From contig JAAFJL010000025.1 of NCBI GenBank assembly GCA_013298865.1, positions 1 to 42,705 on the forward strand: 42,705 bases of DNA, written 5' to 3'. The notes beneath the pieces are model-generated. The model did not search any database and had not been told where the DNA came from. It worked only from the letters and a program-made list of their open reading frames with translations. Below are positions 1 to 42,705 of the stretch, one piece after another; within the stretch, counting starts at the first letter, position 1, and each line of letters opens with the position of its first letter. Source of the DNA: Cytophagales bacterium (GTDB taxonomy: Bacteria; Bacteroidota; Bacteroidia; Cytophagales; Spirosomataceae). A program made the translations under genes and the position numbers.

Positions 1-3000
1 GTTTAGCGTTATTACCAGGGAAAAATGAAGTTGTAGAAACTGTTTTTGATCCAGTAAATGCTTTCCGTGCAGGTGGTGTTCGTTGGTTTGATAATACAAC
101 TGGTGAATCACCGAGAGGGTACGAAATTTTTGGTCAAGATGCTGGTGGACAAGGAGTTACTTTCGGGAAAGCCAATGGTTTAGGAGATTTAGAATTACTC
201 TGTGCGGTACAACCAATCGAGGTTGGGAATCGTATTTGGAATGATTTAGATAGAGACGGAATACAAGATGCAGGCGAACCAGCTTTAGCGAATGTAGTGG
301 TTGAATTGTGGAAAAACGGAGTAAAAGTTTCGGGTACAACCACGTCTTCAACAGGGGAATATTATTTCACTGATTTATTACCAAATATGAATTATGAAAT
401 TCGTATTTTAAATGTGAATGGAGTTTCAAAACAAAATAATTTATTAGGTCTTGAGCCTACTCCGGCAAATGCAAGTGCCAACGGATTTGATAACGTAGAT
501 TCAGATGCAAGTGTTACAGGCTCAAATACTTACGCTGCGATTGCTTTCACAACTGGAAATTACGGAGAAAATAATCACACTTTAGATGCAGGTTTTACTT
601 GTATTAAACCAGTTGCAAATCCTTCTACTACTGCTGTAAAGGTCTGTGAACCAGCAACAACCGTTGACTTGACAGACGCCGCAACTGGTACAGAACCTCA
701 GACTTGGTCGGTACTTGCTACTGGTAATCCATCAACTTCTCAGATTACTTCTTCAACGGGTGTTGTTACGGGTATGACAGGAATAGGGGTTTATAAATAC
801 GTTTTAACTTCAACTTTAACAGGCTGTAAAGACACAATTTCAGTAACAAGAAACGCTCAGCCAAATGCAGGAGCAGACCAAAAGGTTTGTACTCCTACGC
901 AAACAGCACAATTAGTGGCGGCTTCTACGGGAGAAATTTGGTCAGCACAAGCAGGAAATCCATCGAATGCAACGGTAATTAATGCAGGAAACGTAGCAGG
1001 AATGACATCAATAGGTGGATATTTCTTCATCCTGACTGATGCCAATGCTTGTAAAGATACAGTAGAAGTTTTAAGAGTTGAAAGACCTAATGCAGGTGCA
1101 GACATCACTGTTTGTTCGCCAACGCAAACGGCAACTTTAACAGCAGCCAATACAATTTTGGGTCAATCATGGGCGGCTTCAAACAGTAATCCTGCTTTGG
1201 CAACTATCAATAATGCAGGAAATGTAGCAGGAATGACCGTTGACGGAGTTTATACATTTGGTTTAACACAAAACGGATGTACTGATTCTGTGAAAATTAC
1301 TCGCCAAACTGGTGGAGTAGTAAACGCTTTAGGAAGTATAGTTTGTGCAGGACAAAATTGGAATTTATCAACTTCAACAATTGCTGCTTCTTACATGTGG
1401 ACGGGTCCAAGTGGATTTACTTCAACACTGAAAAATCCTTCGATAACAAACGCAACTATCAATAATGCAGGAACTTACACATTAGTAGCAAATTTTGCGG
1501 CAGGTTGTACGGCATCTGCAACGGCTACGGTAGTTGTAAATCTAAGTCCAACAGCAACAGCGACTAATAATTCTCCATTCTGTTCGGGGTCAGAATTAAA
1601 ATTGACCGCAACTGGCGGTGGAAATTATGCTTGGGCAGGACCTTCAGGATTTGTGGCAACGACCAGTAATCCTTCAATTCCAAATGCCTCGGCGTCATTT
1701 TCGGGAACTTACTCAGTTTTAGTAACCAATGCCGCAGGGTGTACAGCAACGGCTACAACAGTGGTTGTGATTAATCCAACTCCTGCGGTAAATGCCATAA
1801 GTAATAGCCCAATTTGTACAGGTGCAGAAATTAAATTGACAGCAGCTGGTGGTGGAAGTTATTTGTGGACAGGTCCAGCCAATTTCACAAGTACGGTGTC
1901 AAGTATAACTTTAAATGCTAATCCTGATTTAACCCAAGCAGGAATTTATACAGTAAAAGTGACGAACCAATCTGGTTGTACTGCAATGGCAACAACCAGC
2001 GTAGTTGTAGAGAAATGTTTGAAATTAGGAGATTTGGTATGGAATGATGCCAATAATAATGGTAAAAAAGATGTGGCAGAAGTTGGCATTCCTACTGTAA
2101 CAGTTAATTTATACAAAGATGCCAATGCTGACGGTATTCCAGATGGAGCATCAGTAGCAACAACCACTACGGATGCCAACGGAAAGTACTTGTTTATAAA
2201 CTTAGACCCAGACAAATACATCGTAGAAATTGTAGCTCCAACAGGATATAAATCATCGACAGGTACAAATGGAGCAGCAACTGGACCAAATGAAGGACCA
2301 GCGACCCCAGGCGACAACGATGTCAATGATGACGACAATGGAACGGGTAGTCCAATAAGAAGTAAAACCATCACGTTGACCAACTTCGGAGAATCAATCA
2401 TAGACGGTGATGCCGACAATAATTCAAACCTAACAGTTGATTTTGGTTTGTTCATTCCTGCAAGTTTAGGAAGCACAGTTTGGAACGATACCAACAACGA
2501 CGGTATCAAAGACCCAACTGAAAATGGAATTGATAATGTAACTGTCAAATTATTGGACGGAGCAGGCAATGTTGTAGCAACTACTCAGACAAATCCAAGT
2601 GGAGTTTATAGTTTTGATAATTTGATTCCAGGCACTTATGTAGTAGAATTCGTAAAATCAACGCTACCAGCAGGTTTTGAATTCTCTCAAAAAGACCAAG
2701 GTGGCAACGACACAAAAGATAGTGATGTCGACCCAACAACTGGGAAAACAGACCCAATAACGTTAACAGTAGGACAACAAAAAACGGATGTATTTGCAGG
2801 TGCAAGTCTCGTTTGTACGAAACCAGTTGTGCAAGTAACAGCAACAAGTCCAAGATGTGAAGGTTCAAATGTTCAACTAACAGTTTCGGGCGGAGGTTCA
2901 TATTTGTGGACAGGTCCTGCAGGCTTTACTTCAACAGTGAGTAATCCTTCGTTTCCTTTAGCAAGTGTTTCAAATTCAGGAACTTATACGGTAACTGTAA

Positions 3001-6000
3001 CTTCTTCAGGCACTTGTATCGCAACAGCACAGGCAACAATTGCAGTAATTATCAACGCAGTTCCGACGGTAACAGCAGTAGGTTCAACAGTTTGTTCTGG
3101 AGGAAATATTCAACTAACAGCAACTTCAAGTGGCTCAATTCTTTACGCATGGACAGGACCAGGTGCTTTTGCCAGCACACTTTCTAATCCTCAGATTGCC
3201 AACGCAACAGTAAGTAATTCAGGAGTTTATACGGTAAAAGTTACCAATCCAAACGGATGTACAGCCAACGCAACGGCACAAGTAACAGTCGGAGCATCGC
3301 TTTCGGTAACGGCAACAAGTAATAGTCCAGTTTGTGTAGGGAAAGATTTAACCCTAAGTTCAAACGGAGGTGCAGGAGCAACTTACGCTTGGACTGGTCC
3401 AAATAACTTTGTATCAACCGCCGCAGCCGTAACAATTTCCCAAGCACAAGTAAATGCCACTGGTATTTATTCAGTAAAAGTTACCAACACAGACGGATGC
3501 ACAGGCACAGCAACAACCGCAGTAATTGTAAATCCAGTACCAACAACTGCCCCTGTAAGTGCGGAAGTTTGTCAGGGAGGAAATGTAACAATAACAATGA
3601 TTGGTGGAGTCGGATATTCATGGACAGGTCCAAATAATTTCACGGCAACAACATCAGAAGTAACCCTCACGAATGTAACGCCAGCTAATGCAGGGGCTTA
3701 CACGGTAGTAGTTTCAAATGTAAATCAGTGTACATCAACCGCTTTAGCAAATGTGATTGTAAACCCAAGTCCAACGGTTAGTGCAACAGGAGCAACAGTT
3801 TGCACAGGCGGAACACTTCAGCTTTCAGCATCAAGTGTAGCAGGAGCAACGTACGCTTGGGTAGGACCTAACAATTTTACAAGTACAGCTAAAAGTCCAA
3901 CGATTGCCAACGCAACTATCTCTAATGCAGGAACTTACGGGTTAATAGTAACAGATTTGAAAGGTTGTAAAGCTACGGCAACGGCAGCAGTAACAGTCGG
4001 GGCATCGCTTTCGGTAACGGCAACAAGTAATAGTCCAGTTTGTGTAGGGAAAGATTTAACCCTAAGTTCAAACGGAGGTGCAGGAGCAACTTACGCTTGG
4101 ACTGGTCCAAATAACTTTGTATCAACTGCCGCAAACGTAACAATTTCCCAAGCACAAGTAAATGCCACTGGTGTTTATTCAGTAAAAGTTACCAACACAG
4201 ACGGATGTACAGGAACAGCGACCACAGCAGTAATTGTAAATCCAGTACCAACAACTGCCCCTGTAAGTGCGGAAGTTTGTCAGGGAGGAAATGTAACAAT
4301 AACGATGATTGGTGGAGTCGGATATTCATGGACAGGTCCAAATAATTTCACGGCAACAACATCGGAAGTAACCCTCACGAATGTAACGCCAGCTAATGCA
4401 GGAGCTTACACAGTGGTAGTTTCAAATGTAAATCAGTGTACATCAACGGCTTTGGCAAATGTGATTGTAAACCCAAGTCCAACGGTTAGTGCAACAGGAG
4501 CAACAGTTTGCACAGGCGGAACATTGCAACTAACAGCATCAAGTGTAGCAGGAGCAACGTACGCTTGGGTAGGACCAAACAGTTTCACAAGTACAGCTAA
4601 AAGTCCAACGATTGCCAATGCAACTATCTCTAATGCAGGAACTTACGGGTTAATAGTAACAGATTTGAAAGGTTGTAAAGCTACGGCAACGGCAGCAGTA
4701 ACAGTCGGGGCATCGCTTTCGGTAACGGCAACAAGTAATAGTCCAGTTTGTGTAGGGAAAGATTTAACCCTAAGTTCAAACGGAGGTGCAGGAGCAACTT
4801 ACGCTTGGACTGGTCCAAATAACTTTGTATCAACTGCCGCAAACGTAACAATTTCCCAAGCACAAGTAAATGCCAATGGTGTTTATTCAGTAAAAGTTAC
4901 CAACACAGACGGATGCACAGGCACAGCAACAACAGCAGTAATTGTGAGTCCAGCACCAACAACTGCTCCAGTGAGTGCGGAGGTTTGTCAGGGAGGAAAT
5001 GTAACAATAACGTTTACGGGTGGAGTCGGATATTCATGGACAGGTCCAAATAATTTCACGGCAACAACATCAGAAGTAACGCTCACGAATGTAACACCAG
5101 CGAATGCAGGGGCTTACACGGTAGTAGTTTCAAATGTAAATCAGTGTACATCAACCGCTTTAGCAAATGTGATTGTAAACCCAAGTCCAACGGTTAGTGC
5201 AACAGGAGCAGTAGCTTGTACAGGTGGAAAACTCCAATTGACAGCATCCAGTGTAGCAGGAGCAACGTACGCTTGGGTAGGACCCAACAATTTTACAAGT
5301 ACAGCTAAAAGCCCACTAATTACAAACGCAACAGTTTTAAATTCAGGAACTTACGGAGTATTAGTAACAGATTTGAAAGGTTGCAAAGCTACCGCAAACG
5401 CAACGGCATCTGTAACCCCAAAATTGAATGGGGGCAACGATGTAACAATCTGTGACCCAATTACAAGTGCAAAAATCACGGTGGTAGCAGGAGCAACTTG
5501 GACACCAGAAGCGACTAATCCTAAACCTTTAACCATCAACCAAGCTACGGGAGACGTTACAGGAATGACAGTAAATGGAATTTATGTCTTGTATCTTTCA
5601 AATGGTGATTGTAGCGACACAATTAGTATTTTCAGAAATCAGAAATTAGATGCAGGTGGCGACCAAGTGTTATGTTCTCCGAAATCGACAACAAAATTAT
5701 TAGCCACAACAACTGGACAAACCTGGTCATCGCCAACAGTACCAGCAGGAGCAACTGTTTTGATTGATGCTCAGGGAAATGTAACAGGAATGTCGGTTGA
5801 TGGAATTTATAAATTTGTTTTAACACAAAACGGAAATCCATCATGTACAGATACCGTAATGGTAACACGTGCAGCCGCACCAAACGCAGGAACAGACCAG
5901 ACAGGAAATTCGGGAATATGCGAGGCTATCCAAATTGCCAAATTGCAAGCTGCAACAGCTACCCAAACGTGGACAGTTGCTGCAACTGGAAATCCAGCAG

Positions 6001-7154
6001 TAGCTACGATTGACCAGAATGGAAATGTAGCTAAAATGACTGTAAACGGGGTTTATGTCTTTATTTTGAAACAAGGAGATTGTGCTGATTCAGTGAAAAT
6101 TGAAAGAAAAGCCAAGCCAGTTGCAGGAGATGATATTAAAATTTGTGAGCCTCTGACAACTGCTAAAGTGAAGGCAACAACAGCAGGACAAACTTGGACA
6201 CCAGCAGCAGGAAATCCAGCAAATGCAACAGTAAATGCCAACGGTGAGATTACAGGTTTAACTGTTAATGGAATTTATCAATTTGTCTTCACAGCAAACG
6301 GTTGTACAGATACATTGAATGTTGAAAGAGTTGGAATACCAAATGCAGGACCTGATTTAGTAGGAAACAAAGCAATTTGTGAGCCTTCGGAATTGGCAAA
6401 ATTACCAACCCCAATTGCAGGTTCAACTTGGTCAGTAGCACCAGGAAATCCTGCAAATGCTACAATAAATGCCACTGGAGAAATTGCTAAAATGACAGTA
6501 AATGGAATTTATACTTTCATATTGAAAAATGCTAATGGTTGCGTTGATTCGGTAAAAGTAGAACGTTCGGCAAGTCCAAAAGCAGGAGCAGATACTACAA
6601 TTTGTGGTGACGTTTCAGTAATAAAATTGAAAAATGCTCCACAAAACCAAGCATGGTCGGCTGCAGCAGGTAATCCAACTTCGGCAACGATAAATCCAGT
6701 AACAGGAGAAGTAATCGGGATGACTACCAATGGTGTTTACAAATTTGTCCTTAACTCGCTTGCAGGATGTACCGATACCTTGAAAGTTGAAAGATTACCT
6801 TTACCAATATTTGATGCCGCAACCGAACAAGCAAGTTGTACAGGTTCAACTCCTGCTGACGATGCCAAATTAGTATTGACCAATTTCGGAACAGGCAATA
6901 GATATGATTATTCAGAAGGCATAACTTATTCAGGAACAAAGACTTATGCAACCGCAACGGCAATCCCAGCAACTGGAATTATTGCCAATAACTTAGTAAA
7001 CCCGACAGCAGCAAAGACTTATACAGTAAGAGTATTTAATGCTAATGGTTGTTATTTAGACAAAACAGTAATCTTGAATCCAAGAATTTGTGAGTGTAAA
7101 CCAGACGTTTGTGCGCCTTATGTAGCCTTGAAAACGAAAAGTGGCAAGCCATAA
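1..7154 (+). CDS. Giant surface adhesin-like protein, SdrD-B and Ig-like repeats (5' partial)
   Basis: The frame is open from base 3 with no start in the window, so the N-terminus lies upstream; about 2383 residues are visible. SdrD-B-like domains (VGNRIWND, LGDLVWND, LGSTVWND starts, each with a G.Y.F..L.PG.Y pattern) lie near bases 214-600, 2020-2450 and 2455-2810. Between and after them are about 14 Ig/PKD-like modules of roughly 77-80 residues with a Y.WTGP core and paired cysteines (about 1311-2015 and 2815-5410), and nine modules of roughly 62-80 residues with AG.D, C.P, W, GM..NG.Y and C.D.(V/L).V.R (three at about 610-1310, six at 5425-6800). The Cys-rich tail ends in CECKPDVCAPY. I see neither a type A nor a type B T9SS C-terminal domain, so the export and anchoring route is unclear. 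The protein is probably an extracellular adhesin or matrix component; the substrate is unknown. Confidence 0.85.
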   Translation, partial: LALLPGKNEVVETVFDPVNAFRAGGVRWFDNTTGESPRGYEIFGQDAGGQGVTFGKANGLGDLELLCAVQPIEVGNRIWNDLDRDGIQDAGEPALANVVVELWKNGVKVSGTTTSSTGEYYFTDLLPNMNYEIRILNVNGVSKQNNLLGLEPTPANASANGFDNVDSDASVTGSNTYAAIAFTTGNYGENNHTLDAGFTCIKPVANPSTTAVKVCEPATTVDLTDAATGTEPQTWSVLATGNPSTSQITSSTGVVTGMTGIGVYKYVLTSTLTGCKDTISVTRNAQPNAGADQKVCTPTQTAQLVAASTGEIWSAQAGNPSNATVINAGNVAGMTSIGGYFFILTDANACKDTVEVLRVERPNAGADITVCSPTQTATLTAANTILGQSWAASNSNPALATINNAGNVAGMTVDGVYTFGLTQNGCTDSVKITRQTGGVVNALGSIVCAGQNWNLSTSTIAASYMWTGPSGFTSTLKNPSITNATINNAGTYTLVANFAAGCTASATATVVVNLSPTATATNNSPFCSGSELKLTATGGGNYAWAGPSGFVATTSNPSIPNASASFSGTYSVLVTNAAGCTATATTVVVINPTPAVNAISNSPICTGAEIKLTAAGGGSYLWTGPANFTSTVSSITLNANPDLTQAGIYTVKVTNQSGCTAMATTSVVVEKCLKLGDLVWNDANNNGKKDVAEVGIPTVTVNLYKDANADGIPDGASVATTTTDANGKYLFINLDPDKYIVEIVAPTGYKSSTGTNGAATGPNEGPATPGDNDVNDDDNGTGSPIRSKTITLTNFGESIIDGDADNNSNLTVDFGLFIPASLGSTVWNDTNNDGIKDPTENGIDNVTVKLLDGAGNVVATTQTNPSGVYSFDNLIPGTYVVEFVKSTLPAGFEFSQKDQGGNDTKDSDVDPTTGKTDPITLTVGQQKTDVFAGASLVCTKPVVQVTATSPRCEGSNVQLTVSGGGSYLWTGPAGFTSTVSNPSFPLASVSNSGTYTVTVTSSGTCIATAQATIAVIINAVPTVTAVGSTVCSGGNIQLTATSSGSILYAWTGPGAFASTLSNPQIANATVSNSGVYTVKVTNPNGCTANATAQVTVGASLSVTATSNSPVCVGKDLTLSSNGGAGATYAWTGPNNFVSTAAAVTISQAQVNATGIYSVKVTNTDGCTGTATTAVIVNPVPTTAPVSAEVCQGGNVTITMIGGVGYSWTGPNNFTATTSEVTLTNVTPANAGAYTVVVSNVNQCTSTALANVIVNPSPTVSATGATVCTGGTLQLSASSVAGATYAWVGPNNFTSTAKSPTIANATISNAGTYGLIVTDLKGCKATATAAVTVGASLSVTATSNSPVCVGKDLTLSSNGGAGATYAWTGPNNFVSTAANVTISQAQVNATGVYSVKVTNTDGCTGTATTAVIVNPVPTTAPVSAEVCQGGNVTITMIGGVGYSWTGPNNFTATTSEVTLTNVTPANAGAYTVVVSNVNQCTSTALANVIVNPSPTVSATGATVCTGGTLQLTASSVAGATYAWVGPNSFTSTAKSPTIANATISNAGTYGLIVTDLKGCKATATAAVTVGASLSVTATSNSPVCVGKDLTLSSNGGAGATYAWTGPNNFVSTAANVTISQAQVNANGVYSVKVTNTDGCTGTATTAVIVSPAPTTAPVSAEVCQGGNVTITFTGGVGYSWTGPNNFTATTSEVTLTNVTPANAGAYTVVVSNVNQCTSTALANVIVNPSPTVSATGAVACTGGKLQLTASSVAGATYAWVGPNNFTSTAKSPLITNATVLNSGTYGVLVTDLKGCKATANATASVTPKLNGGNDVTICDPITSAKITVVAGATWTPEATNPKPLTINQATGDVTGMTVNGIYVLYLSNGDCSDTISIFRNQKLDAGGDQVLCSPKSTTKLLATTTGQTWSSPTVPAGATVLIDAQGNVTGMSVDGIYKFVLTQNGNPSCTDTVMVTRAAAPNAGTDQTGNSGICEAIQIAKLQAATATQTWTVAATGNPAVATIDQNGNVAKMTVNGVYVFILKQGDCADSVKIERKAKPVAGDDIKICEPLTTAKVKATTAGQTWTPAAGNPANATVNANGEITGLTVNGIYQFVFTANGCTDTLNVERVGIPNAGPDLVGNKAICEPSELAKLPTPIAGSTWSVAPGNPANATINATGEIAKMTVNGIYTFILKNANGCVDSVKVERSASPKAGADTTICGDVSVIKLKNAPQNQAWSAAAGNPTSATINPVTGEVIGMTTNGVYKFVLNSLAGCTDTLKVERLPLPIFDAATEQASCTGSTPADDAKLVLTNFGTGNRYDYSEGITYSGTKTYATATAIPATGIIANNLVNPTAAKTYTVRVFNANGCYLDKTVILNPRICECKPDVCAPYVALKTKSGKP
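3282..5411 (+). repeat. Three tandem 708-bp coding repeats
   Basis: Units begin at 3282, 3990 and 4698 (each at GTAACAGTCGG); the spacing is exactly 708 bp, or 236 codons. The third ends near 5411 with about 6 extra bases. Each unit encodes three Ig-like modules (about 79, 77 and 80 residues). Long stretches are identical at the DNA level, including synonymous sites, so the copies are recent or kept alike by gene conversion. The number of copies could change by recombination without breaking the frame. Confidence 0.93.
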
Positions 7155-7190
7155 AAATATTTAAAGTACAAAGTAAGGAATAGAGTGCGG

Positions 7191-7223
7191 AAAGCTCACT
7201 GGCATTGCTGGTGAGCTTTTTTT
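7191..7223 (+). terminator. Intrinsic terminator after the giant surface protein gene
   Basis: A perfect 9-bp stem (AAAGCTCAC at 7191-7199 with GTGAGCTTT at 7211-7219) runs into a T tract, 37 bases after the stop codon. Confidence 0.85.
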
Positions 7224-7475
7224 ATGGTTTTACCTCAAAAAATGACCGAAAAATAACAATTACTTAAAATTAAGCTCTTCTATTTTTTTATTACTTAAAT
7301 TTGACCGTAGTGTTAAGCAATAAATATTTTATAATCGACAATTCTAATTGGATAAGTTTCTGATTTTAAGGCTAATAGCCAAATGCCGATAGCTACTTAT
7401 GAAAACTAATTCTATTTATGATTTATGTAGAAATTCCAGATTTCTCGAAATCTCTAAAACTTTAAGATAATTATT
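7224..7475. other. Intergenic region with a short heptamer run and a palindrome
   Basis: With the terminator, this is a gene-free stretch of 321 bases. It holds four heptamers in phase at 7368-7395 (such as AAGGCTA and ATAGCTA), related to longer arrays elsewhere in the window, and a perfect 7-bp inverted repeat AGATTTCTCGAAATCT at 7438-7453, 22 bases before the M15 peptidase start. The palindrome could be an operator or mRNA hairpin; this is inference. Nothing else is recognised. Confidence 0.5.
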
Positions 7476-7997
7476 ATGCCCAATCATTTACTAAAATCCT
7501 TACACCCTCGGTTCAAAGAAATCATTTTGTCAATTAATGCTGAATTGATTGAGAATGGAATTCATCCAGAAATTGTTGCTGGACTAAGAACACCTCACGA
7601 ACAAGCACGATTATATTCTGTTGGAAGAGGCAATCCCGAAAAACTTTATACGGTCGGAGGGATAACTATCACTACACCAGCACTTTATCAGTATCCAGAA
7701 TGGAATGTTCTTACGGGAAACCAGCCTTTCAAATCGCCCCATAATTGGGGAATAGCTGTTGATTATGCGTGGGTAATTGATGGAGTGTTCACATTCACGG
7801 CTCCGAGAAATGTTTGGAAAAAATTGCATGAAGTTGCCCAAAAATACGGGGCAGAAGATATAACGAGGTCTATCTCGTGGGATAAAAATCATATCCAATG
7901 GAAAGAGTGGACAACCATTAGAAAAAACCTAAATCATTATAAAGAATTATACTTTGAAGGCGGCTACGAAGCCGTTTGGACGGAGTTGGATAGATAA
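7476..7997 (+). CDS. M15 family metallopeptidase (peptidoglycan endopeptidase/carboxypeptidase-like)
   Basis: The 173-residue protein resembles the M15 (VanY/endolysin-like) family of zinc peptidases that cut D-Ala or L-Ala-D-Glu bonds in peptidoglycan. Visible motifs are SPHNWGIAVDYAW, giving the HxxGxxxD zinc ligands His89 and Asp96, and DKNHIQW with the third ligand His139 and Asp136 as a likely catalytic acid. The N-terminal helix and the GLRTPHEQARLY segment are typical of phage-like L-alanyl-D-glutamate peptidases. There is no signal peptide, which suggests a cytoplasmic, phage-derived or holin-dependent enzyme. No phage genes are nearby. It stands alone and is convergent with hisC. Confidence 0.85.
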   Translation: MPNHLLKSLHPRFKEIILSINAELIENGIHPEIVAGLRTPHEQARLYSVGRGNPEKLYTVGGITITTPALYQYPEWNVLTGNQPFKSPHNWGIAVDYAWVIDGVFTFTAPRNVWKKLHEVAQKYGAEDITRSISWDKNHIQWKEWTTIRKNLNHYKELYFEGGYEAVWTELDR

Positions 7998-8001
7998 TAG
8001 T

Positions 8002-8026
8002 AGCCCCCTTCGGGTGGTAGGGGGCT
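8002..8026. terminator. Shared terminator hairpin between the M15 gene and hisC
   Basis: AGCCCCC at 8002-8008 pairs with GGGGGCT at 8020-8026 across an 11-base loop. It lies in the 36-bp gap between convergent genes. The T tract is weak on either side, so it may act mainly as a 3' stabiliser. Confidence 0.6.
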
Positions 8027-8033
8027 TGGCTTA

Positions 8034-9089
8034 TTACTGATATTTTTTCAGCAACTCAATCAACCGCTCATTTTCTTCTTTTGTTCCCACAGAAATTCTT
8101 AGAGAATCATCACAAAGAATCACCTTCGAGCGGTCACGGACAATGAGTTTTTGCTCAATCAAATAATCAAAAGTCTTCTTAGCTTCTTTGAATCTTACTA
8201 ATAAAAAGTTCGCATCAGAAGGAAATATTTTTGTAACTATCGGGAGTTGTTCTAATTCAGCAATTAAAATTTTACGGTTTTGATTTAATGTTTTTACAGA
8301 ATTTTTCACAAAATCAATATTGCCAATATTTTCCAGTAACGCCTTCTGAGTCAGACCATTAATGTTGTAAGGGTACTTGATTTTATTCAGTAATTTTATC
8401 AATGCTTCATTGCCAAATGCCATTCCCAACCGCAAAGAAGCCAAGCCCCAAGCTTTTGAAAATGTCTGCAAAACCATCACATTGGGGAAATGGTCTAATT
8501 CGGGAACAAATGAAGGTTCATCAGAAAAATCATTATAGGCTTCATCAATAATAACGATACCCTGCTGAAAGTTCTTGATGATTTCCAAAATTGCTTTTCT
8601 ATCTATCAAATTCCCAGTCGGATTATTGGGCGAACAGATAAAAATTAGTTTCGTTTTTGAATTAATCGAAGCAATGATTTTTTCTGTATCTAACTGATAA
8701 TCAGACGTTAATGGAATTTTTTGAATTTCAATATTATTCACAGAAGCACTTACTTCGTACATACCGTACGTAGGAGGGAGGATAATAATATTGTCTTCTT
8801 TAGGTTCGCAAGTCAGGCGAATGATTAAATCAATTGGCTCATCTGAACCATTTCCTAAGAAAATCTGAGCAGGGCGACAGCCCTTTATGGGAGCTAATTT
8901 TGTTTTAATTTCAGCTTGATACGGATCAGGATAACGATTCCAATTTTCGGGCGTAGCCGAACCTAAAGGATTTTCGTTGGCATCCAGAAAAATACCTTCT
9001 TTACCAGTATATTCATCACGAGCAGAAGAATAAGGAGCAAGGCTCAGAATGTGCTGACGCACGATGTTTTGTAAATTAAATGAAGTCAA
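8034..9089 (-). CDS. hisC: Histidinol-phosphate aminotransferase HisC
   Basis: This PLP enzyme of fold type I converts imidazole-acetol phosphate and glutamate to histidinol phosphate and 2-oxoglutarate in histidine synthesis. At 351 residues it has the usual length. Motifs: LDANENPLGS (37-44), LGNGSDE (78-84), SPNNPTG (153-159), DEAYNDF with PLP-contacting Asp182 and Tyr185, and FSKAWGLASLRLG with PLP lysine Lys212 and Arg220. It is the last gene of the minus-strand his operon, 4 bases after the Uma2-family gene. hisB and later pathway genes do not follow, so the rest of the pathway is encoded elsewhere. Confidence 0.96.
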   Translation of the reverse strand: MTSFNLQNIVRQHILSLAPYSSARDEYTGKEGIFLDANENPLGSATPENWNRYPDPYQAEIKTKLAPIKGCRPAQIFLGNGSDEPIDLIIRLTCEPKEDNIIILPPTYGMYEVSASVNNIEIQKIPLTSDYQLDTEKIIASINSKTKLIFICSPNNPTGNLIDRKAILEIIKNFQQGIVIIDEAYNDFSDEPSFVPELDHFPNVMVLQTFSKAWGLASLRLGMAFGNEALIKLLNKIKYPYNINGLTQKALLENIGNIDFVKNSVKTLNQNRKILIAELEQLPIVTKIFPSDANFLLVRFKEAKKTFDYLIEQKLIVRDRSKVILCDDSLRISVGTKEENERLIELLKKYQ

Positions 9090-9093
9090 AATA

Positions 9094-9714
9094 TTAAAAT
9101 ATTTTTTTGTAAATATCTCTTAATGAGACTGTTAGGTTATCAATGATTGCTACGTTATCTAACGAATCGTAATCTGTATTTATCCAAACATTGGGTTCAT
9201 TAGTCCTTGTGTAGGTAGAAATCCAAGGTTTATCTTGGGCAATAAAGATAATTTGTTTGATGGTTTCAATGGCTTTATAATTCACTAACTTCTCACTCAT
9301 ATCAAAATCTTGAGTTGATTTTGAAAGAACTTCCACTACAATGTAAGGGTTCAATATTTCAGTAGTAGAGCCTTTTTTTAATTGTATTTCCCCATTTATA
9401 ATAGTCATATCTGGTTGATAATAACTTTTTAGACTTGGAATATGAATGCAAGCACCACTTTCCAGAACTATAAAATCATTTTCAAAAGATTCATAAAATT
9501 TATTCAATATGTAACCAATAATGAAGGATAATCTTGAATGATTTGGAGTAACCTGACCTATAGTTGCAATAATTTCTTCGTTATGATATTCAATTTTCAA
9601 GTCCCACTCATCCGCTAAACTTTCGTATTCCTCCTCTGACGCATGAATTCTAATGAACGGCTCAGTTAATAGCCTTCCACGAATTGATTCAAGTAATTCA
9701 GCCGTTTTTACCAT
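9094..9714 (-). CDS. Uma2 family (DUF820) PD-(D/E)XK-like protein
   Basis: The 206-residue protein matches the Uma2 family, a PD-(D/E)XK nuclease-fold group greatly expanded in cyanobacteria and common in some Bacteroidota; its biological role is not established. Signature elements are YQPDMTII (the PD element), NPYIVVEVLSKST (the P.LVVEVLS.ST element) and DMSEKLVNYKAI, followed by a W/N-rich C-terminal strand region. The nuclease residues appear present. It sits inside the his operon, 44 bases after hisD and only 4 bases before hisC, so it must be co-transcribed with both. Function in histidine synthesis is not implied. Confidence 0.85.
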   Translation of the reverse strand: MVKTAELLESIRGRLLTEPFIRIHASEEEYESLADEWDLKIEYHNEEIIATIGQVTPNHSRLSFIIGYILNKFYESFENDFIVLESGACIHIPSLKSYYQPDMTIINGEIQLKKGSTTEILNPYIVVEVLSKSTQDFDMSEKLVNYKAIETIKQIIFIAQDKPWISTYTRTNEPNVWINTDYDSLDNVAIIDNLTVSLRDIYKKIF

Positions 9715-9758
9715 CTTTTGACTAATTGTTGAAGTTTGATTTATTGAATTGTTATTAA

Positions 9759-11015
9759 TTATAACCTCACCCGCACAGCATTTGCATGAGCCTCTAAAGA
9801 TTCAGCCGTTGCCATTTCGATGATGGTTTTGCCTATATTTTTAATACCAACTTGTGTAATATTCTGCACAGTAATTTTTTTCATAAAACTATCCAAACTC
9901 ACCCCCGAATATGCACGAGCATAGCCATTGGTCGGTAGAGTATGATTTGTTCCAGAAGCGTAATCTCCTGCTGATTCAGGGGTGTAATTTCCTAAAAAAA
10001 TGGAACCTGCATTGTAAATTTTTTCAGAAACTTCTTCTGCATTTTCAACTGAAATAATTAAATGTTCTGCAGCATATTCGTTCAACATTTCTAAAGCAAT
10101 TTCTTGACTTTCTACCAAAACAGCCTGAGAGTTTTCAAGGGCTTTTGCGGCAAACTCTGCTCTTGGTAAAACTGCAACCTGTTTGCTAAGTTCCTGATTT
10201 ACAGAGTCTATCATTTTTTCAGAAGTAGAAACTAATAAAACCTGCGAATCAATTCCATGTTCGGCTTGTGACAATAAATCTGCTGCTACAAAAACTGGAT
10301 TGGCTGTATCATCTGCATAAACTGCGACCTCAGACGGACCCGCAGGCATATCAATTGCTAAGCCTTCTTTATTAACCAACATTTTTGCCGCCGTAACGTA
10401 TTGATTACCAGGACCAAAGATTTTATAAACTTGTGGAACAGACTCTGTTCCGTAAGCCATAGCTGCAATCGCTTGTGAACCGCCAATTTTAAAAATCTTA
10501 GAAATTCCACATAATTGTGCCGCATAATAAATGGCTGGATGTGAAGAAGGTGTGCATAAAATGACTTCTCGACAACCTGCAATTTTAGCAGGAATGCCCA
10601 ACATTAAAACGGTTGAAAATAATGGAGCAGTTCCACCTGGGACGTATAAACCAACTTTGTCGATACCAACAGATTTACGCCAACAAGTTACACCAGACAT
10701 CGTTTCTATTTTTTCTGGAACCGATTTTTGAGCTTCGTGAAACTTGTAAATATTAGCGTAGGCTTGCTTAATAGCAGTTTTTAAGTCGTCTGATAATTGG
10801 TTTTCAGCATTTTGAATATCGTTTTCTGAGACAAATAATGAATCTAAAAAAACATTATCAAAAGCTAAAGCATATTCACGAATGGCTGAATCGCCCTCAG
10901 ATTTTACTTTTTTTAGAATTGGCAAAACTCGCTCCTCAATCACGGAAATATCTTGCGTAGGGCGAGTAAGAATTGCTTTATATTCTGATTTATTGGGGTA
11001 TTTTATAATTTTCAT
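9759..11015 (-). CDS. hisD: Histidinol dehydrogenase HisD
   Basis: This zinc enzyme oxidises L-histidinol to L-histidine in two NAD-dependent steps, the last steps of the pathway. The 418-residue length is normal. The family signature region GGSQAIAAMAYGTESVPQV followed by the FGPGNQYVTAAK stretch is present, as are LLSQAEHGIDSQ (zinc and substrate contacts) and EHLIISVENAEE in the C-terminal half. The start codon overlaps the stop of the upstream nuclease-like gene by 4 bases (ATGA at 11012-11015), so translation of the two is probably coupled. Confidence 0.97.
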   Translation of the reverse strand: MKIIKYPNKSEYKAILTRPTQDISVIEERVLPILKKVKSEGDSAIREYALAFDNVFLDSLFVSENDIQNAENQLSDDLKTAIKQAYANIYKFHEAQKSVPEKIETMSGVTCWRKSVGIDKVGLYVPGGTAPLFSTVLMLGIPAKIAGCREVILCTPSSHPAIYYAAQLCGISKIFKIGGSQAIAAMAYGTESVPQVYKIFGPGNQYVTAAKMLVNKEGLAIDMPAGPSEVAVYADDTANPVFVAADLLSQAEHGIDSQVLLVSTSEKMIDSVNQELSKQVAVLPRAEFAAKALENSQAVLVESQEIALEMLNEYAAEHLIISVENAEEVSEKIYNAGSIFLGNYTPESAGDYASGTNHTLPTNGYARAYSGVSLDSFMKKITVQNITQVGIKNIGKTIIEMATAESLEAHANAVRVRL

Positions 11016-11632
11016 TTGTTATTTTTCTTGTAAAAATCAACGATGTATTGAAGTACACCAAGTAATTTATGAAGGGCGAATTTGTCAGAATAATATCGGT
11101 CAATATCCACGATTAATCTATCTTCTTCTAATTTTAAAAACCCCCAATCAACACCATTAGTTACACATCCGAATACAACAGGAGTAGGATTTCCTTCTCT
11201 TTCATTGAAAATTCTGGCAGCTAACATTTCAGAACCAGCCTGAGCAACTCCTTCTTCAATGGCTCTACTTTTTGCTTCAACTGCACAAAAAACAGGCGAT
11301 TTTATGATACTGGTTCGTGGTTTTTGGGTCAATAAATAATCACAGACGCCTGTCAATCCCAATTTTTTATCGACATCAAAAGTATATCCAGAAAATAAAT
11401 TGAAGGATTTTTCAGTATTTCGCCAAAGTTCTTTAAAAACAGGTGAAATCATGAGTTCTGATTTAGATTTTTCACTCAAATTTGGGATTTCTTCGCTTTC
11501 TTCCAATTCATTCAAAAGCCAAGGAGTTGGTTGAACATCAGCCACAGAAAGTTTAGAAAAAAGACGTATTCTTTCTTCTTGAATTCCGAATTTTGTTTCT
11601 AAATCTCTTAAAGTGAAGTCGCTGTATGCCAT
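11012..11632 (-). CDS. Hypothetical protein with PD-(D/E)XK-like nuclease motif
   Basis: The 206-residue protein has no named family that I can give. Residues 94-121 read GLTGVCDYLL, then a short gap, then FCAVEAKS, which fits the D-x(n)-ExK core of PD-(D/E)XK folds (Asp98, Glu119, Lys121). QAGSEMLAARIF follows, like the Q-containing helix seen in type I restriction HsdR-like domains. It could be an orphan restriction-type nuclease domain or a protein of other function that uses the fold. It overlaps hisD by 4 bases and follows the HAD gene by 33 bases, so it belongs to the his transcript. No methylase or other defence partner is present. Confidence 0.7.
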   Translation of the reverse strand: MAYSDFTLRDLETKFGIQEERIRLFSKLSVADVQPTPWLLNELEESEEIPNLSEKSKSELMISPVFKELWRNTEKSFNLFSGYTFDVDKKLGLTGVCDYLLTQKPRTSIIKSPVFCAVEAKSRAIEEGVAQAGSEMLAARIFNEREGNPTPVVFGCVTNGVDWGFLKLEEDRLIVDIDRYYSDKFALHKLLGVLQYIVDFYKKNNK

Positions 11633-11665
11633 GACTTTATTTTTTTGTTCAGATTATATTCAATT

Positions 11666-12073
11666 TTAAAGAAGTTTTGAAAGTAATCTCACGACTTGGA
11701 GTAAATTATTTTCACCATTGAGTTCAACTTTGATTAACCTATTTTCTAAATTTAATGATTTCAAAATTAACATTTCGGATTGAAAAGGATAATCTTCTAA
11801 CCAATAAAAATCACTTGCTAAATCAATAGCTTCAGTTTTTAGAGCATCCCAATTTGTTTCTTTGAAAGGCTTTATTTTTTCTAAGTCACTGACAGTAAGA
11901 TGATTTGAAAGATATTTAATTGAATTATTCTCAAAACCCCTACAATGAGTTGTTAACCAATAACAGTCAAAATTTGAAGAAATAAAATCTAAAAATATAG
12001 ATAGATGCTCTGCTGGCTTTATCTGCTTAGTTGTCAGTAAAACTCCATCAATATCTACATAGAGACGCTTCAT
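11666..12073 (-). CDS. Small HAD-like protein
   Basis: The 135-residue protein opens with YVDIDGVLL, the HAD motif I DxDG (Asp7, Asp9), followed by YWLTTHCRG with a motif II Thr (Thr41/42) and WLEDYP near residues 91-96 in the place of motif IV. There is room for only a minimal Rossmann core and no cap domain. It is therefore a stand-alone HAD-like phosphatase or phosphotransferase-type protein; the substrate is unknown. Bacterial HisN and HisB phosphatases include HAD proteins, so a histidinol-phosphatase role was considered, but nothing in the sequence beyond the fold supports it. It lies 10 bases after hisG. Confidence 0.65.
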   Translation of the reverse strand: MKRLYVDIDGVLLTTKQIKPAEHLSIFLDFISSNFDCYWLTTHCRGFENNSIKYLSNHLTVSDLEKIKPFKETNWDALKTEAIDLASDFYWLEDYPFQSEMLILKSLNLENRLIKVELNGENNLLQVVRLLSKLL

Positions 12074-12083
12074 TTTTTAAAAA

Positions 12084-12947
12084 TTAGTATATCATTTTCT
12101 CAATCGGCATAACCAAAATTCCTTCAGCACCAGCCTCACGGAGTTTTTCTATGTTTTGCCAAAAATCATTTTCATTTATCACTGAACTCATGGCAGACCA
12201 TCCTGCTTGTGCCAATGGAATTACAGAAGGTGACTTCATTCCTGGCAACAGTTTTGAAATCGCCTCAATATTCTCATTTTTTGTATTCAGAACAACATAT
12301 TTGTTATTCTTTGCTCGTTGAACAGCGTCAATTCTGAATAAAATTTGATTCACAATCTCTTGCTTCTCTTGGCTCATGGATGGGCAACCAATCATAATTG
12401 CCTGCGAGAAGAAAATCTTTTCAACTTCTTTCAAACCATTACTCAAAAGTGTACCTCCAGAAGATACAATATCACAAACAGCATGAGCCAATCCAATACT
12501 TGGAGCAATCTCTACCGAACCAGAAATTTCATGAATATGGGCAGTTACTCCATTCTCTTTCAAGTAGTTACCTAAAATAATAGGATAAGAGGTTGCAATA
12601 TCTTTTCCTTCTAAATCTTGAATAGAATTGTAGGTTTCTCCACGAGGAATTGCAATAGAAAGACGACATTTTGAGAAGCCTAAAAGTTTAACTTCTGATA
12701 CATTTTTATGTGATTCTACGTGGACATTTTGTCCAACAATACCAATATCTGCTACGCCATCTTCTACATAGCCAGGAATATCGTCATCTCTAAGAAATAA
12801 AAATTCAGCAGGAAAGTTAGACGAAGTAGCCTTTAATTTACCAGCACCATTGTCGAATTTTATTCCACATTCCTTAAAAAGGTTGAGAGAATCATCACTC
12901 AATCGTCCAGATTTTTGGACGGCAATTCTTAAAATAGTATTATTCAC
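12084..12947 (-). CDS. hisG: ATP phosphoribosyltransferase HisG (long form)
   Basis: This enzyme catalyses the first, committed step of histidine synthesis, joining ATP and PRPP to give phosphoribosyl-ATP. The 287 residues fit the long, HisZ-independent form: a periplasmic-binding-like catalytic pair of lobes (RIAVQKSGRL at the N-terminus, DDIPGYVEDGVADIGIVG, then SSGGTLLSNGL near the PRPP loop) followed by an ACT-like C-terminal domain that usually binds histidine for feedback control (ending EAGAEGILVMPIEKMI). The start is GTG at 12947. It is the first gene of the operon and lies behind a terminator, a shared upstream motif and a heptamer array. Confidence 0.96.
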   Translation of the reverse strand: MNNTILRIAVQKSGRLSDDSLNLFKECGIKFDNGAGKLKATSSNFPAEFLFLRDDDIPGYVEDGVADIGIVGQNVHVESHKNVSEVKLLGFSKCRLSIAIPRGETYNSIQDLEGKDIATSYPIILGNYLKENGVTAHIHEISGSVEIAPSIGLAHAVCDIVSSGGTLLSNGLKEVEKIFFSQAIMIGCPSMSQEKQEIVNQILFRIDAVQRAKNNKYVVLNTKNENIEAISKLLPGMKSPSVIPLAQAGWSAMSSVINENDFWQNIEKLREAGAEGILVMPIEKMIY

Positions 12948-12953
12948 GATTTA

Positions 12954-13023
12954 TCAATTAACAATTATCAATCAGCAATTATCAGTTAATACGTAACAAT
13001 TATAAATCATTCGTTATTTACTG
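12954..13023. repeat. Degenerate 7-base-period array in the hisG leader
   Basis: From 12954 the sequence splits cleanly into about ten heptamers in one phase (for example TCAATTA, ACAATTA, GCAATTA, TCAGTTA), with ACAATTA occurring twice. It lies between the hisG start and the putative promoter, so it would be in the 5' untranslated RNA. Confidence 0.7.
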
Positions 13024-13027
13024 CACA

Positions 13028-13056
13028 ACAAAATTACTCAATCAAGTTTAGCTTTT
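13028..13056 (-). promoter_or_regulatory. Putative hisG promoter with 29-bp motif shared with the S9 peptidase gene
   Basis: On the minus strand this contains TAATTTTG, which fits the Bacteroidota -7 box TAnnTTTG, preceded by CTAAACTTGATTGAG. The same 29 bases occur exactly at 28024-28052 on the plus strand in front of another gene. It ends 80 bases before the hisG start. No clear -33 TTTG is seen at the usual spacing, so activation by a factor binding the conserved upstream part is possible. Confidence 0.6.
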
Positions 13057-13083
13057 AAGGTAATTAGTTTGGAATTATGCGAT

Positions 13084-13123
13084 AAAAAAAAGAGTCTATC
13101 GTAATACAACGATAGACTCTTTT
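13084..13123 (-). terminator. Strong terminator between the CotH gene and the his operon
   Basis: A perfect 15-bp inverted repeat (13088-13102 with 13109-13123, core GAGTCTATCGT) has a 6-base loop. On the minus strand it runs into at least seven T residues (13084-13090). It should end the transcript of the upstream CotH gene and isolate the his promoter. Confidence 0.9.
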
Positions 13124-13226
13124 GCTATTGAGCTGTTTAAACTTTATCTTTTGCCTGAAACCAAGTTTCTTAGGGTTGCTAATTGTTTGATTATAAGTTA
13201 CTTACAATTACTCTTGATGCGTAATA

Positions 13227-14921
13227 TCACAATCCACCTATGTAACCGTCCAGATAATTACTTCTATTTTGCAACCAAGTTTTCAATGAACTGATGTCAT
13301 TGTTGAAGTTGGGACTACCTCGTTTCCATTTTAAATAATCTCTATTTCTTGCCCCTGCAATCACGAAAGCGTAATCATCTACAAAGCTGAGCAATTCTTC
13401 TAATTTATTTTTTCTAAAGTCTGACCATCTTTGTTTTAGCAGTGATTTTATCTTGGGGTCAGTCACAAATCTGGAGAAAAAACGAGTACCATCATACGGT
13501 GGATTCCAGAAAAAAGATTTATTGTAACTAAAAAAATGTACCTGACTTTTTTCGTAACCATACGCCCAATCGAAATCCCAGATTGGACCTAATGAGAATT
13601 TCCCATTTTTAGTTTTGTGAATATACGTGCTTTTGGGATGGTTAATTTCTTCGTTATCAGTAAGCAGATACACAATATAATAATTTACGATAGATTCATC
13701 GCTGATAAAATCCAAATAATTATTGTTCGGGAAACTGGAATTTGCCACTAAAGATTCTAATTTTTCAAATTGCTCTTGAATTGGAAATATATCGGATTGA
13801 GTTGCTAAATCTGGATATTTAACCATAACAGGAAGTTTATAAGCTGCCGAACGAAATCTGTTGGGTTCATCAAAATTTACATCTAATTCTAACAAAGTAC
13901 CATCAGTGCCAATATTTACACGATTCGTTCCTACTTCGACTTGCTCGGTTAGCATATAACATCCTAAATATTGATTGTTCAGCGTAAGTTCTACTGGAAT
14001 GATATTATTTGTATAAGGAATATTGAGGAGTTTTCCCGTTTTCATCGCTACGGCATTCAGGATATGGATTCCGTCTAAATAATTCGCTAAAAGTACCCAA
14101 TCTTTTGCAGGTGCAAGTCCACATAAAGACGCTTTTGCATCTAATTTTATCCGATATGGTTTTTTAGGAAAAGTCCAAGTAGTATTCCCTCGTCCTCTGA
14201 TTTTTGTAGTACCCGTGTAGTTGTTGTAAACAGATTTTCCATCAACCGTAATATTGCCTTGCACATAAATATCTGTTGAATTAATTACCGCACCACCATT
14301 GGTTGTAATATTGATTTGGGGTAATTCATCATCCCAATTTACATTTACAATATACTGTTTTTTGAAGCCTTTAGAAGAAGTAAGCGTATAAGTGACAGGC
14401 TGTTTGAAATCAATACTTTCTGAAATATTATTCAAAGGTTTTCCATTCAATTCTATACTCTGGGCATTTGATTTTAGGGTAGGGATAACCTTGAAAAAAT
14501 GTGCTTTCAATTTTCCAAAAACAGCATTTCCACTGATTCCAAAAGCAATATCGGTGGCTAATTGAGGATTATTTTTTTTCTCGAAAACAAAAGATGTCAA
14601 CGTTAATTCTGCATCTTCTATTTCACTAAAAACGACTGTATAGCTGATAGAATTGCCTTTTTTTGATTTTACTTGAATGGTAGTTCCATTATAAATTTCT
14701 GTTTTTGAGGCATATTCTCCTTGAAGGGCGTATTTTCCAAAAATCAATAATCCGCCTGTAATAATTGGAGTAAGTACGCCCATGATGATAATGCCAAAGA
14801 CTAAATCTTCTTGACTACCAGTGCGAAATTTAGGAATTCCTAATTGAAAAATTCCAAAATAGGCAGTAGCTAAACCTAAAAGAATCCAAACGATTCCGAG
14901 TACTTTTTTGATTGCGTTCAT
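13227..14921 (-). CDS. CotH kinase family membrane protein
   Basis: The 564-residue protein starts with two membrane segments (about residues 5-27 and 41-65), then a beta-rich region of about 150 residues (residues 75-205), then a CotH kinase domain. The CotH part shows KIRGRGNTTW..PKKPYRIKLD, WVLLANYLDG...N, LNNQYLGCYMLTEQVE and, near the end, GPIWDFDWAYGYE, which correspond to known CotH kinase-like motifs including the conserved Asp residues. CotH proteins in spore formers phosphorylate coat proteins; in Bacteroidota the target is unknown, probably an extracytoplasmic protein. It is 67 bases after the MFS gene and is followed by a strong terminator. Confidence 0.88.
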   Translation of the reverse strand: MNAIKKVLGIVWILLGLATAYFGIFQLGIPKFRTGSQEDLVFGIIIMGVLTPIITGGLLIFGKYALQGEYASKTEIYNGTTIQVKSKKGNSISYTVVFSEIEDAELTLTSFVFEKKNNPQLATDIAFGISGNAVFGKLKAHFFKVIPTLKSNAQSIELNGKPLNNISESIDFKQPVTYTLTSSKGFKKQYIVNVNWDDELPQINITTNGGAVINSTDIYVQGNITVDGKSVYNNYTGTTKIRGRGNTTWTFPKKPYRIKLDAKASLCGLAPAKDWVLLANYLDGIHILNAVAMKTGKLLNIPYTNNIIPVELTLNNQYLGCYMLTEQVEVGTNRVNIGTDGTLLELDVNFDEPNRFRSAAYKLPVMVKYPDLATQSDIFPIQEQFEKLESLVANSSFPNNNYLDFISDESIVNYYIVYLLTDNEEINHPKSTYIHKTKNGKFSLGPIWDFDWAYGYEKSQVHFFSYNKSFFWNPPYDGTRFFSRFVTDPKIKSLLKQRWSDFRKNKLEELLSFVDDYAFVIAGARNRDYLKWKRGSPNFNNDISSLKTWLQNRSNYLDGYIGGL

Positions 14922-14930
14922 GGGTTTAAT

Positions 14931-15011
14931 GATTGAATGAGTGAATGAAAGATTGAATGAGTGAATTGAGAGTTATTCTTTCATTCAATCATTCATTCAA
15001 TCTTTCATTAG
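14931..15011. repeat. GAATGA-rich direct and inverted repeat between CotH and MFS genes
   Basis: GATTGAATGAGTGAAT occurs at 14931 and 14951 (20 bases apart). Its complement-type repeats fill 14979-15009; for example 14944-14960 pairs exactly with 14993-15009. The right arm includes the last codons and the TGA stop of the MFS gene, so the end of that protein (NERLNE) is encoded inside the repeat. It may form an mRNA hairpin or be a terminator-like insertion. Confidence 0.8.
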
Positions 15012-16515
15012 TTTTTATATACAATAACCCAATTACAAAACATACACCTGCAATTAGGATTGGATAGGTTAATCCAGCAAGATAAAAATCTGGATTTCCT
15101 GCGTCCTTTGATTTTGTTACTAAATACGTAGCAATGGCGGGCATTAGTCCCCCAAAAACACCATTCCCGATATGATAAGGCAACGACATAGAAGTATAAC
15201 GAATCTTTACAGGAAACATTTCTACTAAAAATGCTGCGATTGGACCATACGCCATTGTTACGAAAAGTAATTGAATAAAAATCAACAAAATCAATGTCCA
15301 TTTATCAGAATCGTTGATTTTTACTGTTTTTATAAATTCTACTTTTGTTTCTTTTCCATCAGCAATTGTCTCTTTTTTAACTTCTTTATAAGTTGTTCCA
15401 TCTGTAAAATTACTGGTAGAAGTTGTCAGTAGTAGCGTCTCTCCTTTTGCATTTTGTGGGAGTGCATCAGTGTTAATTCTTGGATTTTCAGTTAATTGCT
15501 TATTTTTCAAATTACCCGTTTGGTACATTTTCTCATAAATCGGACGATAACATAAAACTGCCAGTAACATTCCTGCCAACATAATTGGCTTGCGTCCTAC
15601 TTTGTCAGATAACCAACCGAAGAACACAAAAAATGGTGTTCCCATCATTAAAGCAATGATTAACAGCGTATTAGCTTGGTCAAAATCAATATTCATGATT
15701 TTGAGTAAAAATGTCTGAGCATAAAATTGTCCCGTGTACCAAACTACTCCCTGCCCCATAGTTGCTCCGAATAATGCCAACAAAACAAACTTAAAATTGA
15801 GTTTATTCCCGAAAGATTCTTTCAAAGGATTAATTGACGTTTTGCCTTCGGCTTTGGCTTTGGCAAAAAGGGGAGACTCAGACATATTTTTCCGAATCAG
15901 AACCGATACAAAAACCATGATGATTGAAACTAAAAACGGAATTCGCCAACCCCAATCTTCCCAAACTACTTTTTCCATCGAGTTTTTCGTAATTAGAATT
16001 ACTCCCAAAGAAATAAACAAGCCAGCCGTAGCAGTTATCTGAATCCAAGAAGTCCAAAAGCCTCGTTCACTTGCTGGCGAATGTTCAGCAACATAAGTGG
16101 CTGCCCCGCCGTATTCTCCACCAAGTGCAAGACCTTGTAAAAGTCTCAGAATCAATACAATAAGCGGAGCAAAGAATCCAATTGTCTCATATTTGGGAAC
16201 TAACCCAATGGCAAAAGTTGCTCCTCCCATAAGTATAAGCGTAACCATGAAAGTATATTTTCGACCAATTAAATCACCTAATCTCCCAAAAAATAAAGCA
16301 CCAAATGGACGAACCACAAAGCCAGCCGCAAAAGTTGCCAATGTAGAAAGAAATGCCGCCGTAGGATTGTCTTTAGGAAAAAACTGAGTTGAAATGATGG
16401 TAGCTAAACTTCCGAAAATATAAAAATCATACCATTCGATGAGCGTACCAACTGATGATGCTCCGATAATTGCTACTAATCCTTTAGTGGAAGTTTGGGG
16501 TACTTTTTGTTCCAT
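14989..16515 (-). CDS. MHS-family (metabolite:H+ symporter) MFS transporter
   Basis: This 508-residue inner-membrane protein has 12 predicted helices. The start GTLIEWYDFYIFG, then RPFGALFFGRLGDLIGRKYTF (the MFS loop 2-3 motif) and RLLQGLALGGEYGGAATYVAEHSP are hallmarks of the MHS group (ProP, KgtP, ShiA relatives) that import osmolytes, organic acids or aromatic acids with protons. A second GWLSDKVGRKPIML motif starts the C-terminal half. An unusual hydrophilic insertion of about 85 residues (roughly 340-425, rich in K, T, N and D) separates helices in the second half. The substrate cannot be read from the sequence. It is probably co-transcribed with the CotH gene downstream. Confidence 0.88.
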   Translation of the reverse strand: MEQKVPQTSTKGLVAIIGASSVGTLIEWYDFYIFGSLATIISTQFFPKDNPTAAFLSTLATFAAGFVVRPFGALFFGRLGDLIGRKYTFMVTLILMGGATFAIGLVPKYETIGFFAPLIVLILRLLQGLALGGEYGGAATYVAEHSPASERGFWTSWIQITATAGLFISLGVILITKNSMEKVVWEDWGWRIPFLVSIIMVFVSVLIRKNMSESPLFAKAKAEGKTSINPLKESFGNKLNFKFVLLALFGATMGQGVVWYTGQFYAQTFLLKIMNIDFDQANTLLIIALMMGTPFFVFFGWLSDKVGRKPIMLAGMLLAVLCYRPIYEKMYQTGNLKNKQLTENPRINTDALPQNAKGETLLLTTSTSNFTDGTTYKEVKKETIADGKETKVEFIKTVKINDSDKWTLILLIFIQLLFVTMAYGPIAAFLVEMFPVKIRYTSMSLPYHIGNGVFGGLMPAIATYLVTKSKDAGNPDFYLAGLTYPILIAGVCFVIGLLYIKTNERLNE

Positions 16516-16547
16516 AGAAATTTGAAAAAATGATGAGTTTTTAGTTG

Positions 16548-16707
16548 TTGGCTTTTGGCTGTCAGCAATTGGCTATTGGCAATCAGCAATCAGTTTTTGG
16601 ATTGTTCTTAAAGTTTAGTGGATTATCACTAAATAGCAAATAGTCAAAATCAAAAGCCAATTTCTTGCAAGTCTAAGCTGACTGCCGATTGCCAAAAGTC
16701 AATATTT
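16548..16707. repeat. Inverted pair of 7-base-period arrays
   Basis: At 16548-16603 eight heptamers follow in exact phase (such as TTGGCTT, TCAGCAA, TTGGCTA). A second array with the complementary character (CAAAAGC, CGATTGC, CAAAAGT) fills about 16632-16707. The arms could form a loose stem. The surrounding gene-free stretch 16516-16861 (346 bases) otherwise holds the promoters of the MFS and M43 genes; no clear -7 box could be assigned. Confidence 0.65.
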
Positions 16708-16861
16708 ATCTAAGATAATGTTGATTTTCCATGAAAAAATATATTGAAACAATTATTTTCAATAGTTTTTTATTAGTTTTGAAAATCATTGAATGAATGC
16801 CATTGCCGCCAAGATGTCTAAGTAAGTATTTGTGAAATATTCACTCATTACTCCAATTCCA

Positions 16862-18982
16862 ATGAAATTAAATTTGAAAACCACAATTTTGAAGTACTTC
16901 CTGTTTCTTCTTTTTTGCATTGCATTTTACAATAGCAATGCTCAGACAACTCCTTCAACCAAATGTGTTTACGACCCCGATGAATCTGTACAAGAGTCTG
17001 CTCGTCAGGTAATTAGACAAATGAATGCCTTTTCTGAGAAAAATCCGCAAGCTCGAAAATCTGCATTGAATGGAGTCGTTAAATTACCTTTAGTTGTTCA
17101 TGTTATTGAACCGTCAACAAGTACAAGTCTAATTACAGATGCCCAAATTGCAGCAATGGTTGCTAATTTGAACGCTTCGTTCAGGGCAACTGGAGCTTTT
17201 GCTGGTAGTACAGACATTGAAATTGAGTACGAATTGGCCAAACAAGACCCAACTTGTGCCGCAACTACGGGTATTACTCGGTACGATGCTTCGGGTAATG
17301 CTACTTATGTTTCTAAAGGAGTTTTTGCTAATGGGGTTTCGTGGGCAACTGTACAAAGTTGGCGAACTTGGGATAAAAACCTGTATGTTAATGTCTGGAT
17401 TGTAAATAAATTAGACAACGGTGCAGGAGGAGTCGGTGGACCAGGAGATGGATTAATTGTTTTGGCAAATGAAGTAAAAACTGCCAATGAACAAATTTCC
17501 CCTCATGAAATTGCCCATTATTTTGGTTTAGCACATCCTTTTCTGAACGACCCAACACCAGGCACAACAACCAATTGTAATTGTGGCGATGGCGACGGTT
17601 TGGCAGATACGCCATTGTTGATAAATTTTGGACTTACCTCTACTTGCAGTCATATTTGGGGATGTTCTCCCGCAAATCAGAGCATCATAAATCCTTGTAC
17701 AAATGCAGCTTATGGCAATATTCAAGAGAACTTTATGAATTATTTGAATGTAGGTTGTGGAAAAAGATTTACGCCAAATCAAAAAACTTTCATGCGTACT
17801 TACTTGGAAAACTTTCATGCGTCTTTGCTCACTTCGCCAGTTTTGCAAACAACTCCGATTACGCCAACTGCCATACTTACAACACCAACGTCTTTTTGCG
17901 TAGGCGGAACAGCATTTCCAAATATCCCAGCGAGCTGTTTGTGTAGTACAGTGCAAACTACAACAATCAATGGTACAGCACAGACAAATTTAAGTTTTAG
18001 ACCTACGCTAAGTGCAGGACAAACCGCAAACTGGACGTATGTTCTGACTTGTGCCAATGGATTGACGAGTACCAAAAATGTGTTATTTTATAATCCAGGC
18101 GTTAGCAATATCCAAACCGTTTGTGGCTCTGGCAATATGTACAGTATTACTTATTCAAACGCCAGTAATTATGTCGTCACGACCTCCGCAGGGACGATTT
18201 CTGGAAATTCAGTCATCAATATTCCTGTGGGAACAAATGCTACTTTGACCGTAAGTGATGCTGCGGGTTGTGGAGGAAACCAGCAAACTATTACAAGTCC
18301 GTGTTGTTCTTCTGGACCAATTGCTCTTGCTGCTTGTGTTCCTGTGGTTTCGGGTGCTGCGAGTAGCTCTGGAATTAGTGCGTTTACATTTAACACCATT
18401 AATTCTACTTCCACTTTGGCAAATATTGAAGGTAATTATGTGGATAGAACTTGTAATCAACAAACCACCGTGATTCCAGGAAATACTTATGCAGTAACAA
18501 TTGATGGCTTTGGTTTTAAACAAATGTTCATTGATTTTAATAACAATGGCTTGCTAACCGATAGCGGAGAAAATGTTGTAGTTTTTAATACGGCAAATGC
18601 TAATTACTCAGGAAATATCACGATTCCGACAACCGCTACAAAAGGTGTGCCTTTACGGGTGAGAGTAAAATCCGACAATTGGTCGGCGACTAATCCTTGC
18701 ACATTGGGTTCGGGGTCTGCTTCTGGACAAATTGAAGATTTCACAGTTACCATCGCTGTGCCTCCCGCAACGATTACAAGTATAGTTTCTGGAAATTGGG
18801 AGGCAATAACAACTTGGGATTTGAACAGAATCCCGATTGCAGGCGATAGAGTAGTCATCGGTGCTAATCATCAAGTTTCGGTCAATAGCACGAATATAGC
18901 AATTGGAAAAAACATTGAGTATAAAACCAACGCCAAGATTATTTTTAACGTAGGAAATTTTAATTTGAAAGTTGGGTATTGA
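16862..18982 (+). CDS. Secreted M43 (pappalysin-like) zinc metalloprotease with GEVED domain
   Basis: A GTG 30 bases upstream (16832) would add ten residues before the signal; the ATG at 16862 places a clean signal peptide at the N-terminus (hydrophobic FLFLLFCIAF, cleavage after NAQ), so I choose it. The catalytic site is SPHEIAHYFGLAHPF, HExxHxxGxxH with ligands His215, His219 and His225, followed by ENFMNYLNVGC as the Met-turn of M43 enzymes. Residues about 500-640 form a GEVED-type domain (MFIDFNNNGLLTDSGENV through GQIEDFTV). The last 70 residues (SGNWEAITTWDLNRIPIAGDRVVIG) resemble a G8-like strand pattern. No T9SS C-terminal domain is visible, which is odd for this enzyme class. Confidence 0.88.
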   Translation: MKLNLKTTILKYFLFLLFCIAFYNSNAQTTPSTKCVYDPDESVQESARQVIRQMNAFSEKNPQARKSALNGVVKLPLVVHVIEPSTSTSLITDAQIAAMVANLNASFRATGAFAGSTDIEIEYELAKQDPTCAATTGITRYDASGNATYVSKGVFANGVSWATVQSWRTWDKNLYVNVWIVNKLDNGAGGVGGPGDGLIVLANEVKTANEQISPHEIAHYFGLAHPFLNDPTPGTTTNCNCGDGDGLADTPLLINFGLTSTCSHIWGCSPANQSIINPCTNAAYGNIQENFMNYLNVGCGKRFTPNQKTFMRTYLENFHASLLTSPVLQTTPITPTAILTTPTSFCVGGTAFPNIPASCLCSTVQTTTINGTAQTNLSFRPTLSAGQTANWTYVLTCANGLTSTKNVLFYNPGVSNIQTVCGSGNMYSITYSNASNYVVTTSAGTISGNSVINIPVGTNATLTVSDAAGCGGNQQTITSPCCSSGPIALAACVPVVSGAASSSGISAFTFNTINSTSTLANIEGNYVDRTCNQQTTVIPGNTYAVTIDGFGFKQMFIDFNNNGLLTDSGENVVVFNTANANYSGNITIPTTATKGVPLRVRVKSDNWSATNPCTLGSGSASGQIEDFTVTIAVPPATITSIVSGNWEAITTWDLNRIPIAGDRVVIGANHQVSVNSTNIAIGKNIEYKTNAKIIFNVGNFNLKVGY

Positions 18983-18992
18983 GCATAAGAAA

Positions 18993-19033
18993 TCACCGCA
19001 AAGTCGCTTAGGAAATTAGCGTCTTTGCGGTGA
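18993..19033. terminator. Hairpin between convergent genes (TTTGCGGTGA repeat)
   Basis: The arms at 18993-19008 and 19018-19033 match in 15 of 16 positions (TCACCGCAAAG core). The hairpin fills the 55-bp gap between the M43 and MBL genes and may serve both. There is no clean T tract. Wording of this kind (CTTTGCGGTGA) recurs between genes in many Bacteroidota as I recall it, so it may be a dispersed repeat. Confidence 0.6.
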
Positions 19034-19037
19034 AAAA

Positions 19038-19943
19038 TTATTTCTTGACCTCCGTCAATTCCTCATAAGCAGACAATAAACCTCGCCCGATTCCGTCGCC
19101 TTTCCATTCTGTTACGCCAGGAATTGAGGTTGATTTTAGGATTTCTTCTTTGGCTTTGCCAGCTTTTACTTCTGAGTCAACGAAGAGTAATAATTTTTCT
19201 AAATAATCTTTAAAAGCCTTGATGTCCTCTTTATTTCCTGTGATTTTCTCAGGGTCAAAAGCGTGACCAAAGACAAAAATTGTTTCATTGTCAAAAGTAC
19301 TGAGGGTTTTATCTAAGACTTTTATCCAACTATCAATATTTGCCCCAGCAGACCTGTCCACAAAAGGATAACGACGATTGAAAAGCAAATCTCCTAAATG
19401 GGCAACATTGGCATTCTCGAAATGTATAATTGAATCCCCATTGGTATGACCAGCACCAAAATAATATGCCTTGATTCGCTCCTTTCCTACTTTTTGTTTC
19501 CAAGTATCCGTAAAAGTTACATCTGGATACAATTGTTTTTCCTCACTTTTTTGCTTTACAGCAGACGCTTTCTGATTCAGCAGAGAGTTTTGATGAGCAA
19601 CTACGTGTTCAACCAAGCCTTTGAAAGAAATATTTCCAGCCGTGTGGTCGCCGTGATGATGGGTATTGATGAGGAGTTTAAAAGGACTGGTTGATAACTT
19701 TTTCAACTCATCAATTAAGTGCTGAGATTGTTCTTGAAATTGAGAATCAACCACGACTAAACCTTTGGGCGTTTGCAGAAAAGCAATTGTTCCGCCTTTC
19801 TCAGAAAACACACTGACACCACCCCGTAACTCCTTGATTTTATAAGGGTTATCAGTAACTGACTTTGCCCATAAACCACTCGGTAAAAGACTAAAAGCCC
19901 CAAAAGTTAAGGCTGAGTTTTGAATAAAATTTCTACGATTCAT
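19038..19943 (-). CDS. Exported MBL-fold metallo-hydrolase
   Basis: The 301-residue protein has an N-terminal NRRNFIQNSALTFGAFSLLP stretch, a twin-arginine-type or Sec signal. The metallo-beta-lactamase fold is shown by NTHHHGDHTAG (ligands His95, His97, Asp99, His100), GAGHTNGDS (His166), HLGDLLFN (Asp185) and VFGHAF (His227), so a dinuclear zinc site is complete. The spacing is that of the broad class of periplasmic MBL hydrolases and B-type lactamase relatives; the substrate is not evident, and resistance should not be assumed. Its start region and leader form the left copy of a 41-bp direct repeat; it probably once followed the TMEM175-like gene directly. Confidence 0.88.
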   Translation of the reverse strand: MNRRNFIQNSALTFGAFSLLPSGLWAKSVTDNPYKIKELRGGVSVFSEKGGTIAFLQTPKGLVVVDSQFQEQSQHLIDELKKLSTSPFKLLINTHHHGDHTAGNISFKGLVEHVVAHQNSLLNQKASAVKQKSEEKQLYPDVTFTDTWKQKVGKERIKAYYFGAGHTNGDSIIHFENANVAHLGDLLFNRRYPFVDRSAGANIDSWIKVLDKTLSTFDNETIFVFGHAFDPEKITGNKEDIKAFKDYLEKLLLFVDSEVKAGKAKEEILKSTSIPGVTEWKGDGIGRGLLSAYEELTEVKK

Positions 19944-19957
19944 GGGGTTGGGGGATT
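19917..19957. repeat. Left 41-bp direct repeat of the XisHI cassette
   Basis: It is identical in 40 of 41 bases to 21523-21563. It covers the first nine codons of the MBL gene (MNRRNFIQN) and its leader GGTTGGGGGATT. Because this copy belongs to the intact gene, the other copy is the remnant. Confidence 0.92.
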
Positions 19958-20087
19958 GATGAAATTTGATAGAGATACAGAAATGAGAAATTCGATTATT
20001 TGTTAGTCATTTTTGTAGGTAAGTATGAACTTGACAGTATCAGAATTAAGTTATTATTATATTTGCTAAAGATTTGGATAGGTTGTA

Positions 20088-20795
20088 CTAACACCCCATC
20101 GCCATTTCAAAAATAATTGTTTTCAAGATTTTTTTTCCTGTTTTTTTATCAATACCTGAAATTTTGATAAAGTAGTGGCTAATCATTACAGTACCAAAAG
20201 GGTATTTATTGTCCAAATAAGATAGCCATTCCTTATGATTTTCAGTTTCAATGATTTCGTTTTTAACATCTTCTAAAGTAACTTCAGGAAAAAGAGTTTG
20301 TTCAGATTCTGAGTAGCTCAAACATTTATAATTGTTGTCATTACTGATTTTATTTATTGTTTTCCAGTCGGATTGATAATGTTTCCAATCTATTAAGTCA
20401 AGATGAGGTCCCTCACCTTGTATTGACATGCTGGTCATATATGATTGTTCAATCTTTATATCATTTATAATCTTAGAGTATTTTAGCGAGAATGTTTGTT
20501 GTTGTAAATCGTCTCCTAAGTCAATAAAAACTGTAATACTATCCCCATTAATATTCTGCAATTGCCCTACATCATCTTTTTCATAATCCCATAATTTTAA
20601 ACTGTCAAAAATAACTTCTATTTCAGCAAATTTAAGATGAAGTACTTGACTGCTATCAATATTCTTTTTGATTGTTTGCGTTTTTGTAATGGAGTATGTA
20701 TCCGCTAAAGCTTTCTGTGATACAGGTTTTGTTTCATTACAACAAAGTGTAAATGAAAGAATGAAAAAACTAAAAATTAAACGCATATATCTCAT
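20088..20795 (-). CDS. Hypothetical lipoprotein-like protein
   Basis: The 235-residue protein starts with MRYMRLIFSFFILSFTLCCNE, a hydrophobic segment ending in two cysteines that could serve as a lipobox, although the position before Cys is not ideal. The mature part is rich in charged residues and alternating strands (VFIDLGDDLQQQTFSLKYSK, EIETENHKEWLSYLDNKYPFGTVMISHYFIKISG). No family is recognised. Internal Met4 is an alternative start. It lies 69 bases downstream of xisI on the same strand, within the direct-repeat-bounded cassette, and so is likely cargo of the insertion. Confidence 0.7.
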   Translation of the reverse strand: MRYMRLIFSFFILSFTLCCNETKPVSQKALADTYSITKTQTIKKNIDSSQVLHLKFAEIEVIFDSLKLWDYEKDDVGQLQNINGDSITVFIDLGDDLQQQTFSLKYSKIINDIKIEQSYMTSMSIQGEGPHLDLIDWKHYQSDWKTINKISNDNNYKCLSYSESEQTLFPEVTLEDVKNEIIETENHKEWLSYLDNKYPFGTVMISHYFIKISGIDKKTGKKILKTIIFEMAMGC

Positions 20796-20864
20796 TCTCC
20801 AACTAATTATAACTAATATTCCTGAGACTGAAAGTCAGTAAAATCTATAATAATAATAAACCAT

Positions 20865-21203
20865 TTAAGCCATCGCAAATCCAGAAATCTCCCTCATGTA
20901 TGGTGCATGAAAACCTAAAACAAGGTCTTCTTTCGGTACGCCAGCATCTAACAATAATTGAGCTACAGGTATATCAGTAACATCGTGTTGTACCCAAATT
21001 TTATCGTTTCGGATGTCAAAATGAAAAACGCAATAATGAACTCTTCTGCGGTTTTCAAATCCCACCCGCACTAACTGATAACTATCCCTAAGCGTATCAA
21101 CAATTATTTCATTTTCTACGTCTGGGAGATTGGCTGGCGTTATTTTAGCATATTTTTCTAAAATATTGGTAATAATATTGCGGTAATTTTCTATTTTATC
21201 CAT
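20865..21203 (-). CDS. xisI: XisI family protein
   Basis: The full-length 112-residue protein closely follows the XisI pattern: MDKIENYRNIITNILEKYA at the start, then YQLVRVGFENRRRVHYCVFHFDIRNDKIWVQHDVTD, AQLLLDAGVPKEDLVLGFHAP and a short tail. XisI and XisH were named as factors needed for excision of the fdxN element in Anabaena, yet the families are widespread without any such element and their biochemical role is not settled. The start overlaps the end of xisH by 13 bases (21191-21203), so the two are translated together. Confidence 0.92.
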   Translation of the reverse strand: MDKIENYRNIITNILEKYAKITPANLPDVENEIIVDTLRDSYQLVRVGFENRRRVHYCVFHFDIRNDKIWVQHDVTDIPVAQLLLDAGVPKEDLVLGFHAPYMREISGFAMA

Positions 21204-21421
21204 TTTACAACAGTATTTAAGTCTGGATTAACAACGATAATTTTCATGTTTATTTCCTTTATAACCATCTGAGGAAAAGGAAGTTCAAAAACCTCTTCAT
21301 AGACGTTATCCGTTATGCCTACGTACAAAATTCTTTCAGGTTCTTTTGTCTTCAAAGCAATTCGATAATCAATGAATTGCCCCACAGCTAAATGAAAATC
21401 ATATACCTTTGATCTTGCCAT
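21191..21421 (-). CDS. xisH: XisH family protein, N-terminally truncated
   Basis: The 76 residues match only the C-terminal half of XisH (about 135-140 residues): KVYDFHLAVGQFIDYRIALKTKEPER, ILYVGITDNVYEEVFELPFPQ, and IIVVNPDLNTVVKWIK. The missing front half normally carries the conserved PD-(D/E)XK-type residues, including the V-E-I-K-S element just before the segment retained here. No trace of it is seen in the 100 bases upstream, which instead hold a TAAATTTG box about 22 bases before the ATG. The gene is therefore a remnant or a naturally shortened partner of XisI. Confidence 0.8.
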   Translation of the reverse strand: MARSKVYDFHLAVGQFIDYRIALKTKEPERILYVGITDNVYEEVFELPFPQMVIKEINMKIIVVNPDLNTVVKWIK

Positions 21422-21522
21422 TATGGATTTAATTTTATTTTCACAAATTTAACCACAATTTTAAGTTGTTACTATCCGTGTAGCATAATTCCAAAGGAAT
21501 CTTAGCTTCTTTATTCTATTAT

Positions 21523-21563
21523 GTTTTGAATAAAATTTCTACGATTCATGGGATTGGGGGATT
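21523..21563. repeat. Right 41-bp direct repeat of the XisHI cassette
   Basis: It matches 19917-19957 with one difference. On the minus strand it follows the TMEM175-like stop codon and restarts as ATG plus the codons MNRRNFIQN, then runs into unrelated sequence: a broken second start of the MBL gene. Confidence 0.92.
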
Positions 21564-22137
21564 AATTTTTTACAATTTTCTCAATATTCTTATCAGGAAT
21601 CAGCCAAGTAATTGCTACTAACACAAAAATTGCACAAGAAACCAAAGGTAAAAAGTAGGCTATTATTGTAGCGATTGAATATAAAATAAGTGATACTAAT
21701 TCTTTACGTCTATTACTGAGTACTTTTTTTAAAAAAGAATCTTCATCGTGTATTTTCAATAAACTTTTGGTTAAAATTGAATACGCAAACCCTGACATAA
21801 AAGCTACTATTGAGTAACATAAAACGGGTAAAGCCGCAAAATGTGATGTTCCCATCCATCCCGAAACAAAGGGAAGGAGCGATATCCAAAATAACAAATG
21901 ACCATTTGCCCACAATACTTTCCCATTGACGTGTCTGACTACTTGAAACAAATGATGATGATTATTCCAGTAAATCATGACGAAGACAAAACTCAGGATA
22001 TAACTCAGGAAAATGTCCAAAACAGGACGTAAATCTACAAAATTGGCACCCTTTGGCACTTTCATTTCTAATACCATGATTGTGACAATAATGGCTAAAA
22101 CACCATCACTAAATGCTTCTAATCGGTTTTTTGTCAT
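21562..22137 (-). CDS. TMEM175/DUF1211 family putative potassium channel
   Basis: The 191-residue membrane protein has about six predicted helices. The start MTKNRLEAFSDGVLAIIVTIMVLEMKVP carries the family motif R...FSDG (Arg5, Phe9-Ser10-Asp11), and YWNNHHHLF is the second conserved stretch. Bacterial TMEM175 proteins assemble as tetramers of one six-helix repeat and conduct K+ with low selectivity. It lies 46 bases downstream of the CotH/LTD gene on the same strand. Its stop codon (21562-21564) lies at the edge of the right 41-bp repeat. Confidence 0.88.
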   Translation of the reverse strand: MTKNRLEAFSDGVLAIIVTIMVLEMKVPKGANFVDLRPVLDIFLSYILSFVFVMIYWNNHHHLFQVVRHVNGKVLWANGHLLFWISLLPFVSGWMGTSHFAALPVLCYSIVAFMSGFAYSILTKSLLKIHDEDSFLKKVLSNRRKELVSLILYSIATIIAYFLPLVSCAIFVLVAITWLIPDKNIEKIVKN

Positions 22138-22183
22138 TCCATCATTTAAGTTAAACTAAAATTCATTTTGATATAGGGTAAGG

Positions 22184-24598
22184 TTATTTTACAACTAATT
22201 TTTGAACAATATTCTCGCATCGAACAAAATACATCCCTGATTTAAAATTCGCAATAGACACTAACATATTTTCTTGATAATCAGACTGATACATTTCCAA
22301 TCCAAGTGTGTTCAGAATCTGAATCTTGACAGGTTTCTTCACGCCTTCGAGCCTAATTCTAATTTCCTGACTCGCTGGATTGGGCATAATTTTTATTGCG
22401 AAATTTGATACAGGTTCTTCGCTGGCAAGCACAGTTGAAGTTGTTCCGCCAGTCCCTGTGCCACCTGAAGTAGGAGCTTTTTCATTATCTGTTCCAAAGG
22501 TTGGGGCTTGAGCTTTAAACTTGCCAGTGCCATTCGGATTACGAGCATACGCTACATCATTTTGCTGAATTCCAAATGTTACACTATCTGCCAGTTGCTC
22601 TAATGGGGTATATAAATAAACAAATTCTCCATCGCTCGACAATTTGAAATTTGTATGCAGAGGACCTTGTTTTTCATCTTCATCTGCCCAAATAGTCAGA
22701 TACCCTTTCCCTGAAATTTTTGTTCCCGTAGGAATTGCCCATTTTTTAGGTTTGGCAATGTCGTCCGTTAAAAAATACCCACTCACATCTACGGTATTAT
22801 CGCTTTTGTTGTATAACTCAATCCAGTCATCAAATTGATTGCTTTCATCTTTTGCTCCTGTTTTATTTGAAGCCACTAACTCATTGATTACCAAACTACT
22901 CGCTACTGAATTTGTGCTTGATTGTACTCGATAAATAAAAATATCATGTTCTGCTCCAACTGGGGCATAACTCACAGATTTTGCAGTATTATTGCCCACA
23001 GCTTCTACATAAAAACGGATATAAGTTGAAGCCTTTTGTTTTGGAATTTTTACCCCAAATATTCCATCTTTCGCTACTAAATCATCATTTTTTCCGTCAT
23101 CAAACATTTCTATTTTTGTAAAACGTCCATAAATTTCTGTTCCATAATACAAAAAAACTTGGGATACTGGAGTAGCCGTGGCAATTGCTGTACGCACTGT
23201 AACATCCTCATTAGCAGTAGGTTTCTGCCAAGCAACTCCGTTAGCATACATATTTACGCTTTGAATCGCAGGGGCAATTTCTTTTACTTCTGCATTTGCC
23301 AATAATGAATTTCTACGATTGGTAATAAAACTTTTTATCTTCTGAATTTCACTCTGAAACTGTGCGTAAGTTGTCGGTTTTTTAGGGTCTGCTTTTACAA
23401 CAGAATCTATCTGAGCAGCGTATTTATCCAATAAAGCCGAGGATGATTTTTCATCAAAATACTCACTAATTAAAGTTCTGAGATGGGCTAAATATCGTTG
23501 TCTAATGGTTGGAGCTTGCAGGAGTTTGTTTAGCAAGGGATGAGTCGTTTTTTCTTGATTATAAAAAGGACTCCAAGTAGCCGCATTAGCCGCCATGACA
23601 GTATTTCCGTCATAATCATAAGAGATAAAGCGTCCTGTTGTGGTTTCGTGGGTCAAGTAATAATCCATCCCACCTTTGTTGATGTAACTATCATCGTCAG
23701 AAAAGATATTTTCAGACGCTAAATGCCAAGTCTCACGGTCAATATCCAAATATTTACCTACCTCTTCTTCTAATTTAGCAATTTCGGTTTTGTTCAAAGC
23801 CTTTGTCATTTGCAGAAAATCCTTCCAAGGCTCTTTTTGTCCTGAACTATGAAGCGTATAGTATTTTTTGTAGGTAGTTGTATCATCATCAATGTAGTTC
23901 AATGAAGAAGTTCCAGCTCCAAAATTTCCTCCTCCTCCGCCACCGCCGCCACCTACGGGAGGAGTTGTACCTGTACCTGAAGGGGCTTCACAACGCCAAT
24001 TTGAGCCATCTTTATTTGGAAACCATTCTCCCAAAAAATCCTTATTTTCTTGTTGAATATTCTGATACGTTCCCCAATCTTTTCCATTAATATAAAGGTG
24101 TACAAAACTGGCTTTGGCTGCCAACATATTTCTACGAATATTGTGGTAATAGAAAACTTCTCGTAGAAAAGAAGGGTCTTCAAAAGAATTATTAAGGTTG
24201 AAAGTCTGATAACCATCAATATTTTGCTTTGGTTTTATGAAATCTAAAGAAATATTGAAAGAAAATTTTTCAGATGTAGAACTTGCTACTCTTTGATAAG
24301 ACGTTTGCCCCTTGAAACGTATGCCAACACTATCATACTTTACTCCATTGATGGTCATGTTGGCTAAAATCTCTTTTTTAGAGGCATAATTTGCCTTCAT
24401 TTGAGCAATGAAATCTGATTGGGTAAAAGTAATATTCATGACGGTAATTTTAGTTTCGTCATAAACTCCGGTAGCAGGTTTACCGCCCGATTGCAGCATT
24501 TTACCATCGGTAGAAAAATAAAATTCTCTTGGTAAATTCTGTGAAAAACCAGTGGCAGAAAATAGTAGGAATGTAAAAAACAGAAGAGATTTTTTCAT
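22184..24598 (-). CDS. Secreted CotH kinase family protein with LTD and T9SS type A C-terminal domain
   Basis: The 804-residue protein carries a Sec signal (MKKSLLFFTFLLFSATGFSQ), a CotH domain (KYDSVGIRFKGQTSYQ, DGYQTFNLNNSFEDPSFLRE, DWGTYQNIQQENKDFLG, FISYDYDGNTVMA) interrupted by a Gly-rich linker (GGGGGGGGG near residue 220), a region of extracellular beta strands, a lamin-tail domain (INELVASNK, DDWIELYN, FLTDD, about residues 565-690), and a C-terminal sorting domain (KIMPNPASQEIRIRL to GMYFVRCENIVQKLVVK) typical of T9SS cargo. It is thus exported to the cell surface. CotH proteins may phosphorylate secreted proteins; the target is unknown. It is a second CotH gene besides the one at 13227. 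Confidence 0.92.
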   Translation of the reverse strand: MKKSLLFFTFLLFSATGFSQNLPREFYFSTDGKMLQSGGKPATGVYDETKITVMNITFTQSDFIAQMKANYASKKEILANMTINGVKYDSVGIRFKGQTSYQRVASSTSEKFSFNISLDFIKPKQNIDGYQTFNLNNSFEDPSFLREVFYYHNIRRNMLAAKASFVHLYINGKDWGTYQNIQQENKDFLGEWFPNKDGSNWRCEAPSGTGTTPPVGGGGGGGGGNFGAGTSSLNYIDDDTTTYKKYYTLHSSGQKEPWKDFLQMTKALNKTEIAKLEEEVGKYLDIDRETWHLASENIFSDDDSYINKGGMDYYLTHETTTGRFISYDYDGNTVMAANAATWSPFYNQEKTTHPLLNKLLQAPTIRQRYLAHLRTLISEYFDEKSSSALLDKYAAQIDSVVKADPKKPTTYAQFQSEIQKIKSFITNRRNSLLANAEVKEIAPAIQSVNMYANGVAWQKPTANEDVTVRTAIATATPVSQVFLYYGTEIYGRFTKIEMFDDGKNDDLVAKDGIFGVKIPKQKASTYIRFYVEAVGNNTAKSVSYAPVGAEHDIFIYRVQSSTNSVASSLVINELVASNKTGAKDESNQFDDWIELYNKSDNTVDVSGYFLTDDIAKPKKWAIPTGTKISGKGYLTIWADEDEKQGPLHTNFKLSSDGEFVYLYTPLEQLADSVTFGIQQNDVAYARNPNGTGKFKAQAPTFGTDNEKAPTSGGTGTGGTTSTVLASEEPVSNFAIKIMPNPASQEIRIRLEGVKKPVKIQILNTLGLEMYQSDYQENMLVSIANFKSGMYFVRCENIVQKLVVK

Positions 24599-24725
24599 AT
24601 TGATGATTAGTATTTGTTTGGTTTCATTCGATTAATCTACTTCAATTAGTTCATCACAATTCCACCTCTACCCAATCATCAATTTGTTTTTCATCGTTTG
24701 GTTTCTTGCGAAAGTATTTTACTTG

Positions 24726-25859
24726 CTACAATCTATCCTTAAAACTCTCATAACCAAAAGACTTTATCAATTCAAAAGTTTCGTTTTCTCGCCAAATACC
24801 AATTGAGGGCAAACCTACACCGTTGAAAGTTGTGGTTTTAACCATTGTATAATGAATCATATCATCAAATACGATGCTATCGCCAATTTGGAGGGGTTTG
24901 TCGAAACTATAATCTCCGTAAAAATCTCCTGCCAAACAAGTCATTCCTCCAAAACGGTAGGTAGGTTTCCCTTCCACAGGCTCGTGATATGCTCCCAAAA
25001 TTTTAGGTTTATAGGGCATTTCTAATGTATCGGGCAAATGTGCCGCAAAACTCATATCCAAAATTGCTACATCAATTCCTTGGGCATCAACAATATCCAA
25101 AACCGTAGAAGTAAGATAGCCCGTTTTCCAACCAACTGCCGAGCCTGGTTCCATGATAATAGCGAGATTGGGATAACGTTTTTTTAGATTTCTCAGTAAA
25201 CCTATCAGGTGTTCTATATTATATCCTTCCTTCGTCATGAGGTGTCCTCCGCCTAAATTCAGCCATTTTACTTGGGGCAATAAATCTCCAAAACGCTCTT
25301 CTATGGCATTCAAAGTTCGTTCTAAAGTAAAGGAGTCGTTTTCGCATAATGTATGTGAATGTAAACCTTCTACACCTTCGGGCAAACGCTGACCGAGTGC
25401 ATCACGAGTCATGCCCAGCCGAGAACCAGCAATACATGGATTGTACATATCTGTCTCAACCTCAGAGTATTGCGGATTTATTCTTACACCGCAAGAGATT
25501 CCATTGGCACGAGCGGTTGCTCCAAATTTCTCTAATTGTTTCAAAGAATTAAAGGTGATATTAGATGAATAAGACATCAGTTCATCAAACTCTGATTCCA
25601 AATATGCAGGTGAATACACGTGTGCTTTAGACCCCATTTCCTCAAAACCTAAACGGGCTTCATGAAGAGAACTTGCCGTTGAACCTGCTAAGTATTGTTT
25701 CACCAATGGGAAGGTACTATACATCGAAAAACCTTTTAAGGCACAAATAATTTCTATGTCAGCTTGTTGCTGAACATATTGCATCAACTCTAAATTTTTA
25801 CGAAGCAATGAATCTTCTAAAACGTAACAAGGTGACGGTATTTTTGAAAAATCAATCAT
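24726..25859 (-). CDS. nspC: Carboxynorspermidine decarboxylase NspC
   Basis: This PLP enzyme of the alanine-racemase-like fold decarboxylates carboxynorspermidine or carboxyspermidine to norspermidine or spermidine in the alternative polyamine route. The 377-residue length is normal. Visible are ICALKGFSMYS with PLP lysine Lys42, GVRINPQYSEVE, GLHSHTLCEN, LNLGGGHLMTKEGY (PLP phosphate binding), EPGSAVGW, FGGMTCLAGD and, near the end, DMIHYTMVKTTTFNGV. The partner carboxynorspermidine dehydrogenase is not adjacent. Upstream is a pair of inverted heptamer arrays. Confidence 0.95.
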   Translation of the reverse strand: MIDFSKIPSPCYVLEDSLLRKNLELMQYVQQQADIEIICALKGFSMYSTFPLVKQYLAGSTASSLHEARLGFEEMGSKAHVYSPAYLESEFDELMSYSSNITFNSLKQLEKFGATARANGISCGVRINPQYSEVETDMYNPCIAGSRLGMTRDALGQRLPEGVEGLHSHTLCENDSFTLERTLNAIEERFGDLLPQVKWLNLGGGHLMTKEGYNIEHLIGLLRNLKKRYPNLAIIMEPGSAVGWKTGYLTSTVLDIVDAQGIDVAILDMSFAAHLPDTLEMPYKPKILGAYHEPVEGKPTYRFGGMTCLAGDFYGDYSFDKPLQIGDSIVFDDMIHYTMVKTTTFNGVGLPSIGIWRENETFELIKSFGYESFKDRL

Positions 25860-25916
25860 GATATTTGTTGTAACACGACTTTACAAGCCGTGAATGAATG
25901 AATCAATTGAAGTTAT

Positions 25917-26087
25917 GTACTAAGTCTTTAGTATTAGGTATTAAGATGTCCCGTTCTGAAAGTAAAATAATACAACGGATGTTTATACTTCATTACAAAA
26001 TTTTATTTTAGAATAGCCCTTTGTTTCTATTATTCGTTTTGTGTCAAATACTTAGGACTTAATACATAATACTTTGGACAAAACTTT
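25917..26087. repeat. Inverted pair of 7-base-period arrays between nspC and the CocE gene
   Basis: Five heptamers in phase at 25917-25951 (such as GTACTAA, GTATTAG) and six at 26046-26087 (such as TAATACA, TAATACT). The arrays are inverse copies: 25924-25945 pairs with 26058-26079 with four mismatches in 22. The bases between (25952-26045) show nothing recognised. Confidence 0.65.
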
Positions 26088-26090
26088 TAT

Positions 26091-27974
26091 TTACTCTAAA
26101 ATTCCAATTTTCAAGTAGCTTTCTGCTCCTTTTTGGTGAAACACTTTGTGCGTAGCCTTCTGATAATCAGACTCTTCTGCTTTGAAAATATTCATAAATT
26201 TCTGTGGATTACGGTCTGCCCACGGGAAACATGAACTCTGAATCTGCACCATTATCTTATGTCCCTTTTTGAACGTATGCAATACATCTTGTAGTTCCAA
26301 ACTCAGGTCAGTTACTTGATTTGGCACAAAAGGTTCTGGTTTCGATTCACTATTTCTGTATTTCCCTCGAATAATTTCTGAACGTACCAATTGCTGATAA
26401 TTCCCCAAAACAACTTCTGATTTTGGGTCAGGGTTCTCGGTATCTTTTGGATAAACGTCAATCACCTTCACGACCCAATCGGCATCTGTTCCTGTGGTAG
26501 AAACCTTTAAAAATGCTTTAATGATTCCCGAAAGTGTCATATCTTTTTCTAAAATATCAGTCTGAAAGCTAATAACATCTGGTCGAGAATAGGCAAAACG
26601 TTGGTCACCCACCATATACGAAGATGAAAATCCATCATTAATTTTTGCGTAAAAAGGTACAGGTTTATTAGGGTCAGAGATGTACTCAGTCGAAGCATTT
26701 TCTGCCGAGGGAGCATCAAAACCAAGTTTTCCGTTGGGTTGGAGATACAAATTTTTCTCCTGAGTCCCTTTGGCAGGATAAGTATCAAACGAACGCCATT
26801 TATTAGTTCCAGTTTCAAAGAGAGTGGCTTCGGGTAAATCCAGAGGTTTAGAGTCATCAATCAAATAATGACGAAAGAATTTTGCTTCAATATTTTCTTG
26901 AAAGTAAGGAGAAACCTTTGACCCAAAATCAACATCTGCTAAAAATTGACCCGATGAATCTTCCCAACCTCCGTGCGTCCAAGGACCAACCACAAAAATA
27001 TTTTTGATGTTTGGATTTTGTTTCTCAATGGCTTTGTAGGTATTAAAAGTTCCAAATAAATCTTGTTCGTCGTACCAACCACCCACAATCATCACAGCGT
27101 GCTTAATTCCTTTGAGATGGGGTAAAATATTGCGTATTTTCCAATGTTCATCATAATCTGGATGATCAAAAGGTTCACGATAAAATGAGTTTTTACCTTT
27201 ATAAAAACCCTCCTCTGAGTTTTTTGTAGTCTTAACTTCATTCAAATAATAGTCGTATCCGTCAGGGTTATTTGTTTCAAAATAAACTGGCGGGGAAGTA
27301 GTAGTAGGCTTTGATTGATCTTGAAAATAATTATAAAATCCAAAGTTCGCCGCAATCATGAAAGCACCGTTATGGAATGTATCATCTCTACGTAAATCTG
27401 CCATGGGTGCTTGTGGCGAAGACGCTTTCAAGGCTGGATGTTCAGAAACTGACCCCGCCGATGTGAAAAAGCCTGGATAAGAAATACCCCATTGACCAAC
27501 TTTTCCATTATTATTTTTGATGTTTTTTACAAGCCAGTCAATCGTATCGTATGTATCTGAGGCTTCATCAATATCAGTTTTTGTCTTTTTATTATCAATA
27601 TGAGGAGTCATTTCAACAAACTTTCCTTCGGAAGCCCAACGTCCCCTAACATCCTGATATACAACAATATAGTTTTCTCTAAGCATGAAAGGATTTGGTC
27701 CAATTCGTCTTTGAAATTTGTTAGCTCCGTAGGGCGAACAAGTGTAAGGCGTACGACTCATGATGATAGGAAACTTCTTAGTCAAATCTTTCGGAGCATA
27801 GATTTGGGTAAATAATTTCACTCCATCCCGCATCTGAACCATCACTTCAGTCTTAGTATAGTTAGCACGGACATAAGCACTGTCTTGCGAAAGTGTAAAT
27901 GGATAAGGAGATTCTGATTTTTGGGCATTTACCAAAATAGGAAAAAGCAAAAGGCACAAGAGTATTTTTTTCAT
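26091..27974 (-). CDS. Exported CocE/NonD family hydrolase (X-Pro dipeptidyl-peptidase S15-like)
   Basis: An upstream in-frame ATG at 27998 would add eight residues before the signal; Met at 27974 gives a normal signal MKKILLCLLLFPILVNAQ, so it is preferred (627 residues). The alpha/beta hydrolase domain shows RDGVKLFTQIYAPKD, YIVVYQDVRGRWASEG, and the nucleophile elbow GQWGISYPGFF (G-x-S-Y-x-G), with VGGWYDEQDLFGT and VVGPWTHGGW supplying the Asp and His region. The C-terminal part (from about residue 400) is the jelly-roll X-Pro dipeptidyl-peptidase C domain. Relatives include cocaine esterase, glutaryl-7-ACA acylase and alpha-amino-acid ester hydrolases. The substrate is not evident, and the enzyme is likely periplasmic. 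Confidence 0.9.
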   Translation of the reverse strand: MKKILLCLLLFPILVNAQKSESPYPFTLSQDSAYVRANYTKTEVMVQMRDGVKLFTQIYAPKDLTKKFPIIMSRTPYTCSPYGANKFQRRIGPNPFMLRENYIVVYQDVRGRWASEGKFVEMTPHIDNKKTKTDIDEASDTYDTIDWLVKNIKNNNGKVGQWGISYPGFFTSAGSVSEHPALKASSPQAPMADLRRDDTFHNGAFMIAANFGFYNYFQDQSKPTTTSPPVYFETNNPDGYDYYLNEVKTTKNSEEGFYKGKNSFYREPFDHPDYDEHWKIRNILPHLKGIKHAVMIVGGWYDEQDLFGTFNTYKAIEKQNPNIKNIFVVGPWTHGGWEDSSGQFLADVDFGSKVSPYFQENIEAKFFRHYLIDDSKPLDLPEATLFETGTNKWRSFDTYPAKGTQEKNLYLQPNGKLGFDAPSAENASTEYISDPNKPVPFYAKINDGFSSSYMVGDQRFAYSRPDVISFQTDILEKDMTLSGIIKAFLKVSTTGTDADWVVKVIDVYPKDTENPDPKSEVVLGNYQQLVRSEIIRGKYRNSESKPEPFVPNQVTDLSLELQDVLHTFKKGHKIMVQIQSSCFPWADRNPQKFMNIFKAEESDYQKATHKVFHQKGAESYLKIGILE

Positions 27975-28023
27975 TTTATTATTGTTGATAAGAAACATGA
28001 GTACAATTTACAGCAAAGCAAGC

Positions 28024-28052
28024 AAAAGCTAAACTTGATTGAGTAATTTTGT
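28024..28052 (+). promoter_or_regulatory. Putative promoter of the S9 peptidase gene, shared 29-bp motif
   Basis: It is identical over 29 bases to the hisG upstream motif (13028-13056, minus strand). It contains TAATTTTG, a fit to TAnnTTTG, and ends 73 bases before the ATG at 28126, close to the 80-base spacing at hisG. It lies in the divergent gap with the CocE gene. Confidence 0.6.
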
Positions 28053-28125
28053 ATTAGAAATGTAAACCACTTACGAATTGAAATCAAACAATTGAACAAT
28101 GTTTCACTAATAAAAAACCATCAAC

Positions 28126-30522
28126 ATGAAAGCATTTTTTCTATTTATTGCTACAATTATTTGTTTTCAAATCAATGCACAAGATGCAATTGGTTATAAA
28201 ACACCCCCAACTGCCATTTTGAATTTAGCAACTGCAAAACCATCCCCTGGTGTCAGTATCAATGATAAAGGTGATTGGATGTTGATTATTGAACGTAGTG
28301 CCATGCCTACTGTTGAAGAATTGGCACAACCCGAATTACGGATTGCAGGGCTACGGATTAATCCTAATAACTTTTCGCCAAGTCGCTCAACTTATGCCAT
28401 TGGTTTGTCTTTGAAAGATATTAAAACTGGTCAGGATTTTACAATTACTGGACTGCCAATAAACCTAAAGGCAGGTAATTTTCAATGGAGTCCGAACGAT
28501 GATAAAATTGCTTTTTCACAAACAAATGCAGATAATATTGACCTGTATGTGATTGATTTAAAGACTAAAAAAGCAAGTAAAACTAATCAAACACCTTTGA
28601 ATATTGTCATAAACGATTTGTCTTGGTTAGACAATAACAGCATTTTGTATTTTACAACTTTGAGTCCTGCCAAAGATGCTCCTAAAAAATCTTTGACCCC
28701 CAAAGGACCAACTGTTCAACAAAATATGGGTAAAGTAGCCGCAAGTGTAACCTACCAAGATTTGATAAAATCTCCCTATGACGAGCAACTTTTTGAATTT
28801 TATACAACTACTCAGTTAGTAAAAAATACCAATGGTGTGGAAACAAAAATTGGTATTCCTCAAATTTATAATTCTGCTATTGCGTCGCCAGATAAGAAAT
28901 ATTTTTTGGTAGAAAAAATTGAAAAACCTTTTAGTTATTTAGTGCCAGTAAATGGTTTTAATTCATCCATGATCATTACAGATTTAGATGGAAAAATAGT
29001 AAAAAATGTTGCTAAAATTCCAAGTTCAGAGCTTGCCCCAACGGGTTATGATAATGTGCTGAATGCTTCCAGAGGTCATTCTTGGATAAATACTTTGCCA
29101 AATACAATTACTTGGATTGAACCTTTAGATAGTGGTTTAATTAAAAAGAAAGTAGAGTTTCATGATGTTGCGTATATGCAAGCAGCCCCTTTCACGGCTA
29201 TGCCAACTGAGCTAATAAAAACGCCCATGAGAATGGGAAGTATTTCAGGATTGAGCGAAAATGAGATACTTTTTTCTGAATATTCAAGAGTAAAACATCA
29301 GCAAAAGTTGAGCAAGTTAGATTTCGTCAAGAAAGAGACAAAAAACTTAATTGACCGCAGTACAGATGATGCCTATAACGACCCAGGAACACCCGTAAAT
29401 GCGATGAATAAATTTGGTAAAAACACTATAAAAGTCTTGGCAAATCGTACTATTTTAATGCGAGGTGCGGGTTCTTCGCCCAAAGGAGACTTGCCTTTTT
29501 TGAATTCTTTTAATCTTGATACTAAAGAAACTAAAACACTTTGGAAATGCCAAGAACCTTATTATGAAGTAGTTACAGGGATTTTAGATTTTGATAAATT
29601 GAGTTTCGTAACCAGTCGTCAAGGACAAAACGAAACACCCAACTATTATTTGTACAACGGAGGAAATACAGGAAAACAACTAACAAATTTCCCTGACCCT
29701 CAGCCAGAATTGAGAGGAATCACGAAAGAAAAAATTACCTATAAACGCAAAGATGGTGTTGATTTGGCAGCAGATTTATACCTGCCAAAAGGATATTCAA
29801 AAGAAAAAGATGGTGCTTTACCCGTGATTATGTGGGCGTATCCTCGTGAGTTTAAGAGTAGCAATGATGCTGCTCAAATCAGAGGTAGTAAATATACATT
29901 TGTTCGAGTAAATTGGGGTTCACCAGTCTTTTGGGCAACGCAAGGTTATGCTGTTATGGACAACACAGAATTCCCGATTGTGGGCGAAGGTGACAAACAA
30001 CCCAACGATAATTTTATTGAACAATTGGTGTGGAATGCTGAAGCTGCGATTAATAAAATTGCCAATTTGGGCGTCGGCGACAGTACTCGTGTGGCAGTAG
30101 GTGGACATAGCTATGGGGCGTTTATGACTACGAATTTATTGGCACATTGCAAATTATTCAAAGCAGGAATTGCTCGTAGTGGGGCGTACAACCGTTCTTT
30201 GACTCCTTTTGGCTTCCAGAATGAAGAGCGTACTTATTGGCAAGCTCCAGAATTGTATTTTAAAATGAGTCCGTTTAGTTATGCGAATCAGATCAAAACG
30301 CCATTATTAATGATTCATGGAGAAATGGATAATAACCCTGGGACTTTCCCGATTCAGAGTGAACGATTATTTAATGCCATTAAAGGGCATGGCGGTACAG
30401 TACGGTTTGTACAATTGCCTTATGAAAGTCACGGTTATGCTGGAAAAGAAAATATCTTACATTTGCTTTGGGAACAACACGAGTGGTTAGAAAAGTATGT
30501 AAAAAACCGTCAGGCGAGATAG
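28126..30522 (+). CDS. Exported prolyl-oligopeptidase family (S9) serine peptidase, glutamyl-endopeptidase-like
   Basis: The 798-residue protein has a signal peptide (MKAFFLFIATIICFQINAQ), a long N-terminal beta-propeller region (repeats such as FQWSPNDDKIAFSQTNADNIDLYVIDL) and a C-terminal alpha/beta hydrolase domain. The catalytic triad is visible: Ser662 in GGHSYGAF, Asp735 in HGEMDNNPGT and His769 in YESHGYAG. The architecture and the TPPTAILNLATAKPSPGVSI start resemble the S9D group that includes the chloroplast glutamyl endopeptidase CGEP. It probably digests peptides in the periplasm. The next gene starts 6 bases after its stop, so the two form an operon. Confidence 0.9.
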   Translation: MKAFFLFIATIICFQINAQDAIGYKTPPTAILNLATAKPSPGVSINDKGDWMLIIERSAMPTVEELAQPELRIAGLRINPNNFSPSRSTYAIGLSLKDIKTGQDFTITGLPINLKAGNFQWSPNDDKIAFSQTNADNIDLYVIDLKTKKASKTNQTPLNIVINDLSWLDNNSILYFTTLSPAKDAPKKSLTPKGPTVQQNMGKVAASVTYQDLIKSPYDEQLFEFYTTTQLVKNTNGVETKIGIPQIYNSAIASPDKKYFLVEKIEKPFSYLVPVNGFNSSMIITDLDGKIVKNVAKIPSSELAPTGYDNVLNASRGHSWINTLPNTITWIEPLDSGLIKKKVEFHDVAYMQAAPFTAMPTELIKTPMRMGSISGLSENEILFSEYSRVKHQQKLSKLDFVKKETKNLIDRSTDDAYNDPGTPVNAMNKFGKNTIKVLANRTILMRGAGSSPKGDLPFLNSFNLDTKETKTLWKCQEPYYEVVTGILDFDKLSFVTSRQGQNETPNYYLYNGGNTGKQLTNFPDPQPELRGITKEKITYKRKDGVDLAADLYLPKGYSKEKDGALPVIMWAYPREFKSSNDAAQIRGSKYTFVRVNWGSPVFWATQGYAVMDNTEFPIVGEGDKQPNDNFIEQLVWNAEAAINKIANLGVGDSTRVAVGGHSYGAFMTTNLLAHCKLFKAGIARSGAYNRSLTPFGFQNEERTYWQAPELYFKMSPFSYANQIKTPLLMIHGEMDNNPGTFPIQSERLFNAIKGHGGTVRFVQLPYESHGYAGKENILHLLWEQHEWLEKYVKNRQAR

Positions 30523-30528
30523 GAAATT

Positions 30529-30996
30529 ATGACTAATCTTTTCAAAAAACTCAATTTTAAAGAACAGGAGGTAATTGTTTCAATCAATAGCCCTAAATCA
30601 TTTGATGCAGAACTTGTTGAAATGGAGACTTTTGCAACCATTGCCAAAACCTTAAACGAAGTATCTGAAATAGAATTCGCCTTATGTTTTGTTACAAAAC
30701 AAATGGAAGTTGACACTTTTATTGAGGAAGTTTATGACAAATTAAAGGGCGATGCGATTCTCTGGATGTGCTATCCGAAAGGAAGTTCTAAAAATTATCA
30801 ATGTGAATTTAACCGTGATACTGGTTGGGCAATGCTCGCACAAAAAGGTTTAGAAACTGTCAGACAAGTAGCAATTGATGAAGATTGGAGTGCTTTACGT
30901 TTCAGAAAAGTTGAATTCGTAAAAACTATCACAAGACGAGAAAGTTACGCACTAACAGAGGAGGCAAAAAAGAGAACTCCTCAGAAAGGGGTTTAG
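30529..30996 (+). CDS. Hypothetical protein, DUF3052-like
   Basis: The 155-residue soluble protein has no signal or membrane segment. The region ILWMCYPKGSSKNYQCEFNRDTGWAMLAQKGLETVRQVAIDEDWSALRFRKV resembles the pattern of DUF3052-type proteins (IW...PK, then a helix, then dWs..R); I hold this as a weak similarity. The front part (VIVSINSPKSFDAELVEM) is strand-helix. The C-terminal tail is basic (TEEAKKRTPQKGV). It is translated just behind the S9 peptidase (6-base gap), but as a cytoplasmic protein it has no evident link to it. Confidence 0.65.
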   Translation: MTNLFKKLNFKEQEVIVSINSPKSFDAELVEMETFATIAKTLNEVSEIEFALCFVTKQMEVDTFIEEVYDKLKGDAILWMCYPKGSSKNYQCEFNRDTGWAMLAQKGLETVRQVAIDEDWSALRFRKVEFVKTITRRESYALTEEAKKRTPQKGV

Positions 30997-31044
30997 ACTT
31001 AGCTGATTTTATAACGTTCATTAAGATATTTTCAATTTGTTTCC

Positions 31045-31659
31045 TCAAATCAATTTCTGATGAGCCGCCAATTTTATGAGCGATGCTGTGTTATTTACCT
31101 CAAATTTTGTTAGCAGATTTTTTCTGTGACTGTCAATAGTAAGGACACTTACAAATAATTTATCTGCGATTTGTTGGCTGGTAAGTCCTTCTGCGATGTG
31201 TTCCAATACCTCTTTTTCACGGGGAGTCAATATTGTGGTTGGTTTTGGATTTTCGGCTGAGGTACTTGTTTCCAAATTTACATTCATAAAATAACTCCCT
31301 GTATGCACCTGATGGATAGCCATGAGGATTTCTTCTTTGGAGGAATTTTTGAGCAAATAGCCCATTGCTCCATTCTGAATCATCCGAGAAATATAACTTC
31401 TTTCAGAAAAAGTACTAAGTGCAATGCACCGCACATCTGGGAATTCCTCTTTGATTTTTTTGCATAATTCTATCCCACTAATATCTGGTAGATTAATGTC
31501 GAGAAAGGCAATATCAATGCTATTTTCTTTCAAAAAAGCGATGGCATCAAAGGCATTTGAGGCTGTACCGACAACCGTTATCGTGTCATTATCTGCTAAT
31601 AAAGCCTTGATTCCCTCTAAAATAAGCGGATGGTCATCTACAATTAGGATTTTTATCAT
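31045..31659 (-). CDS. NarL/LuxR-type response regulator
   Basis: The 204-residue protein has a receiver domain (residues 1-120) with the acidic pocket Asp8-Asp9, phosphoacceptor Asp54 in FLDINLPD, Thr/Ser at ALSTFSE and Lys in YLLKN. A LuxR-type HTH (about 143-200) follows, with LTPREKEVLEHIAEGLTSQQIADKLFVSVLTIDSHRKNLLTKF. It is the likely partner of the histidine kinase 186 bases upstream on the same strand. The gap contains a large inverted repeat that could alter expression relative to the kinase. Confidence 0.95.
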   Translation of the reverse strand: MIKILIVDDHPLILEGIKALLADNDTITVVGTASNAFDAIAFLKENSIDIAFLDINLPDISGIELCKKIKEEFPDVRCIALSTFSERSYISRMIQNGAMGYLLKNSSKEEILMAIHQVHTGSYFMNVNLETSTSAENPKPTTILTPREKEVLEHIAEGLTSQQIADKLFVSVLTIDSHRKNLLTKFEVNNTASLIKLAAHQKLI

Positions 31660-31707
31660 GTTAAGTTTTGAACCTGTTTAATCTTATTCCTTTCGTTGTA
31701 AATAGTC

Positions 31708-31803
31708 TCATTTTCAATCTGATAGTTCAAAATTTATTCAACGTAGCTCTGCTATCAGTTCCACTGTGGATTTATAAATTTTAAACTATCAGATTAAAAA
31801 TGA
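31708..31803. repeat. 30-bp inverted repeat between histidine kinase and response regulator
   Basis: Arms 31708-31737 and 31774-31803 pair in 28 of 30 positions (core CTGATAGTT with AACTATCAG), enclosing a 36-base loop that itself contains CCACTGTGG. Both mismatches are G/A changes that could still allow G-U pairing on one strand. It could be a dispersed palindromic element or a hairpin in the kinase-regulator mRNA. Confidence 0.85.
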
Positions 31804-31845
31804 AATCAATTTGTATCGGGCGACGATTCGCTCAAAACGAAAAGA

Positions 31846-33834
31846 TTAAACAGGTTCATTTTCGATTTCGATGAGTGTCAATGTTCCTTTTCCTTCCGAA
31901 GATTGAATGTCTATTTTTCCATTCAGATATGCTACTCTATTTTCTACATTTTGCATTCCAATTCCTTTGGCTTCGTTTAATTTATTGATGTCAAAACCTT
32001 TTCCGTTGTCTTCTACACTGATGGTCAGGTGTTGGTCGTCTTGGTTTAGTTGCACAAATACTTCTGTTGCCTCGGCGTGTTTGAGGGTATTATTGAGTAA
32101 TTCTTGAATAATTCGATAAATGGTAACCTCCACGGTTTGGTCTAATCTTTTATCAAAATTGTAGGATTGGAAATACACTTTTATTATACCAGACTGCGAA
32201 ATTCCCTCACAGAAGTCATTGAGGGCATCTTTTAGTCCAAATTTCAACAGAGCTTCGGGCATCATGCTATGTGCCACACGTCGCATTTCGGCAATGGCAT
32301 TGTCTAATTGTCCCAAGGCACGGGAGAAAGTATTAGCACTTTGTTCGGATAAAATTACATTTCCAGTCATGTTATTGAGGGTGAGTTTAATGCCAGATAA
32401 CAGACCACCGAGTCCATCGTGTAAATCACGGGCAAGGCGGCTACGTTCTTCTTCTTGTCCTTGAATGATGGACTCAGAGGCGGTTAATTGTTTTTCTTTT
32501 TGGAGGGTAAGAATCTCATTTTCAGCTAATTTTCTACGGTAGTTGATATTGCGATAGCCGATAAAACCTATCAAAGCCACAACAAAAAGACCAGCTATTA
32601 GGCTGTAAATGAGAGTGTTCTGTTTTTGTAAAACAATATCCTTTTGAGCTTTTTGCTTTTCTAAATCAATGATTTGTGTTTGTTTTTTTTCTGATTCATA
32701 CTTAATATTCCAAAAAAGAGCCTTGTTTGTATTTTCGACTATATCTAAACTGTCTTTAAGATTCTTTGATTTTTCTAAGTATGAATGAGCTTCTTTATAA
32801 CGGTGAGAAGATTTTTCAATGGTGGATAAATTGAGGAAAATATTAACTTTTGAAGCTCCATTTTGATTTTTTAATAATTCCAAAAATATCTGTTGAGCTT
32901 CATAATATTTTTTTAGTTTCATCAAAATTTCTCCTTTATTAAATTTAGTAGCATTTAAGTCCATTTTGTTGCCCTCTCTCAAATATAATTCTATCACTTT
33001 GTTAAGATAATTTAACGCTAATTCATAGTTCTTTTTATTGCTCTCAATCATACTTGATAACTCATAAAAATAGGTATAATAGGAATCAAAATTTGTAGAG
33101 TCTATTGTTTTTTTAAATAACTTTAATTCTATTTCTGCCTCGTAATTTTTACCCAATAAAATCAAAGACTTTATCCTATTATTATTGGCTGGAATAAGAC
33201 CCCAATAGGTATTATTGAAATCACCATTCACAAACTTTTCACCATGCTTTATAGCTTGTAGCGAAAATTTGAGAGATTCTTCATATTTACCAAGTGTTAT
33301 ATACATATCAGAAATCATAACACAGCCATTATAAGATATTCCCTGGTCTATATTTTTAAAATACTCATAGGCATCTAATAAATACTTCAAACTTGTATTA
33401 TAGTCTCCATAAAAATTGGTAATATTTGTCAAATCCCCATAAATCATGAATTTTGTTTTTTTTGCCCATTTTTGGTCTTTGTATTTATCACAATACAAAA
33501 TTGCTTGTTGAAAAATCTCATAACTTTTTATAGGCTTATTTTGCACCATAGCAATATTTGCTTTTGTTTTAATACAATTTGCAATACCTTCAAAATGATT
33601 AGTTTGTCTAAAAATCTCCTCTGCCTTTGTGTTATACTTTATTGCTCTATTTACATTGATAAAAAGATAGCTCAAAGCGTACCATTCGTAGTTTTTCCCT
33701 CGTTTTAGTAAATTTTTTTCAATCAGAATATGTTTTGTCTCCAATGTATCAATATCAGTTTGTGAATATACATTTGAGCCAATGAGTAGGATGAAAATTC
33801 CCAGAAGTAATCGTGAAAATGTTTTGCAAATCAT
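31846..33834 (-). CDS. TPR-containing sensor histidine kinase (HisKA_3 type)
   Basis: The 662-residue protein has a signal peptide (ending NVYSQ), periplasmic TPR-like helices (about residues 30-390, with pairs such as YNTKAEEIFRQTNHFEGIA), one membrane helix (TLIYSLIAGLFVVALIGFIGY, about 405-425), a coiled coil, the HisKA_3 dimerisation domain with phosphoacceptor His472 in RDLHDGLGG, and a GHKL ATPase (N box ELLNNTLKHA, G1 DNGKGFD, G2 GIGMQN). This layout is common in Bacteroidota and pairs with NarL-type regulators such as the one downstream. The signal sensed is unknown. It is divergent from the run of surface-protein genes. Confidence 0.93.
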   Translation of the reverse strand: MICKTFSRLLLGIFILLIGSNVYSQTDIDTLETKHILIEKNLLKRGKNYEWYALSYLFINVNRAIKYNTKAEEIFRQTNHFEGIANCIKTKANIAMVQNKPIKSYEIFQQAILYCDKYKDQKWAKKTKFMIYGDLTNITNFYGDYNTSLKYLLDAYEYFKNIDQGISYNGCVMISDMYITLGKYEESLKFSLQAIKHGEKFVNGDFNNTYWGLIPANNNRIKSLILLGKNYEAEIELKLFKKTIDSTNFDSYYTYFYELSSMIESNKKNYELALNYLNKVIELYLREGNKMDLNATKFNKGEILMKLKKYYEAQQIFLELLKNQNGASKVNIFLNLSTIEKSSHRYKEAHSYLEKSKNLKDSLDIVENTNKALFWNIKYESEKKQTQIIDLEKQKAQKDIVLQKQNTLIYSLIAGLFVVALIGFIGYRNINYRRKLAENEILTLQKEKQLTASESIIQGQEEERSRLARDLHDGLGGLLSGIKLTLNNMTGNVILSEQSANTFSRALGQLDNAIAEMRRVAHSMMPEALLKFGLKDALNDFCEGISQSGIIKVYFQSYNFDKRLDQTVEVTIYRIIQELLNNTLKHAEATEVFVQLNQDDQHLTISVEDNGKGFDINKLNEAKGIGMQNVENRVAYLNGKIDIQSSEGKGTLTLIEIENEPV

Positions 33835-33857
33835 GTCGTCAGATTTTATACAAATTT

Positions 33858-33865
33858 CAAAAATA
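33858..33865 (-). promoter_or_regulatory. Putative -7 box of the histidine kinase gene
   Basis: TATTTTTG on the minus strand fits TAnnTTTG and lies 23 bases before the kinase start codon, with the 47-bp near-palindrome directly upstream of it. Confidence 0.45.
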
Positions 33866-33879
33866 AAACCGTTTAATAA

Positions 33880-33926
33880 AATCCCCTAAAAACAGGAGAT
33901 TTAAAATATCCTACTTTTTGGGGATT
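33880..33926. promoter_or_regulatory. 47-bp near-palindrome in the divergent promoter region
   Basis: The left half begins AATCCCCTAAAAACAGGA and the right half ends ATCCTACTTTTTGGGGATT; they are complementary with few mismatches and one bulge around a TTAAA centre. It lies just upstream of the kinase -7 box and about 100 bases before the lipoprotein gene at 34028, so it could be an operator for either or both. Confidence 0.6.
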
Positions 33927-34027
33927 GATTGATATTGATTAAATGGTAAAATTTGTGGTAGTCTTACTAAAGTCATTTTTTTCTTTCCCGAAGATGAAAA
34001 AATTGCTTAAACCCTCAAACAATTACC

Positions 34028-35539
34028 ATGAAAAACTCATTAACGCTTCTTGTTATCTTGTTGCTGACCGTGATGTCATGTAGCAAACAATTAGAAATCA
34101 TTCCCGAAAAAGCTGTGGTCTTTGTTCAAACTCAGACGGGTACGCCCATCGGAGGAATGGTCAATGCCACCATCACCGCTAATGGTGGAACAGCCATTTT
34201 GCCCTCTGTTGGCGTAAAAGTAGTCGTTCCCGCAGGGGCAATGACCACAGACTCTCAACTCAGCATTCAACAAGTCAGTAATATACTAAATTCCAATGAA
34301 AAAGCCATCAGAATATCAGGTGATTGGATAAAACCTATTTCGATAGAATATCAATTAACAGACTCAGAATCAGGAAATTACAATATCTTCGTGGGTATGC
34401 CTACGGGCGTATGGGTAGGTGCAAAAAAGGCTAAGGTTTCAGGTAATACGATGTCTGTCAGACTCGGACCAAATTCAGGTCCTGACATCAAAGGAGGGCG
34501 AGTAGCTGCCAAAACGTATGATTTAGCCTTTGCAAAATTCTTCACAATGAAACCTGAAAGAGTAGTCTTAGATTTGGGTAAAACCCAACAATTTGTAGCG
34601 TATGCCAAAGAAGGTTTTATCCCTCGAAAACACGTCAATGGTTCTTTAATTACAAGCGAGAGTGAGTTAAATTCCTACCTGAAAAAACTTGATGAAATAG
34701 ATGCTCCACCGAATACAGACGATGAACTCGTCCCCTTAGCCCCTTCCAGAAATGCTACTGCCGACGATGAACTCGTCCCCATAGCGGTTTATGCCAAAGA
34801 ATATCCTTTCTCAAACACCAAAGAAGGCTATACTCGTTTATGGAAAATCAATCAAGGCGTAGGTTCAGTCAATAGCAACGGACTTTACACAGCACCCAAC
34901 GATGAGGCATCAAAAGGTAAAACTGCCGAAGTCTGGTTTTTGAGTCAGAATAATAAAAATACCGCTCAAAATCTTGTGGTGGGGGCAAATATCAGAATTA
35001 ATGATGGGTTAGTTAGGTATTCAGGAACAATAACTATGAAGGAAAAAATACTTAACGCCTTGGGAGAAAGTATTGAAACTTCCTATTCGTCAAAGGTTAT
35101 TCTGACAAATAGTTTAAATTTAAGTACCAATTATACTACTGGTGTCAAAGTTGGAACAAGTACAGTTCATAATATTAGCACAGTCGTAGAGTTATTTTCT
35201 TCAACGAGTAAAGATGGCAAATATACGGTTAACTTAGCTGGTTCTTGTTCGACAGAAGGTACGAAGGCTGGTAATGTAAGCCTCAATGTCTATCCTGAAA
35301 AAAAATATTATTCTTTTGACGGTTTTCTAACAAATGAAACGAATCAATGCCAAGTCGATATTTTTTGCGATGGTTGCTTTCCCAAAAATAGAACTGAAAA
35401 AAGATTGTTTTATGGAGATTTATTTTTTGATATTCCTCAGCATCCTTATAACGGAGAAAAAACACTTTCTGGAAGTTTTACCCAAACTCGGCTTGGGGGA
35501 ATAACGGCTATCGTAACATGGAATTTAGTAAAAGAATAA
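34028..35539 (+). CDS. Lipoprotein with ZU5-like and Big-like modules, copy 1
   Basis: The 503-residue protein has a lipoprotein signal, MKNSLTLLVILLLTVMSC (Cys18). Near residues 50-90 the pattern GGTAILPSVGVKVVVPAGAM resembles a ZU5-like strand motif; residues about 270-295 (LWKINQGVGSVNSNGLYTAP) look like a bacterial Ig-like (Big) module. A small repeat, DDELVP(L/I)A, occurs twice around residues 235-260. The last 170 residues carry CQVDIFCDGCFPKNRTE. The first 983 bases are almost the same as in the next gene; the 3' part is not. No function is known; a surface lipoprotein is likely. Confidence 0.78.
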   Translation: MKNSLTLLVILLLTVMSCSKQLEIIPEKAVVFVQTQTGTPIGGMVNATITANGGTAILPSVGVKVVVPAGAMTTDSQLSIQQVSNILNSNEKAIRISGDWIKPISIEYQLTDSESGNYNIFVGMPTGVWVGAKKAKVSGNTMSVRLGPNSGPDIKGGRVAAKTYDLAFAKFFTMKPERVVLDLGKTQQFVAYAKEGFIPRKHVNGSLITSESELNSYLKKLDEIDAPPNTDDELVPLAPSRNATADDELVPIAVYAKEYPFSNTKEGYTRLWKINQGVGSVNSNGLYTAPNDEASKGKTAEVWFLSQNNKNTAQNLVVGANIRINDGLVRYSGTITMKEKILNALGESIETSYSSKVILTNSLNLSTNYTTGVKVGTSTVHNISTVVELFSSTSKDGKYTVNLAGSCSTEGTKAGNVSLNVYPEKKYYSFDGFLTNETNQCQVDIFCDGCFPKNRTEKRLFYGDLFFDIPQHPYNGEKTLSGSFTQTRLGGITAIVTWNLVKE

Positions 35540-35565
35540 TATCAAAACTCTTGCCCCATGAAAAA
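35518..35565 (+). repeat. Junction repeat, copy 1
   Basis: Covers the last codons of the first lipoprotein gene, its stop, the 18-base gap and the start of the next gene. It recurs at 37172-37220 with one extra A, in front of the head-repeat protein gene. Confidence 0.88.
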
Positions 35566-37087
35566 CTCATTAACGCTTCTTGTTATCTTGTTGCTGACCG
35601 TGATGTCATGTAGTAAACAATTAGAAATTACTCCCGAAAAAGCTGTGGTTTTTGTTCAAACTCAGACGGGTACGCCCATCGGAGGAATGGTCAATACCAC
35701 CATCACCGCTACTGGTGGAACAGCCATTTTGCCCTCTGTTGGCGTAAAAGTAATCGTTCCCGCAGGAGCAATGCCCACAGGCTCACAACTCAGCATTCAA
35801 CAAGTCAGTAATATACTAAATTCCAATGAAAAAGCCATCAGAATATCAGGTGATTGGATAAAACCTATTTCGATAGAATATCAATTAACCAATTCAGAAT
35901 CAGGGAATTACAATGTTTTCGTGAGTATACCTATGGGTGTATGGGTAGGAGCGAAAAAGGCTAAGGTTTCAGGTAATACGATGTCTGTCAGACTCGGACC
36001 AAATTCAGGTCCTGACATCAAAGGAGGGCGAGTAGCTGCCAAAACGTACGATTTAGCTTTTGCAAAATTCTTCACCATAAAACCTGATAGAGTAGCTTTG
36101 GATTTGGGCAAAACCCAACAATTTGTAGCGTATGCCAAAGAAGGTTTTGTTCCACGAAAGCACGTCAATGGTTCTTTAATTACAAGCGAGAGTGAGTTAA
36201 ATTCCTACCTGAAAAAACTTGATGAAATAGATGCTTCCGTTGCTTCTGACGATGATTTAGTGCCATTAGCTCCTCCTAAAAATGCTACTGCCGACGATGA
36301 ACTAGTCCCCATAGCGGTTTATGCCAAAGAATATCCTTTCTCAAACACCAAGGAGGGCTATACTCGTTTATGGAAAATCAATCAAGGCGTAGGTTCAGTC
36401 AATAGTAATGGACTTTACACAGCACCAAGCGATGAAGCATCAAAAGGTAAAACTGCCGAAGTCTGGTTTTTGAGTCAGAATAATAAAAATACCGCTCAAA
36501 ATCTTGTGGTGGGGGCAAATATCAGAATTAATGATGGTTTACAACGATATGAAGGTACTGTAAAAGTAACCAATGTACTTGTTTCAAAAGAATCAAATAA
36601 TGTTACACGTACTCGTACAATCGTATTGTCCGCTAAAATTACCCTTATCAATTCGACAGGCGTTCCGTGGGCATATAAGCATGAGGCTAATCCTAAAAGT
36701 ACTATTAAAACAACAGTTGATGACTATTTAGAAATTACGAGTGATGGAGAAGTGAAAATTCAATTTACGGGAGACCGCTCGAAAACGACTGATGGAGGGC
36801 TTTGGTACTTAGATTTTGAGAAAGATTATAAAACCTACAAAATGGATGGTTCGATTGATGGACTTTGTGCGACATCAGTTTATTGTAAAAGATGTTCTCC
36901 TCAAAACTCCACTGAAAATGACCGTTTTGCCAGTAGTGATTTTGCGACTGGATATAATTTCAAACAAACGCCTGTCCAGACGGTCACAAACTTAGATGTC
37001 ATCACAGGTAAATTAGTTACGAATACCAAAGTCAGTAATTCAGATTTGACTATCACGAGCGAGTGGAATTTTAAATTGGTCAAATAA
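35558..37087 (+). CDS. Lipoprotein with ZU5-like and Big-like modules, copy 2 with different C-terminus
   Basis: The 509-residue paralogue of the upstream gene has the same signal (VMSC lipobox) and the same first 328 residues or so with few changes; bases 35558-36540 align to 34028-35010 without gaps. After NIRINDGL the sequences part abruptly. The tail here has CATSVYCKRCSPQNSTEND where copy 1 has CQVDIFCDGCFPKNRTEKR, so the tails share a C..C.P.N.TE frame and are distant relatives. It lies 18 bases after copy 1 and is probably in the same transcript. The function is unknown. Confidence 0.78.
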   Translation: MKNSLTLLVILLLTVMSCSKQLEITPEKAVVFVQTQTGTPIGGMVNTTITATGGTAILPSVGVKVIVPAGAMPTGSQLSIQQVSNILNSNEKAIRISGDWIKPISIEYQLTNSESGNYNVFVSIPMGVWVGAKKAKVSGNTMSVRLGPNSGPDIKGGRVAAKTYDLAFAKFFTIKPDRVALDLGKTQQFVAYAKEGFVPRKHVNGSLITSESELNSYLKKLDEIDASVASDDDLVPLAPPKNATADDELVPIAVYAKEYPFSNTKEGYTRLWKINQGVGSVNSNGLYTAPSDEASKGKTAEVWFLSQNNKNTAQNLVVGANIRINDGLQRYEGTVKVTNVLVSKESNNVTRTRTIVLSAKITLINSTGVPWAYKHEANPKSTIKTTVDDYLEITSDGEVKIQFTGDRSKTTDGGLWYLDFEKDYKTYKMDGSIDGLCATSVYCKRCSPQNSTENDRFASSDFATGYNFKQTPVQTVTNLDVITGKLVTNTKVSNSDLTITSEWNFKLVK

Positions 37088-37171
37088 TCCTAACAGCACA
37101 TGAAATCTTCAAAACGACTACTCGAAGAGGATTTTTACCTTTCCAAAACCTCTGTACGTGTTTGCTATAAT

Positions 37172-37220
37172 ATGGAATTTAGTAAAAGAATAATATCAAA
37201 AACTCTTGCCCCATGAAAAA
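37172..37220 (+). repeat. Junction repeat, copy 2 (displaced 3' remnant of copy 1)
   Basis: It matches 35518-35565 except for one added A. Here the codons for the end of the first lipoprotein (WNLVKE) are outside any likely gene. The 84 bases before it (37088-37171) contain a short hairpin-like pair (AGAGG and CCTCT) and nothing else recognised. Confidence 0.88.
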
Positions 37221-38949
37221 AATAATACTTACTATCTTGCTGATAATTAGTGTATTATCGTCATTTTCTCAACAAGCCACGGACATTGATTCTCAAAGTT
37301 TGATAGTGCCACGGTATGCAAATTTAACAGCTATAACGGCAGCTATTCCAAGCCCACAAACGGGTATGATGGTTTATAATATTGGTACGCAGTCGTATTG
37401 GTATTATAATGGTAGTTGGACAAATTTTTCAGTTACAGTAAGTGGTAATTCTTGGGCAACAACTGGTAATGCCAGCACCAACCCTGCCAGTAACTTTTTT
37501 GGTACTACCGACAACAATGATTTAGTCTTTAAAAGAAATAACATTTTAGTTGGTAAAATTGACGATGCACTCAATAATACTTCCTTTGGGCAAAATGCCT
37601 TAGCCGCTAATATTTCAGGAGATTTTAATACCGCCCTTGGGTATTATGCTTTAGCAACAAATACCTATGGGCATCGGAATACTGCAATCGGGCAAAAATC
37701 ATTATTGTATAATACCACTGGAGCATACAATACTGCAATAGGCTTAGGCTCTTTGTTTTCTAACTCTTCAGGATATAGTAACACCGCAAATGGTTATGGT
37801 TCAATGCAATCAAATACAGCTGGATTTGGTAATACTGCCAACGGTTTGCAAGCACTCTACGCAAACACGATTGGTGAGTATAATACCGCCAACGGGTTAA
37901 ATTCTTTGTATAGGAATACATACGGAAACTCTAATACTGCCAGTGGAACAAATGCAGCGAATTATAATACAACTGGTGACGGCAATACAGCCATGGGTGC
38001 AAGTTCTTTGTTCTCCAATAGCACAGGGGGTTATAATACTGCCTATGGTACCGTTGCTCTTTCAAATTTAACAACGGGTAATAATAATATTGGTTTAGGT
38101 GCTGGTGTAAATGTGCCAAATAATGCAGGAAACTATCAAATGAGTATCGGTAATGTCATTTATGGTGCCGATATGAGTACTACGGCATCAGGTAGAATCG
38201 GAATAGGAGTACAAGTACCGACTGAAAAATTAGAGGTAGCAGGGAAAACGAAAACTACGGATTTGCAAGTATTAAACGGTGTAAGAATTGAGGGTCCAGC
38301 AACATTAGGTTCAGGAATCAAAGCTCTTAGTTTGGGAGGTTACGGGGATTTTGGAGTGGATGTTCCTGGTATAATCAATGGTAGATTTCTGGTAAAAGAA
38401 AATGGAAACGTTGGTATTGGCGTGACAAACCCTTTATTTCCATTATCCGTAAAAGGAAGAATTCAGGTTTTTGACTTAGGGGCTGGTGAAAGTGCAGGGA
38501 TTTGGCTAAATAGTATTGGCAACACACAGCTCAATACTTTTCTTGGGATTAATCCTGCGAATGATTTCGGTATTTATAGCCAAACTTTAACAAGTAATGT
38601 ATTTACAGTAAAAATGTCTAATGGAAATATCGGAATCAATACCCAAACGCCCAAAAGCAAGTTAGAAGTCAATGGGACTTTGGCAACTAAGCTAATAATT
38701 ACAAATTTTAATTCAACATTAGACGAAACCGCATCTGTTTGGATTTTTACACAACCAGTAAATGTCACATTTCCTGATGCAAGTATGTGTGAAAACCGCC
38801 GCTATGTTATTGTAAATAGAGGCAATAATTTTATGAATGTAAATAATTCAAATTATATTAACTTTTCTGGATTTAACACATATTCTATTCCAGCTAATTC
38901 AAGCATCGAAATCATTTCAGACGGTACAAACTGGCTTCAAATAAAATAA
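37213..38949 (+). CDS. Exported adhesin/tail-fibre-like protein with YadA-type head repeats
   Basis: The 578-residue protein has signal MKKIILTILLIISVLSSFSQ, a short fold with MMVYNIGTQSYWYYNGSWTN, and from about residue 120 to 300 a row of roughly 24-residue repeats (G..NTA.G..(A/S)L..NT.G), which build left-handed beta-helix heads in trimeric autotransporters and fibres. Two stretches, RIGIGVQVPTEKLEVAG and NIGINTQTPKSKLEVNG, are the usual (N.GIGT..P..KLEV.G) linker repeats. The end, IEIISDGTNWLQIK, is a common Bacteroidota fibre terminus. No YadA membrane anchor and no S74 chaperone domain are present, so surface attachment is by another route. Confidence 0.88.
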   Translation: MKKIILTILLIISVLSSFSQQATDIDSQSLIVPRYANLTAITAAIPSPQTGMMVYNIGTQSYWYYNGSWTNFSVTVSGNSWATTGNASTNPASNFFGTTDNNDLVFKRNNILVGKIDDALNNTSFGQNALAANISGDFNTALGYYALATNTYGHRNTAIGQKSLLYNTTGAYNTAIGLGSLFSNSSGYSNTANGYGSMQSNTAGFGNTANGLQALYANTIGEYNTANGLNSLYRNTYGNSNTASGTNAANYNTTGDGNTAMGASSLFSNSTGGYNTAYGTVALSNLTTGNNNIGLGAGVNVPNNAGNYQMSIGNVIYGADMSTTASGRIGIGVQVPTEKLEVAGKTKTTDLQVLNGVRIEGPATLGSGIKALSLGGYGDFGVDVPGIINGRFLVKENGNVGIGVTNPLFPLSVKGRIQVFDLGAGESAGIWLNSIGNTQLNTFLGINPANDFGIYSQTLTSNVFTVKMSNGNIGINTQTPKSKLEVNGTLATKLIITNFNSTLDETASVWIFTQPVNVTFPDASMCENRRYVIVNRGNNFMNVNNSNYINFSGFNTYSIPANSSIEIISDGTNWLQIK

Positions 38950-38953
38950 ACTC

Positions 38954-41900
38954 ATGAAAAAAGTCATACTCACTATCTTACTGATAATCAAAACAGTAAG
39001 TGCTTTTTCTCAAACTTGCCCCGTCATCTCCTCCGCTTGGGACACCCACACGGACAATAGCACATTAAGCCCGTATGCCATCGCTACCGATGACTTGGGC
39101 AATGTATTTATTGCTGGATATTTCAACACAACTTCCAGTTTTAATAATGGAGTCCCGTCTATTTCAGCTTCGAGTGGTTCATTGTTCATTGTCAAATATG
39201 ATAAATTTGGGAATACCCAATGGGCAGTCAATGCGGGTGCTAATTCGCTTAATGATGAGATTTTGGGTATTACTGTAAGTCCAGATGGTAGCCAAATTTT
39301 TGTGACAGGGCATTTTTCTTCTGTTGTTTCATTTGGTTCAACCACACTCACCCCTACCATAAGCAATGCTTCGGTATATTCACAAGATATTTTTGTGGCA
39401 AAACTCATAGACACTGGCGGAAATAGAAATTGGGCTTGGGCAGTAAAGGCAGGCGGAAAAGGCTATGATACTGCCGTGTCAATGGCGAGAGATAATATGG
39501 GCAAAATATACGTGGGAGGCACATTAGATGCCTATACACCTGATGGAGCAAACAATGAAGCGGTAGTTTTTGGTTCATTAGCCACCATCAACTGTGTGCA
39601 GAACAAAGATTCTTTTGTAGCTCGTTTGACTGACAATGGCACGTCTGCAACTTGGGATTGGGTAAAAACTTCTACGGTAAATGTAGCTTGTTCAGTTACC
39701 AATGATTTTGAAGACCGACTCAATGGAATAGCCGTAAATAAAACGAACGGCGATGTATTTATTACAGGGTTTTATTATCAACCAGTAGGTTCGCCAGGTG
39801 CTGTGCCTCTGATTTCGTTTGGAAGTACCCAATTTCCTGCAACTTATGGTTATGATGCTTATTTTGCCAAACTTGATACTGACGGTAACTGGCAATGGGC
39901 AACCAAAGCGGGTGGACCAAGTTCTGTTAGTTTTGGAGACCAAAATGGTAAATCAATAGCTGTTGATAGTGTAGGGAATTTTTTTGTGATGGGCGATTTT
40001 ACGAATACAATGGCATTTGGAGTAAATTCAAATGAAATTACAGCCCTTACTACCACAGGTTCAGCCTCTGGTCGTGATGTTTTTATAGGAAAAATAAATG
40101 CCAATGGCACGTGGGCGTGGGCAAAAAAAATGGGCGGAACATCAGGCGATTATGGTGGTGGGATTAAGTACAACAATGGTCAGATTTGGGGAATTGGGTC
40201 ATTTACTGGTACAGCATCTTTCAAAACTACCAATCAACTCACTTCGGCAGGTTCAGAAGATATTTTTTTAGTAAATCTTGATAAAAATGGTAACTGGCTT
40301 GGCGATGGAGCAACAAGTGCTGGTGGTACAGGCATTGATGGTTTTTATCCAAGCACTTGGGCGAATCAAAGAATTGCCTTCGATGTGGACAAAAATAATG
40401 TGCCTGTTGCCGCAGGTCGATATAATAATCCCGCAACTTTTGGTAGTACAATTTTGACTAAACCGAGTCAAGATTCTTTTGTTTTTAGAGCAAATTGTGG
40501 AGAGACTCCTTCTGCATCAGCTTGCAATGCTACCATGTCGGCTTTTAATCCTTGTAATACTGGTAATGAAAGATTTAGAGTGATGGCAATGACCAAAGAT
40601 GCCACGGGGAATACTTATTTGGCAGGAAAAGTCACTACGGTTTTTAGTGTGATAAATACAAGTAATTCTGTCCAATTTGTTTATCCAGAAGACGGAACAG
40701 CTGTTGTCATTAAATACAATGCCAATAATCAAGCTGTTTATGTCATGCAAGGCGGTGGAGACAATGCCATTATCAATGATATAACTTTGATAAATGGAAA
40801 TCCCGTAGTTACTGGTGATTATTCTGGTACAGCAACTTTCACGAAATTTAGTTCTCTTTTAGGTGGATTAACAACCACATTTGAGATTGTAACAAGTGCA
40901 GGAGGAAGTGATATTTTTGTAGCCGAAATCCAAACCCGAACCACTGGCGGCTTTCCTTTTATCTCATCTGCAACCGCTTGGAGTTATATAAAATATGCTG
41001 GTGGTCTTGTAAACGACCATGCCTCGGCAGTTACCTCAAATGGGATAGATCAAGTAATGATAACAGGCTACATAGGTCAAACGGCTTCACCAACTAATTT
41101 TGGCTCTTTTTCTGTTCCATTTACTTTGGGTACTTACAATATGTATGCCGCCAAGATTAGTTATACTTTTAACTTTCTGGGAAATGTTACTGCTGTCAAT
41201 TGGGCTTATGTAAGTACACCCGTACAACCTACAAGTCCCGTAACTGCGAGTAATGAATTTGGCATAGATATAGTAGCCAATCCCGCAGGAGAGGCTTTTT
41301 TGATAGGACATTATTCATTTACTGATGCTGCCAATCCGTCCCAAGCACCTGCATTTGGTTCTACCGTCCTGTTACCAACCCAGGTCTATGATATTTTTGT
41401 AGCAAAACTCAATACAAACGGTACATGGGCTTGGGCAACAAAATCAGGGAATAATACCATTGCACCATCACAAAGTAGGGCTCATAGTATTGTACTTGGT
41501 GATAATAACGATGTGTATATTGGGGCAAGTTTTTCATTATTTGGTGGGGATTTTCAAAAATTTGGGAATACTACCACCTCACAAATTCCAGCATTGAGCA
41601 ATACGCAACTATACGATATTTTAGTCGGAAAAATCAATGGTTCGGGGCAATGGCAATGGGCAAAAATGGCATCAAGCTCTGGCAATGATATTGGCGGTGG
41701 AGTAGCTTATAAAAATGGGAAAGTGCATCTGACGGGTTATTTTGAAGGAACTGCCAATATTGGGGGAACAAATATTACTTCGGCAGGGCTGAGAGATTAT
41801 TATTTTGCAAGACTAACAGCATTGGGACAATGGTTGCCTTCCTATACTCAAAGAGGCGGAGGTGCAGGGCAAGACATTCCGTATATAAAACCAGTAAATA

Positions 41901-42259
41901 ATACCATGTATAGCTTAGAAGTAGATGCGGATGAAAATGATTATACGCTTGGCTATCATGCCAGTCCAGCTACGTTTGGTCTCTCAACGCTGTCACCGCC
42001 AGTTTCAACTTTAAATGCAGTTGTGATAAAAGCATTTTGTAGTACTTGTACTGTCAGTCCCATTACTTTGACAAATCCAGCACAGAATATTCCAAGTTTC
42101 AATCCAGAGCAAAAGACAGCCGTAGGCATCAACGCAACCAATTACGTAACAGGGGGCAATGTACTTTATCAGGGTGGAACATTTATTCAATTAGACCCAG
42201 GTTTTCAAGTAACTCCAGCCGTAACGCTTTTTCGGGTGCAAATGGGAGGGTGTAATTAA
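38954..42259 (+). CDS. Exported SBBP beta-propeller repeat protein
   Basis: The 1101-residue protein has signal MKKVILTILLIIKTVSAFSQ, strongly like that of the preceding gene, and then many SBBP-type units (A.D..GN.FI.G.F, F...G.....D.F..K....G.W.WA) across residues 30-1010, probably making two beta-propellers. The last 60 residues (TGGNVLYQGGTFIQLDPGFQVTP...C) resemble the C-terminal 3-coathanger-stack-like module of Bacteroidota surface proteins. It starts 4 bases after the preceding stop, so the two are co-transcribed. The binding target is unknown. Confidence 0.88.
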   Translation: MKKVILTILLIIKTVSAFSQTCPVISSAWDTHTDNSTLSPYAIATDDLGNVFIAGYFNTTSSFNNGVPSISASSGSLFIVKYDKFGNTQWAVNAGANSLNDEILGITVSPDGSQIFVTGHFSSVVSFGSTTLTPTISNASVYSQDIFVAKLIDTGGNRNWAWAVKAGGKGYDTAVSMARDNMGKIYVGGTLDAYTPDGANNEAVVFGSLATINCVQNKDSFVARLTDNGTSATWDWVKTSTVNVACSVTNDFEDRLNGIAVNKTNGDVFITGFYYQPVGSPGAVPLISFGSTQFPATYGYDAYFAKLDTDGNWQWATKAGGPSSVSFGDQNGKSIAVDSVGNFFVMGDFTNTMAFGVNSNEITALTTTGSASGRDVFIGKINANGTWAWAKKMGGTSGDYGGGIKYNNGQIWGIGSFTGTASFKTTNQLTSAGSEDIFLVNLDKNGNWLGDGATSAGGTGIDGFYPSTWANQRIAFDVDKNNVPVAAGRYNNPATFGSTILTKPSQDSFVFRANCGETPSASACNATMSAFNPCNTGNERFRVMAMTKDATGNTYLAGKVTTVFSVINTSNSVQFVYPEDGTAVVIKYNANNQAVYVMQGGGDNAIINDITLINGNPVVTGDYSGTATFTKFSSLLGGLTTTFEIVTSAGGSDIFVAEIQTRTTGGFPFISSATAWSYIKYAGGLVNDHASAVTSNGIDQVMITGYIGQTASPTNFGSFSVPFTLGTYNMYAAKISYTFNFLGNVTAVNWAYVSTPVQPTSPVTASNEFGIDIVANPAGEAFLIGHYSFTDAANPSQAPAFGSTVLLPTQVYDIFVAKLNTNGTWAWATKSGNNTIAPSQSRAHSIVLGDNNDVYIGASFSLFGGDFQKFGNTTTSQIPALSNTQLYDILVGKINGSGQWQWAKMASSSGNDIGGGVAYKNGKVHLTGYFEGTANIGGTNITSAGLRDYYFARLTALGQWLPSYTQRGGGAGQDIPYIKPVNNTMYSLEVDADENDYTLGYHASPATFGLSTLSPPVSTLNAVVIKAFCSTCTVSPITLTNPAQNIPSFNPEQKTAVGINATNYVTGGNVLYQGGTFIQLDPGFQVTPAVTLFRVQMGGCN

Positions 42260-42260
42260 G

Positions 42261-42306
42261 GGCTTTTAGCTATTGGCAGTTGGCTATTAGCCAATAGCTA
42301 AAAGCC
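42261..42306. repeat. Heptamer-phased hairpin after the SBBP gene
   Basis: A perfect 17-bp stem (42261-42277 with 42290-42306; core TTTTAGCTATTGGC) made of seven-base units such as TTAGCTA and TTGGCTA. It starts right after the stop codon and could serve as a 3' hairpin. Confidence 0.85.
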
Positions 42307-42323
42307 AACCGACCGCTCACCCA

Positions 42324-42468
42324 GATTTGCAATCGGGGTGGACTGGTTTTGCGACTGTGTCGCAGTTAGTAAACAAACAGAAACCTCTTAATTAAGCGTT
42401 GTTAATAGTTTTTTCTGATTCGTAAACTGCGACACAGTCGCAAGACCAAACCACCCCGATTGTAAATC
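42324..42468. repeat. 44-bp inverted repeat element
   Basis: Arms 42324-42367 and 42425-42468 are complementary in 40 of 44 positions. Each arm contains a small palindrome (GCGACTGTGTCGC) and a CCACCCCGATT element. The 57-base centre has no gene. The outline is that of a MITE or palindromic intergenic element; no transposase is present. Confidence 0.85.
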
Positions 42469-42493
42469 GGAGGGTGTAATTAGTATTGGTTGA

Positions 42494-42554
42494 CTTTTAG
42501 CTATTGGCGGTTGGCTATTAGCCAATAGCTAAAAGCCAACCGCCAATAGTTTTT
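42494..42554 (+). terminator. Heptamer-phased double hairpin with T tract
   Basis: Two exclusive stems are possible: 42494-42508 with 42521-42535, or 42501-42515 with 42535-42549, both perfect over 15 bp. The second runs into TTTTT, so it could end transcription before the next gene at 42580. It is a near-copy of the hairpin at 42261, and with that one it flanks the 44-bp inverted repeat. The whole gene-free stretch 42260-42579 is filled by these elements. Confidence 0.7.
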
Positions 42555-42579
42555 CTCAAATTTCTAAAAAATCAAACTC

Positions 42580-42705
42580 ATGAAAAATTACTTTTATCTC
42601 GTCTTAATTTTAGTGTTATCCTCAAACGCATCTCAGGCTCAGTCTCCTGTGGGTTTTCCAAATGGAATTGTCGTCGGACTTCCTACGATAACCATTCCTT
42701 CGGGC
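42580..42705 (+). CDS. Secreted protein, 3' partial
   Basis: ATG at 42580 opens a frame that runs to the end of the window (42 codons). It encodes a signal peptide (MKNYFYLVLILVLSSNASQAQ) followed by SPVGFPNGIVVGLPTITIPSG. The start and the context, fifth in a row of exported-protein genes, suggest another surface protein, but the fold cannot be told from this fragment. Confidence 0.75.
   Translation, partial: MKNYFYLVLILVLSSNASQAQSPVGFPNGIVVGLPTITIPSG

Follow-up and report, generated by a model that had tools for sequence, protein, structure and literature searches.

XisH-XisI Gene Pairs at Conserved Gene Ends Between Long Direct Repeats in Spirosomataceae

Introduction

In bacteria of the family Spirosomataceae (Cytophagales), gene pairs coding for XisH and XisI (XisHI) are found recurrently at the ends of conserved genes, between long direct repeats of variable length that copy the gene end. 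The window, i.e., the whole stretch of 42,705 nucleotides analyzed here (contig JAAFJL010000025.1 of assembly GCA_013298865.1), contains one of these insertions: DNA carrying xisH and xisI is inserted at the 5′ end of a gene encoding a metallo-β-lactamase-fold (MBL) hydrolase, with duplication of 41 bp of the target. By analogy, XisHI would behave like a mobile gene cassette of the restriction-modification type. Both protein families are abundant in cyanobacteria and present in several other phyla, and to our knowledge no function has been established for them beyond helping one recombinase. The long duplications of gene ends would identify XisHI as a cassette that moves independently and is probably selfish or defensive, and the defined insertion sites open its mobility, excision, and toxicity to testing.

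The 41-bp Duplication at the MBL Gene

The features of the locus are given in Table 1. The two 41-bp copies are identical at 40 of 41 positions (42 of 44 when extended), and a scan of the 5.69-Mb genome allowing up to three mismatches found this sequence at these two places only; the reversed pattern, used as a control, had zero matches in the whole genome. Exactly 1565 bp lie between the copies. Along the minus strand, the TMEM175 stop codon is followed by the right copy, by the 1565-bp insert, and by the left copy, which is the start of the MBL gene. The left copy contains the ATG of MBL (19943, minus strand) with 14 bp of leader, and in the right copy, which overlaps the TMEM175 stop codon, the MBL sequence gives way to foreign sequence after codon 9. 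Thanks to the duplication, neither the MBL gene nor its leader was damaged, and once the insert and one copy are taken out, the MBL start lies about a dozen bases from the TMEM175 stop. An earlier note on this DNA had described repeats that copy the MBL start, of which the left copy alone continues as a gene, enclosing 1565 bases with a lipoprotein, XisI, and a short XisH, and had read them as the trace of an insertion with a 41-bp target duplication; taking out one copy plus the insert would restore a close TMEM175-MBL pair. These claims are borne out by the repeat comparison, by the open reading frames and profile matches of the insert, and by a repeat that is unique in the genome and has foreign DNA between its copies.

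Table 1. Features of the TMEM175-MBL locus, with positions counted from the first base of the window.
Positions	Strand	Feature	Evidence
19038–19943	-	Target gene: MBL hydrolase, 301 aa, MNRRNF leader	PF00753, E 5.5e-14; relatives
19917–19957	-	Left 41-bp copy: MBL leader and first codons, continues as gene	
19958–20087	.	Non-coding insert end, no assigned origin	
20088–20795	-	Lipoprotein-like ORF, 235 aa; passenger, not constant in XisHI units	
20865–21203	-	xisI, 112 aa, intact	95.5% identical to XisI of G041 (L132)
21191–21421	-	xisH, 76 aa; residues 1–3 and 65–137 of a 137-aa homologue remain	
21422–21440	-	Spacer, M61 stop to xisH start	Length about as in G041
21441–21515	-	Final ~24 codons, with stop, of an Arcicella-type M61 peptidase gene; relic of the donor locus	NKEAKIPLELCYTDSNNLKLWLNL*
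21523–21563	-	Right 41-bp copy: target duplication, stops after MBL codon 9, overlaps TMEM175 stop	
21562–22137	-	TMEM175-family channel, 191 aa	MBL neighbor in six genomes of another genus

The window genome is the sole representative of its genus in the genome collection, and for this reason its empty site is visible only in distant relatives. The MBL gene occurs in 46 other genomes of the family (222 genomes), and 41 related loci were retrieved. Neither XisI nor XisH lies near MBL at any family MBL locus with flanks read, and no XisI was found near MBL at the 41 related loci, so that XisHI has not always lain between these genes. Six genomes, all of one other genus, have TMEM175 and MBL side by side and uninterrupted, ~140 bp apart, and no comparable repeat lies between them; no relative devoid of XisHI was found to carry a second copy. 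The nearest of these empty pairs is distant (MBL ~58% identical at the protein level). Since the pair stands without insert in these six genomes, the insertion is private to the window genome, as far as sampled.

Content and Origin of the Insert

Along the minus strand, the insert consists of the tail of an M61 peptidase gene, xisH, xisI, and the lipoprotein-like ORF. Two of its features had been missed in the earlier note, namely the M61 tail and the internal deletion to which XisH owes its shortness. XisI matches PF08869 over its full length and above cut-off (positions 1–110 of 110, E 6.7e-41), and the lipoprotein-like ORF matches no Pfam, NCBIfam, or PADLOC family. The 1565-bp insert has no terminal inverted repeats; its genes include no transposase, no recombinase (the XisF serine recombinase included), and no DNA methyltransferase, XisH being accompanied by XisI alone. 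A three-gene unit made of the lipoprotein, XisI, and XisH, which had been proposed as the mobile block, to be looked for elsewhere with other flanking repeats, is ruled out: the lipoprotein is present in 3 of the 222 family genomes and lies away from XisI in the other two, and elsewhere the repeats hug XisH-XisI alone.

The XisH of the window matches PF08814 at profile positions 64–133 of 134 only and, compared with the 137-aa XisH of G041, an Arcicella relative, has lost 61 codons in frame. XisH is assigned to the PD-(D/E)XK nucleases in an excerpt of PMC4853749, and the residues D38, E57, and K59, invariant in 67 full-length XisH of the family, fit the D...ExK signature of these nucleases. 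All three lie within the 61 deleted codons; the invariant D and ExK of the nuclease core are absent from the window XisH, which would for this reason be expected to have no nuclease activity. The XisHI copy in the window is probably decaying, and the deletion of the nuclease core may have occurred later than the insertion or together with it.

In G041, the locus (L132) has the order M61 peptidase, xisH, xisI, and toxin-antitoxin pair. The shared part of XisH is 98.6% identical between G041 and the window, where XisI is similarly close (Table 1). Between the two genomes, dS amounts to 0.67–0.88 for XisHI, versus 1.65 for TMEM175, 2.1 for MBL, and saturation for M61; because the XisHI values are far below the others, XisHI was transferred after the two lineages split. 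Furthermore, translation of the window sequence adjacent to xisH gives NKEAKIPLELCYTDSNNLKLWLNL, the counterpart of NEEGKIHLEIMDAENENLKLWLNL at the end of the Arcicella M61 protein; the insert therefore began inside the end of a donor's M61 gene. Sequence comparison thereby shows a foreign, horizontally acquired XisHI part of the insert. The genome's own M61 locus is ruled out as the source: that gene, found on another contig, has a different end, and the tail in the insert is Arcicella-type. Other Arcicella genomes possess M61 with no XisHI behind it, and flanking repeats were sought at the M61-XisHI locus of G041, the nearest relative of the donor, with none found. The M61 protein of G041 (L132:3964–5433) contains stretches such as SIPPSPRERGTGGEV and NSPLSRRGVGGEV at places where the sequence of the G044 protein is different, as though palindromic repeats had entered the coding gene in frame.

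XisHI Units Between Direct Repeats Across the Family

XisI is encoded by 45 of the 222 family genomes, often in multiple copies, and nearly all of the loci were examined. A first comparison of flanks revealed direct repeats of 56–122 bp at seven XisHI loci; in the control, which compared upstream and downstream flanks from different loci, the maximum score was 16. A tight test, in which one copy ends at most 160 bp before xisH and the other starts at most 130 bp after xisI with a score of at least 24, detected direct repeats of 37–135 bp at 17 of 97 XisHI units, versus 2 of 3522 random placements with identical geometry and loci (Fisher p 7e-26, a nominal value because the 97 loci include some orthologous sites). 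This control gauges background repeats, not other mobile cassettes, for which the survey of PIN-domain loci described below, with its different geometry and threshold, is the sole comparison. Thirteen of the 17 units are left when L134, L170, L196, and L212, whose repeats are possibly dispersed, local, or terminator repeats, are set aside. The window was detected by a looser test; it is not counted among the 17, as its repeats also enclose the lipoprotein. About four fifths of the XisHI loci have no repeat, which may result from decay, deletion, or another insertion route.

The geometry observed in the window recurs at unrelated loci, including in single-contig genomes. Placing the duplication-bearing loci on a tree of 96 XisI proteins takes no fewer than 11 separate changes on branches with good support, so many insertion events are involved, with the qualification that the alignment is short, has few columns, and shows the duplication label somewhat clustered. 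The suggestion that XisHI travels as a discrete unit thus holds at the scale of the family, given the excess of tight repeats over random placements and the single-copy empty sites of relatives.

Most repeats correspond to host-gene ends (Table 2), and in those cases the intact gene survives on one side. For instance, the unit at the cysS site starts at the ATG of XisH, which shares bases with the cysS stop codon, and ends at the XisI stop codon, the final bases of which belong to the second copy. The cysS end is filled by XisHI in G112 and G114, and there is no XisHI behind cysS in G111 and G113. In front of the radical-SAM gene, XisHI is found at 3 of the 30 Spirosoma loci read, the other 27 being empty, and G208, the closest to the filled G190, has a single radical-SAM copy in its native context. 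The three insertions at this site differ in their boundaries, as independent events might, but XisHI (76–79% identity) has diverged nearly as far as the gene (80–81%). At both of these sites, which are those that were checked, relatives keep a single copy. An additional locus, L225 in G110, has XisHI at the cysS end used in G112 and G114 with an undetectable second copy, either through copy decay or through a different history.

Table 2. Host-gene ends duplicated on either side of XisHI units.
Gene	Duplicated end	Repeat length
AcrB-type transporter (acrB)	3′	135 bp
UvrB (uvrB)	3′	126 bp
CysS (cysS)	3′	80 and 84 bp in two species
Epimerase (gene on opposite strand)	3′	74, 74, 39 bp
GH63-type hydrolase	3′	64–78 bp
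PolA (polA)	3′	37 plus 30 bp
RelA/SpoT (relA/spoT)	3′	37 bp
Radical-SAM gene	5′	57, 64 bp, and one decayed copy

Outside the family, 20 XisI loci of other Cytophagales families include one clear tight case (L319, 71 bp), the others having loose or dispersed repeats, and 22 plasmid XisHI loci (21 cyanobacterial, one from Chloroflexi) yielded no clear long duplication and one doubtful 27-bp case. Some of the cyanobacterial plasmid pairs (L280, L282, and L279) are located among defence genes: XisHI lies between DISARM drmA and a DNA methyltransferase in L282, and adjoins a putative restriction enzyme gene in L280. Within the family, PIN-domain toxin loci have long flanking direct repeats of 42–227 bp in 4 cases out of 70 (L352, L359, L361, and L378), which suggests that toxin-antitoxin genes of the family also insert with long target duplications. 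Moreover, a PIN-domain toxin-antitoxin pair and an XisHI pair at L184:2793–4469 are set apart by three copies of the end of a GH63-type hydrolase gene; apparently this place received two insertions in succession, each with long target duplication. Both observations indicate that this mode of insertion is not exclusive to XisHI.

Mechanism of Insertion

We consider it likely that acquired xisH-xisI DNA was inserted with duplication of the target, that this is a recurrent mode relying on illegitimate joining, and that the pair persists for selfish or defensive reasons. We infer the joining mechanism as follows. The DNA would be joined into a break by illegitimate recombination, the two joins being offset by tens of bases; an offset in one direction would duplicate the target, and an offset in the other direction would delete it. 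Selection would remove deletions that hit the end of a gene such as cysS or polA, and duplications would therefore stand out at such ends. The pair, i.e., a nuclease-like XisH with its partner XisI, may then persist as a selfish or defensive unit.

Two other routes can be envisaged, each with a small chance of being correct. On the one hand, XisHI could be a minimal element that moves by itself, the XisH nuclease making or widening a break at selected gene ends, the pair being copied into that break with the long duplication as a result, and XisI directing or restraining XisH; this is rather unlikely, and were it the case, a selfish nuclease pair would have been put to use as excision factor in Nostoc only late. 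On the other hand, an incoming XisHI already located beside the same gene end could enter by homologous recombination on one side and illegitimate recombination on the other. This one-sided homologous route, which we find similarly doubtful, would also yield repeats of gene ends and could explain why the cysS, radical-SAM, and epimerase sites are reused across species. However, the XisH side of the window insert carries M61 sequence unrelated to the site, and both copies in the window keep the leader abutting the TMEM175 stop. Besides, the two copies within one genome are mostly 93–100% identical, and the second copy therefore need not derive from another species.

Site-specific integration, in which the repeats would be att sites of an element targeting gene ends and XisHI either its remnant or a passenger moved by a recombinase acting in trans, is improbable. 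Targets at gene ends, with the gene restored by a direct repeat some tens of bases long, do resemble att sites, and an excerpt of PMC4853749 presents XisH and XisI as factors that assist the serine recombinase XisF of the fdxN element. Nevertheless, the inserts contain no recombinase gene, and the targets and repeat sequences all differ, so that many integrases would be needed. The ends of the units are not fixed either, repeat-bearing units leaving 0–129 bp beside XisH and up to 107 bp beside XisI, and this variation between loci speaks against an element with defined termini.

A similar objection applies to classical transposition of a non-autonomous unit with unusually long target duplications. 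A few insertion sequences, of the IS1634/IS1549 type, have variable, long target duplications, but the window insert has no terminal inverted repeats, no transposase and no constant ends were found, and the unit at the cysS site is made up of coding sequence that starts with the XisH ATG and ends with the XisI stop, which makes such transposition very improbable. Finally, chance, an assembly artefact, or an old tandem duplication without insertion can practically be dismissed: the contig is one of 302 in a draft genome, yet a 40/41 repeat encloses foreign DNA and the same geometry recurs at unrelated loci, in single-contig genomes as well.

Relation to Known Systems

Insertion by illegitimate joining with target duplication, the reading preferred above, has a precedent in restriction-modification genes, whose insertion is accompanied by long duplications of the target (Nobusato et al., 2000; Furuta et al., 2010; summarized in excerpts of PMC1643837, PMC3031569, and PMC3874152). 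As described in these excerpts, restriction-modification insertions are small cassettes that lack a transposase, are flanked by long, variable target repeats (on the order of 100 bp), are polymorphic between relatives, and are horizontally transferred, all of which is reminiscent of XisHI. The repeats measure 41 bp in the window and 37–135 bp at the 17 of 97 units; single-copy empty sites are found at cysS and the radical-SAM gene, and as distant empty pairs only for the window; and transposase and terminal inverted repeats are lacking. The resemblance extends to the nuclease, full-length XisH having the D...ExK residues of the PD-(D/E)XK kind. Unlike restriction-modification insertions, the cargo is XisHI with no methyltransferase, none being found in the window insert, and the host belongs to Bacteroidota. 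In the open-access literature, as far as titles, abstracts, and excerpts tell, "long target duplication" in bacteria refers to restriction-modification genes (PMC1643837, PMC3031569), and no title or abstract reports XisHI insertion with target duplication. The kind of insertion is already known, and the XisHI cargo family and the Bacteroidota host group appear new for it.

The fdxN element of Nostoc/Anabaena shares the same two protein families (PF08814 and PF08869), for which the closest solved structures are 2inb/2okf and 3d7q/2nlv. Unlike in the fdxN element, there is neither XisF nor a larger element to excise, the window insert containing no recombinase with site-specific repeats, and the pair itself is what has been inserted; also unlike the fdxN XisH, that of the window lacks the catalytic core. 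The PIN-domain (VapBC-type) pairs of the same family resemble XisHI in lying between long direct repeats, and differ from it in their proteins, in the lower frequency of repeats, and in the looser test by which these were scored. Transposed plant genes are likewise non-transposon genes with flanking direct repeats of over 30 bp matching the empty target site, in eukaryotes and in a different repair setting (PMC2869330). Taken with the PIN-domain toxin-antitoxin pairs, XisHI suggests that the long-target-duplication mode may reach past restriction-modification genes.

Other Repeats in the Window

Two further sets of repeated sequences are present in the window. At 34026–37087, two adjacent lipoprotein-like genes (503 and 509 aa) have N-terminal parts that are 96% identical over the first 300 bp and C-terminal parts that have diverged. 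At 3144–4859, three direct repeats with a period of 708 bp lie within an ORF of 2285 aa (297–7154).
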